Source of the DNA: Natronorubrum daqingense
GTDB lineage: Archaea; Halobacteriota; Halobacteria; Halobacteriales; Natrialbaceae
Assembly: GCF_001971705.1 (NCBI RefSeq)
Contig: NZ_CP019327.1
Location: 868,001 to 932,000, forward strand
DNA: 64,000 nucleotides
Reading direction: 5' to 3'
Made by a program: the position numbers and the translations under genes. The number at the start of each line of letters is the position of its first letter. Position 1 is the first letter of the stretch. Shown piece after piece: positions 1-64,000 of this stretch. Under the pieces are notes generated by a model. The model was given only the letters and a program-made list of their open reading frames with translations. It was not told the DNA's origin and did not search any database.

Positions 1-778
1 TGCCACCGTCGACACCGATTCGGCCGGTTTCGTTCGAGGCGTAGAGTCCGTTGTCCGGGTAGTCACCCAGTCGGCAGTTCTCGAAGATGAGCGAACCGCG
101 GTGGTGTTGGTCGACGGCAAAGCCGGTCGCTCCGCGCCACATGTTCCCGGCGTTTGGCGTCTCGTCGATGTGATCCGCGCCGTCGTCTGCGAAGAAGCAG
201 TAGACGTGACCCTCGCCGTCCGGGTCGGTAATGTTGAACAGTCCTGGTCCCCAGGTGCCGCTGTCGTGGCGACCTTCGACGGTAACATTTCGGACGGAGA
301 GCCCGTCCTCGACCTCAGCACTGATTACGCGAATGCCCGTATCCTCTGCGGTTTGGTCGACGTCGAAGCCCTCGAAGAGGAGGTTTCGTCCCGGATCCTC
401 GTGAGTACCAAGTCGGAAGAGGCGATACTGTGGTCCGTCGAACTCGTAATAAGAAGCCGGGACCAAGGTCGCACCGTGGCCGCTGAAGCCGACGTTCTCG
501 AAGTTAGTGAGGCGCAGTTGTTCGTCCATGTAGTATCGCCCCTCCGGGAACTCGAGAAGAGTATCGTCGCCAACGTGCTCTCGTAATACAGGCGTGATGG
601 ACTCGTTCCCCTCGGGGTCCGCGCCGGCTTCGACGACGTCGACGACTGTCTCGTATTGGTCCTCGAGTGCCGTGGCGCTTGACGTCCCGGCGACCGTGAG
701 CGTCCCAAGCCCAACGAGGCAACCCTTTATGTACGACCGTCGATCAATGCTTCGTTTCCGTGAATCGTTTAGAGACAC
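1..778 (-). CDS. Tat-exported right-handed beta-helix surface protein (5' part only)
   Basis: Translating the minus strand from a GTG at 778 gives 259 codons without a stop, running off the left edge, so the C-terminus is missing. Residues about 11-18 read RRSYIKGC followed by a hydrophobic stretch, a twin-arginine export signal. The mature part starts with a VVEAGADPEGNES-like segment and then a series of short beta-strand turns (LLFEGFDVDQ, LSVRNVTVEG, LIFENCRLGD), the pattern of pectate-lyase/parallel beta-helix proteins. Such haloarchaeal proteins are secreted and probably act on or bind polysaccharide, but no catalytic residue can be assigned from the fragment. There is no in-frame ATG upstream before a stop, so GTG is the likely start. 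Some other-frame readings in this stretch are shadows. Confidence 0.75.
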   Translation of the reverse strand, partial: MSLNDSRKRSIDRRSYIKGCLVGLGTLTVAGTSSATALEDQYETVVDVVEAGADPEGNESITPVLREHVGDDTLLEFPEGRYYMDEQLRLTNFENVGFSGHGATLVPASYYEFDGPQYRLFRLGTHEDPGRNLLFEGFDVDQTAEDTGIRVISAEVEDGLSVRNVTVEGRHDSGTWGPGLFNITDPDGEGHVYCFFADDGADHIDETPNAGNMWRGATGFAVDQHHRGSLIFENCRLGDYPDNGLYASNETGRIGVDGG

Positions 779-1170
779 GGCCAGTCCTCACCGTTAACGG
801 TTATTACGTATATCCCAAGTAAAATAATACCAGTCCAGACACAGATTTCAAACGCCATCAAAGTCGCGACCAAAATACTGAAAGTCAGGACAAAGCGAAC
901 GTAATTCTATGAAACGCAACGCAAGCAGTTCTTGCCCGGACCGTTGGAAACGACTCAACCGAGGGGCTGGACCCGCCGAGACGGAAACAACAGTTGCGCT
1001 CGAACGAAAGAACCGTTTGAGAGACTTTCATGGAATGGTACTATCGGACGCATTCCGCCGCTCGAGGTCGCTCCCGAGGACATTCGAGCAACGGCGTGGA
1101 TCGATTCACCCGAGCGCGTTACTGGCTGCCGGGAGTATAAGTCAAAACCCGTCGTATGGTCCGCGTGACG
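779..1170. other. Intergenic region between divergent genes
   Basis: The 392 bases separate the beta-helix gene (minus) from the hydrolase gene (plus). The first 60 bases are AT-rich and contain a perfect 10-base palindrome (CCGTTAACGG, 791-800) and a TATA-like stretch (about 800-815) that would serve the minus-strand gene. A TATA-like GTATAAG lies at about 1135-1141 ahead of the plus-strand gene. I see no convincing gene; the open frame from 909 runs in another frame into the next gene and has no family resemblance. Confidence 0.5.
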
Positions 1171-1836
1171 ATGTCCATCACATACGAGGGAATTACGTTC
1201 GAACGGATCGGCCACGCGAGCAAGCGACTCGAGACGGACGATGGAACGGTTATCTACATCGACCCCTGGGAGGAGGTCCTCGAGTCTGAACCGGGAGACG
1301 GCGATATCGTCTTCGTCACGCACGACGACTTCGATCACTACGATCCGGCGGGGATCGACGCCGTAGCGAAACCGGATGGGACGGTCGCCGTTTACGAGGC
1401 GGTCGACACGAGCGACCTCGAGCGCGATGTCGTCGACTTGCCAGCGGACGGCGAGACGACGGTCGACGGCGTTACCGTCCAGACGGTGCCCGCGTACAAC
1501 GACCCGGATGGGGAACACGTCGACGACGACGGAAATCCGTTCCACGCCGAAGGCGAAGTGATCGGAATACTCGTCGACCTCGATGGGACCTCCGTCTTCT
1601 GTCCGTCGGATACGGACTTCCTCGAGCACCACGAGTCGATCACTGCGGCGGTTTTCATTCCGCCGATTGGTGGGCACTTCACCATGGACCGACACGAAGC
1701 GGCGGACTTCGCTCGCAGCGTTGACCCGGAGCTCGTCTTGCCCGAACACTACGATACGTTCGAACCGATCGAGACGGATGCCGAGGCCTTCGCTGCTGAA
1801 CTCGAGGACGACGACATTCGCGTCGAGTTGTTTTGA
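1171..1836 (+). CDS. Metallo-beta-lactamase-fold metal-dependent hydrolase (UlaG-like)
   Basis: The 221-residue protein has the compact fold of the UlaG/metal-dependent hydrolase branch of the metallo-beta-lactamase superfamily. Visible landmarks are IGHAS near residue 13, YIDPW at 29-33, the metal motif THDDFDHYD (H51, D55, H56), PAYND near 108, a GGHFTMD segment near 170 and LPEHYDTF near 191. The second histidine of the usual HxHxDH motif is an aspartate here (HDDFDH). The ATG at 1171 was preferred to the one at 1156 because homologues begin directly with an ITYEGITF-like strand. The substrate cannot be told; such proteins hydrolyse phosphoester, lactone or nucleotide-like compounds. It stands alone. 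Confidence 0.85.
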   Translation: MSITYEGITFERIGHASKRLETDDGTVIYIDPWEEVLESEPGDGDIVFVTHDDFDHYDPAGIDAVAKPDGTVAVYEAVDTSDLERDVVDLPADGETTVDGVTVQTVPAYNDPDGEHVDDDGNPFHAEGEVIGILVDLDGTSVFCPSDTDFLEHHESITAAVFIPPIGGHFTMDRHEAADFARSVDPELVLPEHYDTFEPIETDAEAFAAELEDDDIRVELF

Positions 1837-1954
1837 AGAAAGATTGAGACACGATTCCTGAGCGCACAACGAAACGAATTACCAGTGACTGAGACGGTCA
1901 CTGCCCTACGCATTTTGGAACAAGTCTCTTTGAAAGACAATCGCGAATTTGTGT

Positions 1955-2278
1955 ATGGTCTCCCACGATGACCGCCCTCGACTACACGACGACTGCGTAG
2001 AGATCCGGACCGTTCGCGAGGACGGTGAATCTGTGACACACATGATTCTGCGAGGACTGGCTCGAAGCAAAAACGTACCCGTGTCACAACTCGATTCGCT
2101 CTATGACGACGTCGAAACGGAGTCGGTAGGTGATTTACTCACCCATTCGAGAGAAACTAATTCGAACGTCAGTGTCACGTTTACAACCGACGACCATACC
2201 GTCGTTGTCACCAGCGAGGACTGCATCTGTATTCGTGATCCTGATCGAGCAAACTCGCATTTCAGCGAGAAAAACTAG
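1955..2278 (+). CDS. HalOD1 output-domain protein
   Basis: This 107-residue protein is a stand-alone HalOD1 domain, a haloarchaea-specific output module often seen at the end of signalling proteins. Supporting motifs are the helical ILRGLARSKNVPVSQLDSLY segment (the family has ALAEAEGVDPTELPPLY-like text), the DVETESVGDLL segment, and the terminal strand pair VTFTTDDHTVVVTSEDCICI. A TTG at 1949 is also in frame, but the ATG at 1955 fits the family length. It has no linked sensor or regulator in the same operon, so its partner is unknown. A second stand-alone HalOD1 gene lies at 59174-59467. Confidence 0.8.
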   Translation: MVSHDDRPRLHDDCVEIRTVREDGESVTHMILRGLARSKNVPVSQLDSLYDDVETESVGDLLTHSRETNSNVSVTFTTDDHTVVVTSEDCICIRDPDRANSHFSEKN

Positions 2279-2746
2279 GGCTCTCTCGAGTGGTTCGCTC
2301 GCTTTCTTGCCGGGTGCAAGCCCTCCATACCGCGACATCGTACACGCTCTCTGAAGAGACGAGATAGTGGCGAACGAGCGCCTCACAGACCGTATTCGAT
2401 ACGATGATTGTCTCGATAGTCAATATATTGGTGTTCAACCTGTGACAGGAACTTGCACTCGAGTCGGTCTGCCCGTTCTATTGCACAAGTGACGAATACG
2501 AGACGCACGCCGTGTGAACGGTAGCTACGTCCACTCAACAGCACCTGCGTTCCACTCAACTTCACTTCCGGTCCATCCGACTACGGACAGCAGTGGTTAG
2601 TTCAGACCGATGAACGTATACTGATAGTCCGATGTAAATGACTCCCTATCGTAACCCTTCACGGAGAGTGTAATTCACCGTCATCGCCTCTAATCTCTTT
2701 GGAAACGGGGTTATCCGACTCCTCGTTGTATCCTTGATTGAGAATT
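2279..2746. other. Intergenic region
   Basis: The 468 bases are less GC-rich than the flanking genes. A 60-codon minus-strand frame (2383-2565, GTG start) is open but resembles no family I recognise and has no clear promoter, so I do not call it a gene. The last part carries the upstream region of the HTH regulator, with no obvious palindromic operator. Confidence 0.4.
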
Positions 2747-3415
2747 ATGACATCGATCGCAGACATCGAGATTTCGGCAGACGGGACTGGAACAGGTGAA
2801 TTGTTCGACGCAATTCCATCGCTCACCTGCGAGATGGAACGGGTAATCGCTTCGAGCGGCCACGGACTCTGGCTCTCGGGGCCTTCACAGGAAGCAATCG
2901 AGGACGCCCTGACGGAAGCGTCAGGCATCGAAGCGTACACACTCATTTCCGACGATGACGGTCGGTGGCTGTACGATATCCAGTTCAACAACGCTACGAC
3001 CGACGTCTTCGAGTTGATCCTCGAGGAGCAGGGAACGGTCCTGAGCGCGTCGGCCTCGAGTGGCACGTGGCTGTTGAGCATTCGATTTGCCGACCGGGAG
3101 AGCGTCAGTTCGCTCTACGACAGACTCGACGAGGCGGAGATCACGCCGACGATCGTTCGCCTGTTCGACCTCGCAGAGGAGACGCACACGCAGTGTGGAC
3201 TCACGGCGCGACAGTACGAAACGCTCGTGGCGGCGATCGACCACGGCTACTTCGAAATTCCGCGTGAGGTCTCGATGCAGGAGCTCTCGGAGGAACTCGG
3301 CATCTCACACCAGGCCCTCTCGGAGCGACTCCGCCGGGCCTACCGCGCACTCGTTACCTCGGAACTCAACGTCTCCGAGGACGAAACCGTCGCCCCGCCG
3401 ATGCCATCGGACTGA
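2747..3415 (+). CDS. Bacterio-opsin-activator type HTH regulator (HTH_10)
   Basis: The 222-residue protein has the layout of haloarchaeal Bat-type regulators. An N-terminal sensory part of about 145 residues carries the GLWLSGPS and ISDDDGRWLYDIQF-like strands of the Bat regulatory domain. A C-terminal HTH_10 domain follows, with CGLTARQYETLVAAIDHGYF, then IPREVSMQELSEELGIS and HQALSERLRRAYRALV as the helix-turn-helix. It should bind DNA and regulate transcription; ligand and targets are unknown. The start is the ATG at 2747; an in-frame TTG nine bases earlier is less likely. No partner gene is in the same operon. Confidence 0.88.
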   Translation: MTSIADIEISADGTGTGELFDAIPSLTCEMERVIASSGHGLWLSGPSQEAIEDALTEASGIEAYTLISDDDGRWLYDIQFNNATTDVFELILEEQGTVLSASASSGTWLLSIRFADRESVSSLYDRLDEAEITPTIVRLFDLAEETHTQCGLTARQYETLVAAIDHGYFEIPREVSMQELSEELGISHQALSERLRRAYRALVTSELNVSEDETVAPPMPSD

Positions 3416-3643
3416 TCGAACCGATTGCGCTGACCACCTGATTACCCAAACGACGACCAATCACCGGCTATCGATGCCGGCTTCACTCGATGTTTTCGCG
3501 GCGCAGCGAAGGTAGATCCCGTCGCTCGAGTCGCGACGGGAGCCGACCCCACGAACGAATTTCGATCGTTCGTATTCCGGTTGACGATCCGTATCCGAGA
3601 CCGAACGGGTACCGTTATGTTCCGTGCCAGACATACCCTGCCT

Positions 3644-4411
3644 ATGCACGTCGAACGCGACGACGGAGTCCGCCGAATTTTCTTCGACCGACCAGCGGCA
3701 CTCAACGCGATGACGAAAGAGACCGCCGTAAATCTCGCGGAGACGATCGAGGAGACGTCTCCGGACGAGTGTCACGCAATCGTCCTCACGGGAGAAGGTG
3801 ACGCGTTCAGTGCCGGCGGCGACCTCGAGTCGCTCTCTGACTTTCCGGACACGGCGCGAGACGCGTACGAGTCGGTCTCCGACACCTTCGGCCGCGTCGT
3901 TGAGGCAATGCTCGAGTCGAACGTCCCGATACTCGCGAAAGTTAACGGCGATGCAATCGGTGCGGGACTGGCACTCGTCGCCCTCGCAGACATCGCCTAC
4001 GCGAGCGAGGACGCGACGTTCTCGTGTGCGTTCGTCCGCGTTGGACTCATTCCTGACACCGGCGCCACGTTCATGCTGCCCCACATCGTCGGTCTTCGGG
4101 CCGCGAAGAAACTCGCGTTCACCGGCGAGTTTTTCGACGCCGAACGGGCGGCCGACCTCGAGTTGATCAACGAGGCCGTTCCAGCCGACGAACTCAACGA
4201 GCGCGTCGAGCAAGACGTCGCTCGGCTTCGAAAGGCACCGACGGCCATCGTCGGCATGATGAAACAGGCGATGCACGAGAACATGACGCGTCACTGGTCG
4301 GAAGCTCTCGATTACGAGAATCAACTGCAGGTACAGGCCCGGACGTCGGACGCCCACGAGGAGGGGGTCACGGCGTTCCTCGAAAACCGGGAGCCAGAAT
4401 TCGACACCTAA
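3644..4411 (+). CDS. Enoyl-CoA hydratase/isomerase family protein
   Basis: This 255-residue crotonase-fold protein matches the usual family length. It shows the first oxyanion-hole segment SAGGDLESL (residues 56-64), the second oxyanion segment GDAIGAGLALVALAD (102-116), and VGLIPDTGATFMLP just after, where the Asp in LIPD takes the position of the catalytic acid as in PaaG-type isomerases. It likely hydrates or isomerises an unsaturated acyl-CoA in beta-oxidation or aromatic/branched-chain catabolism; the exact substrate is not visible. I chose the ATG at 3644 rather than 3581 or 3617 because the family starts with a VERDDGVRRI strand and a TATA-like CGTTATG sits about 28 bases upstream. It is monocistronic. 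Confidence 0.88.
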   Translation: MHVERDDGVRRIFFDRPAALNAMTKETAVNLAETIEETSPDECHAIVLTGEGDAFSAGGDLESLSDFPDTARDAYESVSDTFGRVVEAMLESNVPILAKVNGDAIGAGLALVALADIAYASEDATFSCAFVRVGLIPDTGATFMLPHIVGLRAAKKLAFTGEFFDAERAADLELINEAVPADELNERVEQDVARLRKAPTAIVGMMKQAMHENMTRHWSEALDYENQLQVQARTSDAHEEGVTAFLENREPEFDT

Positions 4412-4506
4412 GGCGCTGTTACTTACGGACTACTCCGTTAATACTCGAATCGCAAGCCACCGCAAGCACCACCAACTTCCACCGGTTCGCCGTCTAGTCG
4501 AGTGTA

Positions 4507-5499
4507 ATGTCTCCAGAATTTACTGACGACGACATCGGCAAGACCGTCGTCAACGCAAACGGCGAGGAAGTCGGCTTGATCGCGGGCATCGAACACGGCA
4601 CCGCACACGTCGAGCCAGACCCCGGAATCGCAGACACGATCAAAGCGAAACTCGGCTGGGGCGGTGCCGACGACGACACCTATCCACTCCAAGAGAGCTC
4701 CGTCGCCGAAGTGACTACCGACGAAATTCGCCTCGAGAGTGATCTCTCGGGGAGCGCCGGCGGCGGAGCGACCAGCGCCGGCGGCGAATCCGACCTCGAC
4801 GCGGGTGGAACGGACACCACAGAGATGGGGTCCTCGAGCGACCGAGCGGGAGCCGGTGGCGCTGCCGGAGCCAGTGCAGGCTCGGCCGGCGCCGGTACTC
4901 AATCGGGTCGAGAAGGGCGAGACGACGATGACGGGTTGATGAGCGATGATGACGATGACGGATTGATGGGTGACGACGATGATGATATGATCGGTGATGA
5001 CGACGATAGCGGACTCATGGACGACGACGGTGACGACATGATTGGAGACGACGACGATGGATTCCGAGACGATGACGACGGCCTGATGGACGACGATGAT
5101 AGCGGCGTTAGAGACGACGATGACGGCCTGATGGACGACGATGATGACATGATCGGCGACGATGACGATAGTGGGTTGATGGACGACGACGATGATGACA
5201 TGATCGGCGACGATGACGAAGGGCTCATGGACGACGATGATGACGACATGATCGGCGACGACGACGACAGCGGACTCATGGACGACGATGATGACGACAT
5301 GATCGGCGACGACGACGACAGCGGACTCATGAACGACGATGATGACGACATGATCGGCGATGACGACGACAGCGGACTCATGGACGACGATGATGACGAC
5401 ATGATCGGCGATGACGACGAAGGGCTCATGGACGACGATGACGACGACGACCTCATCGGTGACGACGATGACGACGTCGACAGTCGAGATACCCGATAA
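4507..5499 (+). CDS. PRC-barrel domain protein with Asp-rich tandem-repeat tail
   Basis: The N-terminal ~80 residues form a PRC-barrel-like domain (DDDIGKTVVNANGEEVGLI, then VEPDPGI and a WGGADDDTYPL segment), as in many haloarchaeal proteins that bind RNA, ribosome-maturation or envelope partners. Residues ~80-140 are a Gly/Ala/Ser linker. From about residue 140 the protein is almost only Asp with interruptions by GLM, DMIG, SGL and EGLM, in units of roughly 16-17 residues. There is no signal peptide, so it is probably cytoplasmic. The tail is far longer and more acidic than normal halophilic adaptation requires. The function is unknown; counter-ion or calcium binding, or a flexible brush, are guesses. 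Confidence 0.8.
   Translation: MSPEFTDDDIGKTVVNANGEEVGLIAGIEHGTAHVEPDPGIADTIKAKLGWGGADDDTYPLQESSVAEVTTDEIRLESDLSGSAGGGATSAGGESDLDAGGTDTTEMGSSSDRAGAGGAAGASAGSAGAGTQSGREGRDDDDGLMSDDDDDGLMGDDDDDMIGDDDDSGLMDDDGDDMIGDDDDGFRDDDDGLMDDDDSGVRDDDDGLMDDDDDMIGDDDDSGLMDDDDDDMIGDDDEGLMDDDDDDMIGDDDDSGLMDDDDDDMIGDDDDSGLMNDDDDDMIGDDDDSGLMDDDDDDMIGDDDEGLMDDDDDDDLIGDDDDDVDSRDTR
4920..5480. repeat. Degenerate coding tandem repeat, about 48-51 bases per unit
   Basis: The 3' half of the PRC-barrel gene repeats blocks of GAC/GAT codons broken by ATGATCGGC (MIG) and GGACTCATG or GGGCTCATG (GLM). The last four or five units, from about 5150, are nearly identical in DNA, while earlier ones are shorter and more diverged. 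This pattern suggests recent expansion by slippage or unequal recombination at the 3' side, so copy number may vary between strains. Confidence 0.85.
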
Positions 5500-5637
5500 C
5501 CGCGATTTCCACCGACTCGAGTCACGATGGCGGTGATTCGGCTGGTCATTTCGGTTTTTCGAACGAGAGTACGCGAACCGAAAACCCTCCCTGGAGACAC
5601 CGAGTAAACGGGTAGTGCCAGCACCGCTCGAGTCCGT

Positions 5638-6567
5638 TCAGGATTCAGAATTCGGATCGCCGTGTGTCACGCCGTCGCGCTCGTCGGCACGCATCCGCCT
5701 CAGTGTCGCTCGAGCGTTGCTCGCTTCGTAGCCGAAGAACACGTCGTTGCCGTACTCGCTTGCAACCTCCGTGGCGTGGACCAAATTGTCGATATCGATG
5801 TTGATCGCGTACAGTTCGATGCTGAAGGTCGTCTCGAGTGCGCTCTCGAAGCCACGAGCGATGGTCTCGAGCCAGTAGGTCGTCTCGTAGGCCATGTCGT
5901 ACAGCGGGACGACGAACTCGTCGACGTGTTCCTCGAGGGCCTCGAGATCGATCCCCGCCCGTTCGTAAAGATGACCTGGGTACGGATCGGGATAGACGGT
6001 CATGTAGACGCGACCAGGGATTCGCTCGACGGCTTCCTCGACGAACTCGGTGATAACGTTCGCTCGCCACTCGTATCGATCCTCGAAACGGCTGTTCTCG
6101 AAGGACTGTTCGCAGACGCCACAGCGACAGTACTCGGCGCGCGGAAAGCCGATATCGTCGAGTCTGACGTCCTCGTTCGCCTCGACGCAGTCGTCGATGA
6201 TCTCGAACAAGCCCTCGCGGTAGTCCTCGCGAGACGGGCAGACGTAGGCCCAATCGAAGTACGTCCGGTCTCGAGTGGCCGGGCGACCGAGGTCGTCGAC
6301 GGGAACGAGTGAGGGGTCGGCGTCCGCCGCAGCGTTGTCACCGAAACACGACACCATGTTCACGCCGTTCTCGATCGGTTCGGCCGACCGGCCGGTCACG
6401 TCCTTGACTTCGTAGAACCCCCGGTCGAACTCGGGCCAGTTGACTTCGTCTTCGTTCCGCGTGACGACGCCGTACATAGTGAACGGTTCGTCGCCGACGC
6501 CGTAAGCCGTTCGGAACGCACCGTGTTCACCGCACCAATCAGTACCGTGTTGGCAGGATTTGTACAC
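5638..6567 (-). CDS. Conserved haloarchaeal protein, possible TIM-barrel glycosidase-like
   Basis: I do not recognise this 309-residue protein with certainty. It starts (GTG) with a cysteine-rich block, CQHGTDWCGEHG, and has a second block EYCRCGVCEQSF near residue 150, so a bound metal is plausible. The rest alternates strands and helices: FDWAYVCPSREDYREGLFE near 105, RLDDIGFPRAEYC, then GRVYMTVYPDPYPGHLYERA and DEFVVPLYDMAYETTYWLE. This resembles uncharacterised glycoside-hydrolase-like TIM barrels, where Asp/Glu at strand ends act in catalysis, but this is inference. No signal peptide is present. It lies alone between the PRC-barrel gene and a small membrane protein gene. Confidence 0.65.
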   Translation of the reverse strand: MYKSCQHGTDWCGEHGAFRTAYGVGDEPFTMYGVVTRNEDEVNWPEFDRGFYEVKDVTGRSAEPIENGVNMVSCFGDNAAADADPSLVPVDDLGRPATRDRTYFDWAYVCPSREDYREGLFEIIDDCVEANEDVRLDDIGFPRAEYCRCGVCEQSFENSRFEDRYEWRANVITEFVEEAVERIPGRVYMTVYPDPYPGHLYERAGIDLEALEEHVDEFVVPLYDMAYETTYWLETIARGFESALETTFSIELYAINIDIDNLVHATEVASEYGNDVFFGYEASNARATLRRMRADERDGVTHGDPNSES

Positions 6568-6623
6568 GCGAGTAGCGATACAACTCGGCGATCGAGACGC
6601 CGAAAAATGACGGTTGTCGGGGA

Positions 6624-6743
6624 CTATTCGACCGGTTCGTACTCGACTTCTTCGATCTCGACGTCGGAAGAGCCACCGAGGACGACCTTCCAGAGAACGG
6701 CGATGACGAACAGGGCGAGCAGGAGTTTAACTGTACGAGACAT
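6624..6743 (-). CDS. Small single-pass membrane protein (39 residues)
   Basis: The minus strand encodes a 39-residue peptide starting MSRTVKLLLALFVIAVLWKV, i.e. a basic N-terminus, one hydrophobic helix (about residues 6-20), and an acidic tail of VEIEEVEYEPVE type. Codon use is typical of the genome (GTC, GAG, CTC) and the frame has a clear ATG; a second in-frame ATG lies six bases upstream. The topology suggests a peptide anchored in the cytoplasmic membrane. Function is unknown. It sits downstream of pyrI behind a likely terminator and so is probably transcribed on its own. Confidence 0.65.
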   Translation of the reverse strand: MSRTVKLLLALFVIAVLWKVVLGGSSDVEIEEVEYEPVE

Positions 6744-6802
6744 GTACATCTCCACGTTCTTTTGATAGCTACTTAGCTATTCTGGACAGTTCTCTCGAGG
6801 TG

Positions 6803-6825
6803 AAAAAAGTCTCAGTAACGAGACC
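6803..6825 (-). terminator. Hairpin plus T-run after pyrI
   Basis: On the minus strand GTCTC and GAGAC pair across a 6-base loop (6809-6824) and are followed directly by six T residues (6803-6808). It lies about 70 bases after the pyrI stop and ahead of the small membrane protein gene, the right place to end the pyrB-pyrI transcript. Confidence 0.5.
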
Positions 6826-6895
6826 ATTCGTGTAGATCACCACGGATCACCGAAAGACGACGGATAGAAACGGGACTCGTGTGCGCCAGTGGCGT

Positions 6896-7381
6896 TCAGG
6901 TGTCGATTAACGAGGCGATTCCGGTGCGGACGATCGTCTCGCAGTACGCACATCTGACTCCATCCTCGAGCACGTCGAACGTGGACGTAACCGGTTCGTC
7001 GCCGGTCGTAATACACTCCGAATTTGGACACGAGAGGACACCTTCAACGAGTTCCGGGCGATCGACGCGGTGTTTTTCGATCACGTCGTAATCCCGAACG
7101 ATGTTGATCGTCGACTCGGGGGCGATCAGCGAGAGCACGTCCACTTCGTCCTGGCTAAGCTCTCGCCCTTCGACTTTGACGATGTCTTTTCGCGCGAGCC
7201 GATCCGAGGGGACGTTCATTCCGATCGAAAGCTCCTCACCCTCGCTGCCGTCGATGCCGAGAATCGCCAGCACGTTCAGCGCCTGCCCGCCGCGGACGTG
7301 ATCGATGACGGTTCCGCTTCGAATCTTACTGACGCGCAACTGGTGGTCGCCGCCTGTCTCGCCGCCACCGTCGTTACTCAT
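6896..7381 (-). CDS. pyrI: Aspartate carbamoyltransferase regulatory chain
   Basis: PyrI is the regulatory subunit of aspartate carbamoyltransferase, the first committed step of pyrimidine synthesis; it binds nucleotide effectors and clamps catalytic trimers through a zinc domain. The 161 residues show the nucleotide-binding N-domain ([20 protein letters not shown], then LGIDGS) and the zinc cysteines C118, C123, C144 and C147 (CPNSEC and CAYC). The length fits the family. The ATG at 7381 overlaps the end of pyrB by 8 bases, which supports translational coupling; a GTG at 7396 is possible but would add residues not seen in homologues. Confidence 0.97.
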
Positions 7382-8306
7382 CGAGATCACCCCCATCCGC
7401 GAGCAACAGATCCAGCAACGCCATCCGAACCGGTACCCCGTTGTGCGCCTGATCGAAGTACGCCGCGTGAGCCGTATCGTCGATCTCGGGTGCGATCTCG
7501 TCGACGCGGGGAAGCGGATGCATCACCGTCAGGTCGTCCGCTGCTGCCTCGAGCGTCTCGAGGTCGATCTGGTACTCGCCCGCGACCTTCTGGTACTCGG
7601 ATTCGTCGGGGAAGCGTTCGCGCTGGATTCGGGTGACGTAGAGGACGTCGAGCGAGGGCAATACCTCCTCGAGTGTCTCGTGTTCGCGGATTCCCGGACC
7701 GTCGTCGGATTGATGAAGGTCGTAGACGACTTCGCGGGGCAATTGGAGGCTCTCCGGGCTGATGAAGTGCTGGCGCGCGTCGAAGTTCGTCAGCGCGTGG
7801 GCCAGCGAGTGAACCGTCCGGCCGTACTTCAGGTCACCCATGATTCCGATCGTCAGGTCGTCCAATCCGGCGTTCTCGCGGATCGTGTAGAGATCGAGCA
7901 TCGTCTGCGTCGGGTGATGCCCCGCGCCGTCGCCGGCGTTCAACAGCGGCACGTCGACGAACTCGCTGGCCATCGTCGCCGCCCCTTGACGAGGATGGCG
8001 CAAGACGAGCGCGTCCGCGTAGCCTTCGATGACGCGGACCGTATCGGCGAGCGTCTCGCCTTTCTTGACGCTCGAGGATTCGATCGAACCCATGTCGACG
8101 ACGTCGCCGCCGAGGCGTTTCATAGCGGTTTCGAAGCTCATCTTCGTCCGCGTACTCGGCTCGAAAAAGAGCAAGCCGAGCAACGTGTTCGCGTGTCGAT
8201 CGGCGACCGCCGACGGGTCGGCATCGATCTCGGCCGCCCGATCGAGGACCGTCTCGATGTCCGCCCGCGAGAGTTGTTTGCTCGTGATGAGGTGATCGTG
8301 GCGCAT
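7374..8306 (-). CDS. pyrB: Aspartate carbamoyltransferase catalytic chain
   Basis: PyrB joins carbamoyl phosphate and aspartate to N-carbamoyl-aspartate in cytoplasmic pyrimidine synthesis. The 310-residue protein has the carbamoyl-phosphate loop FFEPSTRTK (STRTK at 51-55), the SSSVKKGE loop with the conserved Lys near 81-82, HPTQT at 131-135, and MHPLPR near 260. Length and motifs are typical. It is the first gene of an overlapping pyrB-pyrI operon, so catalytic and regulatory chains are produced together. Confidence 0.98.
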
Positions 8307-8538
8307 TCGTTCGTGTTAGCTCTTGGCGTCCCCTTGAATCTCCCCATTCGACGTCGCGTATTGCCGAGCGAAAACAAACGATACGCGATCGGAAAGGTCA
8401 GCCAGTACCGAACCGATAGTGACGGGAAAACACCCGTAGTGGCGCCCGCAGAGACGGGGTGCTACACACACCTCGTTTCCAGTGAATGTACTGAAGCCAA
8501 AGAGTTATGCGGGCGCTGGGGTAAGTACGCGCAATTGC

Positions 8539-9165
8539 ATGGCGGGTCGGCTGGAGACTGGAATCGACGTGTTGGATCGGAAACTCGAGGGTGGGTTACC
8601 GACAGGGTGTGTCGTCGCCTACACTGCCGAGCCAGCGAGCCAGTCGGAACTCCTCTTGTACGAACTCACGGCCGCCCGCGGGACCCTGTACCTCTCGACC
8701 GAACGCTCCGACGAGGCAGTCGATCGAGCAATCGAGGCCTCACCGTCATCAGTCGGCAGTCCGACCGTTCGACACGTCACCAGCGAAGACCCACTCGAGG
8801 AGGCGACCCAGTTGATCGGCGCATTGCCCGACGGCGCGAATCTCATCGTCGACACGATGGACCTCCTCGAGCGAGCCGACCCGACCGAGTACGTCACCTT
8901 TCTCAACGAACTCAAGACGCAGATGATCGAGACCGGTTCGATCGCCATCTTACACTGTCTCAAAGGGAACGACGTCCCTAACAGTCGGCCACGGACACTC
9001 CACGCCGCGGACGCCGTCTTCGACTTGCGAACGAAAATTGCGGGAACGGAACTCGAAAATCATCTCACGATTCCAAAATTCCGCGAGGGCAAACAGCCGA
9101 CCGAAGCGATCAAACTCGAACTCGTCGAAGAAGTCGCGATCGACACGAGCCGAGATATTGCGTAA
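8539..9165 (+). CDS. RecA/KaiC-like ATPase-fold regulator with degenerate Walker A
   Basis: This 208-residue protein has the RecA/KaiC architecture: ETGIDVLDRKLEGGLPTG near the start, a strand with Walker-B character (ANLIVDTMDLLE near 112-123), and SIAILHCLKGND near 145. The P-loop position reads AEPASQSELLLYEL, without the Lys and Ser/Thr of GxxxxGKS/T, so ATP binding is probably lost or altered. Haloarchaea encode many such short paralogues, often annotated as regulators. I chose the ATG at 8539 over one at 8482 because homologues begin with the ETGIDVLD segment. It is transcribed away from pyrB. Confidence 0.75.
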   Translation: MAGRLETGIDVLDRKLEGGLPTGCVVAYTAEPASQSELLLYELTAARGTLYLSTERSDEAVDRAIEASPSSVGSPTVRHVTSEDPLEEATQLIGALPDGANLIVDTMDLLERADPTEYVTFLNELKTQMIETGSIAILHCLKGNDVPNSRPRTLHAADAVFDLRTKIAGTELENHLTIPKFREGKQPTEAIKLELVEEVAIDTSRDIA

Positions 9166-9333
9166 CTCGCTCGAGACGGGACGCGAGTCGATTCGGGTCT
9201 CACAGCGATACTCGCTCGCGTCGCGCTAAACGACGGGTCACGTGCGTCGTCCTCCTCGAGCACACGCGGTGCTGAGTGAGGTGGTCCGGTAAAAATGCGT
9301 TCGTCGACAAATGCCGTTTAGTACCGAGTGACG

Positions 9334-10293
9334 TTACTCTTCTGCGCCTTCGAGTTCTTCGACGATTTCGTCGGCGTCGACGTCGGCGTCCTCGAGGGCC
9401 TCCTCGATGTCGCCGCCGCCCATGCCGCCCATACCGCCCATCATGCCGCCCATTCCGCCCATACCCATGCCGTCGATGACTTCCTGGACGATGACGCGGT
9501 CAACACCGATCTGGTCGATGACCTGCTGACCGATCTGTTGTTTGCCCATCATCCACTGCTGGTTCATGGTCATCTGTGGCGTGGCCTCGAGGTAGAGCGT
9601 CTCCTTCTCGACGACTTCCGTCTCGAATTCCGGTTCGGCGTCTTCGTCCTCGTCTTCGTCGGGTTCGACAGGGACCTCCTCTTCGACTTCGTCGGTCTCG
9701 ATCCAGAGGTCCGGTTCCATGCCGAGGAACATCTCGAACAGGCCGGAAGCCTGCTGTTCTCTGTCGTCGACTTCCTCGAGAATCTCGTACTCGTACTCGA
9801 CGTCTTCACCCGCGAGCGGGTGGTTGAAGTCGACGCGAGCACGACCGCCGATGATCGTGCTGATGTAGCCCTGCTGACCGTCGACTTGCACGTTCGCGCC
9901 GGGGTAGCGGTCGTCCTCGTCGATCTTGTCGGCGCTAACCGTCTGGACGTCGTCGGGATCGTACTCGCCGAATGCCTCTTCGGCGTCGATCGTCACGGTG
10001 CCGGAGTCGCCGGCTTCGCTGCCGGTGAGGGCCTCCTCGACGCCTTCGAAGATGTGCCCTTCACCGATAACGATCGTTCGGGGCTTGAACTCCTGGCCCT
10101 GATCGTCGACGCCTTCTTCTTCGGCGACCTCGGGATCCGTCGTGTCGACGAGTTGCTCGTCCTCGACGGTGTATGCGGTGTAGTCGATCTGGACGAAGTC
10201 GCCCGCTTGAAGCCCGTCCTGAGCGTCTTCGTCTGCTGTTTCGTCAACGTCATCGGCCTGCTCCTCGAGTTCGGCCTCCTGATCCTCGGTCAT
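9334..10293 (-). CDS. FKBP-type peptidyl-prolyl cis-trans isomerase (SlyD-like)
   Basis: The 319-residue protein is a long haloarchaeal SlyD-type FKBP. It catalyses proline isomerisation and assists folding in the cytoplasm. After an acidic start come GDFVQIDYTAYTVEDEQLVD, the IVIGEGHIFEGVEEAL segment, an EAFGEYDPDDVQTV insert-in-flap region, and ARVDFNHPLAGEDVEYEYE, all SlyD-like. The C-terminal half holds an acidic linker and a conserved archaeal extension with a Met/Gly-rich run (residues ~274-292). Start at the ATG at 10293, with a TATA box 24-29 bases upstream. It is divergent from the CYTH gene. Confidence 0.93.
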   Translation of the reverse strand: MTEDQEAELEEQADDVDETADEDAQDGLQAGDFVQIDYTAYTVEDEQLVDTTDPEVAEEEGVDDQGQEFKPRTIVIGEGHIFEGVEEALTGSEAGDSGTVTIDAEEAFGEYDPDDVQTVSADKIDEDDRYPGANVQVDGQQGYISTIIGGRARVDFNHPLAGEDVEYEYEILEEVDDREQQASGLFEMFLGMEPDLWIETDEVEEEVPVEPDEDEDEDAEPEFETEVVEKETLYLEATPQMTMNQQWMMGKQQIGQQVIDQIGVDRVIVQEVIDGMGMGGMGGMMGGMGGMGGGDIEEALEDADVDADEIVEELEGAEE

Positions 10294-10316
10294 ACGTTGT
10301 ACGTCCCGCCGTCTAC

Positions 10317-10322
10317 ATTTAA
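10317..10322 (-). promoter_or_regulatory. TATA box of the FKBP gene
   Basis: The minus strand reads TTAAAT here, 24-29 bases ahead of the ATG at 10293, the haloarchaeal spacing for a leaderless transcript. Confidence 0.55.
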
Positions 10323-10386
10323 GGGACACGTTTTCGCGCGGGCACGGAGCGACCGATACTTACTCTCGGTGCTCGTGGCCTCGAGT

Positions 10387-10932
10387 ATGTACGAAGTCGA
10401 AGTGAAGGTTCCCGCCGACCTCGAGCCCGTTCGGACCCGACTCGAGGCACTCGAGGCGACGCGGGAGGGGACGCTCGTCCAGCGAGATACGTACTACGAC
10501 GCGCCACACCGGACCTTCGCCGAAACCGACGAAGCGCTGCGAATCCGTCGAGAGTCGAACGCCGAATCGGGCACAGACGAGACGCGAGTGACCTACAAGG
10601 GGCCCCTGCTCGACGACGAATCCAAGAGTCGCGAGGAGTTCGAAACGGGCGTTGGGAACGACGACACGTTCGATTCGATTCTCACGAACCTCGGGTTCGA
10701 ACCCGCCGCGACGGTTCACAAGGAACGCGAGCGGTTCGAACTCGAGGGATTCACAGTTACGCTTGACTCGGTCGTCGATGTCGGCGAGTACGTGGAAGTC
10801 GAGGCCGAAGTCGAGGACGAAGCCGACCTCGCGTCGGCCCGCGAAGCGGTGTACGCGGTGCTCGAGCGACTCGAACTCGATCCGGACGAACAGATTCGAA
10901 CGTCGTATCTGGGGCTGTTGCTCGAGGCGTGA
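10387..10932 (+). CDS. CYTH domain protein (class IV adenylate cyclase/thiamine-triphosphatase fold)
   Basis: The 181-residue protein starts with the CYTH signature ExExK (E3, E5, K7), followed by QRDTYYDAPHRTF, ALRIRRES and a VTYKGP segment, and later ERFELEGFTVTLDSVVDVGEYVEVE. These acidic and basic residues line the triphosphate tunnel. CYTH proteins hydrolyse or cyclise organic triphosphates or inorganic tripolyphosphate with Mg or Mn; the archaeal substrate is usually unknown, so cyclase activity should not be assumed. The ATG at 10387 matches the motif position. It is divergent from the FKBP gene. Confidence 0.9.
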   Translation: MYEVEVKVPADLEPVRTRLEALEATREGTLVQRDTYYDAPHRTFAETDEALRIRRESNAESGTDETRVTYKGPLLDDESKSREEFETGVGNDDTFDSILTNLGFEPAATVHKERERFELEGFTVTLDSVVDVGEYVEVEAEVEDEADLASAREAVYAVLERLELDPDEQIRTSYLGLLLEA

Positions 10933-11000
10933 GGAATCGACGCACAAATACGCGTAACAGAGCTCAGAAAGGGGCCAGAGACGCCCGATTTCGCTCAGCA

Positions 11001-11050
11001 CTATAACCTGCAAGCATTTTTCGAACCGATTCTGTTTCCGCAAGTTATAG
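11001..11050 (+). promoter_or_regulatory. Inverted repeat overlapping the TATA box of the methionine adenosyltransferase gene
   Basis: CTATAACCTGC (11001-11011) and GCAAGTTATAG (11040-11050) are inverted copies with one mismatch and a 28-base spacer. The right arm contains the probable TATA element (GTTATAG), about 25-32 bases before the ATG at 11076. Either the left arm is a regulatory half site, or it is a second TATA-like element. Confidence 0.4.
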
Positions 11051-11075
11051 AACCACGCTTCGCTAACTCCGGGGT

Positions 11076-12281
11076 ATGAGCGAGCGGAACATTCGGATCG
11101 AGCCAATCGACCGTCGAGCAGTCGAAGACCAGGACGTCGAGATCGTCGAGCGAAAGGGAATCGGGCACCCCGATTCCATCTGTGACGGCATCGCCGAAGC
11201 CGTCGCCGGAGCGTTGGCCCGCGAGTACTTAGATCGCGTCGGCGAAGTGCTTCACTTCAACACCGACGAGACGCAACTCGTCGCGGGCGAAGCCGCACCC
11301 GCATTCGGCGGCGGCGAGGTCGTCGACCCCATCTACCTCCTGATCGTCGGCCGCGCGACCAAACACTACGAAGGCCAGACGATCCCGGCCGAGACCATCG
11401 CGCTCAAAGCCGCTCGAGCGTACCTCGAGTCCGAGATCCCCCACCTCACCTACGGCGAGGACATTGTCGTCGACGTCAAACTCGGCGAGGGAAGCGGTGA
11501 CCTGCAGGAGGTCTTCGGAGAAGACGAAGTGAGCGTCCCGATGGCCAACGACACGAGTTTCGGCGTCGGCCACGCCCCGCTCAGTGAAACCGAACAGATC
11601 GTGCTCGAGGCCGAGGCCCGGCTGAACGGCGAGTTCGCCGACGAAAACCCGTATCTCGGCACCGACGTGAAGCTGATGGGCAAGCGCGAGGGCGACGAGA
11701 TCGACGTCACCGTCGCGGCGGCGATGATCGACGAGCACATCGCGGACATCGACGCGTACGCGGAGGCCGTCGAGTCCGTCCGGGAGTTCGTCGAGGACGT
11801 GGCGAGCGAGCACACCGACCGGTCGGTGGACGTGCACGTCAACACGGCCGACGACTACGAACAAGGCTCGATTTATCTGACCGTCACCGGCACCTCTGCC
11901 GAGCAAGGCGACGACGGCTCCGTTGGTCGGGGCAACCGCGCGAACGGCCTCATCACGCCGAATCGCTCGATGTCGATGGAAGCCACGAGCGGCAAGAACC
12001 CGGTCAACCACATCGGGAAGATCTACAACCTGCTCTCGACTGAGATCGCAGAACAGGTCGTCGACGAGGTCGACGGCATCCGCGACCTGCGCGTCCGCCT
12101 TCTCTCACAGATCGGCCGACCGATCGACGAACCCCACGTCGCCGACATTCACATCGTCACCGACGACGGCGTCGAACTCGGCGACGTCGAGGACGATGTC
12201 GAAGCCATCGTCGACGACGAACTCGCCAACGTCACCGACATCACTCGCCGCGTGATCGACGGCGAACTCTCGACGTTCTAA
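11076..12281 (+). CDS. mat: Archaeal S-adenosylmethionine synthetase
   Basis: Methionine adenosyltransferase makes S-adenosylmethionine from ATP and methionine, the methyl donor for the cell. The 401-residue protein belongs to the archaeal type, distinct from bacterial Met[20 protein letters not shown] at ~26-44, [14 protein letters not shown] near 65, [19 protein letters not shown] near 83-101, and [20 protein letters not shown] followed by [13 protein letters not shown] near 290-310. Length and motifs are typical. It is monocistronic with its own TATA box. Confidence 0.97.
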
Positions 12282-12336
12282 GGCCTCCCCTCGAGTCGCG
12301 ATGCGTTTTGAACCGACGCGAGTAACCAGCGAAGAC

Positions 12337-13020
12337 CTACTCGAGCAGCCAGCCGTAGCCCTCGATAACGGCCGATTTGCCCCCAGTCTCGACGATCGTT
12401 CCGTGCCCGGGAATAACACGATCGAAGTCCCACGCGAGGACGTCCCGTATCGATCGTCGGAAGGTCGCCTCGTTCGCGATCGTCGCGCGCAATTCGATCG
12501 GCGGGCTCACACGCCTGTACATTCGCAGGGCTCGAGCGACGAGACGGGTTTTCAGCGGGTGATGCTCGTCGATGTGAAACCCGATGTCACCGAGAATGGC
12601 TGTTCGACTCGGTCGGTGAAAGTACGCCACTTCGGTGAGCCAGCGGTGTCCGGACACGACAACCTGATCGATATCCATTCCCCAGCGCGGATCAGGAGTG
12701 TCACCGAGAACTTGGTCGAAACGCAGGTCCGATCGTCTCGCTGGAAGGCCGGGCGCAGCCAGTAGTTCGACGTCGGGATAGGCTGCCCTGTACTGTTCCA
12801 TGTACAGGTGGCCGTGGAGTTTGCTCGCCGGGGCGACGAACCGAACCTCGCCGAGGTCCGCGAGCGCCGCTCGCAACTTCGGCGTCAATCTGGCCGGCGA
12901 CTGGACGAAGAGGCCGCCACTCGAGAGCTTCATCACGGACATGATCCGACCGATTTCGACGCCGAAGAATTGCAGCGGCTCCTCGTACGTCCAGAGCCGT
13001 TCACCTCGCTTCGTCAACAT
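12337..13020 (-). CDS. DUF4336 (metallo-beta-lactamase-like) protein
   Basis: The 227-residue protein fits DUF4336, a degenerate metallo-beta-lactamase-like family. It contains RIMSVMKLSSGGLFVQSP near residue 25, then VRFVAPASKLHGHLYMEQY, a SDLRFDQVLGD segment, VVVSGHRWLTEVAYFHRP with TAILGDIGFHI, and DFDRVIPGHGTIVE near 205. Metal-ligand-like His residues (HLYM, PGHG) remain but the HxHxDH motif is absent. Its function is unknown; related proteins occur in bacteria and plants. The start is the ATG at 13020; longer open frames upstream are read-through of the MFS gene antisense. Confidence 0.85.
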   Translation of the reverse strand: MLTKRGERLWTYEEPLQFFGVEIGRIMSVMKLSSGGLFVQSPARLTPKLRAALADLGEVRFVAPASKLHGHLYMEQYRAAYPDVELLAAPGLPARRSDLRFDQVLGDTPDPRWGMDIDQVVVSGHRWLTEVAYFHRPSRTAILGDIGFHIDEHHPLKTRLVARALRMYRRVSPPIELRATIANEATFRRSIRDVLAWDFDRVIPGHGTIVETGGKSAVIEGYGWLLE

Positions 13021-13243
13021 ATTCCGAGTGGTCACTGGCGGAGACGATAAACTACACGGTGGCTCCAGTACGATGGTCGAACGACGGGTGCGCTCCACCA
13101 GGACGAGGTATCTCCGTATCGTGCTCGTGACTGTCCAAATCGCACCAAAATGGGGATCTCCGCTTCCAACAGACCCATTACGCGAACGCTCGTGATACAC
13201 TGATACCACGTTTCGACCCGGCGAACCTCGAGAGCGATCGTCA

Positions 13244-14473
13244 GTGTCCCTTCCATCTGCCAGTTCGAATCGGATCGTCCTCGCCGTCGTCGCGAGTACC
13301 TTCTTCGTCGGGTTCGGCGGCGGCGTCATCTTTCCTATTTTGCCGAACCTCGGCGAGGTGCTGGGCATTTCGGCGTTCATGGTCGGGCTCATCCTGAGCG
13401 CGAACCGGTTCACGCGACTCGTCGCGAACGCGCCGGCCGGCGTGCTCGTCGATCGAATCGGCACGCGAAAACCGTTCGTCGTCGGGCTGGCGATCGAAGG
13501 CGTCGCGACGTTCATGTACGTCGTCGCGATCGTCTCGCCGATGCCGGAGGTCTGGTTCATGGTCGCCAGAATCCTCTGGGGAATCGGCAGTGCGCTCGTC
13601 TTCGCGACGGCGTACACGATCACCGCCGACGTCAGCGAGGCCGACTCGAGGGGAACGAGTATGGGAATCGTCCGCGCAGGCATCACGTTCGGCTTCCCCG
13701 CGGGGCTCGTGCTGGGCGGTGTCGTCAGTGATCTCTGGACGAATACGACGGCGTTCGTCCTCGCAGCCGCATTTGCCGCCCTGGCGAGCGTCATCGCCTA
13801 TTTGATCGTCCCCGAGACGCACGTGGAGTCCGAGCAGGATTCGGTCAAACCGTGGGACGTGGACACGAGCATGCCCACGGTCACGATCGGGCTCGTCAAC
13901 TTCGGACTCTACTTCGCGTACATCGGCGTCCTCTTTTCGACGCTGGTGCTCTTGCTCGACGCGCGAGCGATCTCGATCTTCGGCCTCGACGCGCAGGGCT
14001 CCTCGGGCATGCTCATGGCCATCACGGTTCTCTCGGGTGCGGTGTTCACGCTTGGCGGCGGCTACCTGAGCGATACGGTCGGTGCGCGCGTTCCCGTCAT
14101 GATCGCATTTTTGACCACCTCGTGTCTCGGCTTCGCCGTTCTCGCCTTCGGCTCGAGCTTCGAGGTGATGGTCTTCGCGTGTCTGCTGATCGGCGCGGGT
14201 CAGGGCGGGGTCGGCGGCCCGCTGACGGCCCTCCTCGCGGACCTGACGCCCGACGAGCGCGTCGGCCGCGCCATGGGGACGAACAACGTCCTCGGAGACG
14301 TGGGCGGTGGACTCGGACCGCTCGTTTCGCTCCCTCTCGTCGAGTCGATCGGCTTCCAGATTATCTACGGCGTCAGCGCGATCGTCCCGATGCTCGCCGG
14401 CGCGGTGCTCGTCGTCGGCATCTACGCCCACACGGGCCGGGTGAGTCCGACGATTAGCGAATCGACTGGATAA
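13244..14473 (+). CDS. MFS transporter
   Basis: The 409-residue integral membrane protein has about 12 hydrophobic segments and the major-facilitator loop-2/3 region LVANAPAGVLVDRIGTRKP (residues ~63-81), with a second copy GGGYLSDTVGARVP near 270. It moves a small solute, probably by proton or sodium antiport, and resembles multidrug or sugar exporters in general layout; the substrate is not evident. The start is the GTG at 13244; no ATG fits. It lies between a DUF4336 gene and thiI, with no operon partner. Confidence 0.88.
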   Translation: MSLPSASSNRIVLAVVASTFFVGFGGGVIFPILPNLGEVLGISAFMVGLILSANRFTRLVANAPAGVLVDRIGTRKPFVVGLAIEGVATFMYVVAIVSPMPEVWFMVARILWGIGSALVFATAYTITADVSEADSRGTSMGIVRAGITFGFPAGLVLGGVVSDLWTNTTAFVLAAAFAALASVIAYLIVPETHVESEQDSVKPWDVDTSMPTVTIGLVNFGLYFAYIGVLFSTLVLLLDARAISIFGLDAQGSSGMLMAITVLSGAVFTLGGGYLSDTVGARVPVMIAFLTTSCLGFAVLAFGSSFEVMVFACLLIGAGQGGVGGPLTALLADLTPDERVGRAMGTNNVLGDVGGGLGPLVSLPLVESIGFQIIYGVSAIVPMLAGAVLVVGIYAHTGRVSPTISESTG

Positions 14474-14560
14474 GGGCGGTCGTCTGCCTCGACTATCCGC
14501 TCGTCCGCTCGAGGCCCGTCCTCGTAACCCCCTTATAGCTCGGCCCAACTATCCACGTCC

Positions 14561-15739
14561 ATGCACCCGCCGGGAGCCGATACCGTCCTCATCCGTCACG
14601 GGGACGTCAACACCAAGAGCAACACCGTCAAGCGGTACATGGAGGAGATCCTCGTCGAGAACCTCGAGGCGCTCCTCGCCGAGCGCTCGATCCCCGGCGA
14701 GGTCGAACGCCGGTGGAACCGCCCGCTGATCCACACGACCGAAGACGCCGTGGAAGAGGCGACTGCGGCCGCGGCCGACACCTTCGGCGTCGTCTCGGCG
14801 AGCCCGGTGGCAACCGTCAGCACCGAAAAGGAATCAATTATCGAGATTCTCGAGGAAACGGCGCGCGAGCACTACACCGGCGGCGCGTTCGCGGTCGACG
14901 CCCGCCGCTCGGACAAGACGCTGCCCTACGAGAGCGAGGATCTCGCTCGAGCGGGCGGCACGGCCATCTGGGAGGCCGTCGAAGACGAGTTCGAACCCGA
15001 GGTGAACCTCGACGACCCCGACATCACGTTCGGGGTCGAGGTCCGCGAGGACTTCGCGTTCGTCTACCTCGAGAAAGTGCCCGGCCCGGGCGGGCTTCCA
15101 CTCGGCGCACAAGAACCCGTCGTCGCGCTAGTCAGCGGCGGCATCGACTCGCCGGTCGCCGCCTACGAGTTCATGAAACGCGGTAGCCCGGTCATTCCGA
15201 CCTACGTCGACCTCGGAGACTACGGCGGCATCGACCACGAGGCTCGCGCGATGGAGACGGTTCGCCTGCTCTCGGACTACGCGCCGAACTTCGACATGCA
15301 AGTCTACAAGATCCCCGGCGGCGAGACGGTCGACGTGCTCGTCAACGAGATGGAGCAGGGTCGAATGCTCTCGCTCCGACGATTCTTCTACCGTGCCGCA
15401 GAGACGCTCGCCGAACGCGTCGACGCGAACGGCATCGTTACCGGCGAAGCGGCCGGACAGAAATCCAGTCAGACCGTCCGTAACCTGGGCGTCACCAGTC
15501 GGGCGAGCAGGCTGCCGATTCACCGCCCGCTCCTCACGCTCGACAAACAAGAAATCGTCGCGAAGGCCCGAGAAATCGGCACCTACTCCGACTCCACGAT
15601 CGACGCCGGGTGCAACCGCGTGGCCCCCGACCGCGTCGAGACGAACGCCCGCCTCGAGCCACTGCTGGCGGCCGAGCCAGACGACTTACTCGAGCGTGCA
15701 AAAGCGGCTGCGCGAGAGGCCGAACTGGTCGAACCCTGA
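14561..15739 (+). CDS. thiI: tRNA 4-thiouridine synthetase (ThiI, no rhodanese domain)
   Basis: ThiI adenylates U8 of tRNA and helps insert sulfur to give 4-thiouridine. The 392-residue protein has an N-terminal ferredoxin-like and THUMP part (RHGDVNTKSNTVKRYMEEIL near 12-31 and VDARRSDKTLPYESEDLARA near 106-125) and an ATP-binding PP-loop (SGGIDSPVAAYE, from S192). The GEAAGQKSSQTVRNL segment near 304 is also conserved. There is no C-terminal rhodanese domain, as in other archaea, so sulfur must come from another donor. The first ATG at 14561 is used. Confidence 0.95.
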   Translation: MHPPGADTVLIRHGDVNTKSNTVKRYMEEILVENLEALLAERSIPGEVERRWNRPLIHTTEDAVEEATAAAADTFGVVSASPVATVSTEKESIIEILEETAREHYTGGAFAVDARRSDKTLPYESEDLARAGGTAIWEAVEDEFEPEVNLDDPDITFGVEVREDFAFVYLEKVPGPGGLPLGAQEPVVALVSGGIDSPVAAYEFMKRGSPVIPTYVDLGDYGGIDHEARAMETVRLLSDYAPNFDMQVYKIPGGETVDVLVNEMEQGRMLSLRRFFYRAAETLAERVDANGIVTGEAAGQKSSQTVRNLGVTSRASRLPIHRPLLTLDKQEIVAKAREIGTYSDSTIDAGCNRVAPDRVETNARLEPLLAAEPDDLLERAKAAAREAELVEP

Positions 15740-15805
15740 CGGCGAGGATCGCGTGCGTCGGCAGGAGCGAAACCCACATTACGCAGTCGAACCGATGCAC
15801 AGTCA

Positions 15806-16402
15806 GTGACGCGCGTCTGTCTCATCGGGACGGCCGACTGCAATCTCCAGTACGAACTCCTCTCCCGAGAGACCTCTCGAGACGCCCTCGCGACGTACGA
15901 TCTCGAGCGGCCGTTCGAGAACTCGATCGCGCTGCGAACCGTCAGCATCGGCGCTGCCGTCTCGCTGTTGAACGACCTGAACTGGTATCTCACCCGATTC
16001 GTGGACGTGGCACTCGTTCAAGAACCGAGCGTCAGCGACGACGAGTGGCTCTCGCGCTCGCTCGCCACCGACCTCCGAAACGGCACCCTCGAGCCCCGCG
16101 AAACCGACAAGTTCTGTACAGTCTACGGCCTCGAGCGCGTCGGTTCTGAGCCCGAAAGTGATGCGGAACGCGGCGGTGAGCAGCCCTTTGACGGAGCAGA
16201 ACGCGAGCACGTGGGCGAGGGGGACGACGTCGACGGTGCGGACGCAGACTCGAGCGACTCACCCGGAACCGTCCCCACCCAGTGGCGACTCGTCGAGCCG
16301 CTGTACGTGCGCAGAACCGACGGAGAGTTGCCGGAGTACGACCTCCGCGACGTCGAGGAAACGCTGGTCGTTCGCCTGACGGAGAGCGAGCACGCGCCGT
16401 AG
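15806..16402 (+). CDS. DUF5804 haloarchaeal protein
   Basis: The 198-residue protein matches the haloarchaeal DUF5804 family: TRVCLIGTADCNLQYELLSR at the start (GTG), LERPFENSIALRTVSIGAAV and a SLLNDLNWYLTRFV segment, and a C-terminal PTQWRLVEPLYVRRTDGELP followed by YDLRDVEETLVVRL. Between residues about 112 and 155 lies an acidic, Ser-rich insertion that looks disordered and is probably variable. Function is unknown. It follows thiI by 66 bases and could be cotranscribed with it. Confidence 0.75.
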   Translation: MTRVCLIGTADCNLQYELLSRETSRDALATYDLERPFENSIALRTVSIGAAVSLLNDLNWYLTRFVDVALVQEPSVSDDEWLSRSLATDLRNGTLEPRETDKFCTVYGLERVGSEPESDAERGGEQPFDGAEREHVGEGDDVDGADADSSDSPGTVPTQWRLVEPLYVRRTDGELPEYDLRDVEETLVVRLTESEHAP

Positions 16403-16465
16403 GGACGCGGTAAAATTCGATCTCTCGAGAGAGACTGGCCCAGCCTCTGGAAGGGGAGTCAACCC

Positions 16466-17116
16466 TCAGTACTCGGGGTCGAGGTCGTGCTCGTCGCCGT
16501 CGGCGTCCGTGATCGTCACCGACGCGCTGGCGATCGGTTCGCCGTCGAGCGAGGCCCGAACGAGGTGGCCGACGGAAACGATCTGCTGTGCACACGCCAC
16601 ATCGTCTTCCTCCTCGGATTCGACGGTCGCCTCGAGGACGAGCTCCGATTCGTCCTCGTCGATCGACTTCTCCTCGAGCGTCATCGTGTAACAGAGGTTC
16701 GGCCCCAGCGCTTCGATAGCGGTCAGCACCGACGTGTCGAAGTCGATCCCGTCGACGAGGTCGGCGACGTCGCCGTCCTCGAGTTGGTGGTCCTCGAGCC
16801 AATCGTCGAGTTCGTCGGTGGTGTCGAGGATCGTCGCGGTGGGTTCGGACGGCGGGTCGGAGTGGGCGAACGAGACGGACTCGAGCGGTTCCCCGTTCTC
16901 AGACGAGTCGTCGGAGTCGTCGGAATCGTCAGTGTCACCGTCGTCAGTGTCGCCATCGTTCCCGTTTCCGCCACCGCTTTCACTCCCACTTCCGGGATCG
17001 TCATCCGTTCCGGTATCGTCGTCCGATCCGGAGTTCATCTCGTCGAGACAGCCGGCGGAGAGGGCGACGAGGCTTGCGGTACCGTACAGGACGGTTCGTC
17101 GTGAACGACGTGTCAT
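16466..17116 (-). CDS. Tat lipoprotein, haloarchaeal
   Basis: The 216-residue protein begins MTRRSRRTVLYGTASLVALS and then AGC, a twin-arginine signal with a lipobox, so C23 would be lipid-modified and the protein anchored outside the membrane. An acidic Asp/Ser/Gly linker (residues ~27-75) leads to a folded domain with LESVSFAHSDPPSEPTATIL and FDTSVLTAIEALGPNLCYTM. Two cysteines (LCYTM and VACAQQ) could form a disulfide. The end, ASVTITDADGDEHDLDPEY, is a beta strand pair. Function unknown. The ATG at 17116 was chosen over a GTG three bases upstream. Confidence 0.8.
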   Translation of the reverse strand: MTRRSRRTVLYGTASLVALSAGCLDEMNSGSDDDTGTDDDPGSGSESGGGNGNDGDTDDGDTDDSDDSDDSSENGEPLESVSFAHSDPPSEPTATILDTTDELDDWLEDHQLEDGDVADLVDGIDFDTSVLTAIEALGPNLCYTMTLEEKSIDEDESELVLEATVESEEEDDVACAQQIVSVGHLVRASLDGEPIASASVTITDADGDEHDLDPEY

Positions 17117-17176
17117 CACCCGAACGTACTCACCGACGTATCAAATGAATGTGGCAAGCTAAAATGATTTTTGTCG

Positions 17177-18160
17177 TTACGAGTCGAGGTCGAACAGCCC
17201 CGTCGAGAGGTAGCGCTCGCCGCTGTCCCAGAAGACGGTGACGACGAGCGGGCAGTCGGCCTTCTCGCCGCCGTCGGGTTCGGGCGCGGCCACCGATTCG
17301 TCGAACTCGCTTGGCGGCTCCGGACACTCGAGGCCCGGATCGGCGATTTCGCGAGCGATTCGCTGTGCGACGAGACTCGTCGCGCCACTGGATTGGCCCA
17401 CGAGCAGCCCTTCCTCGCGAGCCAGCCGCCGACACTCGTCTTCCGCGTCCTCGAGTCGAACCGTTTCGACGCGGTCGACGAGGTCGCGGTCAAGATTGTC
17501 GCTCACGAAGCCGGGACCCATTCCCTGGAAGTCGTCGTCGCCGGACTCGCCGGTCGAGAGAACGGCGTTTCGATCCGGTTCGACGGCGATTATCTCCATC
17601 TCGGGGAACTCCTCGCGAAGCCTGCGGCCGGTGCCCGAAAGCGTGCCGCCGGTGCCGACGCCGGCGACGAACGCGTCGATCGCTCGCTCGCCGACCTGTT
17701 CGACGATCTCCTCGCCGGTCGTTCGGTAGTGTGCCTCCGGGTTGGCCGGGTTCTCGAATTGGCCCAACTGGATCGCCCCGTCTTCGACGAGTTCGTCGGC
17801 ACGCTCGCGGGCGGCTTCCATGTTGCCGTCGACGAGTTCTAGCTCGGCACCGTAGGCGGCCATGATCTGCTGGCGCTCCGTCGATTTATCTGCGGGCATG
17901 ACGATCGTCAGGTCGTACTCTCGAGCGGCACAGACCAACGCGAGGCCGATTCCGGTGTTCCCGCTGGTCGGTTCGACGAGCCAATCGCCGGGTTCGATAG
18001 CTCCCTCGCGTTCGGCCGTGCGGATCATCTGGAGCGCCGGCCGATCCTTGGCCGAGCCGCCGGGGTTGAAGGATTCGACCTTCGTCGCGACGGTCGCTCC
18101 CTCCGGCGAGTCGACCTGGACGAGCGGCGAGCCGATCGTGTCCAGGATGCTCCCTTTCAT
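17177..18160 (-). CDS. cysK: Cysteine synthase (O-acetylserine/phosphoserine sulfhydrylase, PLP)
   Basis: The 327-residue protein is a fold-type II PLP enzyme that makes cysteine from an activated serine and sulfide. The PLP lysine is K38 in FNPGGSAKDRPA, the substrate loop is TSGNTG (65-70), the PLP-phosphate loop is GVGTGGTLSGTGR (near 173), and GQSSGA lies near 268. The middle position of the family NPxGSxKDR is G-S-A, a normal variant. Whether it prefers O-acetylserine or O-phosphoserine cannot be decided. The start is the ATG at 18160; a longer open frame upstream has no family support. Confidence 0.95.
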   Translation of the reverse strand: MKGSILDTIGSPLVQVDSPEGATVATKVESFNPGGSAKDRPALQMIRTAEREGAIEPGDWLVEPTSGNTGIGLALVCAAREYDLTIVMPADKSTERQQIMAAYGAELELVDGNMEAARERADELVEDGAIQLGQFENPANPEAHYRTTGEEIVEQVGERAIDAFVAGVGTGGTLSGTGRRLREEFPEMEIIAVEPDRNAVLSTGESGDDDFQGMGPGFVSDNLDRDLVDRVETVRLEDAEDECRRLAREEGLLVGQSSGATSLVAQRIAREIADPGLECPEPPSEFDESVAAPEPDGGEKADCPLVVTVFWDSGERYLSTGLFDLDS

Positions 18161-18503
18161 TGACCCTCCGTAGCAGGCCGAGCCATAAACCGCTGCTGGA
18201 CACAGGCAGGACCTGCCGGCTAGTCGGAGAACGGTAGTTTTGCTGTGTCTCGAGACCGACAACTGCCTCGAAAGCCTCCGGTTCGGTCCCACCCGTGGGG
18301 TGAGATGGTCCGTTATCGAGCGGTGGGTGGATAGGGATCGGTGAGCTGATTGGTTGTCAGTCAGTGCACACCTGATCGCCAGACGGTTCGGCTATCAGTG
18401 TGTGAGACTTTCAGTTGGCATTATTTGAGTGAATATAGGTGGAGGTCGGTAGGGACCTGCCAGAAACATCGTCGTTAAGCCATCGGAGCAGTAACCCGTG
18501 TGT
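18161..18503. other. Intergenic region between divergent genes
   Basis: The 343 bases separate cysteine synthase (minus) from the thioredoxin-like gene (plus). The plus-strand gene has a TATA-like CGTTAAGC at about 18473-18480, 24-31 bases ahead of its ATG. No coding frame, tRNA or long repeat is visible. Confidence 0.4.
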
Positions 18504-18872
18504 ATGAGTCTCGAGACATTGCGACCGAATCCGACGTGGGACGAGGCGTCGTACCAGGATGCCGTCGACACGCTCACCGCACACGACGACCTCGTCTACA
18601 AGGTCTGGGGTGGCGACTGGTGTAAGGACTGCCGAAAGCTCCTGCCGAATCTCGGCGCTGCACTCGAGGCAGCGGAGGTCCCCGATGAGCGGATCGAGGA
18701 GTACGCCCTCGACGAGGACAAGCAGGGCGAGGGCGTCGAGGAGTACGATATCGAGTACATTCCGACGGTCGTCGTCGAAACCACGGACGGCGATGAAGTG
18801 ATCCGGTTCGTCGAGTCCGAGGACCTTCCGCCGGCCGTCTGGCTCGCGACCCAACTCGAAGCACAGCGATAG
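18504..18872 (+). CDS. Thioredoxin-fold protein
   Basis: The 122-residue protein has a thioredoxin fold with the redox motif GGDWCKDCRKLLPNL, active cysteines C40 and C43, and cis-Pro segment EYIPTVVVETTDGDEV near residue 86-101. The spacing of WC-xx-C and the cis-proline is that of thioredoxins; the sequence KD between the cysteines differs from the classical GP. It probably reduces cytoplasmic disulfides. An in-frame GTG 6 bases upstream exists, but the ATG at 18504 fits the TATA spacing. It stands alone. Confidence 0.88.
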   Translation: MSLETLRPNPTWDEASYQDAVDTLTAHDDLVYKVWGGDWCKDCRKLLPNLGAALEAAEVPDERIEEYALDEDKQGEGVEEYDIEYIPTVVVETTDGDEVIRFVESEDLPPAVWLATQLEAQR

Positions 18873-18973
18873 AACGTCCGAGGGCCTGGCTATTTCTGCG
18901 TGGATCACCAATCAGAGCGACGCTCCACGCTGTGACGACCGCGTGACCTAACGGTGGGAGAATCGAGTGGTGG

Positions 18974-19789
18974 CTAGCTCAGCTGTGAGTGCTCGAGTCG
19001 CGTCGCCAACGACGGATAGATCGCGACGAGTTCGTCGTACACGGCCTCGTTCGTCACGTCGAATTTCTCGGCGACGGCGTCCAGTCGATCGATCGGCTGA
19101 ACGTGTTCGTGACCCCACCAGACGGGGTGAGTCAACAGCTGAAACGAGTCGGCGTCGGACACGGCCCGTACCGAATCGATCGGCGGCCCCTCTCGCCATC
19201 GGCCTCCCGAGTCTGAGATATACGCCGAGAGGAGTTCCGAACTGTAGGCGTTGACCATTCCGCTAATCGTGGGTGGCCCGCCGAGGAGTTGCTCCGCTGG
19301 CCGATGAAACGACATCGATTCGACTGGGCCGACACCCACTGCCTCGAGACGCGACCGTGCTTCGTCGATCGTCGCCCGTTCAGCCGGTCCGAGCCCCCCC
19401 TCACGACTGGCAGTCCGTTCAGCCCGGTCGCGTGTAGTGCGAATTCCAAGATCGCAGTGCAAGCCGATCTCGTGACCGAGCGCTTGAATCTCGAGGAGAA
19501 TGTCTCGCTGCGCCTCGAGATCGTACAGTGGTGATCTGGGAAAGACCATGTACGTCGTCGAGATACCCAGTTCGTGCTCGACGTAGGCTAACTCGAGTGC
19601 CTCCTCGAGACAGACGTCGACATCGTGACGGACGAACGCGGTCCGTGATGCGTTCGACCGGGACTCTGGGTACGCAGAGAGCGTGCGGAGATCGAATCGA
19701 GTCTCGAGCGTGTCGATTAGCTGTCGGTAGTAGTCGTAACTGAAATCCTCGCTCCACTCGACGTTTTGGATGTGGTCCGTTCGACTCAT
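18974..19789 (-). CDS. Polysaccharide deacetylase-like (NodB-fold) protein
   Basis: The 271-residue protein has the NodB-fold landmarks FVRHDVDVCLEEALELAYVE (metal Asp in the HDVD turn, residues ~53-72), a YMVFPRSPLYDLEAQRDILL strand, and ALGHEIGLHCDLG near 105, where His residues would bind the metal. It likely removes acetyl or related groups from a sugar or acts on a glycan. The ATG overlaps the stop of the upstream WbqC-like gene by 4 bases (ATGA), so the two are coupled. The two together look like a small envelope-glycan module, which is inference. Confidence 0.85.
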   Translation of the reverse strand: MSRTDHIQNVEWSEDFSYDYYRQLIDTLETRFDLRTLSAYPESRSNASRTAFVRHDVDVCLEEALELAYVEHELGISTTYMVFPRSPLYDLEAQRDILLEIQALGHEIGLHCDLGIRTTRDRAERTASREGGLGPAERATIDEARSRLEAVGVGPVESMSFHRPAEQLLGGPPTISGMVNAYSSELLSAYISDSGGRWREGPPIDSVRAVSDADSFQLLTHPVWWGHEHVQPIDRLDAVAEKFDVTNEAVYDELVAIYPSLATRLEHSQLS

Positions 19790-20604
19790 GGGTCGTCCAG
19801 TTGTGCAAGGAGTTCGGCGGTCTCCGCTGTGCCAACGTTCAGGAGCGGATCGACGATGGACAACTGCGGGACGAACTCGTCGAATCGCTGCTCGTAGCGG
19901 GGATGGGTCACCGACTGATACTCGAGTGAAATATCGGCGTCCTCGAATCGATCGTGCTCGAGGTACGAGCGCGCGCCGGTGCCCGAGAAGTACCGATCTG
20001 CGTCCACTTCCTCGCAGAGACGAACGATCCGGTCCGTTTTCGACGCGTCAACATCGAGTTCCGACGAGCGGACGAACGTACACTCGAGATCGAGGTGATC
20101 TGCAATCGTCCGAACGAGGTGAATATTCAGCTCACACAGCGAGTCCCACGACTGCGCATAGACGTCGTCGAAGATCGGCCACCACTCTTCGAACGCCGAC
20201 GCTTTGCCGTAATTCTGCCTGAGACTCTTTCGGTGCGTGTCCCGCCAATCGTCGTTCGCGATGTCAACGCTCGAGATTTCGCCACTCGATCCGGCGACGG
20301 GGACGGTGAGCCACGACCAGCCGTCCGGCGTCTTGATCTTGTTCCGGTTGATCCAGGAACTGGACGTGTATTCTACGTCGTCGAGGAAGACGAACACGTC
20401 GCTCGTCTGGATCTTGTGGAAGTAGCCGAGCCACGGCAGGTAGTTTGGCTGGTGAATCGCGACTGTGCGTTCACGTTGACGACCACTGCCTGTCGAGTGC
20501 GTCGCGGATTCGGATTCTGTCGGCGCTGACGATGACTCCGGACGTGTGGAGCGATTCGCTGGCCGTTCGTCTCGATCGAGAGACTGTCGGTTCAGATCAG
20601 TCAT
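19786..20604 (-). CDS. WbqC-like family protein
   Basis: The 272-residue protein carries the WbqC signature TVAIHQPNYLPWLGYFHKI (residues ~48-66), DVFVFLDDVEYTSSSWINRN, and TPDGWSWLTVPVAGSSG. WbqC-like proteins are found in polysaccharide and natural-product clusters and are thought to act with aminotransferase-type sugar enzymes, but the reaction is not established. Residues 1-45 are a Ser/Thr/Glu-rich, probably disordered extension. It is the upstream gene of a pair with the NodB-fold protein, coupled by an ATGA overlap. Confidence 0.88.
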   Translation of the reverse strand: MTDLNRQSLDRDERPANRSTRPESSSAPTESESATHSTGSGRQRERTVAIHQPNYLPWLGYFHKIQTSDVFVFLDDVEYTSSSWINRNKIKTPDGWSWLTVPVAGSSGEISSVDIANDDWRDTHRKSLRQNYGKASAFEEWWPIFDDVYAQSWDSLCELNIHLVRTIADHLDLECTFVRSSELDVDASKTDRIVRLCEEVDADRYFSGTGARSYLEHDRFEDADISLEYQSVTHPRYEQRFDEFVPQLSIVDPLLNVGTAETAELLAQLDDP

Positions 20605-20977
20605 CGTATTGGTTCCTCACGCTGTTCTACTTGCGCAGGGTGGCAGTCGTTGCGTTCCACAGCGACCGCGCCGTTCAACGCCGTTGCCACGAAGCGGGGA
20701 TTCATCGAAATTCAGCTGAATAACACTCATCAGGTAGTATTGTTAATCGCCGCTAACCAGACGGTAGCACGTAAATAATTTGCAGATATTCAGCGATGTG
20801 AGTACGTCTACCCGTTCGCTTCTGAAGAGCTATCCGAGACGGACACAACACGAGTAAGTCTGTGCAGGTACGACGCCAGCGTAGAACAGTCGACGTCCTG
20901 TGGAGCCCGTATCGAGAAACTCGACGTGAGACAATTCACCTCGAGTGTGAGCACACTCGAGTGAAGGTGAAAGGCCG
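20605..20977. other. Intergenic region with terminator hairpin
   Basis: The 373 bases lie upstream of the WbqC-like gene and downstream of the thioredoxin-domain gene, both on the minus strand. The middle (20720-20800) is AT-rich and likely holds the WbqC-like promoter. The hairpin at 20936-20965 is the only clear structure. No gene found. Confidence 0.45.
20936..20965 (-). terminator. Long perfect hairpin after the thioredoxin-domain gene
   Basis: CTCGAGTGTG (20940-20949) and CACACTCGAG (20952-20961) are perfect inverted copies, extended by TTCA/TGAA on the outside. It starts 13 bases after the stop codon of the minus-strand gene at 20978. A run of T is not present, so this is a stem-loop end rather than a canonical intrinsic terminator. 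Confidence 0.5.
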
Positions 20978-23155
20978 TTAGAAGGGGCTTTCCGGTTCGT
21001 CGGAACCGTTCTCAGTCGACTCAGCGTTCAGTTCGCTCTCGCCGAGCCACTCGAGTGCGTCCTCAACGTCGTGCGTCGGCGGCGAGCACGTCCGGTCCCG
21101 GCAGACGTACAGCGTGGGTTCGTCGTCACGGGCCGTTCGACCGGCCCAGATCGGCGGTTCTTCCGAAAGGTCGAGCCGTTCGAGCCACGCCTCGAGTCCG
21201 TCTTCGGCCGGCGGTCGACGCGCGAACAGTCGATCCGGATGGTACGATTCCGCGAATCGGTCGCGCCACTCCTCGGGAAGTTCGTCGGCTGCGACCGTGA
21301 CCTCGAGTGCACCCGCCTCGAGTCGATCCGCCGCGAGACAGAGCGAGGCGTGCTGGAGGGCGTTCGCTTCGATTCGGTTCGCGTGGGTCTCGAGGACCGT
21401 CGATGCAATCGTTTCGAAGTCCTCGCGGGCGAAGCTATCGAGGGCGAGCAGCGTCTCGACGGCCACCCCGGTCGCCGAGGGCGTCGACTGATCGTCCAGT
21501 TCCTGTGGGCGCGTGACGAGCGACTCGCCGCTCTCGGGCGTAAAGTACAGCGTCCCGCGGGCTTCATCCCAGAACTCGGTCTCGATGGTTCGGGCGAGTT
21601 CGAGGGCGAACGCGAGGTGCTCGACGGCCCCGGTCGCTTCGTAACACCGCAGTGCCCCCCGCGCGAGAAAGGCGTAATCCTCGAGGTAGCCGTCGACGGC
21701 GACGTCTCCGTCCTTGTATCGCCGCGCGAGCCGGCCCTCGTCCTCGTCCCAGAGTTGCTCTCGGACGAACTCGAGGGCGTCGACGGCTAATTCGGCGTAC
21801 TCGTCGTCTCCGAGCACGAGGGCGGCCTCCGCACAGGTATCGATCAGCATGCCGTTCCAACTCGCGAGGACCTTCTCGTCCCGATTGGGGCGCGGGCGGG
21901 ACTCTCGGACTTCAAACAGCTGTTCGCGGGCGGTCTCGAGTCGCTGCTCGACGTCACGTTCCTCGAGGGCGTACTCCTCGGCGAGGTTGGCAATCGAACG
22001 AACCCGGTTCGGCTGGTTCGTCCCTTCGAAATTCCCCGACTCCGTGATGTCGTATCGGTCACAGAAGAGGTCTGCCGTTTTCTCGTCGGAGACGGCGTCG
22101 TGAACTTCTGCCGGCGTCCAGACGTAGAACGCACCTTCCTCGCGCTCGCCCGTCTCCGGATCCTCGCTCTGGGCGTCGAGCGTACTGAAGAAGCCGCCCT
22201 CCTCGTGAGTCAGCTCTCGGTCGACGAACTCGAGGGTCTCCTCGACGATTTCGGCGTAACGCTCCTCGCCGGTCAGTTGATACCCCGCGAGGAACGCGCG
22301 CGGAATCGACGCGTTGTCGTAGAGCATCTTCTCGAAGTGCGGAACCGTCCAGTCCTCGTCGACGCAGTAGCGGTGGAACCCGCCGCCGACGTGGTCGTAG
22401 AGCCCGCCTTCGGCCATCGCGTCGAGCGATTCCTCGAGCACCTCGAGATACTGTTCTCGGCCAGTTCGATCGTACGCGCGAGCGAGGACGTGGAGGCGAG
22501 ACGGTTGTGGAAATTTCGGCCCGCCGGAGCCAAAACCGCCGTGCTGGCGGTCGGCACTCCTGAGCGCAGCGTCTGCTGCTGTCCTCAACACCTCACTCGA
22601 GGGCGGGTCGGCTGCAGCAACGGAGTCGGGGGTCTCCTCGAGTCGGTCTTTCGCCGCGTCGGTCCACTGTTGTGCGCGGTTTTCGACCTCGTCTCGGTCC
22701 TGTTCCCACGAGGTCGTAAGCTGCTCGAGCACGTCGAGAAAGCCCGGTTGGCCGCGTTTCGCTTCCTTCGGGAAGTACGTCCCGATGTAGAAGGGCTTTC
22801 CCTGTGGCGTGAGCCACGCGGAGAGGGGCCAGCCGCCACGTCCGGTGACGAGTTGGGCGACGGTCATGTAGATGCTATCGACGTCCGGGCGCTCCTCGCG
22901 GTCGACTTTGATCGGGACGAACTCCTCGTTGAGGACCTCGGCGACGTCCTCGTCCGCGAAGCTCTCCTCTTCCATGACGTGACACCAGTGACACGCCGAG
23001 TAGCCGATCGAGAGGAAGATCGGCACGTCGTGCTCGCGAGCCGTCTCGAGTGCCTGTTCGTCCCACGGCTGCCAGTTGACGGGGTTGTCGGCGTGCTGGC
23101 GCAGATAGGGACTCTCCTCCTCGTCCAGACGATTTCGCCGGGTAGGCGTGCTCAT
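20978..23155 (-). CDS. Thioredoxin-domain protein of the YyaL/SSP411 (DUF255) family
   Basis: The 725-residue protein matches the YyaL/Spermatogenesis-associated-20 family in length and layout. The N-terminal ~170 residues form a thioredoxin-like domain (SPYLRQHADNPVNWQPW, then SIGYSACHWCHVMEEESFAD with C55 and C58, and VKVDREERPDVDSIYM). The remaining ~550 residues form an (alpha/alpha)6 barrel like N-acylglucosamine 2-epimerase, with GGLYDHVGGGFHRYCVDEDW and VPHFEKMLYDNA. The biochemical role is not established; a redox-linked sugar or folding function is proposed. It is cytoplasmic and monocistronic. Confidence 0.94.
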   Translation of the reverse strand: MSTPTRRNRLDEEESPYLRQHADNPVNWQPWDEQALETAREHDVPIFLSIGYSACHWCHVMEEESFADEDVAEVLNEEFVPIKVDREERPDVDSIYMTVAQLVTGRGGWPLSAWLTPQGKPFYIGTYFPKEAKRGQPGFLDVLEQLTTSWEQDRDEVENRAQQWTDAAKDRLEETPDSVAAADPPSSEVLRTAADAALRSADRQHGGFGSGGPKFPQPSRLHVLARAYDRTGREQYLEVLEESLDAMAEGGLYDHVGGGFHRYCVDEDWTVPHFEKMLYDNASIPRAFLAGYQLTGEERYAEIVEETLEFVDRELTHEEGGFFSTLDAQSEDPETGEREEGAFYVWTPAEVHDAVSDEKTADLFCDRYDITESGNFEGTNQPNRVRSIANLAEEYALEERDVEQRLETAREQLFEVRESRPRPNRDEKVLASWNGMLIDTCAEAALVLGDDEYAELAVDALEFVREQLWDEDEGRLARRYKDGDVAVDGYLEDYAFLARGALRCYEATGAVEHLAFALELARTIETEFWDEARGTLYFTPESGESLVTRPQELDDQSTPSATGVAVETLLALDSFAREDFETIASTVLETHANRIEANALQHASLCLAADRLEAGALEVTVAADELPEEWRDRFAESYHPDRLFARRPPAEDGLEAWLERLDLSEEPPIWAGRTARDDEPTLYVCRDRTCSPPTHDVEDALEWLGESELNAESTENGSDEPESPF

Positions 23156-23415
23156 GTAACGGGATACAGCCTCCCGGCCTAAAAGCCCCGCGTCGAAACG
23201 CGACGACCGAGTAGGGTGTGCTTGAATTCCCGACGGACCACTGGGACGGACGCGATACGACGGTCGTACTGACCGTTTTACGCGTGGGCGGCGGGAATCG
23301 GACGAAAATCACAGATGCCGATGTCGATTCTGAACTCCGTCGAACCCGTCGGAAAGACGATGAACCCTCGCTCGAGTGACGCACTGACGGCGTCGAAAAA
23401 TGAACGATGTTGGTC

Positions 23416-24015
23416 TCAGGTCCGTGGAGAGTCGGCGACGTCTCTCTCGAGGCCTCTCGCGGCTCGTCGGCCAGTCATGGAGACGAGGACCATCGAGAAC
23501 CCCGTCACGAGCAAGCTCACGCCGAGGAGCACTCCGATCGCCCACGTCGCGTCGGCGGGGAAACCCGCCCAGAGCAGGCCCGCGAGGACGAGCGAAATGA
23601 TCCCGCTGACTGCGACGTATGCCATTCCGTCGTGGCCTCGCATTCGAACGCTCGCCGCGAGTTCGGTCAGCCCGTCGACGACCAGAAAGGCGATGACCAA
23701 GAGCGTGAGCGTCGCGAGACCGACGATCGGGTTCACGAGCAAGAGGAGTCCCGCGACGACTGCGACGCCAGCGAGGACGACCTGCCAGAGCGTTCCGCTC
23801 CAGCCGCGATTCGCGTGTGCGGTAATCGCGTGTGCGATACCACTCGCGACGAGTAGCGCCCCGAGAAGGTAGGTTATCGACAGGCCCGTCACGAACGGGA
23901 ACGCGATCGCGAGGATGCCGAGGAGTGCGATGACGCCACCGGTGATTCCGACCAGTTGCCAGTCCACGTCGAGTGGGAACGGATCGACGGCTGACTCGTT
24001 GGGTGTAGATTCCAT
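23416..24015 (-). CDS. HdeD/DUF308 family membrane protein
   Basis: The 199-residue protein has six hydrophobic segments (for example VGITGGVIALLGILAIAFPF, then ITYLLGALLVASGIAHAI and LWQVVLAGVAVVAGLLLLVN), with a repeat of three-helix units, as in HdeD-like proteins. Members are linked to acid or envelope stress in bacteria; the archaeal role is unknown. The ATG at 24015 is the first in the frame that leaves a short cytoplasmic N-terminus. It follows aconitase on the same strand by 125 bases. Confidence 0.85.
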   Translation of the reverse strand: MESTPNESAVDPFPLDVDWQLVGITGGVIALLGILAIAFPFVTGLSITYLLGALLVASGIAHAITAHANRGWSGTLWQVVLAGVAVVAGLLLLVNPIVGLATLTLLVIAFLVVDGLTELAASVRMRGHDGMAYVAVSGIISLVLAGLLWAGFPADATWAIGVLLGVSLLVTGFSMVLVSMTGRRAARGLERDVADSPRT

Positions 24016-24140
24016 GGCTCTCGTCTCGTATGAACGACACGAGCGGCTATATACGTCGCTGACAATTTTTCCGTCAATCAGCGCCGTAGACCAGTCCACG
24101 GGCGCGAAAATGGGAGAATCAGGAGATTGCCGTTCGGTCG

Positions 24141-26867
24141 TTACTCCGTCAGCATGCGTCGAAGCACGAGGTGGAGCACGCCCCCGTTCTCGACGTACTC
24201 GACTGCAGCAGGCGTACCGACCTGCGCGGTCACGTCGAACTCGGTCGTCTCGCCGTCGCCAGCCTCGGCGACGACGGTGAGTTCGGCGTTCGGCTCGAGG
24301 CCGTCGTCGAGGCCGCGAATCTCGAACGTCTCCGAGCCGTCGAGGCCGAGTTCCTCCCAGCCGTCGCCGTCCTCGAACTGCAGGGGCAAGACGCCCATCC
24401 CGAGGAGGTTGTCACGGTAGATCCGTTCGTAGCTCTTGCCGATCGTCGCGCGGACGCCGAGCAGGTCGGTTCCCTTCGCCGCCCAGTCGCGACTCGAGCC
24501 GGTGCCGAGTTCGTCGCCGGCCATGACGACGAGTGGGGTGTCGTCCTCGCGGTAGCGCTCGGAGGCCTCGAAGACGGTGGTTTCCTCGTCCGTCGGGTGG
24601 TGGATGGTGTACCCACCCTCCTTGCCCTCGAGTAACTGGTTCTCGATGCGGACGTTCGCGAAGGTGCCACGCATCATGACCTCGTGGTTGCCCCGACGGG
24701 AGCCGTAGGTGTTGAACTCGTAGGCTTCGACGCCGCGCTCTGCGAGCCACTGGCCGGCGGGCAGGTCCTCGCTGAACGGCCCTGCCGGACTGATGTGATC
24801 GGTCGTGACGGTGTCACCGAGCATGAGCAATCCGCGTGCACCTTCGATGTTCTCCACGCCGGGTTCCTCGAGCGGGAAGTCCTGGAAGAACGGCGGCTCG
24901 CGGATGTACGTCGACTCGTCGTCCCAGTCGTAAACGTCGCCCGTCGGCGCGTCGAGTGCCTCCCAGCGCTCGTCGCCCTCGAAGACGCTCGCGTACTTCT
25001 CCTCGAACAGTTCGGCGGAGACGTTCTCGTGGATCGTCTCCCGAACCTCTTCTGGGTCCGGCCAGACGTCCTCGAGGTAGACCTCCTCGCCGTCGTCGTT
25101 CGTGCCGATCGGCTCGTTTTCGAGGTCGATGTCCATCTTGCCCGCGAGACCGTAGGCGACGACCAGCGGCGGGCTGGCCAGGTAGTTCGCGCGGATATTC
25201 GGGTGAATTCGGGCCTCGAAATTGCGGTTGCCCGAGAGGACGCTGGTCGTCCAGAGATCGTGCTCGTCGATGGCAGCCTCGATCGGCTCGGCGAGCGGGC
25301 CAGTGTTACCGATACAGGTCGTACAGCCGTAGCCGACGACGTGGTAGCCCAGTTCCTCGAGGTCCTCGAGGAGATCAGCCTGTTTGAGGTACTCCGTGAC
25401 GACCTTGCTGCCGGGTGCCAGGCTGGTTTTAACGTACTCCGGGATCTCGAGTCCCTGCTCGGCTGCATTACGCGCGAGCAGGCCCGCGGCGACCATCACC
25501 GACGGGTTCGAGGTGTTCGTACAGCTCGTAATCGCACTGACGAGAACGGAGCCGTGACCGATCTCGACGTCGGTGCCGTCCTCGAGCGTGACGGGAACCT
25601 TTTCGTCGAGTCCGGGCTGTTCTTTCTCGACGAGTCCGCCGTCGCTCTCTGCGGCTCCGGAGTCGATCACACCCTCTTCGGCGAGCAGCGTCGGGAAGTG
25701 CTCGTCGAGATCGCCCATCGGGATGCGGGCGTGGGGCTTCTTGTGGCCCGCGAGGCTGGGTTCGACGGAGCCCAGATCGAACTCGACTGTCTCGGTGAAC
25801 TCGGGGTCGTGGTCGCCAAAGAGTCCCTGAGCCTCGAGGTACTCGCGGACGAGGTCGATGTGGTCCTCGTCGCGACCAGTGAGCTCGAGGTAGTCGAGCG
25901 TCTTCTCGTCGACGGGGAACATCGAGATCGTACAGCCGTGTTCAGGCGACATGTTCGAGATGGTCGCGCGGTCGGCGACGGAAAGCTGGGAGACGCCCTC
26001 GCCGTAGAACTCGACGAATTTGTCGACGACGCCAACCTGGCGGAGCTTCTCGGTGATGTGAAGCACGAGGTCCGTCGCGGTTGCGCCCTCGGGGAGTTCG
26101 CCCGTGAGCTCGACGCCGACGACCTCGGGCAGCGTCATCGTGATGGGCTGGCCCAGGAGGGCGGCTTCGGCTTCGATCCCGCCGACACCCCAGCCGACGA
26201 CACCGATGCCGTTGATCATCGGCGTGTGGCTGTCGGTGCCGACGAGGGTGTCGGGCAGGAGCCACTGTTCGCCGTCTTCTTCGCGTGCGTGGACGACTTC
26301 ACCGAGGTGCTCTAAGTTGACCTGGTGAACGATCCCGGTCCCCGGCGGGACGACGTTGAAGCCGTCGAAGGCCTGTTCGGCCCACTTGATCGCGCGATAG
26401 CGTTCCTCGTTTCGCTCGTACTCGAGTTCGACGTTCTGTTCGTAGGCGTCTTCGCTCCCGAAGTAGTCGACCTGGACGGAGTGGTCGATGACGAGGTCAC
26501 AGGGGACTTCGGGTTCGACGACCGAGGGATCCTTTCCGGCCCGATCCGCGGCCGAGCGGAGGGCGGCGAGGTCGACGACCGCCGGAACGCCGGTCAGGTC
26601 CTGCAGGACGACGCGGGAAGGCTGGAAGGGCACCTCGACGTCCGGCACGTCCGGTTCCCAGGACGCTGCGTTTTCGACGTCCTGTGCAGAAATCGTGTCG
26701 CCGTCTGCGTTTCGGAGGACCGCTTCGAGTAGCACGCGAATACTCACCGGCAGTGTCTCGAGGTCACAGAGTCCCTGTTCCTCGAGTACGGTGAGGTCGG
26801 CCATCTTGTACGTCTCGCCGTCGTGGTCGAACTCCCGGATTGCATCCGAGAACTCATCGATTGCCAT
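24141..26867 (-). CDS. acnA: Aconitate hydratase (AcnA type)
   Basis: Aconitase isomerises citrate to isocitrate in the TCA cycle, using a 4Fe-4S cluster. The 908-residue protein is of the AcnA/IRP type, with cluster cysteines C449 (SCTNTSNPS), C515 and C518 (GCTTCIGNTGPL), the substrate motif LVGTDSHTPMINGIGVVGWG near 205-224, and the swivel domain motif GDELGTGSSRDWAAKGTDLL near 780. The order of domains is standard. The promoter has a TTCAAAA element about 24-31 bases ahead of the ATG. Confidence 0.98.
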   Translation of the reverse strand: MAIDEFSDAIREFDHDGETYKMADLTVLEEQGLCDLETLPVSIRVLLEAVLRNADGDTISAQDVENAASWEPDVPDVEVPFQPSRVVLQDLTGVPAVVDLAALRSAADRAGKDPSVVEPEVPCDLVIDHSVQVDYFGSEDAYEQNVELEYERNEERYRAIKWAEQAFDGFNVVPPGTGIVHQVNLEHLGEVVHAREEDGEQWLLPDTLVGTDSHTPMINGIGVVGWGVGGIEAEAALLGQPITMTLPEVVGVELTGELPEGATATDLVLHITEKLRQVGVVDKFVEFYGEGVSQLSVADRATISNMSPEHGCTISMFPVDEKTLDYLELTGRDEDHIDLVREYLEAQGLFGDHDPEFTETVEFDLGSVEPSLAGHKKPHARIPMGDLDEHFPTLLAEEGVIDSGAAESDGGLVEKEQPGLDEKVPVTLEDGTDVEIGHGSVLVSAITSCTNTSNPSVMVAAGLLARNAAEQGLEIPEYVKTSLAPGSKVVTEYLKQADLLEDLEELGYHVVGYGCTTCIGNTGPLAEPIEAAIDEHDLWTTSVLSGNRNFEARIHPNIRANYLASPPLVVAYGLAGKMDIDLENEPIGTNDDGEEVYLEDVWPDPEEVRETIHENVSAELFEEKYASVFEGDERWEALDAPTGDVYDWDDESTYIREPPFFQDFPLEEPGVENIEGARGLLMLGDTVTTDHISPAGPFSEDLPAGQWLAERGVEAYEFNTYGSRRGNHEVMMRGTFANVRIENQLLEGKEGGYTIHHPTDEETTVFEASERYREDDTPLVVMAGDELGTGSSRDWAAKGTDLLGVRATIGKSYERIYRDNLLGMGVLPLQFEDGDGWEELGLDGSETFEIRGLDDGLEPNAELTVVAEAGDGETTEFDVTAQVGTPAAVEYVENGGVLHLVLRRMLTE

Positions 26868-27093
26868 ACAGTGACTTCGGGGCGGGGGGTTTTGAATCTC
26901 CCGAGAACTCCCTGTAGGGCGCAGTTACGCCCAATATTTGTCGTATATTGGTATGTGATTATATGGATGGTTCGCCAATATCACGCGAACGCCGACAGAC
27001 AACGAACGGGAATAGACACCCTGTCGATAATACAGCGAGTTGTTATCGGTAATATAAACTGCATGTCGAACGTGTGTTTCTACTTCGACGACG

Positions 27094-27651
27094 TTACTCG
27101 CGACGCACGTACTCGAGAAACGAAAACTCGTCGTGGGCGTCACGCGAGCGTTCCTCCCACCCACCGTCTCGATCCCACTCTGGGAACACGGTATCGCCGA
27201 CGGGGTCGTCGTGCACTTCGGTGACGACGAGTCGATCGAGGGCGGGCAGGAACTGTTCGTAGACGGTTGCCCCACCCGCGACGAAAATGCGGTCGGTGCC
27301 GTCGTGGTGTTCGTCGGCCGCTCGCTCGGCTTTCTCGAGCGCCTCTCGAAGATCGTTCGCGACGACGGCGCTCCCGTCGTCGGGCGTCTCGAGGTCCCGA
27401 CTCGTCAACACGACCGTCGTTCGGCCGGGAAGGGGCTCACCGAGTGCCTCGAGAATCCCCTCGTAGGTGACCCGACCCATGATGACCGGGTGAGCCATCG
27501 TCGCCTCCTTGAAGTGGGCGAGATCCTCGGGGATGTGCCAGGGCATGTCGCCGTCTTTGCCGATAACGCCGTTTTCGGCGACGGCGACGATTCCGACGAG
27601 TTCGCGGTCGGTCTCGAGGTCCGTCTCGGCCGTCGACTCTGTCGCCGTCAT
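27094..27651 (-). CDS. folA: Dihydrofolate reductase
   Basis: DHFR reduces dihydrofolate to tetrahydrofolate with NADPH. The 185-residue protein has a 15-residue N-terminal extension, then IVAVAENGVIGKDGDMPWHI (the loop and Trp of the substrate site), EDLAHFKEATMAHPVIMGRV, and FVAGGATVYEQFLP near 143 (cofactor strand). It lies downstream of thyA on the same strand with a 4-base ATGA overlap; the two enzymes work together, since thymidylate synthase turns methylene-tetrahydrofolate into dihydrofolate. Confidence 0.96.
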   Translation of the reverse strand: MTATESTAETDLETDRELVGIVAVAENGVIGKDGDMPWHIPEDLAHFKEATMAHPVIMGRVTYEGILEALGEPLPGRTTVVLTSRDLETPDDGSAVVANDLREALEKAERAADEHHDGTDRIFVAGGATVYEQFLPALDRLVVTEVHDDPVGDTVFPEWDRDGGWEERSRDAHDEFSFLEYVRRE

Positions 27652-28664
27652 TCTGCCACTGCGAACTCGATGCCGTCGTGGGAGTCGTACCCCTCGAGCG
27701 TGACGTCTTCGTAGCGCAGTTCGTCGATCGAAACGTCACTCACCTCGAGCGTCGGTCGCTCGAGTGGCTCGCGGGCGAGTTGCTCGAGCATGCCGGGCAC
27801 GTGATCGAGGCGTTCGTCACCCTCGGCCTCGGCGGGGGCCTCGGACTCGAGCCACGTCGCGACCTCGCGGTACTCCTCGCGGTCGTCGACCGCGGCGAGT
27901 TTGGACTGGAGGTTCTCGAGGTTGTCTCCGTACCACTCCCCTCGAGCGCCTCGTCCACAGTAGACGTGCGCGTCGACGACCGTGTGGGCGAACGAGCCGG
28001 GTTCGAAGCCGGTTTCCTGTGCGATAACCTTCGTGAGCAGGGCGTACGCCGCAATATTGAACGGAACGCCGAGTGCGATGTCCCCCGAGCGCTGGGTCAG
28101 GTGGCAGTTCAACCGATCACCTTGCACGTTGAAGACGAACGAGTAGTGACACGGCGGCAGCGTCGAGACGGCCGCGTTGGCCGGATGCCACGCGTTGACG
28201 ACGAGTCGCCGGGAGTTCGGCGAATCGGAGAGCGTGTCGATCACGTACTGCAACTGGTCGAACGTCCGGGTGCCGTCGGCCTCTTCGGTGACCCACCGGT
28301 GGCTCTCGTCGGGCCAGGACTCACCCTCGAGTCGGTTCGATTCCTCCGGGACGGGGAACCGTCGCCAGAAGCGCCCGTACGCGGTGTCGAGTTTGCCTTC
28401 CTCGTCGGCCCACGCGTCCCAGATCTTCGTCTCCTCGCGTAGCGTTCGGATGTGTTCCTCGCCGGAGAGATACCAGCAGACCTCGTGGAGCATGGAGTCC
28501 CAGCGGTAGCCGTCCATTTGTTTGGTCGTCAAGAGCGGGTACCCCTCCTGAAGATCGACCTCGTAGTGCTCGCTGAACGAAGAAATCGTGTCGACGCCGG
28601 TGCGATTGGGTTTGTACGCCCCCTCGCTCAGAGCCGCGTCGACGAGATCAAGGTACTGTTGCAT
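27648..28664 (-). CDS. thyA: Thymidylate synthase ThyA
   Basis: ThyA makes dTMP from dUMP with methylene-tetrahydrofolate. Motifs in the 338-residue protein are TKQMDGYRWDSMLHEVCWYL near 45-64, the nucleophile loop VSTLPPCHYSFVFNVQGDRL (Cys of PPCHYS), QRSGDIALGVPFNIAAYALL, and the folate/dUMP region AHTVVDAHVYCG near 230. It is longer than bacterial ThyA (about 264), mostly through loops such as LPEESNRLEGE-type insertions after residue 100. It is first in the thyA-folA operon. Confidence 0.97.
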   Translation of the reverse strand: MQQYLDLVDAALSEGAYKPNRTGVDTISSFSEHYEVDLQEGYPLLTTKQMDGYRWDSMLHEVCWYLSGEEHIRTLREETKIWDAWADEEGKLDTAYGRFWRRFPVPEESNRLEGESWPDESHRWVTEEADGTRTFDQLQYVIDTLSDSPNSRRLVVNAWHPANAAVSTLPPCHYSFVFNVQGDRLNCHLTQRSGDIALGVPFNIAAYALLTKVIAQETGFEPGSFAHTVVDAHVYCGRGARGEWYGDNLENLQSKLAAVDDREEYREVATWLESEAPAEAEGDERLDHVPGMLEQLAREPLERPTLEVSDVSIDELRYEDVTLEGYDSHDGIEFAVAE

Positions 28665-28792
28665 TATCCACCCATTTTGGCCCCTCGTTCTTTAGCGTTG
28701 ACTTCCACGTATCGACGTGACAAACTATCGTCGGGTCTGATTTTATTGCTGGAACTCACGGACGCAATATCAATTAAGAGAGCTGTTCGTTG

Positions 28793-28843
28793 TTAACTCC
28801 CGTCTGACTCCGATCCGAGAAGAACGTCTGTATCGGCAATCAC
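28793..28843 (-). pseudogene. vapC remnant (PIN toxin N-terminal stub)
   Basis: A GTG (28841-28843) overlaps the vapB stop codon (GTGA arrangement) and starts a 16-codon frame VIADTDVLLGSESDGS ended by TAA at 28793-28795. IADTDVLL is the first strand of a PIN-domain toxin with its catalytic Asp. The rest of the toxin is missing: the next 120 bases to thyA do not encode a PIN domain in any frame. This is best explained as a decayed toxin partner. Confidence 0.65.
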
Positions 28844-29085
28844 GGGTCCATTCGACCGGTACATCGATCGAGGTACTCACGCGATTTGTCTTCCTGTTCT
28901 TGAATTGCATCACGCATTTCGTCGACTTCGTCTTCTGTAAAGGTTCCCGTGAGATCAAGCAGCGACCGTTTGCCCGCCAGACGTTCGACCACCTCAGAGA
29001 ACGACTCTCCAGATTGCTTGTGACTTTTGAGTTTCCTGTACGCATCTTCGGTAAGCCTAATAGTTCGATACTCGGTATCACCCAT
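28840..29085 (-). CDS. vapB: VapB-type antitoxin
   Basis: The 81-residue protein has the AbrB/RHH-like VapB layout: TEYRTIRLTEDAYRKLKSHK followed by QSGESFSEVVERLAGKRSLL and an acidic C-terminus that would wrap around a VapC toxin. It binds DNA as an autorepressor in family members. Its toxin gene is only a 16-codon stub (28793-28843), so the antitoxin is orphaned and may now serve regulation or protect against related toxins encoded elsewhere. The ATG at 29085 was chosen; a GTG precedes it directly. Confidence 0.8.
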   Translation of the reverse strand: MGDTEYRTIRLTEDAYRKLKSHKQSGESFSEVVERLAGKRSLLDLTGTFTEDEVDEMRDAIQEQEDKSREYLDRCTGRMDP

Positions 29086-29201
29086 CACACATCTCTGTGC
29101 AGTTTCCGCTTAAATATTCCTCCAATTACACATAACCGGTTCCGATCACTTTCACTTCGCTGTCCAAACCCTCTTTATTCCCGCGGGCGTCCCGACGAGC
29201 G

Positions 29202-30869
29202 ATGACCGCTCGAGTCGGTGTCACCGTCCTCGCCCTCCCACCGTCGGCACTCGAGAACCGACCCGTCGCGACGCTCGAGGACCTCGCGAGCACCCGCGAG
29301 CCGGACGCCGTCTGGGTGCTCGGCCCGTCTCGAGAACCGCAGGCGTTCGCCCGCGCCAGGAGCGTCTTCGAGGTGGCAGTGTTCCACCCGCCACTCGAGA
29401 CGACCGGCGATGGGCCACTTCAGCGACAGCCACTCGAGGGGGGCGAGAACGAGGCTATCGAGGAGCGTGACGCGCTCGATCTCACCGTCGCACCGAGTCT
29501 GCGAGCCATGGACGCCGATCGAGAGACCGCCTCGAGCACGCTCGCCCGCAGATCCGTGGACGCAGATAGTCCGCCGCTCATCTGTGACGACGTGACGACG
29601 ACCGTTCGACCGACGGCACTCGCGGCCGAACTCGAGGGCGCGAAAACGCTGGCATCGGTCGCGCCGACGGGGGCCGTAACGACCGTACTGACCGGCAGCG
29701 AACCGGCCGGGTACGACGCCCTCTGGCACCTCGAGGCCGAGTCCGGATCGGTTCGAGCCGTCGACCACGACCCGATCGGTACCGTCGATCCACTGGATTC
29801 GGAGTCAGTTTCGGTTCGCGTTCGGGGAGCGGGGCCTGCGGAGGGGTACGGCGAGAGTCGTTCGATCGCGACGCTGAAACTGGACGCGAACGGGGTTTCG
29901 TCCGTCGACACCGACGACGTGACCGATTTCGGTCTCGAGTCAGTCTCCGGAATCGGCCCGAAAACGGCCACCAGACTCGCTGAGCGAGGGGTAACGACGC
30001 GGACGGGCTTGCTCGAGGCCTCCCTCGAGACGCTTGCGTCGCTCTCGGGCGTCGGTGCCGAACGCGCCCGGACGATGCACCGGCACGCGCGGGTGCTCGA
30101 GACCGGCGAGGCGCGCCGGCTGACCGACGAGTCGCTGCCGGGAGAGCACTGGTCGACGCCCCCGCTGTGTCTCGATATCGAGACCGACGGCCTCTCGCCG
30201 ACGATTCTCTGGCAGATCGGCGTCTACGACCCCGCGGCCGACGAGTATCGCGCGTTCGTCGAACGCGAGGACCCCTCCGATCCGGGACCGGTGCTCGAGG
30301 CCTTTTGTGACTGGCTGCTCGGCGTCCATCCGAATCGCGCGCTGCTCACGTGGAACGGCTGGGGGTTCGACTACCGGCACCTCACCTCGTTCGTCGCGAA
30401 GCACGCCCCGTACTACGCCGAAGAGTGGGAATCCATCCCGAAGTTCGACCTCTACTGGTGGGCCGCGAAGAACGAGCACGCGTTGCTCCCCGGCCGGACG
30501 AACGAACTCGGGGTCGTCGCGGACGCGATGGGCTTCGACGGCGCGAAGACCGGCCTCGACGGGGCGCAAACTGCCGCTGCCTACCAGCGATTCATGCGAA
30601 CCGGGGAGCCACTCGAGTGGGAACGCCACGAAGCCTACTGCGAGGACGATTGCCGGGCGCTCTGGCACGTCTACGAGCGCCTGCAGGATGCGCCTCGAGA
30701 CGATGGGGCTTCTGCGGACGAGTCGACCACCGCCCCGGTGACTCGAGACCCAGCGACTCGAGACGCGAGTCGTGCGGACTCGAGTGAGGGTGGATCCGAC
30801 TCGAGTTCAGCTGCCACGGCGACGACAGAGGCGGACGAAACCGAGCAAAGCGGCTTGAGTGATTTCTAA
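29202..30869 (+). CDS. mrfB: MrfB/YprB-like DEDDy exonuclease with helix-hairpin-helix domain
   Basis: The 555-residue protein ends in an RNase-H-like exonuclease domain (YprB family) with the acidic residues D325 and E327 (LCLDIETDGL), D390 (WNGWGFDYRHL) and the YX3D motif Y479/D483 (YCEDDCRA), a metal-dependent DEDDy active site. It also carries a helix-hairpin-helix DNA-binding segment (VSGIGPKTATRLAERGVTT, ~248-266, and a GVGAERAR copy near 285). The first ~240 residues are a haloarchaeal extension without a recognised domain. The next gene, mrfA, starts 4 bases after its stop. In Bacillus the pair acts in mitomycin-type DNA repair independent of UvrABC; a similar role here is inference. 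Confidence 0.85.
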   Translation: MTARVGVTVLALPPSALENRPVATLEDLASTREPDAVWVLGPSREPQAFARARSVFEVAVFHPPLETTGDGPLQRQPLEGGENEAIEERDALDLTVAPSLRAMDADRETASSTLARRSVDADSPPLICDDVTTTVRPTALAAELEGAKTLASVAPTGAVTTVLTGSEPAGYDALWHLEAESGSVRAVDHDPIGTVDPLDSESVSVRVRGAGPAEGYGESRSIATLKLDANGVSSVDTDDVTDFGLESVSGIGPKTATRLAERGVTTRTGLLEASLETLASLSGVGAERARTMHRHARVLETGEARRLTDESLPGEHWSTPPLCLDIETDGLSPTILWQIGVYDPAADEYRAFVEREDPSDPGPVLEAFCDWLLGVHPNRALLTWNGWGFDYRHLTSFVAKHAPYYAEEWESIPKFDLYWWAAKNEHALLPGRTNELGVVADAMGFDGAKTGLDGAQTAAAYQRFMRTGEPLEWERHEAYCEDDCRALWHVYERLQDAPRDDGASADESTTAPVTRDPATRDASRADSSEGGSDSSSAATATTEADETEQSGLSDF

Positions 30870-30872
30870 TCC

Positions 30873-33569
30873 ATGAGCGACCAACGACAGTCGCGTTCTG
30901 CGGTCCCGGTCACCGGCGACGAGCTGGTCGAAACCTTCCCCGGCTCGCCCGGCAGTGCGACCATCCTCGAGCGCCCGGGCCGAGACGCGACGCGAGTCCC
31001 GAGCGAGAACGTCCTCCGAGCCGCCCTCGCCGACTCGCTCGAGCACGACCTCTACTCCCATCAGGCTCGCGCGCTCGAGGCGCTCGCACGCGAGGAACAC
31101 GTCTGCATCGCGACGAGCACCTCCTCGGGAAAGACTCGCGTCTACGCGCTCCAAATCGCACGAAACTACCTCGAGGCGCAGGCTCGAGGCGAGGAGTCGA
31201 CGGCGTACCTGCTCTATCCGACGAAAGCCCTCTCGCGCGATCAAGAGGCCAGTTTGAACGACCTCTTCGAGGAACTCGGCCTCGACATCACTGTCTCCGT
31301 CTACGACGGCGACACCGAACGCGGGACGAATCGCAAACGAATTCGCGAGGAGGCGGACGTCATCATCACGAACTTCGCCGGCGTGAACACGTACCTCGCC
31401 GACCACGACCGCTGGGCGCGGTTTCTCGGCGCGTGCGATCTCCTCGTCATCGACGAATCACACACTTACACGGGCGTCCACGGCATGCACGTCGCCTGGA
31501 TCGTGCGGCGGCTCAAACGTGTGCTTTCGTACTACGGGGCTACACCCCAGTACGTGCTCACAAGCGCGACGATCGGCAACCCCGGCGAGCATTCGCGGGC
31601 GCTGATCGACGAATCGGTCACCGTCGTCGACGAGGACGGCTCTCCGCGCGGACCGCGGGATCTGGTCCTCTGGAATCCGCCGCCGCGGACTCGAGACGAC
31701 ACGGCCGACGAACGCGACGAGTGGCGCGACGGCGACGAGAACGTCGCCGATCACGCTGCGAGTGACGGCGAGGATGGCATCCTCGAGCGCCTGCCCGCCA
31801 CCGTCGAAGCGCCGCGCGTCTTCTCACACCTCACCTATCACGACGCGCAGTCGCTGTTGTTCACCCCCTCGAGAAAGCTCGCCGAACTCTCCATCAAACG
31901 CGCCACGAAGTATCGTCACGACCGGCAGCGATACTACGCGAATCCTGACCGAGGGAGCGCGCTCGAACCCTACCACGCGGGCCACTCGCGGCGCAAACGC
32001 CACGGGACGGAACACCAGCTCAAGACGGGCGTCCTCGACGGCGTCGCCTCGACGAACGCCCTCGAGTTGGGAATCGATATCGGCGAGATGGACGCGACCG
32101 TGCAACTCGGTTACCCCGGCCAGCGTCAGTCGTTCTGGCAGCAAATCGGTCGGGCGGGTCGGGGCGAGAATCGAGCGCTCTCCGTCCTCGTCGCCGAGCA
32201 CCGCACGCTCGATCAGTACGTCGTGAACACGCCGGAGTACCTCCTCGAGAACGACGTCGAGGACGCCGTCGTCGACGTCGACAACGACGCGGTTTTCGCC
32301 CAGCACCTGCGTTGTGCTGCCAGTGAACTCGCGCTCGGGGAACGCGATATCGACTCCCTCGCCGAGCGCGAGCGACTCGAGCGAGCCGTCGAGATGTGGC
32401 GACGAGCGGGCCAACTACAGGGCCACCTCGAGACGGGCGTCTCCTACGTCGGCCCGCCGCGGCCCCAGCGATCGATTTCGCTGTACGCGACGACCGGCAA
32501 GGAGTACGAGGTCGCACTCGAGGAGGGATACGACGGCGACGCCGACCCGGAGATGGAGCCGTTGGCGAAAGAACGGGTGCTGCGGGACTTCCACGAAGGC
32601 GCGGTTCGGTTGCACCAGGGCCGACAATACGAGGTAACCGCCGTCGACCACGACTCGCCACAGCCGTCGGTGACGCTTCGGCCCACGAACGCGGACTACT
32701 ACACGCGCACGCAAACCGACGTAACCGTGCTCGACGCGGTCTCCGAAGAGTCTCGAGAAATCGGCGACTTCACGCTCCACTTCGGGCGCGGGCGAGTGCT
32801 CGTTTACCACGGCACCTACGACAAGGTCGCCATCCACGGCGGACAGAAAGAAGAGCAAGCGATTCCGACCGACAACCCGCCCCTGTCGATGGACACGCAA
32901 CTGTGCTGGCTCGAGGTGCCCCAGGCCGTCGAGGACGCCCTCGTCGAGAAGTACCGCGACTTCTCGATTCCCGAACTCGAGGGCGGCTTCGCGGGCACGG
33001 CCCACCTCGGCTACGCGGGCGGCCTCCACGCCGCAGAGCACGCGACGATCGGCGTCGCGCCCCTCGAGTTGATGGTCGACAAACGGGATCTGGGCGGCCT
33101 CGCGACGCTGACGATCGATTCCCACCTGGACCCCGACGGGGAGTCGGGTGAAGATGAACGACGCGAGAGACGAGCAACGGAGGAGGACGCACCGAAGAAC
33201 ATCGCCGCGGCCGAGGCCACCGTCCGCGAGATCGCGATGGGCCTCGAGCACCAACCGGCGAGCGGCTGGTTCATCTACGACGGCATCGAAGGCGGCCTCG
33301 GCTTCGCTCGAGCCATCTACGAGAACTACGAGGCCGTCGCCGAACGCGCACGGGATCTCATCGCCGACTGCGACTGCGGCAACGTCGGCGGCTGTCCCGC
33401 CTGCGTGATGGACGAGCAGTGTGGCAACGACAATCAGCCCCTCCACCGCGGCGCGGCAGTCGACGTACTCGATCAACTGCTCGGGAACGCGGATACCGAG
33501 ACGCTCGAGGAACACGCGTCCGAGGAGGGCCACGGCGGAGACCGACGGCCACCGTTATTTTACGCGTGA
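30873..33569 (+). CDS. mrfA: MrfA/YprA-like DEAD/DEAH helicase with Cys-rich C-terminus (DUF1998)
   Basis: This 898-residue superfamily-2 helicase has motif I TSSGKT (K87), motif II DESH (194-197), motif VI QIGRAGRGE (424-432), and a C-terminal DUF1998/MZB zinc module with C833, C835, C841, C844 and C850 (DCDCGNVGGCPACVMDEQC). MrfA in Bacillus unwinds DNA at bulky or crosslinked damage and recruits MrfB. It lies immediately downstream of mrfB in the same frame direction. A charged insertion (residues ~751-770) resembles a flexible linker specific to halophiles. It is a likely DNA repair enzyme; the lesion type is not known. Confidence 0.9.
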   Translation: MSDQRQSRSAVPVTGDELVETFPGSPGSATILERPGRDATRVPSENVLRAALADSLEHDLYSHQARALEALAREEHVCIATSTSSGKTRVYALQIARNYLEAQARGEESTAYLLYPTKALSRDQEASLNDLFEELGLDITVSVYDGDTERGTNRKRIREEADVIITNFAGVNTYLADHDRWARFLGACDLLVIDESHTYTGVHGMHVAWIVRRLKRVLSYYGATPQYVLTSATIGNPGEHSRALIDESVTVVDEDGSPRGPRDLVLWNPPPRTRDDTADERDEWRDGDENVADHAASDGEDGILERLPATVEAPRVFSHLTYHDAQSLLFTPSRKLAELSIKRATKYRHDRQRYYANPDRGSALEPYHAGHSRRKRHGTEHQLKTGVLDGVASTNALELGIDIGEMDATVQLGYPGQRQSFWQQIGRAGRGENRALSVLVAEHRTLDQYVVNTPEYLLENDVEDAVVDVDNDAVFAQHLRCAASELALGERDIDSLAERERLERAVEMWRRAGQLQGHLETGVSYVGPPRPQRSISLYATTGKEYEVALEEGYDGDADPEMEPLAKERVLRDFHEGAVRLHQGRQYEVTAVDHDSPQPSVTLRPTNADYYTRTQTDVTVLDAVSEESREIGDFTLHFGRGRVLVYHGTYDKVAIHGGQKEEQAIPTDNPPLSMDTQLCWLEVPQAVEDALVEKYRDFSIPELEGGFAGTAHLGYAGGLHAAEHATIGVAPLELMVDKRDLGGLATLTIDSHLDPDGESGEDERRERRATEEDAPKNIAAAEATVREIAMGLEHQPASGWFIYDGIEGGLGFARAIYENYEAVAERARDLIADCDCGNVGGCPACVMDEQCGNDNQPLHRGAAVDVLDQLLGNADTETLEEHASEEGHGGDRRPPLFYA

Positions 33570-33656
33570 GTCTCAGCGTCGGGTACTCATATCCGTGCAT
33601 AGGTTCGACTCGAGAAAAGAGCAACACTTACAGGTTCGTGCGTTCCGCTATCGACC

Positions 33657-34949
33657 ATGCCAGAGACCGTGCTCCTGATCGGCGGCGGCGGTCGCGAACA
33701 CGCCATCGCCCGCGCGCTCGACGACAGTGAGGCCGACCTCTACGCCTGCGCCGGGAATCGAAATCCCGGCATCGCCCGTATCGCGAGCGAGTTCGAAACG
33801 CTCGAGACGACCAATCCGAAGGCCGTCGTCGAGTTCGCCGAGGAAATCGGCGCGACGATCGCCGTTATCGGTCCCGAAGGCCCGCTCGAGGCCGGTGTCG
33901 CCGACGAACTCGAGGCCGCCGGCATCTACGCCTTCGGCCCGAAGCAGTCGGACGCCCGCATCGAGACGGACAAGGCGTTCCAGCGCCGGTTCATGGACGA
34001 ACACGACATTCCCGGCTGCCCGGACTTCGAGACGTTCGACGACATGGACGCAGCCTGCGAGTTCGTCGACGAGTACGACGGCGACCTCGCGATCAAACCC
34101 GCTGGCCTCACTGGCGGGAAGGGTGTGAAGGTCATCGGCGATCAGGTGACGCCAGAGGAGGGCAAAGCGTACATTCGGGAGTCGGGGTACGACCGGATCG
34201 TCCTCGAGGAGCGACTGATCGGCGAGGAGGTCACGATTCAGGCGTTCGTGGCCAACGGCGAGTTCCGGACCGCACCCGCCGTCCAAGATCACAAGCGCGC
34301 GTACGAAGGAGACGAGGGGCCGAACACCGGCGGCATGGGCAGTTACTCCGCGGCGACGAACGAACTGCCGTTTATGACCGACGACGACTACGAGACGGCC
34401 GTCTCGATCATCGAGGCGACCGTCGACGCCCTCGAGGACTACCGTGGTATTCTCTACGGGCAGTTCATGCTCACCAGCGGGGGCCCGAAAGTCATCGAGT
34501 TCAACGCCCGCTTTGGCGACCCCGAGGCGATGAACACCCTCCCCGTCCTCGAGACCGACTTCCTGGACGTCTTGATCGCGGCTCGAGACGGCGACGCGCC
34601 GCCGGAACTCGAGTTCGGCGGGCAGGCGACGGTCTGTAAGTACGCCGTCCCGGACGGGTATCCAACGGACCCGGAGGCCGGTGCGAAGGTACAGATCGAC
34701 GAAGAGAGCGCCGGAGACGCGTATCTGTTCTACGCGAGTGTGGATGAACGCGACGACGGCATCTACACGACGACCTCGCGTTCGTTCGCCGTCGTCGGAC
34801 TGGCGGACTCGATTACCGAGGCCGAAGCAATCGCCGAAGACGCCCTCGCGGTTGCCGGGGACGACGGATTACACATGCGCCACGACATCGGTAAACCCGA
34901 CCTCGTCCAGCAGCGAATCGACCACATGGACGAACTCCGAAGCGAGTAA
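33657..34949 (+). CDS. purD: Phosphoribosylamine-glycine ligase (GAR synthetase)
   Basis: PurD joins phosphoribosylamine and glycine with ATP in purine synthesis. The 430-residue ATP-grasp enzyme starts VLLIGGGGREHAIARALDDS, has the substrate loop AVIGPEGPLEAGVADELEA near 62, ATP-grasp segments KPAGLTGGKGVKVIGD near 145 and FQRRFMDEHDIPGCP, and the Mg/ATP site NTGGMGSYSAATNELPF followed by FNARFGDPEAMNTLPVLE near 282-299. Length and order are typical. It is 87 bases after mrfA and probably has its own promoter. Confidence 0.97.
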   Translation: MPETVLLIGGGGREHAIARALDDSEADLYACAGNRNPGIARIASEFETLETTNPKAVVEFAEEIGATIAVIGPEGPLEAGVADELEAAGIYAFGPKQSDARIETDKAFQRRFMDEHDIPGCPDFETFDDMDAACEFVDEYDGDLAIKPAGLTGGKGVKVIGDQVTPEEGKAYIRESGYDRIVLEERLIGEEVTIQAFVANGEFRTAPAVQDHKRAYEGDEGPNTGGMGSYSAATNELPFMTDDDYETAVSIIEATVDALEDYRGILYGQFMLTSGGPKVIEFNARFGDPEAMNTLPVLETDFLDVLIAARDGDAPPELEFGGQATVCKYAVPDGYPTDPEAGAKVQIDEESAGDAYLFYASVDERDDGIYTTTSRSFAVVGLADSITEAEAIAEDALAVAGDDGLHMRHDIGKPDLVQQRIDHMDELRSE

Positions 34950-34954
34950 TCGTC

Positions 34955-35350
34955 TCAGCCTCCTGCTTGTTGGCCGTACTCGTCGTCGTACTCGTCGAAC
35001 TCCTCAGAGAACTCCTCGGAATCCTCTGGAATCGACGACTCCACATCCGATCGGACGTCGGACAAATCGACGTTCGAACGCAGTTCGTCCGTATCGATCG
35101 CCTCCTCGAGCGTCCCGACGTTGGTCACCGCCTGGATCCCGTTCTGATCGATCGCGCGTTCGATTTGTTCTGCATCGATCGCCGCACCGATCGAGTCCTC
35201 GTCGGCCTCGGCCGCCCCACGGAGCGCTCTCCGGACGGCAAGGTACCCGACAAGGACGATCCCGCCCGATGCAACTGCCCCCGGAAGGCCGTAGCGTTTG
35301 TACCCGAACGTCACCGCCTTTTTGCCGACCGTTAGTGCCCCAATCATCAT
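34955..35350 (-). CDS. Conserved haloarchaeal protein with N-terminal membrane helix
   Basis: The 131-residue protein has one hydrophobic segment near the start (GAVASGGIVLVGYLAVRRAL, residues ~24-43), followed by an acidic region with ADEDSIGAAIDAEQIERAID and ELRSNVDLSDVRSDVESSIP, and a tail rich in Glu, Tyr and Gly. It is probably an anchored cytoplasmic-facing protein. I recognise no named domain. It converges with purD (6 bases between stops) and lies beside the MgtC-like gene. Confidence 0.7.
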   Translation of the reverse strand: MMIGALTVGKKAVTFGYKRYGLPGAVASGGIVLVGYLAVRRALRGAAEADEDSIGAAIDAEQIERAIDQNGIQAVTNVGTLEEAIDTDELRSNVDLSDVRSDVESSIPEDSEEFSEEFDEYDDEYGQQAGG

Positions 35351-35431
35351 CCACGATACTCGTGTCGAAGCGATAAGACGCCGAGGCTTTCGTATGACGA
35401 CGTAACGCGCGACGGATCGCGACGTTTCGTC

Positions 35432-36724
35432 TCAAACAACGATTACGAGAGACGCGAGCGCACCCCCCAGTAAGAGCATCCCGCTGTAGGTTGCCACCTG
35501 CCTACGAAAGTTCGTGTTCGTCGACGTCGCTGCGAGTAGCGCCTTGACGACGATACTCGAGACCGTGGCGAGGAGGATAGCGATCGTCGCTTCGGTCGCC
35601 CCGAGTTGGCCACCACGATAGAGGACGACCGCCGAGGTGGTCGCTCCGGCACTCGAGACGAACCCGCTCGCGACGGCAGTTGCGTAGAACCCAAGCGTGC
35701 CGAACCAGGTTTCGGCCAGCGAACCGAAGACGAGCACCACGAGGAAGACGGCACCGAACGCGAGCGAGTTCTTCAGCGAGAACGGACTCTCGAGTTCGAT
35801 CGGACCGGATTCACGCCAGTCTGCAGTCATCGCGGCGATGGCGAACGCGAGCACGATAACTGCACCGAGCGGAATAATTGACTCGAACAGGATCGCCGTC
35901 TCACCGCCCATCGTAAATCCCACGGCGATAGCGAGATTACGCGACGCCATCGCCGCGTTCGCGAGGAGAATCGCTGCGACAGCGTACGACGCGGCATCGG
36001 GGCGCTGTCGGACGTGATCGAGCATCGTCCCGACGACTGCCGTCGAGGACGCTAACCCGCCGAAAAACCCCGTGACAGCGATTCCACGGCCGCCGTACGT
36101 CGAGACGATCGCGTAGTTGACGATACCGATCCCGGCGACTGCGACGACCATGAGCCAGATGACCTGTGGCTCGAGTGGAATCGTGAGACCGGCGATTTCG
36201 GGCGTCCACTCCGCCGGGAGGAGCGGATAGACGACGAACGCCAAAATAGCGAACTCGGTCGTCGAGCGCATTTCCTCTCTGGAGAGCCCCCACGCGAACT
36301 CGTGGAGTTCTCGTTTGAGCACGAGCAACAGCGACGAGAGGACGGCGACGGCGACGGCTTCGACGACGAAGTCGGCTGCGACCAGTGCACCAACTCCGTA
36401 CGCGACGAGCATCGAGACCGACGTCGTGAGTGACAACCCGGCGTTTTCCTCGCTCAGTAGCCCCTGAATTGCGAGCATGATTCCCTGGACGATGACGAGG
36501 ATGCCTCCGAGGACGAGCAACCCTTCACCGAGTTGTGTCTCCGTCGCGAGCAGCGTAAAGACTGCTCCGAGCAAGCTAATGAGTGAGAACGTGCGAATAC
36601 CCGCCGATTTCTGAGACCACTCTCGCTCCAAGCCGAGGAACATACCGAGTGCGCCGGCGAGCGCCAGCCGAACGACTGTCTCCTCGAGTGGCGCTTCGAC
36701 GAGTTGTAACGTCACCTCGTTCAC
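35432..36724 (-). CDS. MgtC/SapB and DUF4010 membrane protein
   Basis: The 430-residue protein has about ten to twelve hydrophobic segments. The N-terminal ~130 residues are MgtC/SapB-like (VRLALAGALGMFLGLEREWS, then SAGIRTFSLISLLGAVFTLL), and the rest is DUF4010 (VVYPLLPAEWTPEIAGLTIP, then ITGFFGGLASSTAVVGTML and SAGATTSAVVLYRGGQLGAT). MgtC-type proteins are linked to Mg and membrane-potential homeostasis; the fused DUF4010 function is unknown. The start is the GTG at 36724: a TATA box lies 24-29 bases upstream, and a longer frame to 36796 has no membrane-type content. Confidence 0.87.
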   Translation of the reverse strand: MNEVTLQLVEAPLEETVVRLALAGALGMFLGLEREWSQKSAGIRTFSLISLLGAVFTLLATETQLGEGLLVLGGILVIVQGIMLAIQGLLSEENAGLSLTTSVSMLVAYGVGALVAADFVVEAVAVAVLSSLLLVLKRELHEFAWGLSREEMRSTTEFAILAFVVYPLLPAEWTPEIAGLTIPLEPQVIWLMVVAVAGIGIVNYAIVSTYGGRGIAVTGFFGGLASSTAVVGTMLDHVRQRPDAASYAVAAILLANAAMASRNLAIAVGFTMGGETAILFESIIPLGAVIVLAFAIAAMTADWRESGPIELESPFSLKNSLAFGAVFLVVLVFGSLAETWFGTLGFYATAVASGFVSSAGATTSAVVLYRGGQLGATEATIAILLATVSSIVVKALLAATSTNTNFRRQVATYSGMLLLGGALASLVIVV

Positions 36725-36747
36725 TAGCGGTGGTTCACCACGAGTCC

Positions 36748-36753
36748 ATATAT
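36748..36753 (-). promoter_or_regulatory. TATA box of the MgtC-like gene
   Basis: The minus strand reads ATATAT inside GTACATATATGG, placed 24-29 bases ahead of the GTG at 36724, which supports that start as leaderless. Confidence 0.6.
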
Positions 36754-36935
36754 GTACGGTGGCGAAACGAGCACCGCCACCTCTCGAGAAGTGCAATCCG
36801 ACACCAACTATATGCCAGCGTTCGTCCCGTCAGTCCGTTCGAATCGGAGTAACCCTCGAACGAACCGTCGCTGAACGACCCCACGCGAAAAACGACGGCA
36901 TCGATAGCGATCCCCGACCCTGACCGACCGACGTC

Positions 36936-37211
36936 CTATAGTTCGACGTACTGTCCTTCCCAGTCACGACGCGCCTCGAGTTCGCGCCGGCCGCGTCGAG
37001 TGAGCGTGTAGAAGTTCGTTCGTCGATCACGCCGGCCTTTCTCTACGAGGCCCTTGTCGACGAGCGTGTCGAGATTCGGATATAATCGACCGTGATGGAT
37101 CTCCTTCTCGTAATACTGCTCGAGTTCTTCTTTAATTGCCAGTCCGTGGGGTTCCTCCTCGCCAGCGATGACGTACAGCAAGTCACGCTGAAATCCTGTC
37201 AGGTCGTACAT
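36936..37211 (-). CDS. PadR family transcriptional regulator
   Basis: The 91-residue protein is a short PadR winged-helix regulator: MYDLTGFQRDLLYVIAGEEE, then HGLAIKEELEQYYEKEIHHG (recognition helix region), LYPNLDTLVDKGLVEKG and TNFYTLTRRGRRELEARRDW. It lacks the C-terminal dimerisation helix of larger PadR proteins, as do many haloarchaeal members. It should bind DNA as a dimer; target genes are not visible, but an inverted repeat overlaps its own transcription start, suggesting autoregulation. Confidence 0.92.
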   Translation of the reverse strand: MYDLTGFQRDLLYVIAGEEEPHGLAIKEELEQYYEKEIHHGRLYPNLDTLVDKGLVEKGRRDRRTNFYTLTRRGRRELEARRDWEGQYVEL

Positions 37212-37214
37212 TGG

Positions 37215-37250
37215 GTAAGTACCACTTGCACTTACTGTCGAATTTTAATA
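37215..37250 (-). promoter_or_regulatory. Promoter and candidate operator of the PadR gene
   Basis: GTAAGT (37215-37220) and ACTTAC (37230-37235) are perfect inverted copies with a 9-base spacer, between the start codon at 37211 and a TATA-like TTATTAAAA region (about 37243-37250). The palindrome would overlap the start site, an expected place for autorepression by PadR. Confidence 0.45.
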
Positions 37251-37457
37251 AGGCTATCGGGTTGTTTCGACTGAAACAGCACTATTACAGACGAATGTTG
37301 CCATTTTCGATTTAGCCAAATGATAACGGCGGTGATGAATCGACACCGGAGGATAGGTAACGCTCGATTCATGTTTAGTGTCCGGGTAGATATTTTCCGT
37401 ATTATTATACTATCGCGTAGCGAATAAACTCCGTCTACGGAGACGATACTGCGTTAC

Positions 37458-37591
37458 TAAAAAGCAATGTTTTGACTGAGTGAATTGTATCGAAACAGGA
37501 AAGCAGATCGCGTGGCGGAAAAATGCCACGCGAGTGCTTGCCGCCCTGAATTGGTCCCCGCTGACGCTTCGGCCCTCCAAGCGAAGCGTCA
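37458..37591 (-). ncRNA. Candidate structured small RNA (two hairpins)
   Basis: On the minus strand a TATA box (TTTAAGTA, 37613-37620) lies 22-29 bases before 37591. The sequence then opens with a perfect 10-bp hairpin (arms 37582-37591 and 37562-37571, loop of 10), then a single-stranded linker, then a perfect 8-bp hairpin (37525-37532 and 37509-37516), and T-rich tracts at 37491-37502 and 37459-37463 where transcription could end. No convincing protein frame lies here. The predicted RNA would be about 100-134 bases. A decayed mobile-element end with palindromes is an alternative. Confidence 0.45.
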
Positions 37592-37612
37592 GGTGAACGA
37601 TTTTGCCGAGTG

Positions 37613-37620
37613 TACTTAAA
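37613..37620 (-). promoter_or_regulatory. TATA box of the candidate small RNA
   Basis: The minus strand reads TTTAAGTA, close to the haloarchaeal TATA consensus. The expected start, about 25 bases downstream, coincides with the first base of hairpin 1 (37591). Confidence 0.5.
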
Positions 37621-37667
37621 GGTAACGACACCGGGCGGAGCGATGATACGTTCAGATTCGATGACAA

Positions 37668-37814
37668 TCAGATGTGTTCTTCCTCGAGAACCCAGCCAAT
37701 CGCGCGTTTGTAGTACGTGAACATCTCTCTAACACCCTCGTGGTTCATCTCCTCGCTCTCGAGGTGTTCGGTGAGAAACTCGTATTGCTCCCGGATTTCT
37801 TCTTCGTCTCGCAT
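37668..37814 (-). CDS. Small conserved haloarchaeal protein (48 residues)
   Basis: The minus strand encodes 48 residues starting MRDEEEIREQYEFLTEHLES and ending RAIGWVLEEEHI, with a central EEMNHEGVREMFTYYKRAIG. The composition is helical and acidic, with a YYKRAIGWVL segment, and codon use is that of the host. This is probably a real cytoplasmic small protein of the type conserved in haloarchaea; function unknown. It is 77 bases upstream of the candidate small RNA on the same strand. Confidence 0.65.
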   Translation of the reverse strand: MRDEEEIREQYEFLTEHLESEEMNHEGVREMFTYYKRAIGWVLEEEHI

Positions 37815-38268
37815 ACGTCACACTACGGACGCGACACGGAAAAAAGCCCTCGCGTTCGCTCGCCCAGACCGTGACAGCAATCTCGAGTGTATCCGGAGCT
37901 GGCCAGTATGTGACTCGTCACGCATCGTGTCGTCACAAGGATGGTGACGGTTTTAGGAGTCAGTCATCGATTTGTTCGTGAAACGGTTCGCGCGGTTGAC
38001 GCTCGTCGGCAGACGACAGTACAATCTGACACGGGATACGACAACGGCCGAAAAAACGAACACGTCCGTGTGACTCGAGTGAAGTAACACTGAATGAGCG
38101 AAGCCAGTACCGTTTCTTCCCGGGAGTCACTAACGTCAGTTCGACTCGAGGGAGTGACAGATGGATCTCACATGCGTGGGTTTGGACCGGTAAAAACGTC
38201 TGTCACGGGCGTTTGACTGACGGGAAAACACCACGAGGTGATGTCTTTCTGAGCCGACTCAGTGTGAC
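37815..38268. other. Intergenic region
   Basis: The 454 bases between the small acidic protein gene and the acidic lipoprotein gene hold no open frame with family resemblance and no long palindrome. It has normal base composition. I see nothing else to report. Confidence 0.4.
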
Positions 38269-39081
38269 CTAGAGTGCGTCGTCTTCGTCACCGTCGTCTG
38301 CCGCATCGTCTTCGTCGTCATCCATCATATCGTCGTCGTCCATCTCGTCGTCTTCGTCGTCATCCTCGTCTGCGGCGGCATCGTCGTCTTCGGCTTCTTC
38401 ACCCAGCGTCAGCGTGACCTCTTCGTCGTCGCCGTCGATTTCGACGTCGTCTTCGGCTTCTTCGCCTTCGTACTCAGCGGTCACCGTGTACTCGCCGTCC
38501 TCGAGGTCGTCGAATTCGACCTCACCGTCTTCGTCGGTTTCCTCCTCGAGTGGGAACTCCTCGTCTTCGTCGTCCTCATCGTCGTCTTCGTCCTCGTCCT
38601 CGTCGTCATCGAGGAGATCATCGTCATCTTCGTCTTCGTCCTCGTCGTCTTCGTCCTCATCCTCGTCTGCGGCCGGATCGTCGTCTTCCTGAATCGACGC
38701 GTCGGTTTCGGCTTCTTCCGGATCGTCGTCTTCCTCGTCGTCATCGAGGAGATCGTCGTCGTCTTCCTCTTCCTCTTCCTCTTCCTCTTCGTCTTCGTCC
38801 TCATCGTCGTCCATGAGGTCGTCGTCGGCCTCCTCGAGTTCGACGGTCGCGCCTTCGACGGGTTCACCGTCGTCCTCGACGGTTACCGTGAGCGCATACG
38901 TTTCGTCACCGTTGTCGTCTTCGTCGTCCGTATCGTCTTCTGTCGCCGGATCTTCCTCTTCTTCGGCTCCGTCGTCATCATCGTCACCGTTTCCATCGTC
39001 AGCACAGCCGGCGAGGACGAGTGCACTTGCGGTACCTGCTGCGGCCACGAACTTACGTCGGTTCAGTTCTGAATCGGACAT
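38269..39081 (-). CDS. Hyper-acidic Tat lipoprotein with Ig-like beta domain
   Basis: The 270-residue protein starts MSDSELNRRKFVAAAGTASA with LAGC at 23-26, a Tat signal with lipobox, so it should be anchored outside the cell at C26. It carries a carboxypeptidase-regulatory/Ig-like fold in two parts: YALTVTVEDDGEPVEGATVE and EVEFDDLEDGEYTVTAEYEG, then VEIDGDDEEVTLTLGE. These are interrupted by long Asp/Glu runs (residues ~88-190) with DDDDLLDDD, DDDLMDDD and, near the end, DDDMMDDD. More than half of the residues are Asp or Glu. Function unknown; the extreme acidity suggests cation binding at the surface. Confidence 0.8.
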   Translation of the reverse strand: MSDSELNRRKFVAAAGTASALVLAGCADDGNGDDDDDGAEEEEDPATEDDTDDEDDNGDETYALTVTVEDDGEPVEGATVELEEADDDLMDDDEDEDEEEEEEEEEDDDDLLDDDEEDDDPEEAETDASIQEDDDPAADEDEDEDDEDEDEDDDDLLDDDEDEDEDDDEDDEDEEFPLEEETDEDGEVEFDDLEDGEYTVTAEYEGEEAEDDVEIDGDDEEVTLTLGEEAEDDDAAADEDDDEDDEMDDDDMMDDDEDDAADDGDEDDAL

Positions 39082-39353
39082 ATCTCTGGATAGGACGTTC
39101 CCGTTGGTTTCAGTGCGGCCTGCAACTGCCGCCTGTTAATCACGTATTGAACATCCTCCAAGATGGTGTGACCGTCACCCCGGAAAACTGTTTTTTCGGT
39201 AATTGCCGATAGAGCGACACATCGGGCCGTTACCGCGGCTTTTCGATTACCCTCTATTCCTCCCGGAGTTTTTCCTTTCTCTACTGGACAGTAATAAACA
39301 TAATGGCCACTAAATTCATAAAATAGTTGTATGGTTGGCGCGTTGGTACGTAC

Positions 39354-40376
39354 GTGAAGCGTCGAATGGCCCTCGGATTCGTGTTCGCCCTTACCCTCCT
39401 CGCCCTCCTCGTCTATTTCGTTGGCAGCCAGGGAATCGTCGACGAGTTGTCCGGCGCCGACGTTCGACTGCTCGGTTTGGGATTCCTCTCTGGGTTACTC
39501 GCACTCACGTTCCGTGGTATGGTGTGGGAGCGATTTATCACACTAGTCGACACGACGATGTCCCGGCGAGTGATCTGCGGGGTCTTTCTCAGCGCGATGT
39601 TCATCAAATACGCAACGCCGTACGGCCAAGTGACGACAGAACCGTTCGTCGCCTACCTGGTCGCTCGCAACGGAGAGATGGCTTACGAAGATGGACTCGC
39701 GAGTATCCTCTCTGCAGACCTCTTGAACTACGTTCCCTACTACACGTTCGGCTTCCTCGGCCTCACGATAATCACCGTTTCCGGTGCCCTCAGTAACGGA
39801 ATGGTCGCGCAGTTCACAGCCTTTGGTGTGTTGTTCGTCGTCGTGACGTCGGTCGTCCTCACCGTCGTTCGCCGACCGTCGCTCGTCTACAGAATCGTGC
39901 TTAGGTTCGCTGGCATCGTCCGTGTCGCCACCGGGCGGTTCACGGACCGATTCACCACGCAACTCTCGGAGGTGACCATCCGAGAGCGCCTCGATCGGTT
40001 CTACACGACCGTCGAGACGATCACGACCAACAGACGCACGCTCGTCGTCGCGACGATCTACGCCCACCTCGGGATGGCGTTCTTGATGCTCCCCGTCTAC
40101 ATCGGCGCGATGGCACTTGGCCATCAACTATCGTTACCCGTCGTCGCCATCGTCGTCGCACTCGGCAAACTGGGAACCGTCGTTCCGGCACCCGGTGGAA
40201 CGGGTGGTGTCGAAGCAATCGTCACCGCCGGACTCACGACCCTCGGTCAACTCGACCCGGCAGCGGCGTTCACCATCGCACTCATCTACCGGCTCTGTAC
40301 GTACTGGCTCACGATCGGTGTCGGTGGGATCTCGACCGCAAGCCTAATCGTTCGAGACTCATATGCGAGTCACTGA
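39354..40376 (+). CDS. UPF0104/YbhN-like lysylphosphatidylglycerol-synthase TM family protein
   Basis: The 340-residue membrane protein has about eight hydrophobic segments, including ALGFVFALTLLALLVYFVG, LLGLGFLSGLLALTFRGMVW and KYATPYGQVTTEPFVAYLVA, and the conserved GKLGTVVPAPGGTGGVEAIV near 270. It belongs to the YbhN/AglD-type family of membrane proteins near lipid or glycan transfer enzymes; no catalytic site is known. A GTG at 39354 was chosen because the TATA-like TTCATAAAATA at 39316-39325 gives leaderless spacing; an ATG at 39366 or a TTG at 39327 are alternatives. Confidence 0.78.
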   Translation: MKRRMALGFVFALTLLALLVYFVGSQGIVDELSGADVRLLGLGFLSGLLALTFRGMVWERFITLVDTTMSRRVICGVFLSAMFIKYATPYGQVTTEPFVAYLVARNGEMAYEDGLASILSADLLNYVPYYTFGFLGLTIITVSGALSNGMVAQFTAFGVLFVVVTSVVLTVVRRPSLVYRIVLRFAGIVRVATGRFTDRFTTQLSEVTIRERLDRFYTTVETITTNRRTLVVATIYAHLGMAFLMLPVYIGAMALGHQLSLPVVAIVVALGKLGTVVPAPGGTGGVEAIVTAGLTTLGQLDPAAAFTIALIYRLCTYWLTIGVGGISTASLIVRDSYASH

Positions 40377-40471
40377 CTGCGACATCCGCTGTCCGCACTA
40401 TCAGACACGCTCGAGTGAGACGTAACCGAGACTCCGGTGTGGTTTTTGGGCTCCCGGACGTACGTCTCGCT

Positions 40472-41197
40472 ATGAAAGTACGGGGCGAGCGCGAGTGCAC
40501 TGACTGTGGAACCCGGTGGTCGTACTACGAAACCGGCGAGATCGATTGCCCGTCGTGTGGAAGTCTCCACAGCGTCGGCATAAACGAACGTGCCGAACAC
40601 ACCGACCTCGAGGTGACGTTCGACCTCACGGGGGTTCGAAACGACCTCGACGAACACTCGAGCGACGACGTCGCAGACCGGGCGAGCGAGGAGTGTCGCG
40701 AGTACGTTCGTCGACGCGGCTTCATCGACGGTGGATCGCTGCGTGATCTGGACGACACGTACCTGAGCGCATTCGAGTTACTCCACGTCTCCGACATCGT
40801 CTCTCGAGACTTTCGCCTCGAGGAACGGGAGGAACTCTACTTCCTCTCCTTACTTCGCGACGCCGATCAGGGTGACCGCCCACCGGCAGCCGAAATTCCG
40901 CCGTCGCTTCGCAGCGCTCGCGGACTCGCCTACGCGACCGCCGTCGACGAATACCGCCGAGACGTTCGAACCTGGGTCGACAACGATACCCTCACGAGTA
41001 CCGAACGGGCCACCCTCGAGACGCTCGACGATCACGTCACGCGTGTCCGGATGCTCGATGGCGACGTCGCACCGGAACGAGCAGATCAACTGGTCGACGC
41101 CACACGCGACCTCGCGAGCGGACTCCGTGGGGACGAACAGGCCGTCGTACGGGCGCAGGATCGACTCGAGACACTCGAGTTCGACGACGCCGTCTAG
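40472..41197 (+). CDS. Conserved haloarchaeal protein with N-terminal zinc ribbon
   Basis: The 241-residue protein starts with a TFIIB-like zinc ribbon, ECTDCGTRWSYYETGEIDCP with SCGS (Cys at about 9, 12, 27 and 30), followed by an acidic helical domain rich in Arg/Asp/Glu, e.g. SAFELLHVSDIVSRDFRLEE and a VRTWVDNDTLTSTERATLET segment. Zinc binding and a role with nucleic acid or protein partners are plausible, but there is no named activity. The ATG at 40472 lies just before the ribbon; a longer frame from 40415 lacks support. Confidence 0.75.
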   Translation: MKVRGERECTDCGTRWSYYETGEIDCPSCGSLHSVGINERAEHTDLEVTFDLTGVRNDLDEHSSDDVADRASEECREYVRRRGFIDGGSLRDLDDTYLSAFELLHVSDIVSRDFRLEEREELYFLSLLRDADQGDRPPAAEIPPSLRSARGLAYATAVDEYRRDVRTWVDNDTLTSTERATLETLDDHVTRVRMLDGDVAPERADQLVDATRDLASGLRGDEQAVVRAQDRLETLEFDDAV

Positions 41198-41236
41198 ATA
41201 TGGAGAGTAACCGCTCCGTAGAGGAGGGAGCGTCGG

Positions 41237-42130
41237 TCAGGGAAGCGACACGTCGATCTCTTCTTGGAGGCTCGCCGCTTTAACCGTATTATACAGTAAC
41301 ATCGCGCGCGTCATCGGACCGACACCGCCGGGGACGGGCGTGATCGCGCTGGCGCGTTCTTCCGTGCTCTCGAAGTCGACGTCACCGACGAGTTCGTATC
41401 CCTTCTCGGTGTCTGCTTCGACGCGATTGACACCGACGTCGATGACGACAGTGTCTTCGCTGATCATCGAGCCGTCGATCAGTTCGGGAACGCCGACGGC
41501 GGCGACGACGATATCCGCGTTGCGGGTCTTCTCACCGAGGTCGTCGGTTCGGGAGTGACAGACTGTCACCGTTGCGTTGCCGTCCTCAGCCTTCTGGATC
41601 AAGAGGTTCGCGAGTGGCTTGCCGACGATATCCGATCGACCGACGATCGTGACGTCTTTGCCTTCGATGTCGACGTCAGCCGACTCGAGGAGTTTCTGGA
41701 CGCCGTGGGGCGTACACGGACGGAATCGAGCGTCGCCGGCGACGAGACGGCCGACATTCTCGGGGTGGAAGCCATCGACGTCTTTTGCTGGATCGACGCG
41801 ACGGATGACCTCTCTGTAGTCGACGTGGTCTGGAACGGGTGCTTGGACGATGTATCCGTGAACGGCCGGGTCCTCGTTGAGGTTGCCAATAGTCTCGTAG
41901 AGTGCCGAAGGCGGTGCATCGCCCTCGACGTCGACGTGAACGCTCTCGATGCCGACTTCCTCGCAGTCGCGTTGTTTCATGTTCACGTAGGTCTGGCTGG
42001 CGGGATCGTCGCCCATCAGTACCGTCGCTAATCCCGGTCGTGCGCCCGCGTCGGCCAGTGTTTCGATTGCACCCGTCAACTCCTCACGAATCTCGCTCGC
42101 GACAGCGTTGCCGTCGATGATCTCGGTCAT
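41237..42130 (-). CDS. folD: Methylenetetrahydrofolate dehydrogenase/cyclohydrolase FolD
   Basis: FolD interconverts methylene- and formyl-tetrahydrofolate in one-carbon metabolism. The 297-residue protein has the substrate motifs LMGDDPASQTYVNMKQRDCE (residues ~37-56, with the catalytic Lys in YVNMK), YIVQAPVPDHVDYREVIRRV, and PCTPHGVQKLLES near 140, plus the cofactor segment IVGRSDIVGKPLANLLIQ and a DIVVAAVGVPELIDGSMI strand. The C-terminal PVPGGVGPMTRAML is conserved. It stands alone and works with glyA and thyA in the folate cycle. Confidence 0.97.
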   Translation of the reverse strand: MTEIIDGNAVASEIREELTGAIETLADAGARPGLATVLMGDDPASQTYVNMKQRDCEEVGIESVHVDVEGDAPPSALYETIGNLNEDPAVHGYIVQAPVPDHVDYREVIRRVDPAKDVDGFHPENVGRLVAGDARFRPCTPHGVQKLLESADVDIEGKDVTIVGRSDIVGKPLANLLIQKAEDGNATVTVCHSRTDDLGEKTRNADIVVAAVGVPELIDGSMISEDTVVIDVGVNRVEADTEKGYELVGDVDFESTEERASAITPVPGGVGPMTRAMLLYNTVKAASLQEEIDVSLP

Positions 42131-42245
42131 TACTCGAGTGGGCGGCCGCGAGGCTATTCAACCCTCGGGTTCGTGCCCAGAATCGCCATGTCCGCTGGCC
42201 ACACTATCCACGGATGTGGATATCGTGTCGGTAATACGCCCGAAT

Positions 42246-42302
42246 GATACGCAGTGGTATCGTCTGTTTCAATAGGTAGGTTGAAGGCAGATGGCATGCC
42301 AT
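42246..42302 (+). promoter_or_regulatory. Two palindromes ahead of the amino-acid permease gene
   Basis: GATAC-N6-GTATC (42246-42261) is followed by a perfect 12-base palindrome ATGGCATGCCAT (42291-42302), which ends 18 bases before the ATG at 42320. In leaderless genes this is where the TATA/start region lies, so one or both could be operators for a repressor of the permease. Confidence 0.4.
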
Positions 42303-42319
42303 GTAGTAGCATATCATCA

Positions 42320-43771
42320 ATGGCTACTGACGATTTTAAACTGATTACCGAAACGGTGGGACCAATCGCGGCGGTGGCATTGCTCATTGGGACGGCAGTC
42401 GGAATGAGTATCTTCATCGTCCCGACACAGATGGCCGCCGTCGCTGGACCCAGTATCGTCCTGGCGATCTTACTCTCGGTAGTGCCGATGGTACTGGGAA
42501 TGTTGTTGTTGTTACAACTCGGTGGTGCAATCCCAGTCGCCGGTGGCGCGTACGTCTACGCCTCGAGGCTCGTCGGGCCGTACTGGGGATTCCTCGGTGT
42601 TGCAGTTCCGGTGTTGTCGGTGTGGGCGTACCTGCTGTTCGCGGCGCTTGGCTTCGCCGAGTACGTCCCGGTCTTCGTCGAGTTGCCGACGCTAGTATCC
42701 GTCTACCTCCTGCTCGGAGCGTTTCTGGTGTTCAACTACGTCGGCGTTCGTCTCGCCGCGAACATCCAGATCGTTCTCGTCTGTCTGTTGATCGCGGCGA
42801 TGATCACGTTCGTCGTCGGCGGCTTCACGTCCTTCGATACCGCGAACTTCGAACCGATGTTCCCCGCCGGTGAAGGCGAACCGTACGCCGACGGATACGC
42901 CCCCTTCTTCCTGGCAGCCGTGACGCTGTATATTCCGTTCCAGGGCTTCGCGATGATCATCGAGATCGGCGAGGAACTCGAGAACCCGGCGAAGAACATC
43001 CCGCGCGTCCTCGCAGCCGGGATGGCACTCGTGGCAGTGTTGACGATTGCCGTCATCATCGCCCTGGTCGGTGCCGTCCCGTGGGAAGCGATCGCCCAAG
43101 ACGGTGAGGCCGTCGACGGTGGTATCGCGGCCGTCAGTGAAGGAATCTTACCCGGCTGGGCGATCGCGTTCGTCGCGATCGGCGCCCTCGTTGCGGCCGC
43201 GACGACGACCAACACGCTCTACACGTCCTACTCGCGGACGATCATGCGCGCGGCCCGTGACGACGTCATTCCCGAATTCTTCGCCGGGATCGACGATCGG
43301 TTCGGAACGCCAAACCGTGCGCTGTTGTTACTCGGGCTCCCCCCGTTACTCGCCGCCCCCCTTATGGGCCCCTTCGGGGCGATTCTCACCGTCGACGTGT
43401 TGGACTGGCTCGTGACCGTCACGGTCACCGGAATTTTCATCAGCTTCATGATTAGCGGAGTCGCGCTGTGGAATCTCCCGAAAATTTTCCCGGATCGGTA
43501 CAAGTACTCGTTCTACCGACTCCCGATGCCGGTGCTCAAAGTCGTCGCCGTCGGCAACGTCGTCGTCTCCGCGGTGTTCATGGTGTTCGTCGCACTGGGC
43601 GCACCGTCGGCACTGGTGCTCCAGTTCGGCTGGATTCTGGTAATGTCGTTGTTGTACGTCTACCGAATTCGGACGTACGGCGACGAGGACGAAGACCTCC
43701 GCGAAAAGATGTCACTCCTGCACAAACACGAGTCGATCGGTGCCGACTCGAGCGACTCGAGCGACGACTGA
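42320..43771 (+). CDS. APC-family amino-acid permease
   Basis: The 483-residue membrane protein has about 12 hydrophobic segments and the APC consensus region near the start: IAAVALLIGTAVGMSIFIVP. The substrate-binding unwound helix and later PFQGFAMIIEIGEELENPAK (residues ~208-227) fit the family. It takes up an amino acid or amine; which one is unclear. The C-terminal tail is acidic (SIGADSSDSSDD). The ATG at 42320 fits the hydrophobic start. It is preceded by two palindromes that could control it. Confidence 0.88.
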   Translation: MATDDFKLITETVGPIAAVALLIGTAVGMSIFIVPTQMAAVAGPSIVLAILLSVVPMVLGMLLLLQLGGAIPVAGGAYVYASRLVGPYWGFLGVAVPVLSVWAYLLFAALGFAEYVPVFVELPTLVSVYLLLGAFLVFNYVGVRLAANIQIVLVCLLIAAMITFVVGGFTSFDTANFEPMFPAGEGEPYADGYAPFFLAAVTLYIPFQGFAMIIEIGEELENPAKNIPRVLAAGMALVAVLTIAVIIALVGAVPWEAIAQDGEAVDGGIAAVSEGILPGWAIAFVAIGALVAAATTTNTLYTSYSRTIMRAARDDVIPEFFAGIDDRFGTPNRALLLLGLPPLLAAPLMGPFGAILTVDVLDWLVTVTVTGIFISFMISGVALWNLPKIFPDRYKYSFYRLPMPVLKVVAVGNVVVSAVFMVFVALGAPSALVLQFGWILVMSLLYVYRIRTYGDEDEDLREKMSLLHKHESIGADSSDSSDD

Positions 43772-43928
43772 GGGAGAACACTCACGTATCCACCAAACGG
43801 TCGCCCGCTATGGAAACTGGTGTGAGTACTCGGTGGAACCGCTGGATGCCCGCGGCAAGTGGGCCGGGACAACGAGTAGCGGAAAAAAGCGACGCGACCG
43901 AACGCTGATGATCGACCGAATCGACTAC

Positions 43929-45176
43929 TTACTCGTACAGCGGATTCGCGCCACAGAGGTCCTCAACTTCGCTCCGAACGTCTTCGATGACGGCTTCGTC
44001 TTCGGGGGCATCGATGACGCGGGAGATCAACTCACCGACTTTGCGACAGTCGTCTTCGTCGAAACCGCGAGTCGTCAGTGCGGGCGTGCCCGCGCGGATA
44101 CCCGATGGGTCGAACGCCGAGCGCGTCTCGCCGGGAACCGTGTTCCCGTTGAGGACGATTCCGGCGTCCTCGAGCGCTTCCTCCGCGTCGCCGCCGCTCG
44201 TGTCGGGGTGGCTCTCGCGGAGGTCGACGAGGACGAGGTGGTTGTCCGTTCCCTCTGAGACGAGCGAGAAACCGTTCTCGACGAGACGCTCGCCGAGGGC
44301 CTTCGCGTTGGCGACCGTCTGATCGGCGTACGCCTCGAACTCGGGCTCGAGGGCCTCTTTGAAGCCAACAGCCTTCCCGGCGACGTTGTGCATGAGCGGC
44401 CCGCCCTGTCCGCCGGGGAAGACGGCGGCGTCGATGTCGTCGGCGTACTCCTCGTCGCACATGACGATGCCGCCGCGACCGGCGCGAATGGTCTTGTGGG
44501 TCGAACCGGTGACGAAGTCGGCGGTGCCGACCGGCGAGGAGTGAACGCCCGCAGCGACGAGACCGGTGATGTGAGCGATGTCGGCGAGGTGGAGTGCGTC
44601 GACGCTGTCTGCGGCCTCCTGAATGCGCCCCCACTCGATCTCGCGCGGGTACGCGGAGTACCCCGAGACGATGATGTCCGGCTCGAACTCCTCGGCCTGT
44701 TCTGCGAGCCCCTCGTAGTCGACGTAGCCCGTCTCGGCGTCGACTTCGTACTGCTCGACGTCGTAGAGTTGCCCGACGAAGTTCGCCGGATGGCCGTGAC
44801 TGAGGTGTCCGCCGTGGGTCAGATCCAGCGAGAGGATCTTGTCGCCGGGCTCTAACATCGCGAAGTAGACGGCCTGGTTGGCCTGGGTGCCCGAGTGGGG
44901 CTGGACGTTGACGTGCTCGGCGCCGAAGAGCTCTTTCGCACGGTCGATGGCAAGTTGCTCGACCTCGTCGGCATACTCGCAGCCGCCGTAGTACCGGGAA
45001 CCGGGATAGCCCTCGGCGTACTTGTTCGTCAGCGCACTTCCCTGCGCGTCGATAACCGCCTGACTGGCGTGGTTCTCGCTCGCGATCATCTGCAGGGACG
45101 ATCGCTGGCGTTCGACCTCACCCTCGAGTGCATCTGCCACGGCGGGATCGACCTCCCGTACGTGCTCGTGTTCCAT
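43929..45176 (-). CDS. glyA: Serine hydroxymethyltransferase
   Basis: GlyA converts serine and tetrahydrofolate to glycine and methylene-tetrahydrofolate. The 415-residue PLP enzyme has SLQMIASENHASQAVIDAQG near 24, NKYAEGYPGSRYYGGCE near 47, NVQPHSGTQANQAVYFAM and the Schiff-base segment FVTGSTHKTIRAGRGGIV (Lys after THK). Sequence and length are typical. A TATA box lies 25-30 bases ahead of the ATG at 45176. It is divergent from the CHAT protease gene, with 225 bases between them. Confidence 0.97.
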   Translation of the reverse strand: MEHEHVREVDPAVADALEGEVERQRSSLQMIASENHASQAVIDAQGSALTNKYAEGYPGSRYYGGCEYADEVEQLAIDRAKELFGAEHVNVQPHSGTQANQAVYFAMLEPGDKILSLDLTHGGHLSHGHPANFVGQLYDVEQYEVDAETGYVDYEGLAEQAEEFEPDIIVSGYSAYPREIEWGRIQEAADSVDALHLADIAHITGLVAAGVHSSPVGTADFVTGSTHKTIRAGRGGIVMCDEEYADDIDAAVFPGGQGGPLMHNVAGKAVGFKEALEPEFEAYADQTVANAKALGERLVENGFSLVSEGTDNHLVLVDLRESHPDTSGGDAEEALEDAGIVLNGNTVPGETRSAFDPSGIRAGTPALTTRGFDEDDCRKVGELISRVIDAPEDEAVIEDVRSEVEDLCGANPLYE

Positions 45177-45200
45177 GTCCGATGTGCCGGCTGGCGAGTG

Positions 45201-45206
45201 TATAAG
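45201..45206 (-). promoter_or_regulatory. TATA box of glyA
   Basis: The minus strand reads CTTATA, part of TACACTTATAC, 25-30 bases ahead of the ATG at 45176, supporting that start and leaderless transcription. Confidence 0.6.
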
Positions 45207-45401
45207 TGTACCCGTCTTCGGCAAGTGGGGCCACTACTTGGCCTCCAGAACAGCGGTTCGGTCACGATCCAATCGAAAGAGGCGTGGTCGGGTATTAACC
45301 GCTCAAATTCCTCATTTCCGACGTTTCACGATCGTAATGGCAGATATTGTCGTGACACACCCGATACAACTAACTTTGCAGAGAAACATTCAGCGAACCG
45401 A

Positions 45402-47510
45402 ATGATAGAGTGGGCGATGGGCGATAATACGCTCCGTGTGACGGACGCCGACAACACCGAACTGTCGGTACACGGTGAGACGCTCGTCGTCGACGGCCCA
45501 GGTCCGGACATCCCGCGCCCCGTCGACGAGACGGTCGTCGTTACGACGGACGAACTGCGATTCCCCCACGCCGTTACCTACGCGTGTTCACTCAGCACAA
45601 CAGCGCAACACGAACTCGATCCGGACGGCACCCCGCTGTCGCTCGCCCCCGACGAGTACGTCGTCGATATCGACGCCGAGATCAAAACGTACCTTCGATT
45701 CTCCGGCAGTGCGACCATTTCGAAGGCCGGTGGCTACGAAGAAACCGTCGTTACCTTTCCCGAACGGACCCGCGTCATCGTCGGCTTTCGGAGTCGTCAC
45801 GAACTTCCGACGGAGACGATTACCGTCCCCGACTCGCCGACCGAACTTGCAACTGCGATTTCCCACCTCGCTACAGCACACAAAACCGACAGCCCGGATC
45901 GCACGTACCCGACACTTCGAGGCCACCCACCGCTCCTCGAGCGCGGCAACCACCTCGAAATTCCCGACACCGTCCGCGAGAAGCGTATCGACACCGGTAT
46001 CGAACTCCTCGTACCAGCCGACTACGAGACGCTCTACGTGATCGCACCCCTCGCCTACTATCTTCAGGCGACGATCGTCCCGTTCGATGCCCGCGGAACC
46101 GAATCGAACGAACCGACGCTTCGTTCGACCGACGGGTCGATCGAAACGCAACTCTCATCGATGCCCAAACTCGAGCGAGACGTCGAACAGTTGCTCCGAA
46201 AGGCGTTTTTCCTCGATTGCCTCGTCCGGAACGTCGGTCTCCACGGTACCGATCTGGCCGAACTCAACGTCATCGACGCGCTCGGAGTCGACGCACAGGG
46301 GCTCTACGATGCCCCGCCACGGGAACGACTCGCCGCGTACCTCGACGTTCCCTACGCTGCAATCGAACACCGACTCCCGGATTGGCACCTCTCGACGTAC
46401 GTCGCCCCGACGTACGATACTGTCGAGGCCCTCCCGTTCCTGCTCGATCGGATGAGCATGATCTACATGCCACAGACATCCGAACTCGAGGGGAAAGAAC
46501 TCGTCGAACGATCGCTCGAGGACTTCTACCGCGCCGGTCGTTCTCCCGAAAACGCGGACACCAGGGGTGCAATGAACGGTGCCGTCGCGTCCGTCGATAT
46601 CGTCAAACCCGACCTCAAAACAGGTCGCGTCCACGGATGGCTCGCCGACGGTGTTCCAATCGACGTCTTCAACACGACACCGGAGGCCTACCACAATCGA
46701 CTCGAGTACATCGAAGGCCCGAGTTCGACGACGTCGATCTGTATCGTGTTGAACGATCCCGAGATGGCCTGCGAACACGATGACGTCGCCAGTATCTACC
46801 GGCAACGATCGTCGGAGCTCTCGATGGACGTCACCGTCCTCGAATCGCTTACGTCGAGCGAACTCGCCCGTGTGTTCGAAGCCGACCACGACTTCGTCCA
46901 CTACATCGGCCACTGTGAAACCGATGGACTTCGCTGTACGGACGGCTCGCTCTCGACCTCGAATGTGGACGAATCAAACGCACAGACCTTCTTCCTCAAC
47001 GCGTGTGGCTCCTACTACGAAGGGGTCGATCTGATCGAAAACGGCAGCGTGGCCGGTGCAGTAACGTTTCAAGAAGTTCTGAACGAACACGCGGTCAAAG
47101 TGGGCTCGATGTTCGCCAAACTGCTCGTCCACGGATTCAGTTTCGAACGCGCGCTTCGCCTCGCACGCAGACGAATCATGATGGGCAAAGACTACGCCGT
47201 CGTCGGCGACGGAACTCACTCACTTGTCCACGGTGAAAACCAGCTTCCGATTACGATCACTCTCGAGGCACTCGACGGTGAACCCTCGAGGTACTTCGTG
47301 ACGTTCGATTGTTACTCGACACGAGCAACGGGGTCGTACTACTACCCCCACACCGAAGAAAACGAGTTTGCGTACCTCAGCGGGACACAGTCGAACATGA
47401 CGCTCACCTCGAGTGAGGTTGCAACGGTCCTCAAGGAAACAGACGCGTCGGTAATTTACGACGGCGACGTCTACTGGTCGAACGATATCTGGTCGCACTT
47501 TGTCCAGTAA
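45402..47510 (+). CDS. CHAT-domain (caspase-like) protease with unknown N-terminal region
   Basis: The 702-residue protein has a CHAT domain (clan CD cysteine peptidase fold) at about residues 400-620. The catalytic His is H504 in FVHYIGHCETDG and the Cys is C535 in FFLNACGSYYEG; both agree with the CHAT motifs xHFxGHG and LNACxS. Preceding strands SICIVLNDPEMA and a DVTVLESLTSSELARVFEAD segment, and the following GAVTFQEVLNEHAVKVGSMF and GFSFERALRLARRR helices also fit. Residues 1-400 and the beta-rich tail (~620-702) have no recognised domain; no signal peptide or TM helix is seen, so it is cytoplasmic. It might cleave a specific host protein when triggered. The ATG at 45402 was chosen; 45417 is possible. 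Confidence 0.8.
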   Translation: MIEWAMGDNTLRVTDADNTELSVHGETLVVDGPGPDIPRPVDETVVVTTDELRFPHAVTYACSLSTTAQHELDPDGTPLSLAPDEYVVDIDAEIKTYLRFSGSATISKAGGYEETVVTFPERTRVIVGFRSRHELPTETITVPDSPTELATAISHLATAHKTDSPDRTYPTLRGHPPLLERGNHLEIPDTVREKRIDTGIELLVPADYETLYVIAPLAYYLQATIVPFDARGTESNEPTLRSTDGSIETQLSSMPKLERDVEQLLRKAFFLDCLVRNVGLHGTDLAELNVIDALGVDAQGLYDAPPRERLAAYLDVPYAAIEHRLPDWHLSTYVAPTYDTVEALPFLLDRMSMIYMPQTSELEGKELVERSLEDFYRAGRSPENADTRGAMNGAVASVDIVKPDLKTGRVHGWLADGVPIDVFNTTPEAYHNRLEYIEGPSSTTSICIVLNDPEMACEHDDVASIYRQRSSELSMDVTVLESLTSSELARVFEADHDFVHYIGHCETDGLRCTDGSLSTSNVDESNAQTFFLNACGSYYEGVDLIENGSVAGAVTFQEVLNEHAVKVGSMFAKLLVHGFSFERALRLARRRIMMGKDYAVVGDGTHSLVHGENQLPITITLEALDGEPSRYFVTFDCYSTRATGSYYYPHTEENEFAYLSGTQSNMTLTSSEVATVLKETDASVIYDGDVYWSNDIWSHFVQ

Positions 47511-47900
47511 GCAGCTTAGGGACCACCGTACGTACTGACACGCTTTGCACTCACTAGCGGGAACCGACGCGCATCAGCCGTTGACCCCCAACGATACAAC
47601 TTCCGACCAATCGACGAACACTGTTCGTAGCTAGCACCCATACGAGCCAACAGTACTACGGTAGCATATATAATTATTATCCACAATACAATGACGATGA
47701 CAATGCCGAAGGAAAGACTGTAACACGGAACGTCCTATCTAGACAATTGGTTAACAAGTATCGGACTTCCATCCGGATTTGATCGGGAAATTGACGATAT
47801 CTGAGACAAAACTTACCGGTGTCCCGTCGCGATTGGATGTTCTGGTGGTCAAACGGCCACCAAAATTAAGTAACATCCGTTCGTTTACTTCTGTATAGTC
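47511..47900. other. Intergenic region between the CHAT gene and tbsP
   Basis: The 390 bases are AT-rich in part (around 47660-47720, with ATATATAATTATTATC) and contain no coding frame. The right end holds the tbsP promoter with a 20-base imperfect palindrome. A lower GC content than the flanking genes would fit an acquired or fast-changing spacer after the CHAT gene. Confidence 0.45.
47843..47873 (+). promoter_or_regulatory. Promoter and candidate operator of tbsP
   Basis: TGGTGG (47843-47848) and CCACCA (47857-47862) are inverted copies in an otherwise near-palindromic 20-base element. It directly precedes a TATA-like TTAAGTAA (47866-47873), 28-35 bases ahead of the ATG at 47901. A repressor or activator bound here could control tbsP, possibly TbsP itself. 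Confidence 0.45.
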
Positions 47901-48719
47901 ATGGCCTCGAATTTACTCAACCACCAGATTGACGATATCCTCGAATCTGTTCTCGAGGATGCATCTGGGGACGTATACATGGTTAATCCGTCCGCAGATG
48001 CGATCGAAGAGTTCGTTTCCGTCGCGACCGCATTCGACGGCGAGTTGCCGTCGGTTCACATGCTCGCAGACGAGCGAACACTCAAAGATGTGATGGGCGA
48101 CTTCATCATCGCCTCGAACGCTGCCGACCTCATCAGCGAGGACGCACTCGCACTTCGCACGCTCGAGCAAGCACCCGAAAACTCGCTTTTGAGCACCGAC
48201 GAACGCGTCATCGCGATCGTTCACGCCGGCGACCGCGTCGGCGGCCTCGTCACCGACGAAGAGAGCTTCGTCGCCGACACGTACGACACGTACGCCGGCC
48301 GCTGGGAGGACGCCACCCAGTTCAACCTCCGGACGCCACCGATCACGGACGTCCAGGAGACCCTCGCCGACGAGATCAGTCCCGAGGCAGAGGAAGATTT
48401 CACCTCGATCCTCAACTCGCTCGAGACCGCCCGCGGCGACGGCGACGGCCTCGACGAAGTAACCATTTCGCTGCTCGTCGCGGCGAAGAACGAGGCCCTG
48501 CTGTACGACATCAGCAAGTGGGGTGAAGACGTCGGCATCGCGTCCAAAGCAACGTTCAGCCGAACCAAGACCAAACTCGAGGACATGGGTCTCATCGACA
48601 CCGAGAAGGTTCCGATCGACGTCGGTCGCCCGCGACTGCGCCTGACGATCGGCGACGATCGACTCCGCGAGGCGGACAACGGTCAGCTCGCGACGGTCGC
48701 GCAGTCGATTCTCAACTAA
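47901..48719 (+). CDS. tbsP: Transcriptional regulator TbsP (DUF5821)
   Basis: The 272-residue protein matches the haloarchaeal regulator TbsP, reported to act together with TrmB-type control of sugar metabolism and gluconeogenesis. It starts ASNLLNHQIDDILESVLEDA, has VHMLADERTLKDVMGDFI near 55-72, DEVTISLLVAAKNEALLYDI near 190-209 and the winged-helix part SKATFSRTKTKLEDMGLIDT near 216-235, ending in IDVGRPRLRLTIG. The HTH at the C-terminus should bind DNA. Function assignment rests on family knowledge; targets in this organism are not visible. Confidence 0.88.
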   Translation: MASNLLNHQIDDILESVLEDASGDVYMVNPSADAIEEFVSVATAFDGELPSVHMLADERTLKDVMGDFIIASNAADLISEDALALRTLEQAPENSLLSTDERVIAIVHAGDRVGGLVTDEESFVADTYDTYAGRWEDATQFNLRTPPITDVQETLADEISPEAEEDFTSILNSLETARGDGDGLDEVTISLLVAAKNEALLYDISKWGEDVGIASKATFSRTKTKLEDMGLIDTEKVPIDVGRPRLRLTIGDDRLREADNGQLATVAQSILN

Positions 48720-48792
48720 AACATTTTACTCTGCGTTCTGACGACCTGACGACAGCATCGCTGTCGCACAGGGCGTCGTCACTCGGTAAAAT

Positions 48793-49016
48793 GTTTATAA
48801 AAAGCACTCCTTCTTCTGTTTCGTTCACGACGCGGCTCACGGCTTCGCCGTTCGCTTGGTCGCGGCGCTACGCGCCGCGCACTCCACATCAGTCGTCGGC
48901 CCGCTCGCTCACCCTTCGGGTTCGCTCGCGGTCGTCTTCGGATAACAACCTGCCCTTCCCCGGGTCGCACGCTCGCCACATTCCGGCGAGCGTGCTCTCG
49001 GCCGGCTGTTTTTGTC
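48793..49016 (+). other. Hairpin-rich intergenic element, possible RNA or decayed spacer
   Basis: After tbsP a strong TATA-like TTTATAAAAAG (48793-48803) is followed by four potential hairpins: ACGGC-TTC-GCCGT near 48838-48851, CGCGGCG/CGCCGCG (48861-48867 and 48873-48879), ACCC-TTC-GGGT near 48910, and a perfect 11-bp stem (48967-48977 and 48985-48995) with a 7-base loop. Five T residues follow at 49009-49013. This could be an RNA transcribed from 48825 to about 49015 or a leader of rnp3; a degenerate low-complexity spacer is the alternative. The 86-codon frame through it has no family support. Confidence 0.35.
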
Positions 49017-49063
49017 CGATGGATGGCGCAATGCCCAAGTTGTCGCCGTGAGACGACTCGAGT

Positions 49064-49768
49064 ATGTACGAGGCCGTCCACGCCCATCCCGACGGAGAGA
49101 GCACGGTCGCCAGACTCGCGAAGACGGCGGCCGATTACGGCTTCGAGGGCGTGGTCGTGCGCAACCACCACGATTCGCGTGGAGAGTACGACGCCGAGGA
49201 AATCCGCGAGGCGTACGACGTCGACGTCGTGACGGGCCTCGAGATACGAGCCGACTCCCCCGAACAGGCCGGGGGGTCGGTTGGAAATTATCGAACGGAA
49301 CAGACGATCCTCGCGGTTCACGGCGGTTCGAACGCGATGAACCGGTTCGCGGTGGAAACGGACAAGGTCGACGTTCTCGCTCATCCGATGGCCGGCGGTG
49401 GTGACGTCAATCACGTGATCGTGAAAGCTGCCGTCGAGAACGGCGTTCGCCTCGAGTTCGACCTCTCGGGGGTGCTCCGACGAAGCGGCGGTAGACGAGT
49501 GCGAGCGATTCAGTCGCTGCAGAAACTCGAGGAGATCGTCGACTACTACGACGCGCCGTACGTCGTCAGTGGTGATCCCCGATCGCACCTCGAGATGCGC
49601 GCCCCGCGCGAACTCGCTGCGCTGGGCGAGGAGTTGGGCTTCTCGAGTGAGTTTATCGAAGCGGGGCTCGCCGAGTGGGGCCACCTCGCCGAACGAAACC
49701 GAGCGATTCGCTCCGAGTCGTTCATTGAGCCGGGCGTCGAACGGGGGAGATATGACGAAGAGTCCTGA
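49064..49768 (+). CDS. rnp3: RNase P protein subunit p30 (Rnp3)
   Basis: Archaeal RNase P p30 binds the RNase P RNA together with Pop5 and helps remove the 5' leader of tRNA precursors. The 234-residue protein has the TIM-barrel-type (PHP-like) sequence YEAVHAHPDGESTVARLAKT, GFEGVVVRNHHDSRGE, VVTGLEIRADSPEQAGGSVG and VDVLAHPMAGGGDVNHVIVK, then a SGDPRSHLEMRAPRELAALG segment near 172. The next gene starts 17 bases before its stop, so they are translationally coupled. Confidence 0.94.
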   Translation: MYEAVHAHPDGESTVARLAKTAADYGFEGVVVRNHHDSRGEYDAEEIREAYDVDVVTGLEIRADSPEQAGGSVGNYRTEQTILAVHGGSNAMNRFAVETDKVDVLAHPMAGGGDVNHVIVKAAVENGVRLEFDLSGVLRRSGGRRVRAIQSLQKLEEIVDYYDAPYVVSGDPRSHLEMRAPRELAALGEELGFSSEFIEAGLAEWGHLAERNRAIRSESFIEPGVERGRYDEES

Positions 49769-50393
49769 GGAACACGCCGCGAGGTTCGACGAAAAGGCGG
49801 CGAGTTACGACGAGTCGAAATCACCCGAGTATCGGACGTGTGCGGACCTCGTGGTCGAACACGCGAATCCGAGCGAGGACGATATCGTTCTCGATCTCGG
49901 CACTGGAACCGGCGCGATCGCCCTCTCGCTCGCAGCCGACGCGAAGCGCGTCGTCGGTCGGGACATCAGCGAAGCGATGATGGACGAGGCCAGAGCCAAG
50001 GCCGACGAGCGTGGACTCGAGAACGTCTCATTTGGCCACGGGACCTTCCGTGAACCCGACTACGACGGCGAGGTCGACGTACTCACCTCGAATTACGCCC
50101 TCCATCACCTCTCGGATGTAGAGAAACGCGAGGCGATCGCGACGATCGCCGCCCTCGAGCCCCGGACGTTCGTCCTCGGTGACGTGATGTTCTTCGGCGA
50201 ACCGGATCCGGACGAGCCGTACTACTCGCCGGAGGTCGACGATCCGGCGACCGTCGGCGTCCTCGCGGACGCCTTCACCGACGCCGGTTTCTCGCTCACC
50301 GCAGTCGAACAGGTCCACGAACAAGTCGGCGTCCTAGTTGCGGAACGGGCGACGACCCGAGCGGACGACACTGACGCTCTCGATTCCGCATGA
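49752..50393 (+). CDS. Class I SAM-dependent methyltransferase
   Basis: The 213-residue protein has the SAM-binding motif DDIVLDLGTGTGAIALSLA (residues ~43-61), the acidic loop VVGRDISEAMMDEARAKADE and DVLTSNYALHHLSDVEKREA near 112-131. It is likely a small-molecule or RNA methyltransferase; the substrate is unknown. Its ATG (49752) overlaps the end of rnp3, and its stop overlaps the start of rnp2 (ATGA), so it is embedded between the two RNase P subunit genes, suggesting a link with RNA processing. Confidence 0.9.
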   Translation: MTKSPEEHAARFDEKAASYDESKSPEYRTCADLVVEHANPSEDDIVLDLGTGTGAIALSLAADAKRVVGRDISEAMMDEARAKADERGLENVSFGHGTFREPDYDGEVDVLTSNYALHHLSDVEKREAIATIAALEPRTFVLGDVMFFGEPDPDEPYYSPEVDDPATVGVLADAFTDAGFSLTAVEQVHEQVGVLVAERATTRADDTDALDSA

Positions 50394-50875
50394 AACACCT
50401 GCCAAAACACCTCCAGCCGCGCTGGCGTTATCTCGCGATCGAACTCGAGAGTTGGCCGGACGTTTCGATCGATCGGCGGGCGTTCCAACGCGAGTGTTGG
50501 TACGCGGCCCAGAATTTACTGGGGGATCCGGGCAGCGCTCGAGCCGATATGACGGTCGTCAGGTTCGAATTTGGCGATGGAACGGGCACAGCGATCGTTC
50601 GCGTCCGCCGCGGTGAGACTGAACCTGGGCGGGCAGCGGTCGCCTGTATCGACGAGATAGACGGTTCTCCGGTCGGAATTCGGGTCTGTGGTATCAGTGG
50701 CACGATCCGTGCCGCTGAAGAAAACTATTTAGGTCGACGCGGGCAAGATTCCGAAGAGAGAAACGTCGTGTTCGGGAACGAGGAGCGAGTCGCCGTTGTG
50801 CGCGATGGATCTACAGACGTGCGACTCGATGAGACGTTCACGGGTGCGACAGACCTCGATTACGATTTAGCGTGA
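50390..50875 (+). CDS. rnp2: RNase P protein subunit Pop5 (Rnp2)
   Basis: Pop5/Rnp2 is the RNase P subunit that pairs with p30 and assists catalysis by the RNA. The 161-residue protein has HLQPRWRYLAIELESWPDVS at the start, RECWYAAQNLLGDPGSARAD near 36-55 and VVRFEFGDGTGTAIVRVRRG near 57-76, typical of Pop5. The C-terminal third is an acidic extension (RDGSTDVRLDETFTGATDLD) common in halophiles. It overlaps the methyltransferase stop and lies 4 bases before psmA. Confidence 0.92.
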   Translation: MKHLPKHLQPRWRYLAIELESWPDVSIDRRAFQRECWYAAQNLLGDPGSARADMTVVRFEFGDGTGTAIVRVRRGETEPGRAAVACIDEIDGSPVGIRVCGISGTIRAAEENYLGRRGQDSEERNVVFGNEERVAVVRDGSTDVRLDETFTGATDLDYDLA

Positions 50876-50879
50876 TACT

Positions 50880-51638
50880 ATGCAGGGACAACAACAACAG
50901 CAGGCGTACGACCGAGGCATCACGATCTTCTCGCCCGACGGCCGACTATACCAGGTCGAGTACGCTCGCGAGGCGGTCAAGCGAGGAACAGCAAGCATCG
51001 GCGTCCGAACGAGCGACGGCGTCGTACTGGCCGTCGACAAACGAGTTCCCTCTCCGCTGCTCGAGGACTCGAGCGTCGAGAAAATTCACAAGGCTGACAA
51101 CCACGTCGGCATCGCCAGCGCCGGCCACGTCGCCGACGCTCGCCAGCTCATCGACTTCGCGCGCCGACAGACGCAGGTCAACCAGCTACGCTACGGCGAG
51201 CCAATCGGCGTGGAGACGCTGACAAAGGAAGTCACCGATCACATCCAACAGTACACCCAGGTCGGCGGTGCCCGTCCGTTCGGCGTCGCCCTAATCGTCG
51301 GCGGGATCGACAACGGCGAGCCGCGTCTGTTCGAAACCGACCCGTCCGGGACCCCCTACGAGTGGAAGGCCCTCGCCGTCGGTGCAGACCGCGGCGACTT
51401 ACAGGAGTACCTCGAGGAGAACTACGACGAAGAAGCGGATCTCGACGGTGGCATCGGACTCGCACTCGACGCGCTCGCCTCGGTCAACGAGGGATCGCTC
51501 CTGCCGAACGAGGTCGGCCTCGCGACGGTCGACGTCGAAACGGAGTCCTTCGAGCAGTTCGACTACGACAAGATCGAATCTCACCTCGAGGAAAACGACC
51601 TCCTCGACGACGGTGAGGACGACGAAGACGCAGAGTAA
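50880..51638 (+). CDS. psmA: Proteasome subunit alpha
   Basis: The alpha subunit forms the outer rings of the 20S proteasome and docks regulatory ATPases. The 252-residue protein has the alpha N-terminal helix motif [19 protein letters not shown] (residues ~10-28), [20 protein letters not shown] near 35-54, and [20 protein letters not shown] near 85-104. The acidic C-terminal tail ([10 protein letters not shown]) is typical for haloarchaea. It is preceded by rnp2 with 4 bases, so it belongs to the RNase P operon, an arrangement shared with other archaea. Confidence 0.97.
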
Positions 51639-51760
51639 TCGAGACAACTCACCGCGGACGTCGCTTGCAGTTTCGAGTCTCGTTTTTCGCGGGTTCGTGC
51701 GTCTATCTCCGCCGAGTGATCAGGAAAAGCTCTTTTACCCGTCCGACGGAACTCACAGGT

Positions 51761-52486
51761 ATGATATCGCTCGACGAGGCGGTGACGGCGCAACTCGAGT
51801 CCCACGGGGCGCGCTTCGAAGTGTTAGTCGATCCTGACGCGGCACTCGAAATTAAACGGGGCGAGTTCGACGACGACCTCGAGGACGTGATCGCTGCAGA
51901 GGACGTGTTCGAAAACGCCTCACGAGGAGACCGACCTGCCGAGGACGATCTCGAGACGGTCTTCGAGACGACCGACCCGCTCGAGATCATCCCGGAAGTG
52001 ATCAAGCAGGGTGAGATCCAGATCACGGCCGAACAGCGTCGGGAGATGCAAGAACAAAAGCGCAAGCAACTGATCAACACGATCGCACGAAACGCGGTCA
52101 ATCCACAGATGGACAACGCGCCCCATCCCCCAGAACGGATCGAGAACGCCCTCGAGGAGGCTGGCTTCACGGTCGATCCGATGGAACCGGTCGAACAGCA
52201 AGTCGACGAGGCCCTGGACGCGTTACGTCCCGTCATCCCGATTCGCTTCGAAGAGGTGACCATCGCCGTCCAGATCCCCGCGGAGTACGCCGGGAGCGCA
52301 CAGGCGAAGGTTCGTTCCTTCGGCGATCTCGAGCGCGAAGAGTGGCAACCCGACGGCTCGTGGATCGGGGCCATCACGTTCCCAGCGGGCATGCAAAACG
52401 ACTTCTACGATGTCGTCAACGAACACTCAAGTGGCGAAGCAGAAACCGAACTCGTCAAGGACAAAGACGACCTCCAGACTCGGTGA
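51761..52486 (+). CDS. SBDS-family ribosome assembly factor
   Basis: SBDS proteins release anti-association factor from the large ribosomal subunit and act late in ribosome maturation. The 241-residue protein has [20 protein letters not shown], then [35 protein letters not shown] and the central three-helix domain [20 protein letters not shown], followed by [20 protein letters not shown]. Length and order are typical. The ATG at 51761 is the first good one; the TATA-like CTCTTTTACC lies about 23-32 bases upstream, so it has its own promoter after psmA. Confidence 0.95.
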
Positions 52487-52560
52487 ATACGCTACGAACT
52501 CGCTGAGGGAGGGTCTCACGCCCGAAACGAGACGTGACTCTCAGCGAGTGGCCTCTTTCG

Positions 52561-52875
52561 CTACCCTCGGTGGAACCCGATCAAAAACCCGCTCGTGAAC
52601 CCGGCCCCGACCGAAAGCATCGAGAGGACCGACTCGAGCCAGTGAATTTCCGCTTGTGCTCGTTCCTGCGTTTCGACAAGGCCCGCTGAGAGACGGTTCC
52701 AGTCGACGGCGACGATATCCTGTGACTCGAGATATCGAAACGCCATCAACTGAATGCCGATAATAATGGCGACGAGGGTGGCAACCTGCTTCGTCGCAAA
52801 TCCGAGAACCGCACCGATAATCGCACCTCCGGCAAACTCCAGGCCGAGCGTCGACGGATCGATATCTACAACCAC
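52561..52875 (-). CDS. FUN14-domain membrane protein
   Basis: The 104-residue protein has a FUN14-like core: PSTLGLEFAGGAIIGAVLGF with ATKQVATLVAIIIGIQLMAF, then VLSMLSVGAGFTSGFLIGFH, two to three membrane helices with Gly-rich packing. Eukaryotic members sit in mitochondria; the archaeal role is not known. The GTG at 52875 begins the protein (VVVDIDPS); a longer frame to 53043 contains many Cys and His and no family support, so I do not use it. Confidence 0.82.
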   Translation of the reverse strand: MVVDIDPSTLGLEFAGGAIIGAVLGFATKQVATLVAIIIGIQLMAFRYLESQDIVAVDWNRLSAGLVETQERAQAEIHWLESVLSMLSVGAGFTSGFLIGFHRG

Positions 52876-53218
52876 GGTTTCACATATGTGCCAATGACAA
52901 TTACTGTTGTGGTTGAAACCGACGCCGTCCCCCATTTCTGACGGCAAATGGGACGCGCATTTCACCGATTGGACGACTCGTGAGTGTGACTTGAGCATGG
53001 GATTCAAGACGCTCGGACACGTATTCACGCGTATGGTCAGCATTCGTCCAACGGAGGTGTTCGCCCGACATCGTTTCGAGTGACGGCCAGCGGATGTCTC
53101 GATCGATACGTCGAGACGAACGGTGGGCTAGCGAAGGATCGTCGTCGTCCGGAGAGCCCCACGTCTCGCGAACGGACGGACACGAGTCCGAATCGACTAC
53201 GACACATTCGAGGTTTGT
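52876..53218. other. Intergenic region between divergent genes
   Basis: The 343 bases lie between the FUN14 gene (minus) and hflX (plus). A 7-bp perfect stem CCCATTT/AAATGGG (52931-52937 and 52946-52952) is the only visible structure. The area around 52875-52920 is AT-rich and likely carries the FUN14 promoter. No gene found. Confidence 0.4.
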
Positions 53219-54520
53219 ATGAAGGCTATTATCGCGAAACGCGTCGATTCCGGCGTCGCGGATACGAGCGAAATCCGGGACCTTGCAGCCGCAGCAGGGT
53301 ACACTGTCGTCGGCGAAGTCACCCAATCGCGACGGGCCGATCCCGCGTTGCAACTGGGTGAGGGGAAAGCCGAAACGCTCGCCGAGCTCGTCGACGAGAC
53401 CGAGGCGACGACGGTTATCTTCGACAATCGACTCGGCCCCTATCAGACGTACAATCTGGGACAGCTCTTCGATGCGGGAGTCGAGGTCATCGACCGGTTC
53501 ACGCTCATCCTCGAGATTTTCGGCCAGCGAGCCCAGACGCGCAAGGCACAGCTTCAGGTCGAACTCGCGGAACTCCGATACGAACTCCCTCGAGCCGAGG
53601 CGAAAACCAGCCTCGCCAAACGGGACGAGCACCCCGGATTCATGGGTCTGGGAGAGTACGACGAGAGCCGCGAACAGGACATCAAAGACCAGATCAGCCG
53701 GATCAACGACGAACTCGAGCAGATCGAACAGACCGAACAGCATCGGCGAGAACGCCGACGCGACTCCGGGTTCGATCTGGTCGCTCTCGCCGGCTACACA
53801 AACGCCGGCAAATCGACCCTCTTGCGCCGACTCGCGGACGACCTCACCGTCGAAGAAAACGAGGGACTCCACCCGGACCTCGAGGCGACGGCCGAATCGC
53901 AGGATAACCTGTTCACCACGCTGGGGACGACGACCCGACGTGCAGCGATCGAACCGCGTGATGTCCTCGTGACCGACACGGTTGGGTTCATCAGCGATCT
54001 GCCCCACTGGCTGGTCGAATCGTTCAAGTCGACGCTGGACTCGGTCTACCGTGCGGACCTGGTCTTGCTCGTCGTCGACGTTAGCGAAGATGTCGACGAG
54101 ATTCACGAGAAACTCGTCACCAGCCACGACACACTCTACGAACGCAACGAGGCACCGATCGTCACGGTGTTGAACAAGATCGACAAAGTCGACGAGGACG
54201 AACTCGCCGAAAAGCGTGAGGCGCTCTCGTCGCTCGCCCCGAATCCGGTTGCCGTCAGCGGGAAGACGGGAGCGAACGTCGACGCCCTCCTCGAGCGAAT
54301 CGACGACGAATTGCCGGAGTGGCGTGAAGAGCGCCTGTTGCTTCCGATGACGGACGAGACGATGAGCGTCGTGTCGTGGATTCACGATAACGGCCACGTC
54401 GACGACGTGACGTACGGTGACGAAGACGTCGTCATCACGTTCGAAGCGAGACCCGCGATGATCGAGCAGGCACGATCACGTGCGAGCGAGTTGGGGACGA
54501 CGACGGCTGAATCGGTGTAG
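53219..54520 (+). CDS. hflX: GTPase HflX
   Basis: HflX is a ribosome-associated GTPase that splits stalled ribosomes. The 433-residue protein starts with the HflX N-domain (RVDSGVADTSEIRDLAAAAG, then DPALQLGEGKAETLAELVDE and RLGPYQTYNLGQLFDAGVEV), a helical linker with DESREQDIKDQISRINDELE, and the G domain with P-loop GYTNAGKST (192-200), G2/G3 region TDTVGFISDLPHWLVE, NKID near 321 and SGKTGANV near 347. Length and order are standard. An ATG at 53219 is the start. Confidence 0.96.
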   Translation: MKAIIAKRVDSGVADTSEIRDLAAAAGYTVVGEVTQSRRADPALQLGEGKAETLAELVDETEATTVIFDNRLGPYQTYNLGQLFDAGVEVIDRFTLILEIFGQRAQTRKAQLQVELAELRYELPRAEAKTSLAKRDEHPGFMGLGEYDESREQDIKDQISRINDELEQIEQTEQHRRERRRDSGFDLVALAGYTNAGKSTLLRRLADDLTVEENEGLHPDLEATAESQDNLFTTLGTTTRRAAIEPRDVLVTDTVGFISDLPHWLVESFKSTLDSVYRADLVLLVVDVSEDVDEIHEKLVTSHDTLYERNEAPIVTVLNKIDKVDEDELAEKREALSSLAPNPVAVSGKTGANVDALLERIDDELPEWREERLLLPMTDETMSVVSWIHDNGHVDDVTYGDEDVVITFEARPAMIEQARSRASELGTTTAESV

Positions 54521-54610
54521 TCTCCCGACAGCCGTCCGTTGAAGCCCTCGCAACGACGAACACTGTCGGGATCCCCACCTTATAAATCGTTGACCGGTGA
54601 CCAGTAGCGT

Positions 54611-55771
54611 ATGGAACGTGTTGCAATTATCGGTGCCTCGATGACGCAGTTCGGCCAACGCGAGGGAGAGTGGATCATGGACCTCCTCGCGGAAGCCGGC
54701 GAGGAGTGTCTCGAGGATTCGGGTGTCGACGCCTCGGCGGTCGATCACCTGTACGTCTCGAACATGGCGAGTGGGGAATTCGAAGGACAGACCGGCGTTC
54801 CGAACGCGCTGGCCCACGACCTCGATGCGATGCCGGCATACACACAACGTGTCGATCAGACGAGTTCCAGCGGCGGTGCAGGTATCTACGCCGCCTGGCA
54901 GTCCGTCGCAAGCGGCGCGAGCGAGATGACGCTGCTCGTCGGCGGCGAGAAGATGACCCATCGGACGACTGGCGAAGCAACCGACGTCATCGCCTCGCTC
55001 ACGCACCCAGTCGAGTACAAACACGGCGTCACGCTCCCCTCGTTTGCGGGGTTGACCGCCCGACACTACCTCGAGCGCTTCGATGCCCCGCGTGAGAGTC
55101 TCGGAAAAGTAGCCGCCAAGAACCATCGAAACGGCGTCGACAACCCACACGCGCAGTTCCAGAAGGAAGTCGACCTCGAGACGATCCTCGAGTCGCCGGT
55201 CGTCGCCGATCCGCTTCGACTGTACGACTTCTGTCCGATCACGGATGGCTCGGCGGCGCTCATGTGCTGTCCCGAATCCGTCGCCCAGGAGTACACCGAC
55301 ACCTACGCCGTTATTTCGGGCATCGACGGCGCGACGGACACCCACGTCGTCCACGAACGCGAGGATCCGACCGTAATGGGCGGCGTCGTCGAGAGCGGCA
55401 ACGGAGCCTACGAGATGAGCGGCCTCGAGCCGGACGATATCGACGTCGCAGAACTCCACGACATGTTCACCATTCTCGAGTTCCTCCAGATGGAGGGACT
55501 CGGCTTCGCCGAGCACGGCGAGGCGTGGAAACTCGTCGAGGAGGGATACACCGAGCGAGACACGGGCGAGTTGCCGGTCAACACCTCCGGTGGTCTCAAA
55601 TCGAAGGGGCACCCGCTGGGTGCAAGCGGCGTCGCACAAGGGGTCGAGATTTACGAACAACTGGTCGGCGAGGCAGGGCCACGGCAGGTCGACGCCGAGG
55701 CCGGACTCTGTTGTAACGTCGGCGGGTTTGGCAACTGTGTGATCACGACGATCATGGAGGCAGCACAATGA
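54611..55771 (+). CDS. Thiolase-family protein with Ser at the nucleophile position
   Basis: The 386-residue protein has the thiolase/SCP2-like fold: VAIIGASMTQFGQREGEWIM at the start, YVSNMASGEFEGQTGVP, and the catalytic His in GGLKSKGHPLGASGVAQG (near 336-353) with a C-terminal NVGGFGNCVITTIM. At the usual nucleophile position the motif reads VDQTSSSGGAG, so S85 replaces the Cys of VEAACASG. Without this Cys Claisen condensation by the usual mechanism is unlikely. Its stop overlaps the start of the OB-fold gene (4 bases). The pair resembles thiolase/DUF35 pairs acting in acyl-CoA or isoprenoid precursor metabolism. Confidence 0.85.
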   Translation: MERVAIIGASMTQFGQREGEWIMDLLAEAGEECLEDSGVDASAVDHLYVSNMASGEFEGQTGVPNALAHDLDAMPAYTQRVDQTSSSGGAGIYAAWQSVASGASEMTLLVGGEKMTHRTTGEATDVIASLTHPVEYKHGVTLPSFAGLTARHYLERFDAPRESLGKVAAKNHRNGVDNPHAQFQKEVDLETILESPVVADPLRLYDFCPITDGSAALMCCPESVAQEYTDTYAVISGIDGATDTHVVHEREDPTVMGGVVESGNGAYEMSGLEPDDIDVAELHDMFTILEFLQMEGLGFAEHGEAWKLVEEGYTERDTGELPVNTSGGLKSKGHPLGASGVAQGVEIYEQLVGEAGPRQVDAEAGLCCNVGGFGNCVITTIMEAAQ

Positions 55772-56127
55772 CGATGGAAGCCTACGAGTACGACGACGGC
55801 ACGATTCGCTACCCCGGTCATCCTCGAGGACCGGGTGGGACCGAACCGGTCGACACGGTAGACCTCAGCGAGTACACCGCAGAAGTGATCACGTGGACGA
55901 CGAGTACGGCAACGCCACCGGGCGTCCGCGAGCCGAATCATCTCGCAATCGTCGAATTCGACGTCGAGGGAGAATCCGTCCGAGCGATCGGTCAGGTGAC
56001 GACCGGCGATATCGAAACTGGCGACGAGGTAAAACCGGTGTACGTCGAGAAACTGCGCGACCCCGATGCTGGCATTCGCGAGCCAGAAAGCCAGGAGTGG
56101 GACGGGTATCGGTTCGAGCCGGTCTAA
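55768..56127 (+). CDS. DUF35-type OB-fold protein (no zinc cysteines)
   Basis: The 119-residue protein is the OB-fold partner of thiolases: after an N-terminal DDGTIRYPGHPRGPGG come the OB strands AEVITWTTSTATPPGVREPN, then LAIVEFDVEGESVRAIGQVT, and a C-terminal VKPVYVEKLRD segment. The family usually has an N-terminal rubredoxin-like zinc ribbon with four cysteines, but this protein has no cysteine at all. In archaeal HMG-CoA and thiolase complexes the DUF35 subunit bridges two enzymes. It overlaps the thiolase stop and converges with the next gene. Confidence 0.82.
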   Translation: MTMEAYEYDDGTIRYPGHPRGPGGTEPVDTVDLSEYTAEVITWTTSTATPPGVREPNHLAIVEFDVEGESVRAIGQVTTGDIETGDEVKPVYVEKLRDPDAGIREPESQEWDGYRFEPV

Positions 56128-56963
56128 CTGTCCTCGCCGGTATCGTCTCCCGCTCCCGGAGAATCGTCACGAGTCGGGTCCGATCCGTTGTCACCGTTCG
56201 TCTCGTCCGTCCCGTCCGTTTCGCTCGCTTCGCCTGTATCGCCAGTCTCACCGACCTCACCCGAGCGATTCTCGTGGGAACCAACATCGGCACCCACATC
56301 CGGGTTGGAATCGGCATCCGAATCCTCCTCGCCGTAGCGATCTTTCAGCGTCTCGAGTTCGGCGTCGACGTCGACGTGTGACTGTGGATCGCCCCGAGTG
56401 TCGCTTTCGTCACCGATATCGGACGAGTCGACGGTTCCGTCTTCGATGTCGATGCGAATCGGGTCCGAGCGCTCCGCAGAACGGTCGACATCGTCGCCGA
56501 GACGCTGCAACCTTCCGTCGAGATCGTCGCGCAGCGCTCGAGCCTCGGATAACAAGTCGGTGACTCGGTCGTCCTCGACGGCGTCTTCGTCGGCTGTCGC
56601 TCGCTGGAGTTGCGTCAGAATGGTATCGAGTTGTGAGAGCGTCGTTCGTCTGAGCGCATTCGCGCGATCTCCCGCGGCGTCGGTCGCAGTCGACGTCCGG
56701 TCTCGCACGTCTCGTTCGGTGCGCGCGAGTTTGAGCGTCCGCTGAAACCCCTCGAGCGCGCGGACGCTCGTCTCGAGGGCAACGATCGCTGCCGGGATCG
56801 CAATCTCGTCCGTAAACCGAAGGAGCTCTCGTGGGGTCGGCGGCCGCGGGCGCGGTCGCAGTCGAGGACCGTCGGTGTTCGCCTCGAGTTCCGTTCGAAG
56901 GTCGTCGATCGTTCGTGTGAGTTCACGAACGGCATCGATCAGTTCGTCGTTGGAGTCGCTCAT
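56124..56963 (-). CDS. Conserved haloarchaeal coiled-coil protein with acidic tail
   Basis: The 279-residue protein is helical in its first 165 residues: MSDSNDELIDAVRELTRTID, then RPPTPRELLRFTDEIAIPAA with VALETSVRALEGFQRTLKLA and RTTLSQLDTILTQLQRATAD. The remaining ~110 residues are Asp/Glu/Ser/Gly-rich and probably disordered. No signal or TM segment. It is one of the haloarchaeal families of unknown function. Its stop overlaps that of the convergent OB-fold gene. Confidence 0.72.
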   Translation of the reverse strand: MSDSNDELIDAVRELTRTIDDLRTELEANTDGPRLRPRPRPPTPRELLRFTDEIAIPAAIVALETSVRALEGFQRTLKLARTERDVRDRTSTATDAAGDRANALRRTTLSQLDTILTQLQRATADEDAVEDDRVTDLLSEARALRDDLDGRLQRLGDDVDRSAERSDPIRIDIEDGTVDSSDIGDESDTRGDPQSHVDVDAELETLKDRYGEEDSDADSNPDVGADVGSHENRSGEVGETGDTGEASETDGTDETNGDNGSDPTRDDSPGAGDDTGEDS

Positions 56964-57115
56964 ACGACTCCTACGGGTGCCTCAATGAAAAGTTCGGCCG
57001 GTAGCCGGTGGACTCGAAAGTAGTCCGTCGAACTCACGATTGTCAGTGAAACACAAGGATACGATCAGTACGAGACAGAAAACTTATCAGTATATCGCAA
57101 TCTCTGTATGACGGA

Positions 57116-57778
57116 ATGGATGGTGAACCAATCGATGGTGTGTCATCGGAGGCGAGTTTCGGACAGACGCTCGCAAAACTCAAACGAAACGGTAGCAATA
57201 TTCTGATCGTCGGCACGGATGCGTCCGAACTCCACACGACCCTCTGTCGTCGGTTGTGTGGCGGCGTCGATGCACCCTCGCGATATCGACTCACTATCAC
57301 CGATTCAGATTCGACGACGAAACCGTGTGCTCACTCGAGTATCGACGCGCCAGATCACACCCGTACGATCGACGTGACAGCGGCCACACCGTCGACACGG
57401 GTAGGTGGCGACACCTCCGACCAGACACCGCTCAAAACGCTCGGTCTCGAGAGTAACGATGCGATCGAGGAACTCGAAGAGCGTGCGGACGGGTTCGAAC
57501 CCGCCTCGCTTCGCGTCTGTCTCGATTGCCTCCAGCGGTTATTCGACGCACAGCCACGAGACGACGTGTTTCAGTTCCTCCACCTGCTCACCGCTCGAGT
57601 CGATTACTATAACGGGATGGGCCACTATCACCTCCCACTCGAGCGCACCGACGAACTGGTTCGTCTCCTCGAGCCACTGTTCGACGTGCTCGTCGAAATC
57701 CGCTCTCGGCGCGGAACGGACGAACATCGCTGGCAGTTTCGAGACGACGGAACGACGACCGAGTGGCTAGCCTTTTGA
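57116..57778 (+). CDS. Haloarchaeal protein with degenerate P-loop-like start (DUF7504-like)
   Basis: The 220-residue protein begins with FGQTLAKLKRNGSNILIVGT and DASELHTTLCRRLCGGVDAP, resembling haloarchaeal proteins in which a KaiC-like nucleotide-binding strand has lost its Walker A Gly-Lys-Ser/Thr. A CLDCLQRLFDAQPRDDVFQF segment and a LLTARVDYYNGMGHYHLPLE segment follow near 135-175. It may be a signalling or regulatory protein; the function is unknown. The ATG at 57116 is the likely start. It is the first of a plus-strand group with the MrfB-like gene, 125 bases apart. Confidence 0.65.
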   Translation: MDGEPIDGVSSEASFGQTLAKLKRNGSNILIVGTDASELHTTLCRRLCGGVDAPSRYRLTITDSDSTTKPCAHSSIDAPDHTRTIDVTAATPSTRVGGDTSDQTPLKTLGLESNDAIEELEERADGFEPASLRVCLDCLQRLFDAQPRDDVFQFLHLLTARVDYYNGMGHYHLPLERTDELVRLLEPLFDVLVEIRSRRGTDEHRWQFRDDGTTTEWLAF

Positions 57779-57903
57779 GCCGTCAAACGCTCACAGGAGA
57801 TCCAGTCTCACCGGTCGATACCGCCAGTCTCTCGAGACGGTCGAGATAACGGTCCCGGCGTCGATCCAATCAATTTTAGTTTACGCGGCGCCCCGAAACG
57901 GGT

Positions 57904-58656
57904 GTGCGAATCGAGAACAGTTTCATTCCCGTTCGCGGGGTTGGGGAAACCACCGAACGTCGTCTCTGGGAGCACGGGATCACCCACTGGGACGAGTTCG
58001 ATGGGAGCGTCGTCGGCGAGACGCTCGCCGACCGGATCTCTTCGTTTATCGACGACGGTCGTCGCCACCTCGAGCGCGGTGACGTTTCGGTATTCGCCGA
58101 CGCCATGCCGGCAGCTAGCCGCTGGCGCTGTTACGAAAACGTCCGCGAGGAGACCTGCTTTCTGGACATCGAAACGACCGGACTCGACGCGAGTTGTAAC
58201 GACGTGACGACCGTCAGCCTTCACCAGGGCGGTGAGACGAAGACGTTCGTTCAGGGACGAGATTTGACGAGTCAGCGTCTCGAGACCGAACTCGAGGAAG
58301 CGGCGCTGCTGGCGACGTTCAACGGTCAGCGCTTCGACGTGCCGTTTCTCGAGACCTGCTACGACATCGACGTCACGACGCCCCACGTCGACCTCATGTA
58401 CCCCTGTAAGACGCTCGGACTCGATGGCGGGTTGAAAGCGATCGAGCGAGAACTCGGAATCGACCGCGACATGCCAGACCTCACGGGCCGTGACGCCGTC
58501 CGCCTCTGGCACGAGTACGAACGCGGCGACGACGCCGCACTCGAGCGTCTCGTCGAGTACAACCGGGCAGATACGCGAAACATGAAGCCGCTGATGGAAA
58601 TCGTCACGACGCAACTCCATCAATCCGTCTTCGAATCGGTCTGTGACGCAGAATAA
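57904..58656 (+). CDS. Second MrfB/YprB-like DEDDy exonuclease
   Basis: The 250-residue protein is an RNase-H-like exonuclease with ETCFLDIETTGLDAS (metal Asp/Glu), ALLATFNGQRFDVPFLETCY and the YX3D motif in VEYNRADTRNMKPLME, the same architecture as the exonuclease half of the mrfB gene at 29202-30869. The first ~75 residues (GVGETTERRLWEHGITHWDE) contain a helix-hairpin-helix-like segment. There is no helicase nearby. It likely degrades DNA or RNA with a metal. The start is a GTG at 57904, with a TTTTAGTTTA element 24-34 bases upstream. Confidence 0.85.
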   Translation: MRIENSFIPVRGVGETTERRLWEHGITHWDEFDGSVVGETLADRISSFIDDGRRHLERGDVSVFADAMPAASRWRCYENVREETCFLDIETTGLDASCNDVTTVSLHQGGETKTFVQGRDLTSQRLETELEEAALLATFNGQRFDVPFLETCYDIDVTTPHVDLMYPCKTLGLDGGLKAIERELGIDRDMPDLTGRDAVRLWHEYERGDDAALERLVEYNRADTRNMKPLMEIVTTQLHQSVFESVCDAE

Positions 58657-58727
58657 CTCGCGACGATCGATGACAATACGGGTGGGACACGTAGCTATAC
58701 GGTGTCCGCGTTCGTTAGCTGGCATCG

Positions 58728-59141
58728 ATGACCGACGATCCCGACGACCTGTACTCCTACGAAACCGACATCGACGTGCGTCTCCGTGACATCGATTTCA
58801 TGGGCCACGTAAATAACGCTGTTTACGCCACGTTCCTCGAAGAAGCGAGAGAAGCGTACTTCGTCGACGTTATCGGCGTTTCACTGCCAGATATCGGAAC
58901 CGTTCTCGCCACGATGACGATCGACTACGTCAGGGCAATCGAAGCCGACGACAGGGTTACCGTCTCGATGGGTGTCACCGACCTCGGTACCTCGAGCCTA
59001 ACGATCGGATACGAGATTCGTGCCGAAGGAGAGACTGCCGCTACGGCAGAGACAGTTCAGGTCCTCGTCGATCGAGAAACTGGCGAGTCGAAGTCACTCC
59101 CCGACGAATGGCGAACACGAATCGACGCGACACGCGAGTGA
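58728..59141 (+). CDS. Acyl-CoA thioesterase (4HBT family)
   Basis: The 137-residue hot-dog-fold protein has the 4HBT motif RLRDIDFMGHVNNAVYATFL (residues ~18-37), with Asp and His/Asn of the active site, then EEAREAYFVDVIGVSLPDIG and MTIDYVRAIEADDRVTVSMG. It probably hydrolyses acyl-CoA thioesters; the acyl chain is unknown. It starts at the ATG at 58728, 72 bases after the nuclease gene. Confidence 0.9.
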   Translation: MTDDPDDLYSYETDIDVRLRDIDFMGHVNNAVYATFLEEAREAYFVDVIGVSLPDIGTVLATMTIDYVRAIEADDRVTVSMGVTDLGTSSLTIGYEIRAEGETAATAETVQVLVDRETGESKSLPDEWRTRIDATRE

Positions 59142-59173
59142 GTGTCGACTCGAGGCCCACGCGCCAAACGGGC

Positions 59174-59467
59174 TTACTGATCGGTGTTCGATTGCTCGCG
59201 AACGTCGACATCCCCGTCGCTCGATACCGTGACGTGATACCCACAGAACGGGAACTCGACGCGACCCGCTGCTCGAGGAGTTCCATCCGTTCGCGGGGTG
59301 AAAATTGCATCGAGCGCCTCCGGATTGATGGCTTCGTACAACGCTTCGTACTCTGGAGGTTCGATATCCATCGGATCGACACCCTCTCGTTCGGCAACAG
59401 CGGCGATTACGTCGAAACTGATCGAGCGTGTCGCAGTGGTATCCGAGGCGTCAGCTGAGAGTAGCAT
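59174..59467 (-). CDS. HalOD1 output-domain protein
   Basis: The 97-residue protein is a clear stand-alone HalOD1 domain: SISFDVIAAVAEREGVDPMD followed by EPPEYEALYEAINPEALDAI, then AAGRVEFPFCGYHVTVSSDG. I chose the ATG at 59467 because a TATA box lies 27-32 bases upstream, and the next ATG (59488) would leave only 6-11 bases between TATA and start. It has no operon partner. A second one is at 1955-2278. Confidence 0.9.
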   Translation of the reverse strand: MLLSADASDTTATRSISFDVIAAVAEREGVDPMDIEPPEYEALYEAINPEALDAIFTPRTDGTPRAAGRVEFPFCGYHVTVSSDGDVDVREQSNTDQ

Positions 59468-59816
59468 TGGCCAGACTCTTACAGTCATCGGGCATAAATC
59501 CTCTGGCCTCAGCCAGCCCTTGTTGGACACTATTGTTCAGCACGGCTCAGTTCTGTCCGACAGTGTATTTTTTCGACTTCAATATTGTTGTGATAGTAGG
59601 ACACTCAGCAGGTGAATCGTCCGCTTCGTTCGAATTGTTTCAGCGTCACGGACTACCGTCGAGAGGAAACGGTCCTAACTCGTCTACGAAAGCAGTCATT
59701 GACTCGTTTATGTAACCGGAAAATGGGGTGGCAGAAAGGACACTCTCAAAAATACAGGTCGGGAGAGCAAAACGTCCACCGTCGAACGCTCGAGGACTAT
59801 TCGGAATCGATCTTCC
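59468..59816. other. Intergenic region between a HalOD1 gene and the carboxylase gene
   Basis: The 349 bases lie upstream of the HalOD1 gene (minus) and downstream of the carboxylase gene (minus). It is AT-rich with a T-run near 59567-59575. Frames through it are short and show no family resemblance. I see no palindrome strong enough to call a terminator for the carboxylase gene. Confidence 0.4.
59494..59499 (-). promoter_or_regulatory. TATA box of the second HalOD1 gene
   Basis: The minus strand reads TTTATG in GGATTTATGCC, 27-32 bases ahead of the ATG at 59467, which decides that start as leaderless. Confidence 0.5.
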
Positions 59817-61652
59817 CTATTCGAGGACGACGAGCGTATCGCCCATATCGACGCTCTGTTCTTCCTCGACGGCGATTTCGGTTACGGTGCCGCCCTTCGA
59901 GGCCACGATGTCGTTTTCCATCTTCATCGCCTCGAGAACGACGAGCACGTCGCCAGCGGCGACTTCGTCTCCCGCTTCGACGGCGACATCGAGAATCGTT
60001 CCCTGCATCTCTGCGTCGACGGTTTCACCGTCGCCCTCGAGGTCACTGCTATCGCTCGAGCCGCCTGCTGGCTGTGGCGGTTCGGCGCGGCCACCGTCGA
60101 CGTCAACGTCGCCGGCCGGAATCGCCGGGGCACCGTGCTCTGCGAGTTCGACTTCGAATCGTTTGCCGTTGACTTCGACGGTGAACTCGCGTTCGACGGC
60201 CTCTTCGTCCTCACTCGAGCCGTCGCCGACGTCTCCGCCCCACTGCTCTTGGGCCTCCTCGATTCGACTCTCCTCGAGTTCTTCGTCGAGGTACTTCGTC
60301 GTGTGCGTGCTCTCGACGAACTCCTCGTCGGTGAGCATGAGTCGGTGGAACGGGATGATCGTTGGAATGCCATCGATTTCGTACTCACCTAACGCGCGCA
60401 GTGAGCGGTCGATACACTCCTCGCGGTCTTCGCCCCAGACGATGAGCTTCGCGATCATCGAGTCGTAGTCCGTGACGAGGTCGTCGCCCTGTCGGAGGGC
60501 GTCGTCCATCCGGACGCCGACTCCGCCCGGCGGATCGTACGTCTCTAACGTGCCGCCGGTCGCAGGAGCGAAGTCCTCGGCCGCGTTCTCCGCGTTGATC
60601 CGGAACTCGATCGCGTGACCGTCGATCTCGACCTCGTCTTGCTCGAAATCGATTTCTTCGCCGGCAGCGATTCGAATCTGGCGTTTGACAATGTCGATGC
60701 CGGTGATTTCCTCGGTGACGGTGTGCTCGACTTGAATTCGCGTGTTGACCTCGAGGAAGTAGAAGTTTGCGTCGGGGCCAAGCGGTTCGTCGGGACTGCG
60801 TCCGGACTCTTCTTCCACGAGGAATTCGACGGTGCCGGCGTTGGTGTACTCCGCCGCAGAAACCCCGCGGCGAGCGGCCTCGCCGATCTTCTCGCGCAGT
60901 TCGTCGGAGAGCGCAGCGGAGGGGCCTTCTTCGATAACCTTCTGATGGCGGCGCTGGAGCGAACAGTCACGCTCGCCGAGGTGACGAACGTTGCCGTCGT
61001 GGTCGGCGACGATTTGGACTTCGATGTGACGAGGGTTCTCGAGGTAGCGCTCGAGGTAGACCGAATCGTTGTCGAAGTAGGCCTCACCCTCGCGCTGGGC
61101 GCTTTCGAGTTGGTCTTCGACTTCGCTCTCGTTCCAGACGACTTTCATCCCGCGTCCGCCACCGCCACCTTCGGCTTTGATCGCGATCGGGTAGCCGTGT
61201 TCCTCGCCGAAGGCGGTGACCTCCTCGGGTTCGGTGACGGGATCCGTCGTTCCGGGGACGATCGGCACGTCTGCCTCGTTCATAATCGTCCGCGCTTTGG
61301 TCTTCTCACCGAGTGCTTCCATGGCGTCACTCGCAGGACCGATCCAGGTAATACCGTCGGCAGCCTCGACTTTGCTCGCGAATTCGGCGTTCTCCGCGAG
61401 GAAGCCGTAGCCGGGGTGGATCGCATCGGCATCGGCTCGCCGTGCGGCGTCGATAACCGCCTCGTGATCGAGGTACGAATCGGCCGCTCGAGCCGGACCG
61501 ACGTTGTACGCTTCGTCGGCGAAGCGGACGTGTCCCGACTCCGAATCGGCGTCGGAGTAGATCGCGACGGTCCCGATATTCAACTCCTCACAGGCTCGCA
61601 TCACTCGAACAGCGATTTCCCCGCGGTTCGCTACGAGAACCTTCCTGAACAT
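59817..61652 (-). CDS. pccA: Biotin carboxylase fused to biotin carboxyl carrier (acyl-CoA carboxylase alpha subunit)
   Basis: The 611-residue protein has an N-terminal biotin carboxylase ([40 protein letters not shown] near 155, a [19 protein letters not shown] segment, [20 protein letters not shown] near 290) and a C-terminal biotin carrier domain with EAMKMEN, the biotinylated K577. It is the alpha subunit of an acetyl/propionyl-CoA carboxylase; the beta (carboxyltransferase) gene is not in the window. The ATG at 61652 is preferred to an upstream TTG. A TATA-like element lies about 29-38 bases upstream. Confidence 0.96.
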
Positions 61653-61972
61653 TCCTGTCAAAACACACGCGAAGCCACTACGTTACTTTTTCGCAACGGG
61701 CTGGCCGATGGTACTTTTCGCAATTTCTGCGAGATCGACCGTCTGACCCGGATAGCCAGCGACTCGACAGCAACGAAAGAGGAGTGAATTCGAGGTGGGA
61801 CGGAGACGAGACACGCTCGAGTCCCGGGATTCGAGCGTGTGTCGGGCCGGAGACGCGCTCTGCCGGTCGTGACGTGAAAAGCGCCTGTAACCGGCAGGTC
61901 GGACAATTGAGTCCCTGAAATAAAAATTCAGTGATCGACGTCGCCGTTCTGGAAGTGACGAACGCGGTACAG
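61653..61972. other. Intergenic region with two strong hairpins
   Basis: The 320 bases lie between the nitrilase-family gene (minus, stop at 61973) and the carboxylase gene (minus, start 61652). Perfect inverted copies are ACACGCTCGA/TCGAGCGTGT (61811-61820 and 61831-61840) and CTGCCGGT/ACCGGCAG (61860-61867 and 61890-61897). A CTGAA-TTTTTAT-TTCAG stem lies near 61920. They sit upstream of the carboxylase TATA-like element (about 61681-61690) and so probably belong to the 3' end of the nitrilase transcript. Confidence 0.5.
61811..61897 (-). terminator. Hairpin pair after the nitrilase-family gene
   Basis: Two perfect stems of 10 and 8 bp (61811-61840 and 61860-61897) follow the nitrilase-family gene on the minus strand. 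No T-run is directly adjacent, so the role as terminator is inferred from position. Confidence 0.35.
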
Positions 61973-62806
61973 TTACAGTCGCCGGTCTTGAAGTGCGGGA
62001 AACTCCGCTCGAACCTGCCCGACGTGCTCGAGATCCAACTCCGCAAGAACGAGCGCTGGCTCATCACCACTCGAGGCTAGCGTCGTCCCCCACGGGTCGT
62101 AGACGGTCGACCGCCCGAGCAGGGTCGCGTCGGCGTCTTCAAAGTGGCCCGAGCCGTTGATCGTCGCGAGGAAGCATTGATTCTCGATCGCGCGAGCGCG
62201 TGAAAGCGTTTGCCAGTGCTCGAGGCGCGGATACGGCCACGCGCTCGGGACGAGCACTAATTCTGCGCCGGCATCGACGAGTCGACGATAGAGGGCCGGA
62301 AAGCGGAGATCGTAACAGGTCGTCGTTCCGATAGTGACCCCGCTAACGGTTGCCGTCTCGATGCGCTCACCCGGAACGAGTAGCTCGGATTCGGCCGACT
62401 CGTACCCAAAGAGGTGGTGTTTCCGGTAGATCAGTTGACGATCACCGTTCGAATCGAACAGCACCGCCGTGTTTGCAAACCCCTCGTCTGCCGGCGTCTC
62501 GACGGTCGCCGTCGCCTCGAGGTCTTCGACGATACTCCCCGCGAGCACGGCGACGCCGTGTTCGGCCGCTGCCTCTCGAATGCGAGCGAGCGTCGTGCCG
62601 TCGATCGGTTCCGCGAGGTCGGCGTAGCTGTCGAACGCGAAGTACCCGACGTTGAACAGCTCCGGCAGTGCAACCAAATCTGCACCACGCGAAGCCCCAC
62701 GCGAGATGGCCTCGAGGGCGCGTTCGACGTTCGCGTCGACAGCGGTCGGTTCGACGTCGATCTGGGCGAGTGCGAGCGTAAACGGTGTGGTCGGAGTCGG
62801 TGTCAT
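61973..62806 (-). CDS. Nitrilase-family carbon-nitrogen hydrolase
   Basis: The 277-residue protein has the Glu-Lys-Cys catalytic triad of the nitrilase superfamily: E49 (VALPELFNVGY), K129 (LIYRKHHLFGYE) and C164 (TTTCYDLRFPALYRRLV). FTLALAQIDVEPTAVDANVE begins the fold. It cleaves a C-N bond of an amide, probably omega-amidase or N-carbamoyl-type; substrate unknown. The ATG at 62806 gives a family-typical length. It has two hairpins after it. Confidence 0.93.
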   Translation of the reverse strand: MTPTPTTPFTLALAQIDVEPTAVDANVERALEAISRGASRGADLVALPELFNVGYFAFDSYADLAEPIDGTTLARIREAAAEHGVAVLAGSIVEDLEATATVETPADEGFANTAVLFDSNGDRQLIYRKHHLFGYESAESELLVPGERIETATVSGVTIGTTTCYDLRFPALYRRLVDAGAELVLVPSAWPYPRLEHWQTLSRARAIENQCFLATINGSGHFEDADATLLGRSTVYDPWGTTLASSGDEPALVLAELDLEHVGQVRAEFPALQDRRL

Positions 62807-62871
62807 CGTGTGTGGTCTGTCGTCGAGTGGTGTCTATCGGGAGTGGTACCTGATTCGTCGAGGGAGCGTCG

Positions 62872-63318
62872 TCAGTCGCCCCCTGAGTTGGTCGCCCGGA
62901 GGTCGTCCGCGAGGGCGACACGCAAGTTCTCGAGTTCGTCGTCGAGATTTCGTTCGAAGAACGTCTCCACGCCAGGGAGTTTGCCATCGACGACGAACGA
63001 ATTCTCTAGGCGGGTGCCGTCGGCTGTGTCGACGATTTCGTGCGTCCCGCTGACGTCCATCACCTTCGATCTGCCGACGAACTCGACGTACGTCGGTGGG
63101 TCACGCGCCACGTCTTCGGTTTCGACGGTGATCGTTTTCCGAACGAACGGAATCGGTAATTCGACGTGCCAGGTTACTTCTTTGCCGGCGGGATCGGTCG
63201 CGGTGTACTCGTGGACGACACTGATCGCCTGTGCGCGATTCTCTGGGTCAGCGATAAATGCCCAGACACGTTCGGGTGGCGCCGAAACCTCGAACGATCG
63301 ATCGACCCGTACTGTCAT
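62872..63318 (-). CDS. SRPBCC-fold lipid/ligand-binding protein
   Basis: The 148-residue protein has the START/polyketide-cyclase-like fold: VRVDRSFEVSAPPERVWAFI, then ADPENRAQAISVVHEYTATD, KEVTWHVELPIPFVRKTITV and RDPPTYVEFVGRSKVMDVSG. These are typical of SRPBCC proteins that bind a hydrophobic ligand or assist in enzyme assembly (CoxG-like). Function unknown. The ATG at 63318 leaves no extra N-terminus; a frame to 63339 also begins in-frame but without family support. Confidence 0.85.
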   Translation of the reverse strand: MTVRVDRSFEVSAPPERVWAFIADPENRAQAISVVHEYTATDPAGKEVTWHVELPIPFVRKTITVETEDVARDPPTYVEFVGRSKVMDVSGTHEIVDTADGTRLENSFVVDGKLPGVETFFERNLDDELENLRVALADDLRATNSGGD

Positions 63319-63407
63319 GGCCCTAACTCCGGGAGTCACTGGTAAAAAGACCGTGGACCGAACGTCACGTTACTCCACCAACACAACGACCCAGTTCCAA
63401 TCGGTGG

Positions 63408-63632
63408 TTAACTAATCGTCACTCTCCACGTTGTCGAGCGAGCGCGACCCCACTTTTCGATGTCGACCTCGTCCGCCTTTTCCGCGAGGTGAGGGAGGCG
63501 GGAACCGACCTGCTTCGATGACAGCCCAATCGCTTCCGCGATATTCTTCGCCCGGAAGTACTGTTCACCTCGAGTCGCACTCTCCCGGAGGTACGAGAGG
63601 ATTTCTTGCTCTTCGTTGGAGTAGTCGGTCAT
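63408..63632 (-). CDS. Small haloarchaeal winged-helix protein (DUF7123-like)
   Basis: The 74-residue protein has NEEQEILSYLRESATRGEQY followed by FRAKNIAEAIGLSSKQVGSR and LPHLAEKADEVDIEKWGRAR, a winged-helix fold. AKNIAEAIGLSSKQVGSRLP looks like the recognition helix. It probably binds DNA; targets are unknown. It lies alone, transcribed on the minus strand. Confidence 0.85.
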   Translation of the reverse strand: MTDYSNEEQEILSYLRESATRGEQYFRAKNIAEAIGLSSKQVGSRLPHLAEKADEVDIEKWGRARSTTWRVTIS

Positions 63633-63724
63633 CGTCCGTAGGGGGGTTTAGGACATCGTCGCTCTTAACTTTTGTAGCCCGATTCGGAACGTACGCCGGT
63701 ATTGAACGACGTCTCGCCTGGCGA

Positions 63725-63913
63725 TTAGTCCCAGTAGAGGTGAATGCCAACGACTGCCAGCGCGCTAAAGAGCATCGCTGCGGCGAATCCCCAGGCTGCG
63801 GTCATGTCCGGGGCTCCGGTGAACATCAACAACGCACCAATCGCTGCAACTGCGCTGAGTGCAAACGCCAGTCCAACACCCATGTCCGTCGAAGATTCGG
63901 TTTGCGTGGCCAT
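63725..63913 (-). CDS. Small two-helix membrane protein (DUF7525-like)
   Basis: The 62-residue protein has two hydrophobic segments, MGVGLAFALSAVAAIGALLM and WGFAAAMLFSALAVVGIHLY, in between which TGAPDMTAA forms a loop. The N-terminus MATQTESSTD and the C-terminal WD are short. The ATG at 63913 was chosen over an upstream in-frame start at 63952. It is of a haloarchaea-type small membrane family with unknown function. Confidence 0.75.
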   Translation of the reverse strand: MATQTESSTDMGVGLAFALSAVAAIGALLMFTGAPDMTAAWGFAAAMLFSALAVVGIHLYWD

Positions 63914-64000
63914 GTTCGGGGGTTGTGGACGGTGTCTCTTAAGCGCACTCATTGTGCGTCAGGTCCACACGCACGCGGACGCTGCTCGAGGGAGAGTTGC

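Follow-up and report, generated by a model that had tools for sequence, protein, structure and literature searches.

Among the caspase-fold cysteine proteases described so far, Csx29 carries a pseudo-caspase domain (CHAT1) in front of an active one (CHAT2), and its catalytic residues are rearranged upon activation (PMC10028731). Metacaspases were reported from just 5 of the 114 archaeal genomes surveyed (PMC3501461). A caspase-like activity is on record for Haloferax volcanii that is stress-linked, high at the basal level and widespread in Archaea, with no recognised gene behind it (PMC3615174). Literature searches, with most subscription journals outside their scope, returned no prior report of a haloarchaeal CHAT protease or of DUF7504. 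The locus considered here lies in the window, i.e. the whole stretch of 64,000 nucleotides of Natronorubrum daqingense DNA that was analysed. An open frame at 45402-47510 on the plus strand encodes 702 residues, with H504 in HYIGHCETDG and C535 in FFLNACGSYY at the positions given in the original prediction; the neighbours are also as claimed there, a divergent glyA upstream and tbsP downstream on the same strand. The features are as follows, in window coordinates and with the evidence in parentheses:

45402-47510, plus strand: CHAT-like protease gene, 702 residues (open frame and family distribution).
43929-45176, minus strand: glyA, conserved divergent neighbour (annotation and synteny).
47901-48719, plus strand: tbsP, conserved downstream neighbour (annotation and synteny).
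45402-45827, plus strand: N-terminal all-beta domain, residues 1-142 (secondary structure of the model).
45837-46586, plus strand: middle alpha/beta region, residues 146-395, possibly a pseudo-caspase half (alignments and model).
46587-47237, plus strand: caspase-fold (CHAT-like) domain, residues 396-612 (model and Foldseek).
46911-46913, plus strand: codon of His504, predicted to be catalytic (alignments).
46914-46916, plus strand: codon of Cys505, marker of the glyA-tbsP clade (GHC) (member comparison).
46935-46937, plus strand: codon of Cys512, kept in 143 of 144 members (member scoring).
47004-47006, plus strand: codon of Cys535, the predicted nucleophile (alignments).
47238-47507, plus strand: C-terminal beta-rich extension, residues 613-702 (model).
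57116-57778, plus strand: CHAT-associated DUF7504 gene, a candidate trans partner (tree and position).

The window protein and its orthologues align from a common methionine (MIEW...), which supports the call of the start codon and, together with Ka/Ks values of about 0.11-0.22 against orthologues, identifies a real gene under purifying selection. Members of the family are present in 54 of 61 relatives and in 180 of the 194 genomes of the order (ca. 93%; the set comprises genomes of the same order with a completeness of at least 95%), and with these Ka/Ks values a chance open frame is thereby ruled out. Two paralogues of the protease are encoded elsewhere in the genome.

The structure of the full 702 residues was predicted from a 67-sequence alignment (pLDDT 89.4, pTM 0.88) and compared with the PDB by Foldseek. 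The top match was SAVED-CHAT (8tl0; 2.4e-8), followed at lower ranks by separase (4.8e-7), gingipain R (2.4e-6), and the caspases, including caspase-3 (about 1e-3). In the predicted model H504 comes directly after strand 496-502 and C535 after strand 527-533, each right behind a core beta-strand of the caspase fold, so that the model places the two residues where the catalytic dyad of that fold is found. Sequence models are far less responsive, and the standard protein-family models mostly miss the family. A Pfam scan of the window protein gave nothing beyond noise and left the CHAT model PF12770 unmatched, a PF12770 scan of the window genome gave zero matches, and neither an NCBIfam scan nor a single-sequence PDB search with the window protein returned anything useful. 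Scanned singly, 18 of the 67 relatives reach PF12770 at E<=1 (best 1.9e-5), and a profile of the family picks up the SAVED-CHAT chain 8tl0 in the PDB weakly (E=1.8), in an alignment where the cysteine of the LNAC motif pairs with C535. We file the protein as CHAT-like and leave membership of PF12770 unclaimed, because the sequence model fails to match the window protein. The CHAT-like caspase-fold domain with a His/Cys dyad put forward in the original prediction is thus upheld by the PF12770 matches in relatives, by Foldseek and by the conservation of the dyad. As far as the two refuting outcomes named there could be assessed, the homologues retain the pair, and the model sets either residue at its expected place behind a core strand.

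Both dyad residues are kept in 139 of the 144 members scored and both are lost in five, with no member having lost only one. The members without the dyad come from three distinct places in the tree, namely a degenerate subgroup (the copies at locus L114 and that at L117), L171, and L140. A catalytic pair would be expected to be lost in this way, together and never singly. Most dyad-less copies retain the remaining invariant residues, which suggests that the parts outside the active site serve some purpose in themselves too, e.g. as regulators. Such copies could also be taken to mean that the protease activity of the family has been lost and that the fold now acts as a scaffold or signalling module; the predominance of members with both residues and the lack of any with one alone make this very improbable. 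At L114 (5604-12540, minus strand) three family copies stand in tandem in one genome, and in all three the catalytic His and Cys are replaced by Glu and Pro. C512 is kept even in most of the dyad-less copies and in the distant members, and its role may be structural, metal-related or redox-related.

The part in front of the caspase fold is conserved as well: R173, P176, L265, R276, P326, and W328, all within residues 146-395, are invariant in the alignments. Modelled alone, residues 1-398 reach a pLDDT of 90, and a PDB fold search with this part found no confident relative and no caspase relative, the best match being a weak one to a glycoside hydrolase beta-sandwich domain (E=2e-3). A sugar-binding role for the N-terminal part was considered and dropped, as glycoside hydrolase beta-sandwich matches were weak only. 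For the N-terminal beta domain no known relative was found in the PDB fold search. In the model the strands and helices of residues 200-380 follow one another much as in an inactive half of caspase-like type, although the region alone matches no caspase; by analogy with Csx29, the middle region may be an inactive pseudo-caspase half.

The family is a core haloarchaeal component, mostly vertically inherited and divided into two clades. Among 197 genomes of the phylum, members outside the order are distant ones, confined to one further family (four genomes), and three of these four keep the dyad. Plasmids and megaplasmids carry members too (25 records), for the most part under the label hypothetical; one bears the name caspase family protein and another CHAT domain-containing protein. 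In the tree, a glyA-tbsP clade, with 30 of 30 sampled members at that locus, is separate from a paralogue clade; the window gene falls in the former, to which three dyad-less relatives are sister. The order glyA (divergent), protease, tbsP is found in nearly all orthologous loci fetched with enough flank, from Natrialbaceae through Haloarcula, Halorussus, Halarchaeum, and Salinigranum. Of the genomes that have no glyA-tbsP copy, tbsP was located in 11, and in 7 of these glyA and tbsP are still adjacent, which amounts to a clean presence or absence of the protease gene at this site and shows that the protease is dispensable in the lineages missing it. These protease-free loci, with glyA and tbsP adjacent and divergent, are L207, L208, L209, L211, L212, L213, and L216. 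A gene for a DUF7117 protein (40415-41197, plus strand) recurs near the locus in many relatives, and the window also holds a gene for a small membrane protein of the FUN14 family (52561-53043, minus strand; 2.1e-16). In one paralogue group (L119, L120, L161, L162, L163, and L178) two neighbours of about 250 and about 150 residues recur with no Pfam match; they looked like shared synteny of that group.

The two clades also differ next to the predicted catalytic histidine. C505, which turns the motif into GHC, occurs in 91 of 91 glyA-tbsP members and in only 3 of 46 others, where the motif is mostly GHI or GHV. The suggestion that GHC marks a distinct subgroup is confirmed by these counts, and together with the tree they bear out the original idea of an uncharacterised haloarchaeal family that contains such a subgroup.

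CHAT proteases are known from defence, and the family's paralogues differ in copy number, form tandem arrays and sit on megaplasmids, as might be expected if the protease served abortive infection against viruses in the manner of Craspase or the gasdermin activators of bacteria. We consider such a function quite unlikely for the present protein, given the fixed site of its gene, with glyA and tbsP as neighbours and the proteasome/RNase P gene cluster alongside, and given the presence of the family in 93% of the genomes. The viral contigs searched encode no relative of the family, and no gasdermin, CRISPR or toxin neighbour was seen. Membership in an anti-phage defence system was rejected, with no match to a PADLOC model and no defence-gene context. 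The link to defence or programmed death drawn at the outset is accordingly left unsupported by the blank PADLOC result, the absence of relatives on viral contigs and the fixed housekeeping locus.

It had also been stated that no partner gene is adjacent. This holds for the locus itself, where only glyA and tbsP lie directly beside the protease gene; it does not hold for the paralogues, which often adjoin a DUF7504 (PF24336) gene, and another gene of this kind lies within the window. In the paralogue clade 20 of 39 members adjoin DUF7504, vs. 0 of 30 in the glyA-tbsP clade; in most cases the DUF7504 gene comes immediately before the protease gene on that strand, the matched regions being 27-200 bases apart. 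Five DUF7504 genes occur in the window genome, two of them beside its two protease paralogues. The one in the window is not adjacent, lying 9.6 kb downstream of the protease gene; it clusters in the tree with the CHAT-adjacent type, apart from the common stand-alone DUF7504, and in 15 of the 24 genomes tested a gene of the window type likewise lies downstream on the protease strand, at a distance of 8.8-14 kb. Near some DUF7504-linked paralogues there is a gene for a HalX response regulator (L113: 6884-7582, minus strand; L159: 7516-8208, minus strand; L174: 2341-3831, plus strand), and a class I aminotransferase gene recurs upstream of some of them. A degenerate RecA/KaiC-like fold for DUF7504 is left unclaimed; the DUF7504 profile, compared with solved structures, matched none.

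The homologue search for co-occurring genes that had been proposed yielded an association: CHAT-type DUF7504 is present in 120 of the 180 genomes with the family and in 0 of the 14 without it (Fisher 6e-7, relatedness ignored), and in a smaller genome set in 44 of 54 vs. 0 of 7 (relatedness again ignored). In some genomes, e.g. G022 and G034, the glyA-tbsP copy is present without any CHAT-type DUF7504. The dependence is thus one-way: CHAT-type DUF7504 needs the protease family, and the reverse is untrue. The protease might be an ordinary, always-active housekeeping enzyme with no dedicated partner, its association with DUF7504 reflecting shared history only; that the glyA-tbsP clade never adjoins DUF7504 and that several genomes have the protease alone would fit, while the complete absence of CHAT-type DUF7504 from all 14 genomes without the family and the wide recurrence of the adjacent arrangement across the paralogue clade speak against it, and on the whole we judge it improbable. 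The DUF7504 gene in the window is the best candidate partner for the glyA-tbsP copy, a link that we infer.

The reading we hold to be fairly probable is that of a cysteine protease, passed on vertically, that is gated and site-specific and has DUF7504 as its regulator, its activity being predicted. The protein would be a cysteine endopeptidase of the cytoplasm with a caspase fold of CHAT/separase type, in which Cys535, activated by His504, would attack specific target proteins, one or a few in number, at a peptide bond. Residues 1-395 probably keep the protease off until a signal repositions them, comparable to the non-catalytic parts of Csx29, and the CHAT-type DUF7504 is probably a regulator, adaptor or substrate, either bearing or transmitting the signal or being cut by the protease. 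A housekeeping or stress-linked function is more likely than an antiviral one.

Stress also enters a different explanation, by which the caspase-like activity of haloarchaea would stem wholly or partly from this protease, which would act in stress-induced self-killing. The activity in Haloferax volcanii has all the traits named above and no recognised gene (PMC3615174), and the present family is a widespread haloarchaeal caspase fold with an intact dyad, in about 93% of genomes, which makes it a candidate source of that activity. The explanation as a whole nevertheless seems unlikely to us, as CHAT-type proteases are not known to share the substrate preference of metazoan caspases and the locus shows no linked death gene. 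Returning to the gated protease, we offer tentatively the broader proposal that haloarchaea possess a two-gene system of regulated proteolysis, in which a caspase-fold protease, its N-terminal beta domain being of a kind seen nowhere else, is switched by DUF7504 and one copy became fixed between glyA and tbsP early in the order; such a system may explain the orphan caspase-like activity.

Searches with metacaspase models found few archaeal caspase relatives (PMC3501461), and the members of the present family are mostly annotated as hypothetical. The family now provides a concrete gene, point mutations and a candidate partner to test, and a tractable core system in which to approach the roles of CHAT- and separase-type proteases in archaea beyond CRISPR. 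Since a distinct set of small partner-like genes occurs only in genomes with the family, the protease may be such a switch, one that cuts proteins under regulation, and this can be put to the test.

Of the known systems, the metacaspases and orthocaspases (PF00656) share the caspase-type His/Cys dyad, and dyad-less copies are described among them too (PMC6426788); PF00656 matched neither the window protein, which is therefore not a metacaspase, nor anything in the window genome. Gingipain R (RgpB) and the caspases have the caspase-type fold and the position of the dyad in common with the window protein but differ in domain make-up and biology, with no sequence relation found in PDB searches. 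Separase (5fby, 5fc2, 7nj1) likewise places a caspase fold with His/Cys behind a long N-terminus (Foldseek 4.8e-7 to 1e-4); here too PDB searches detected no sequence relation to the window protein. With Csx29/TPR-CHAT of Craspase the window protein possibly shares a large N-terminus, an inactive followed by an active caspase-like domain, and a gated His/Cys pair (PMC10028731). The protein and its locus differ from that system in having no TPR match, no Cas7-11 and no Csx30, the linked gene being DUF7504. SAVED-CHAT (8tl0; PF12770) is the top Foldseek match and shares the His/Cys dyad and the LNAC cysteine equivalent to C535. Whereas SAVED-CHAT has a SAVED domain and a CRISPR context, neither of which was found here (the former by Pfam and PADLOC), the window protein carries an N-terminal beta domain that has no counterpart there and is encoded by a chromosomal core gene.
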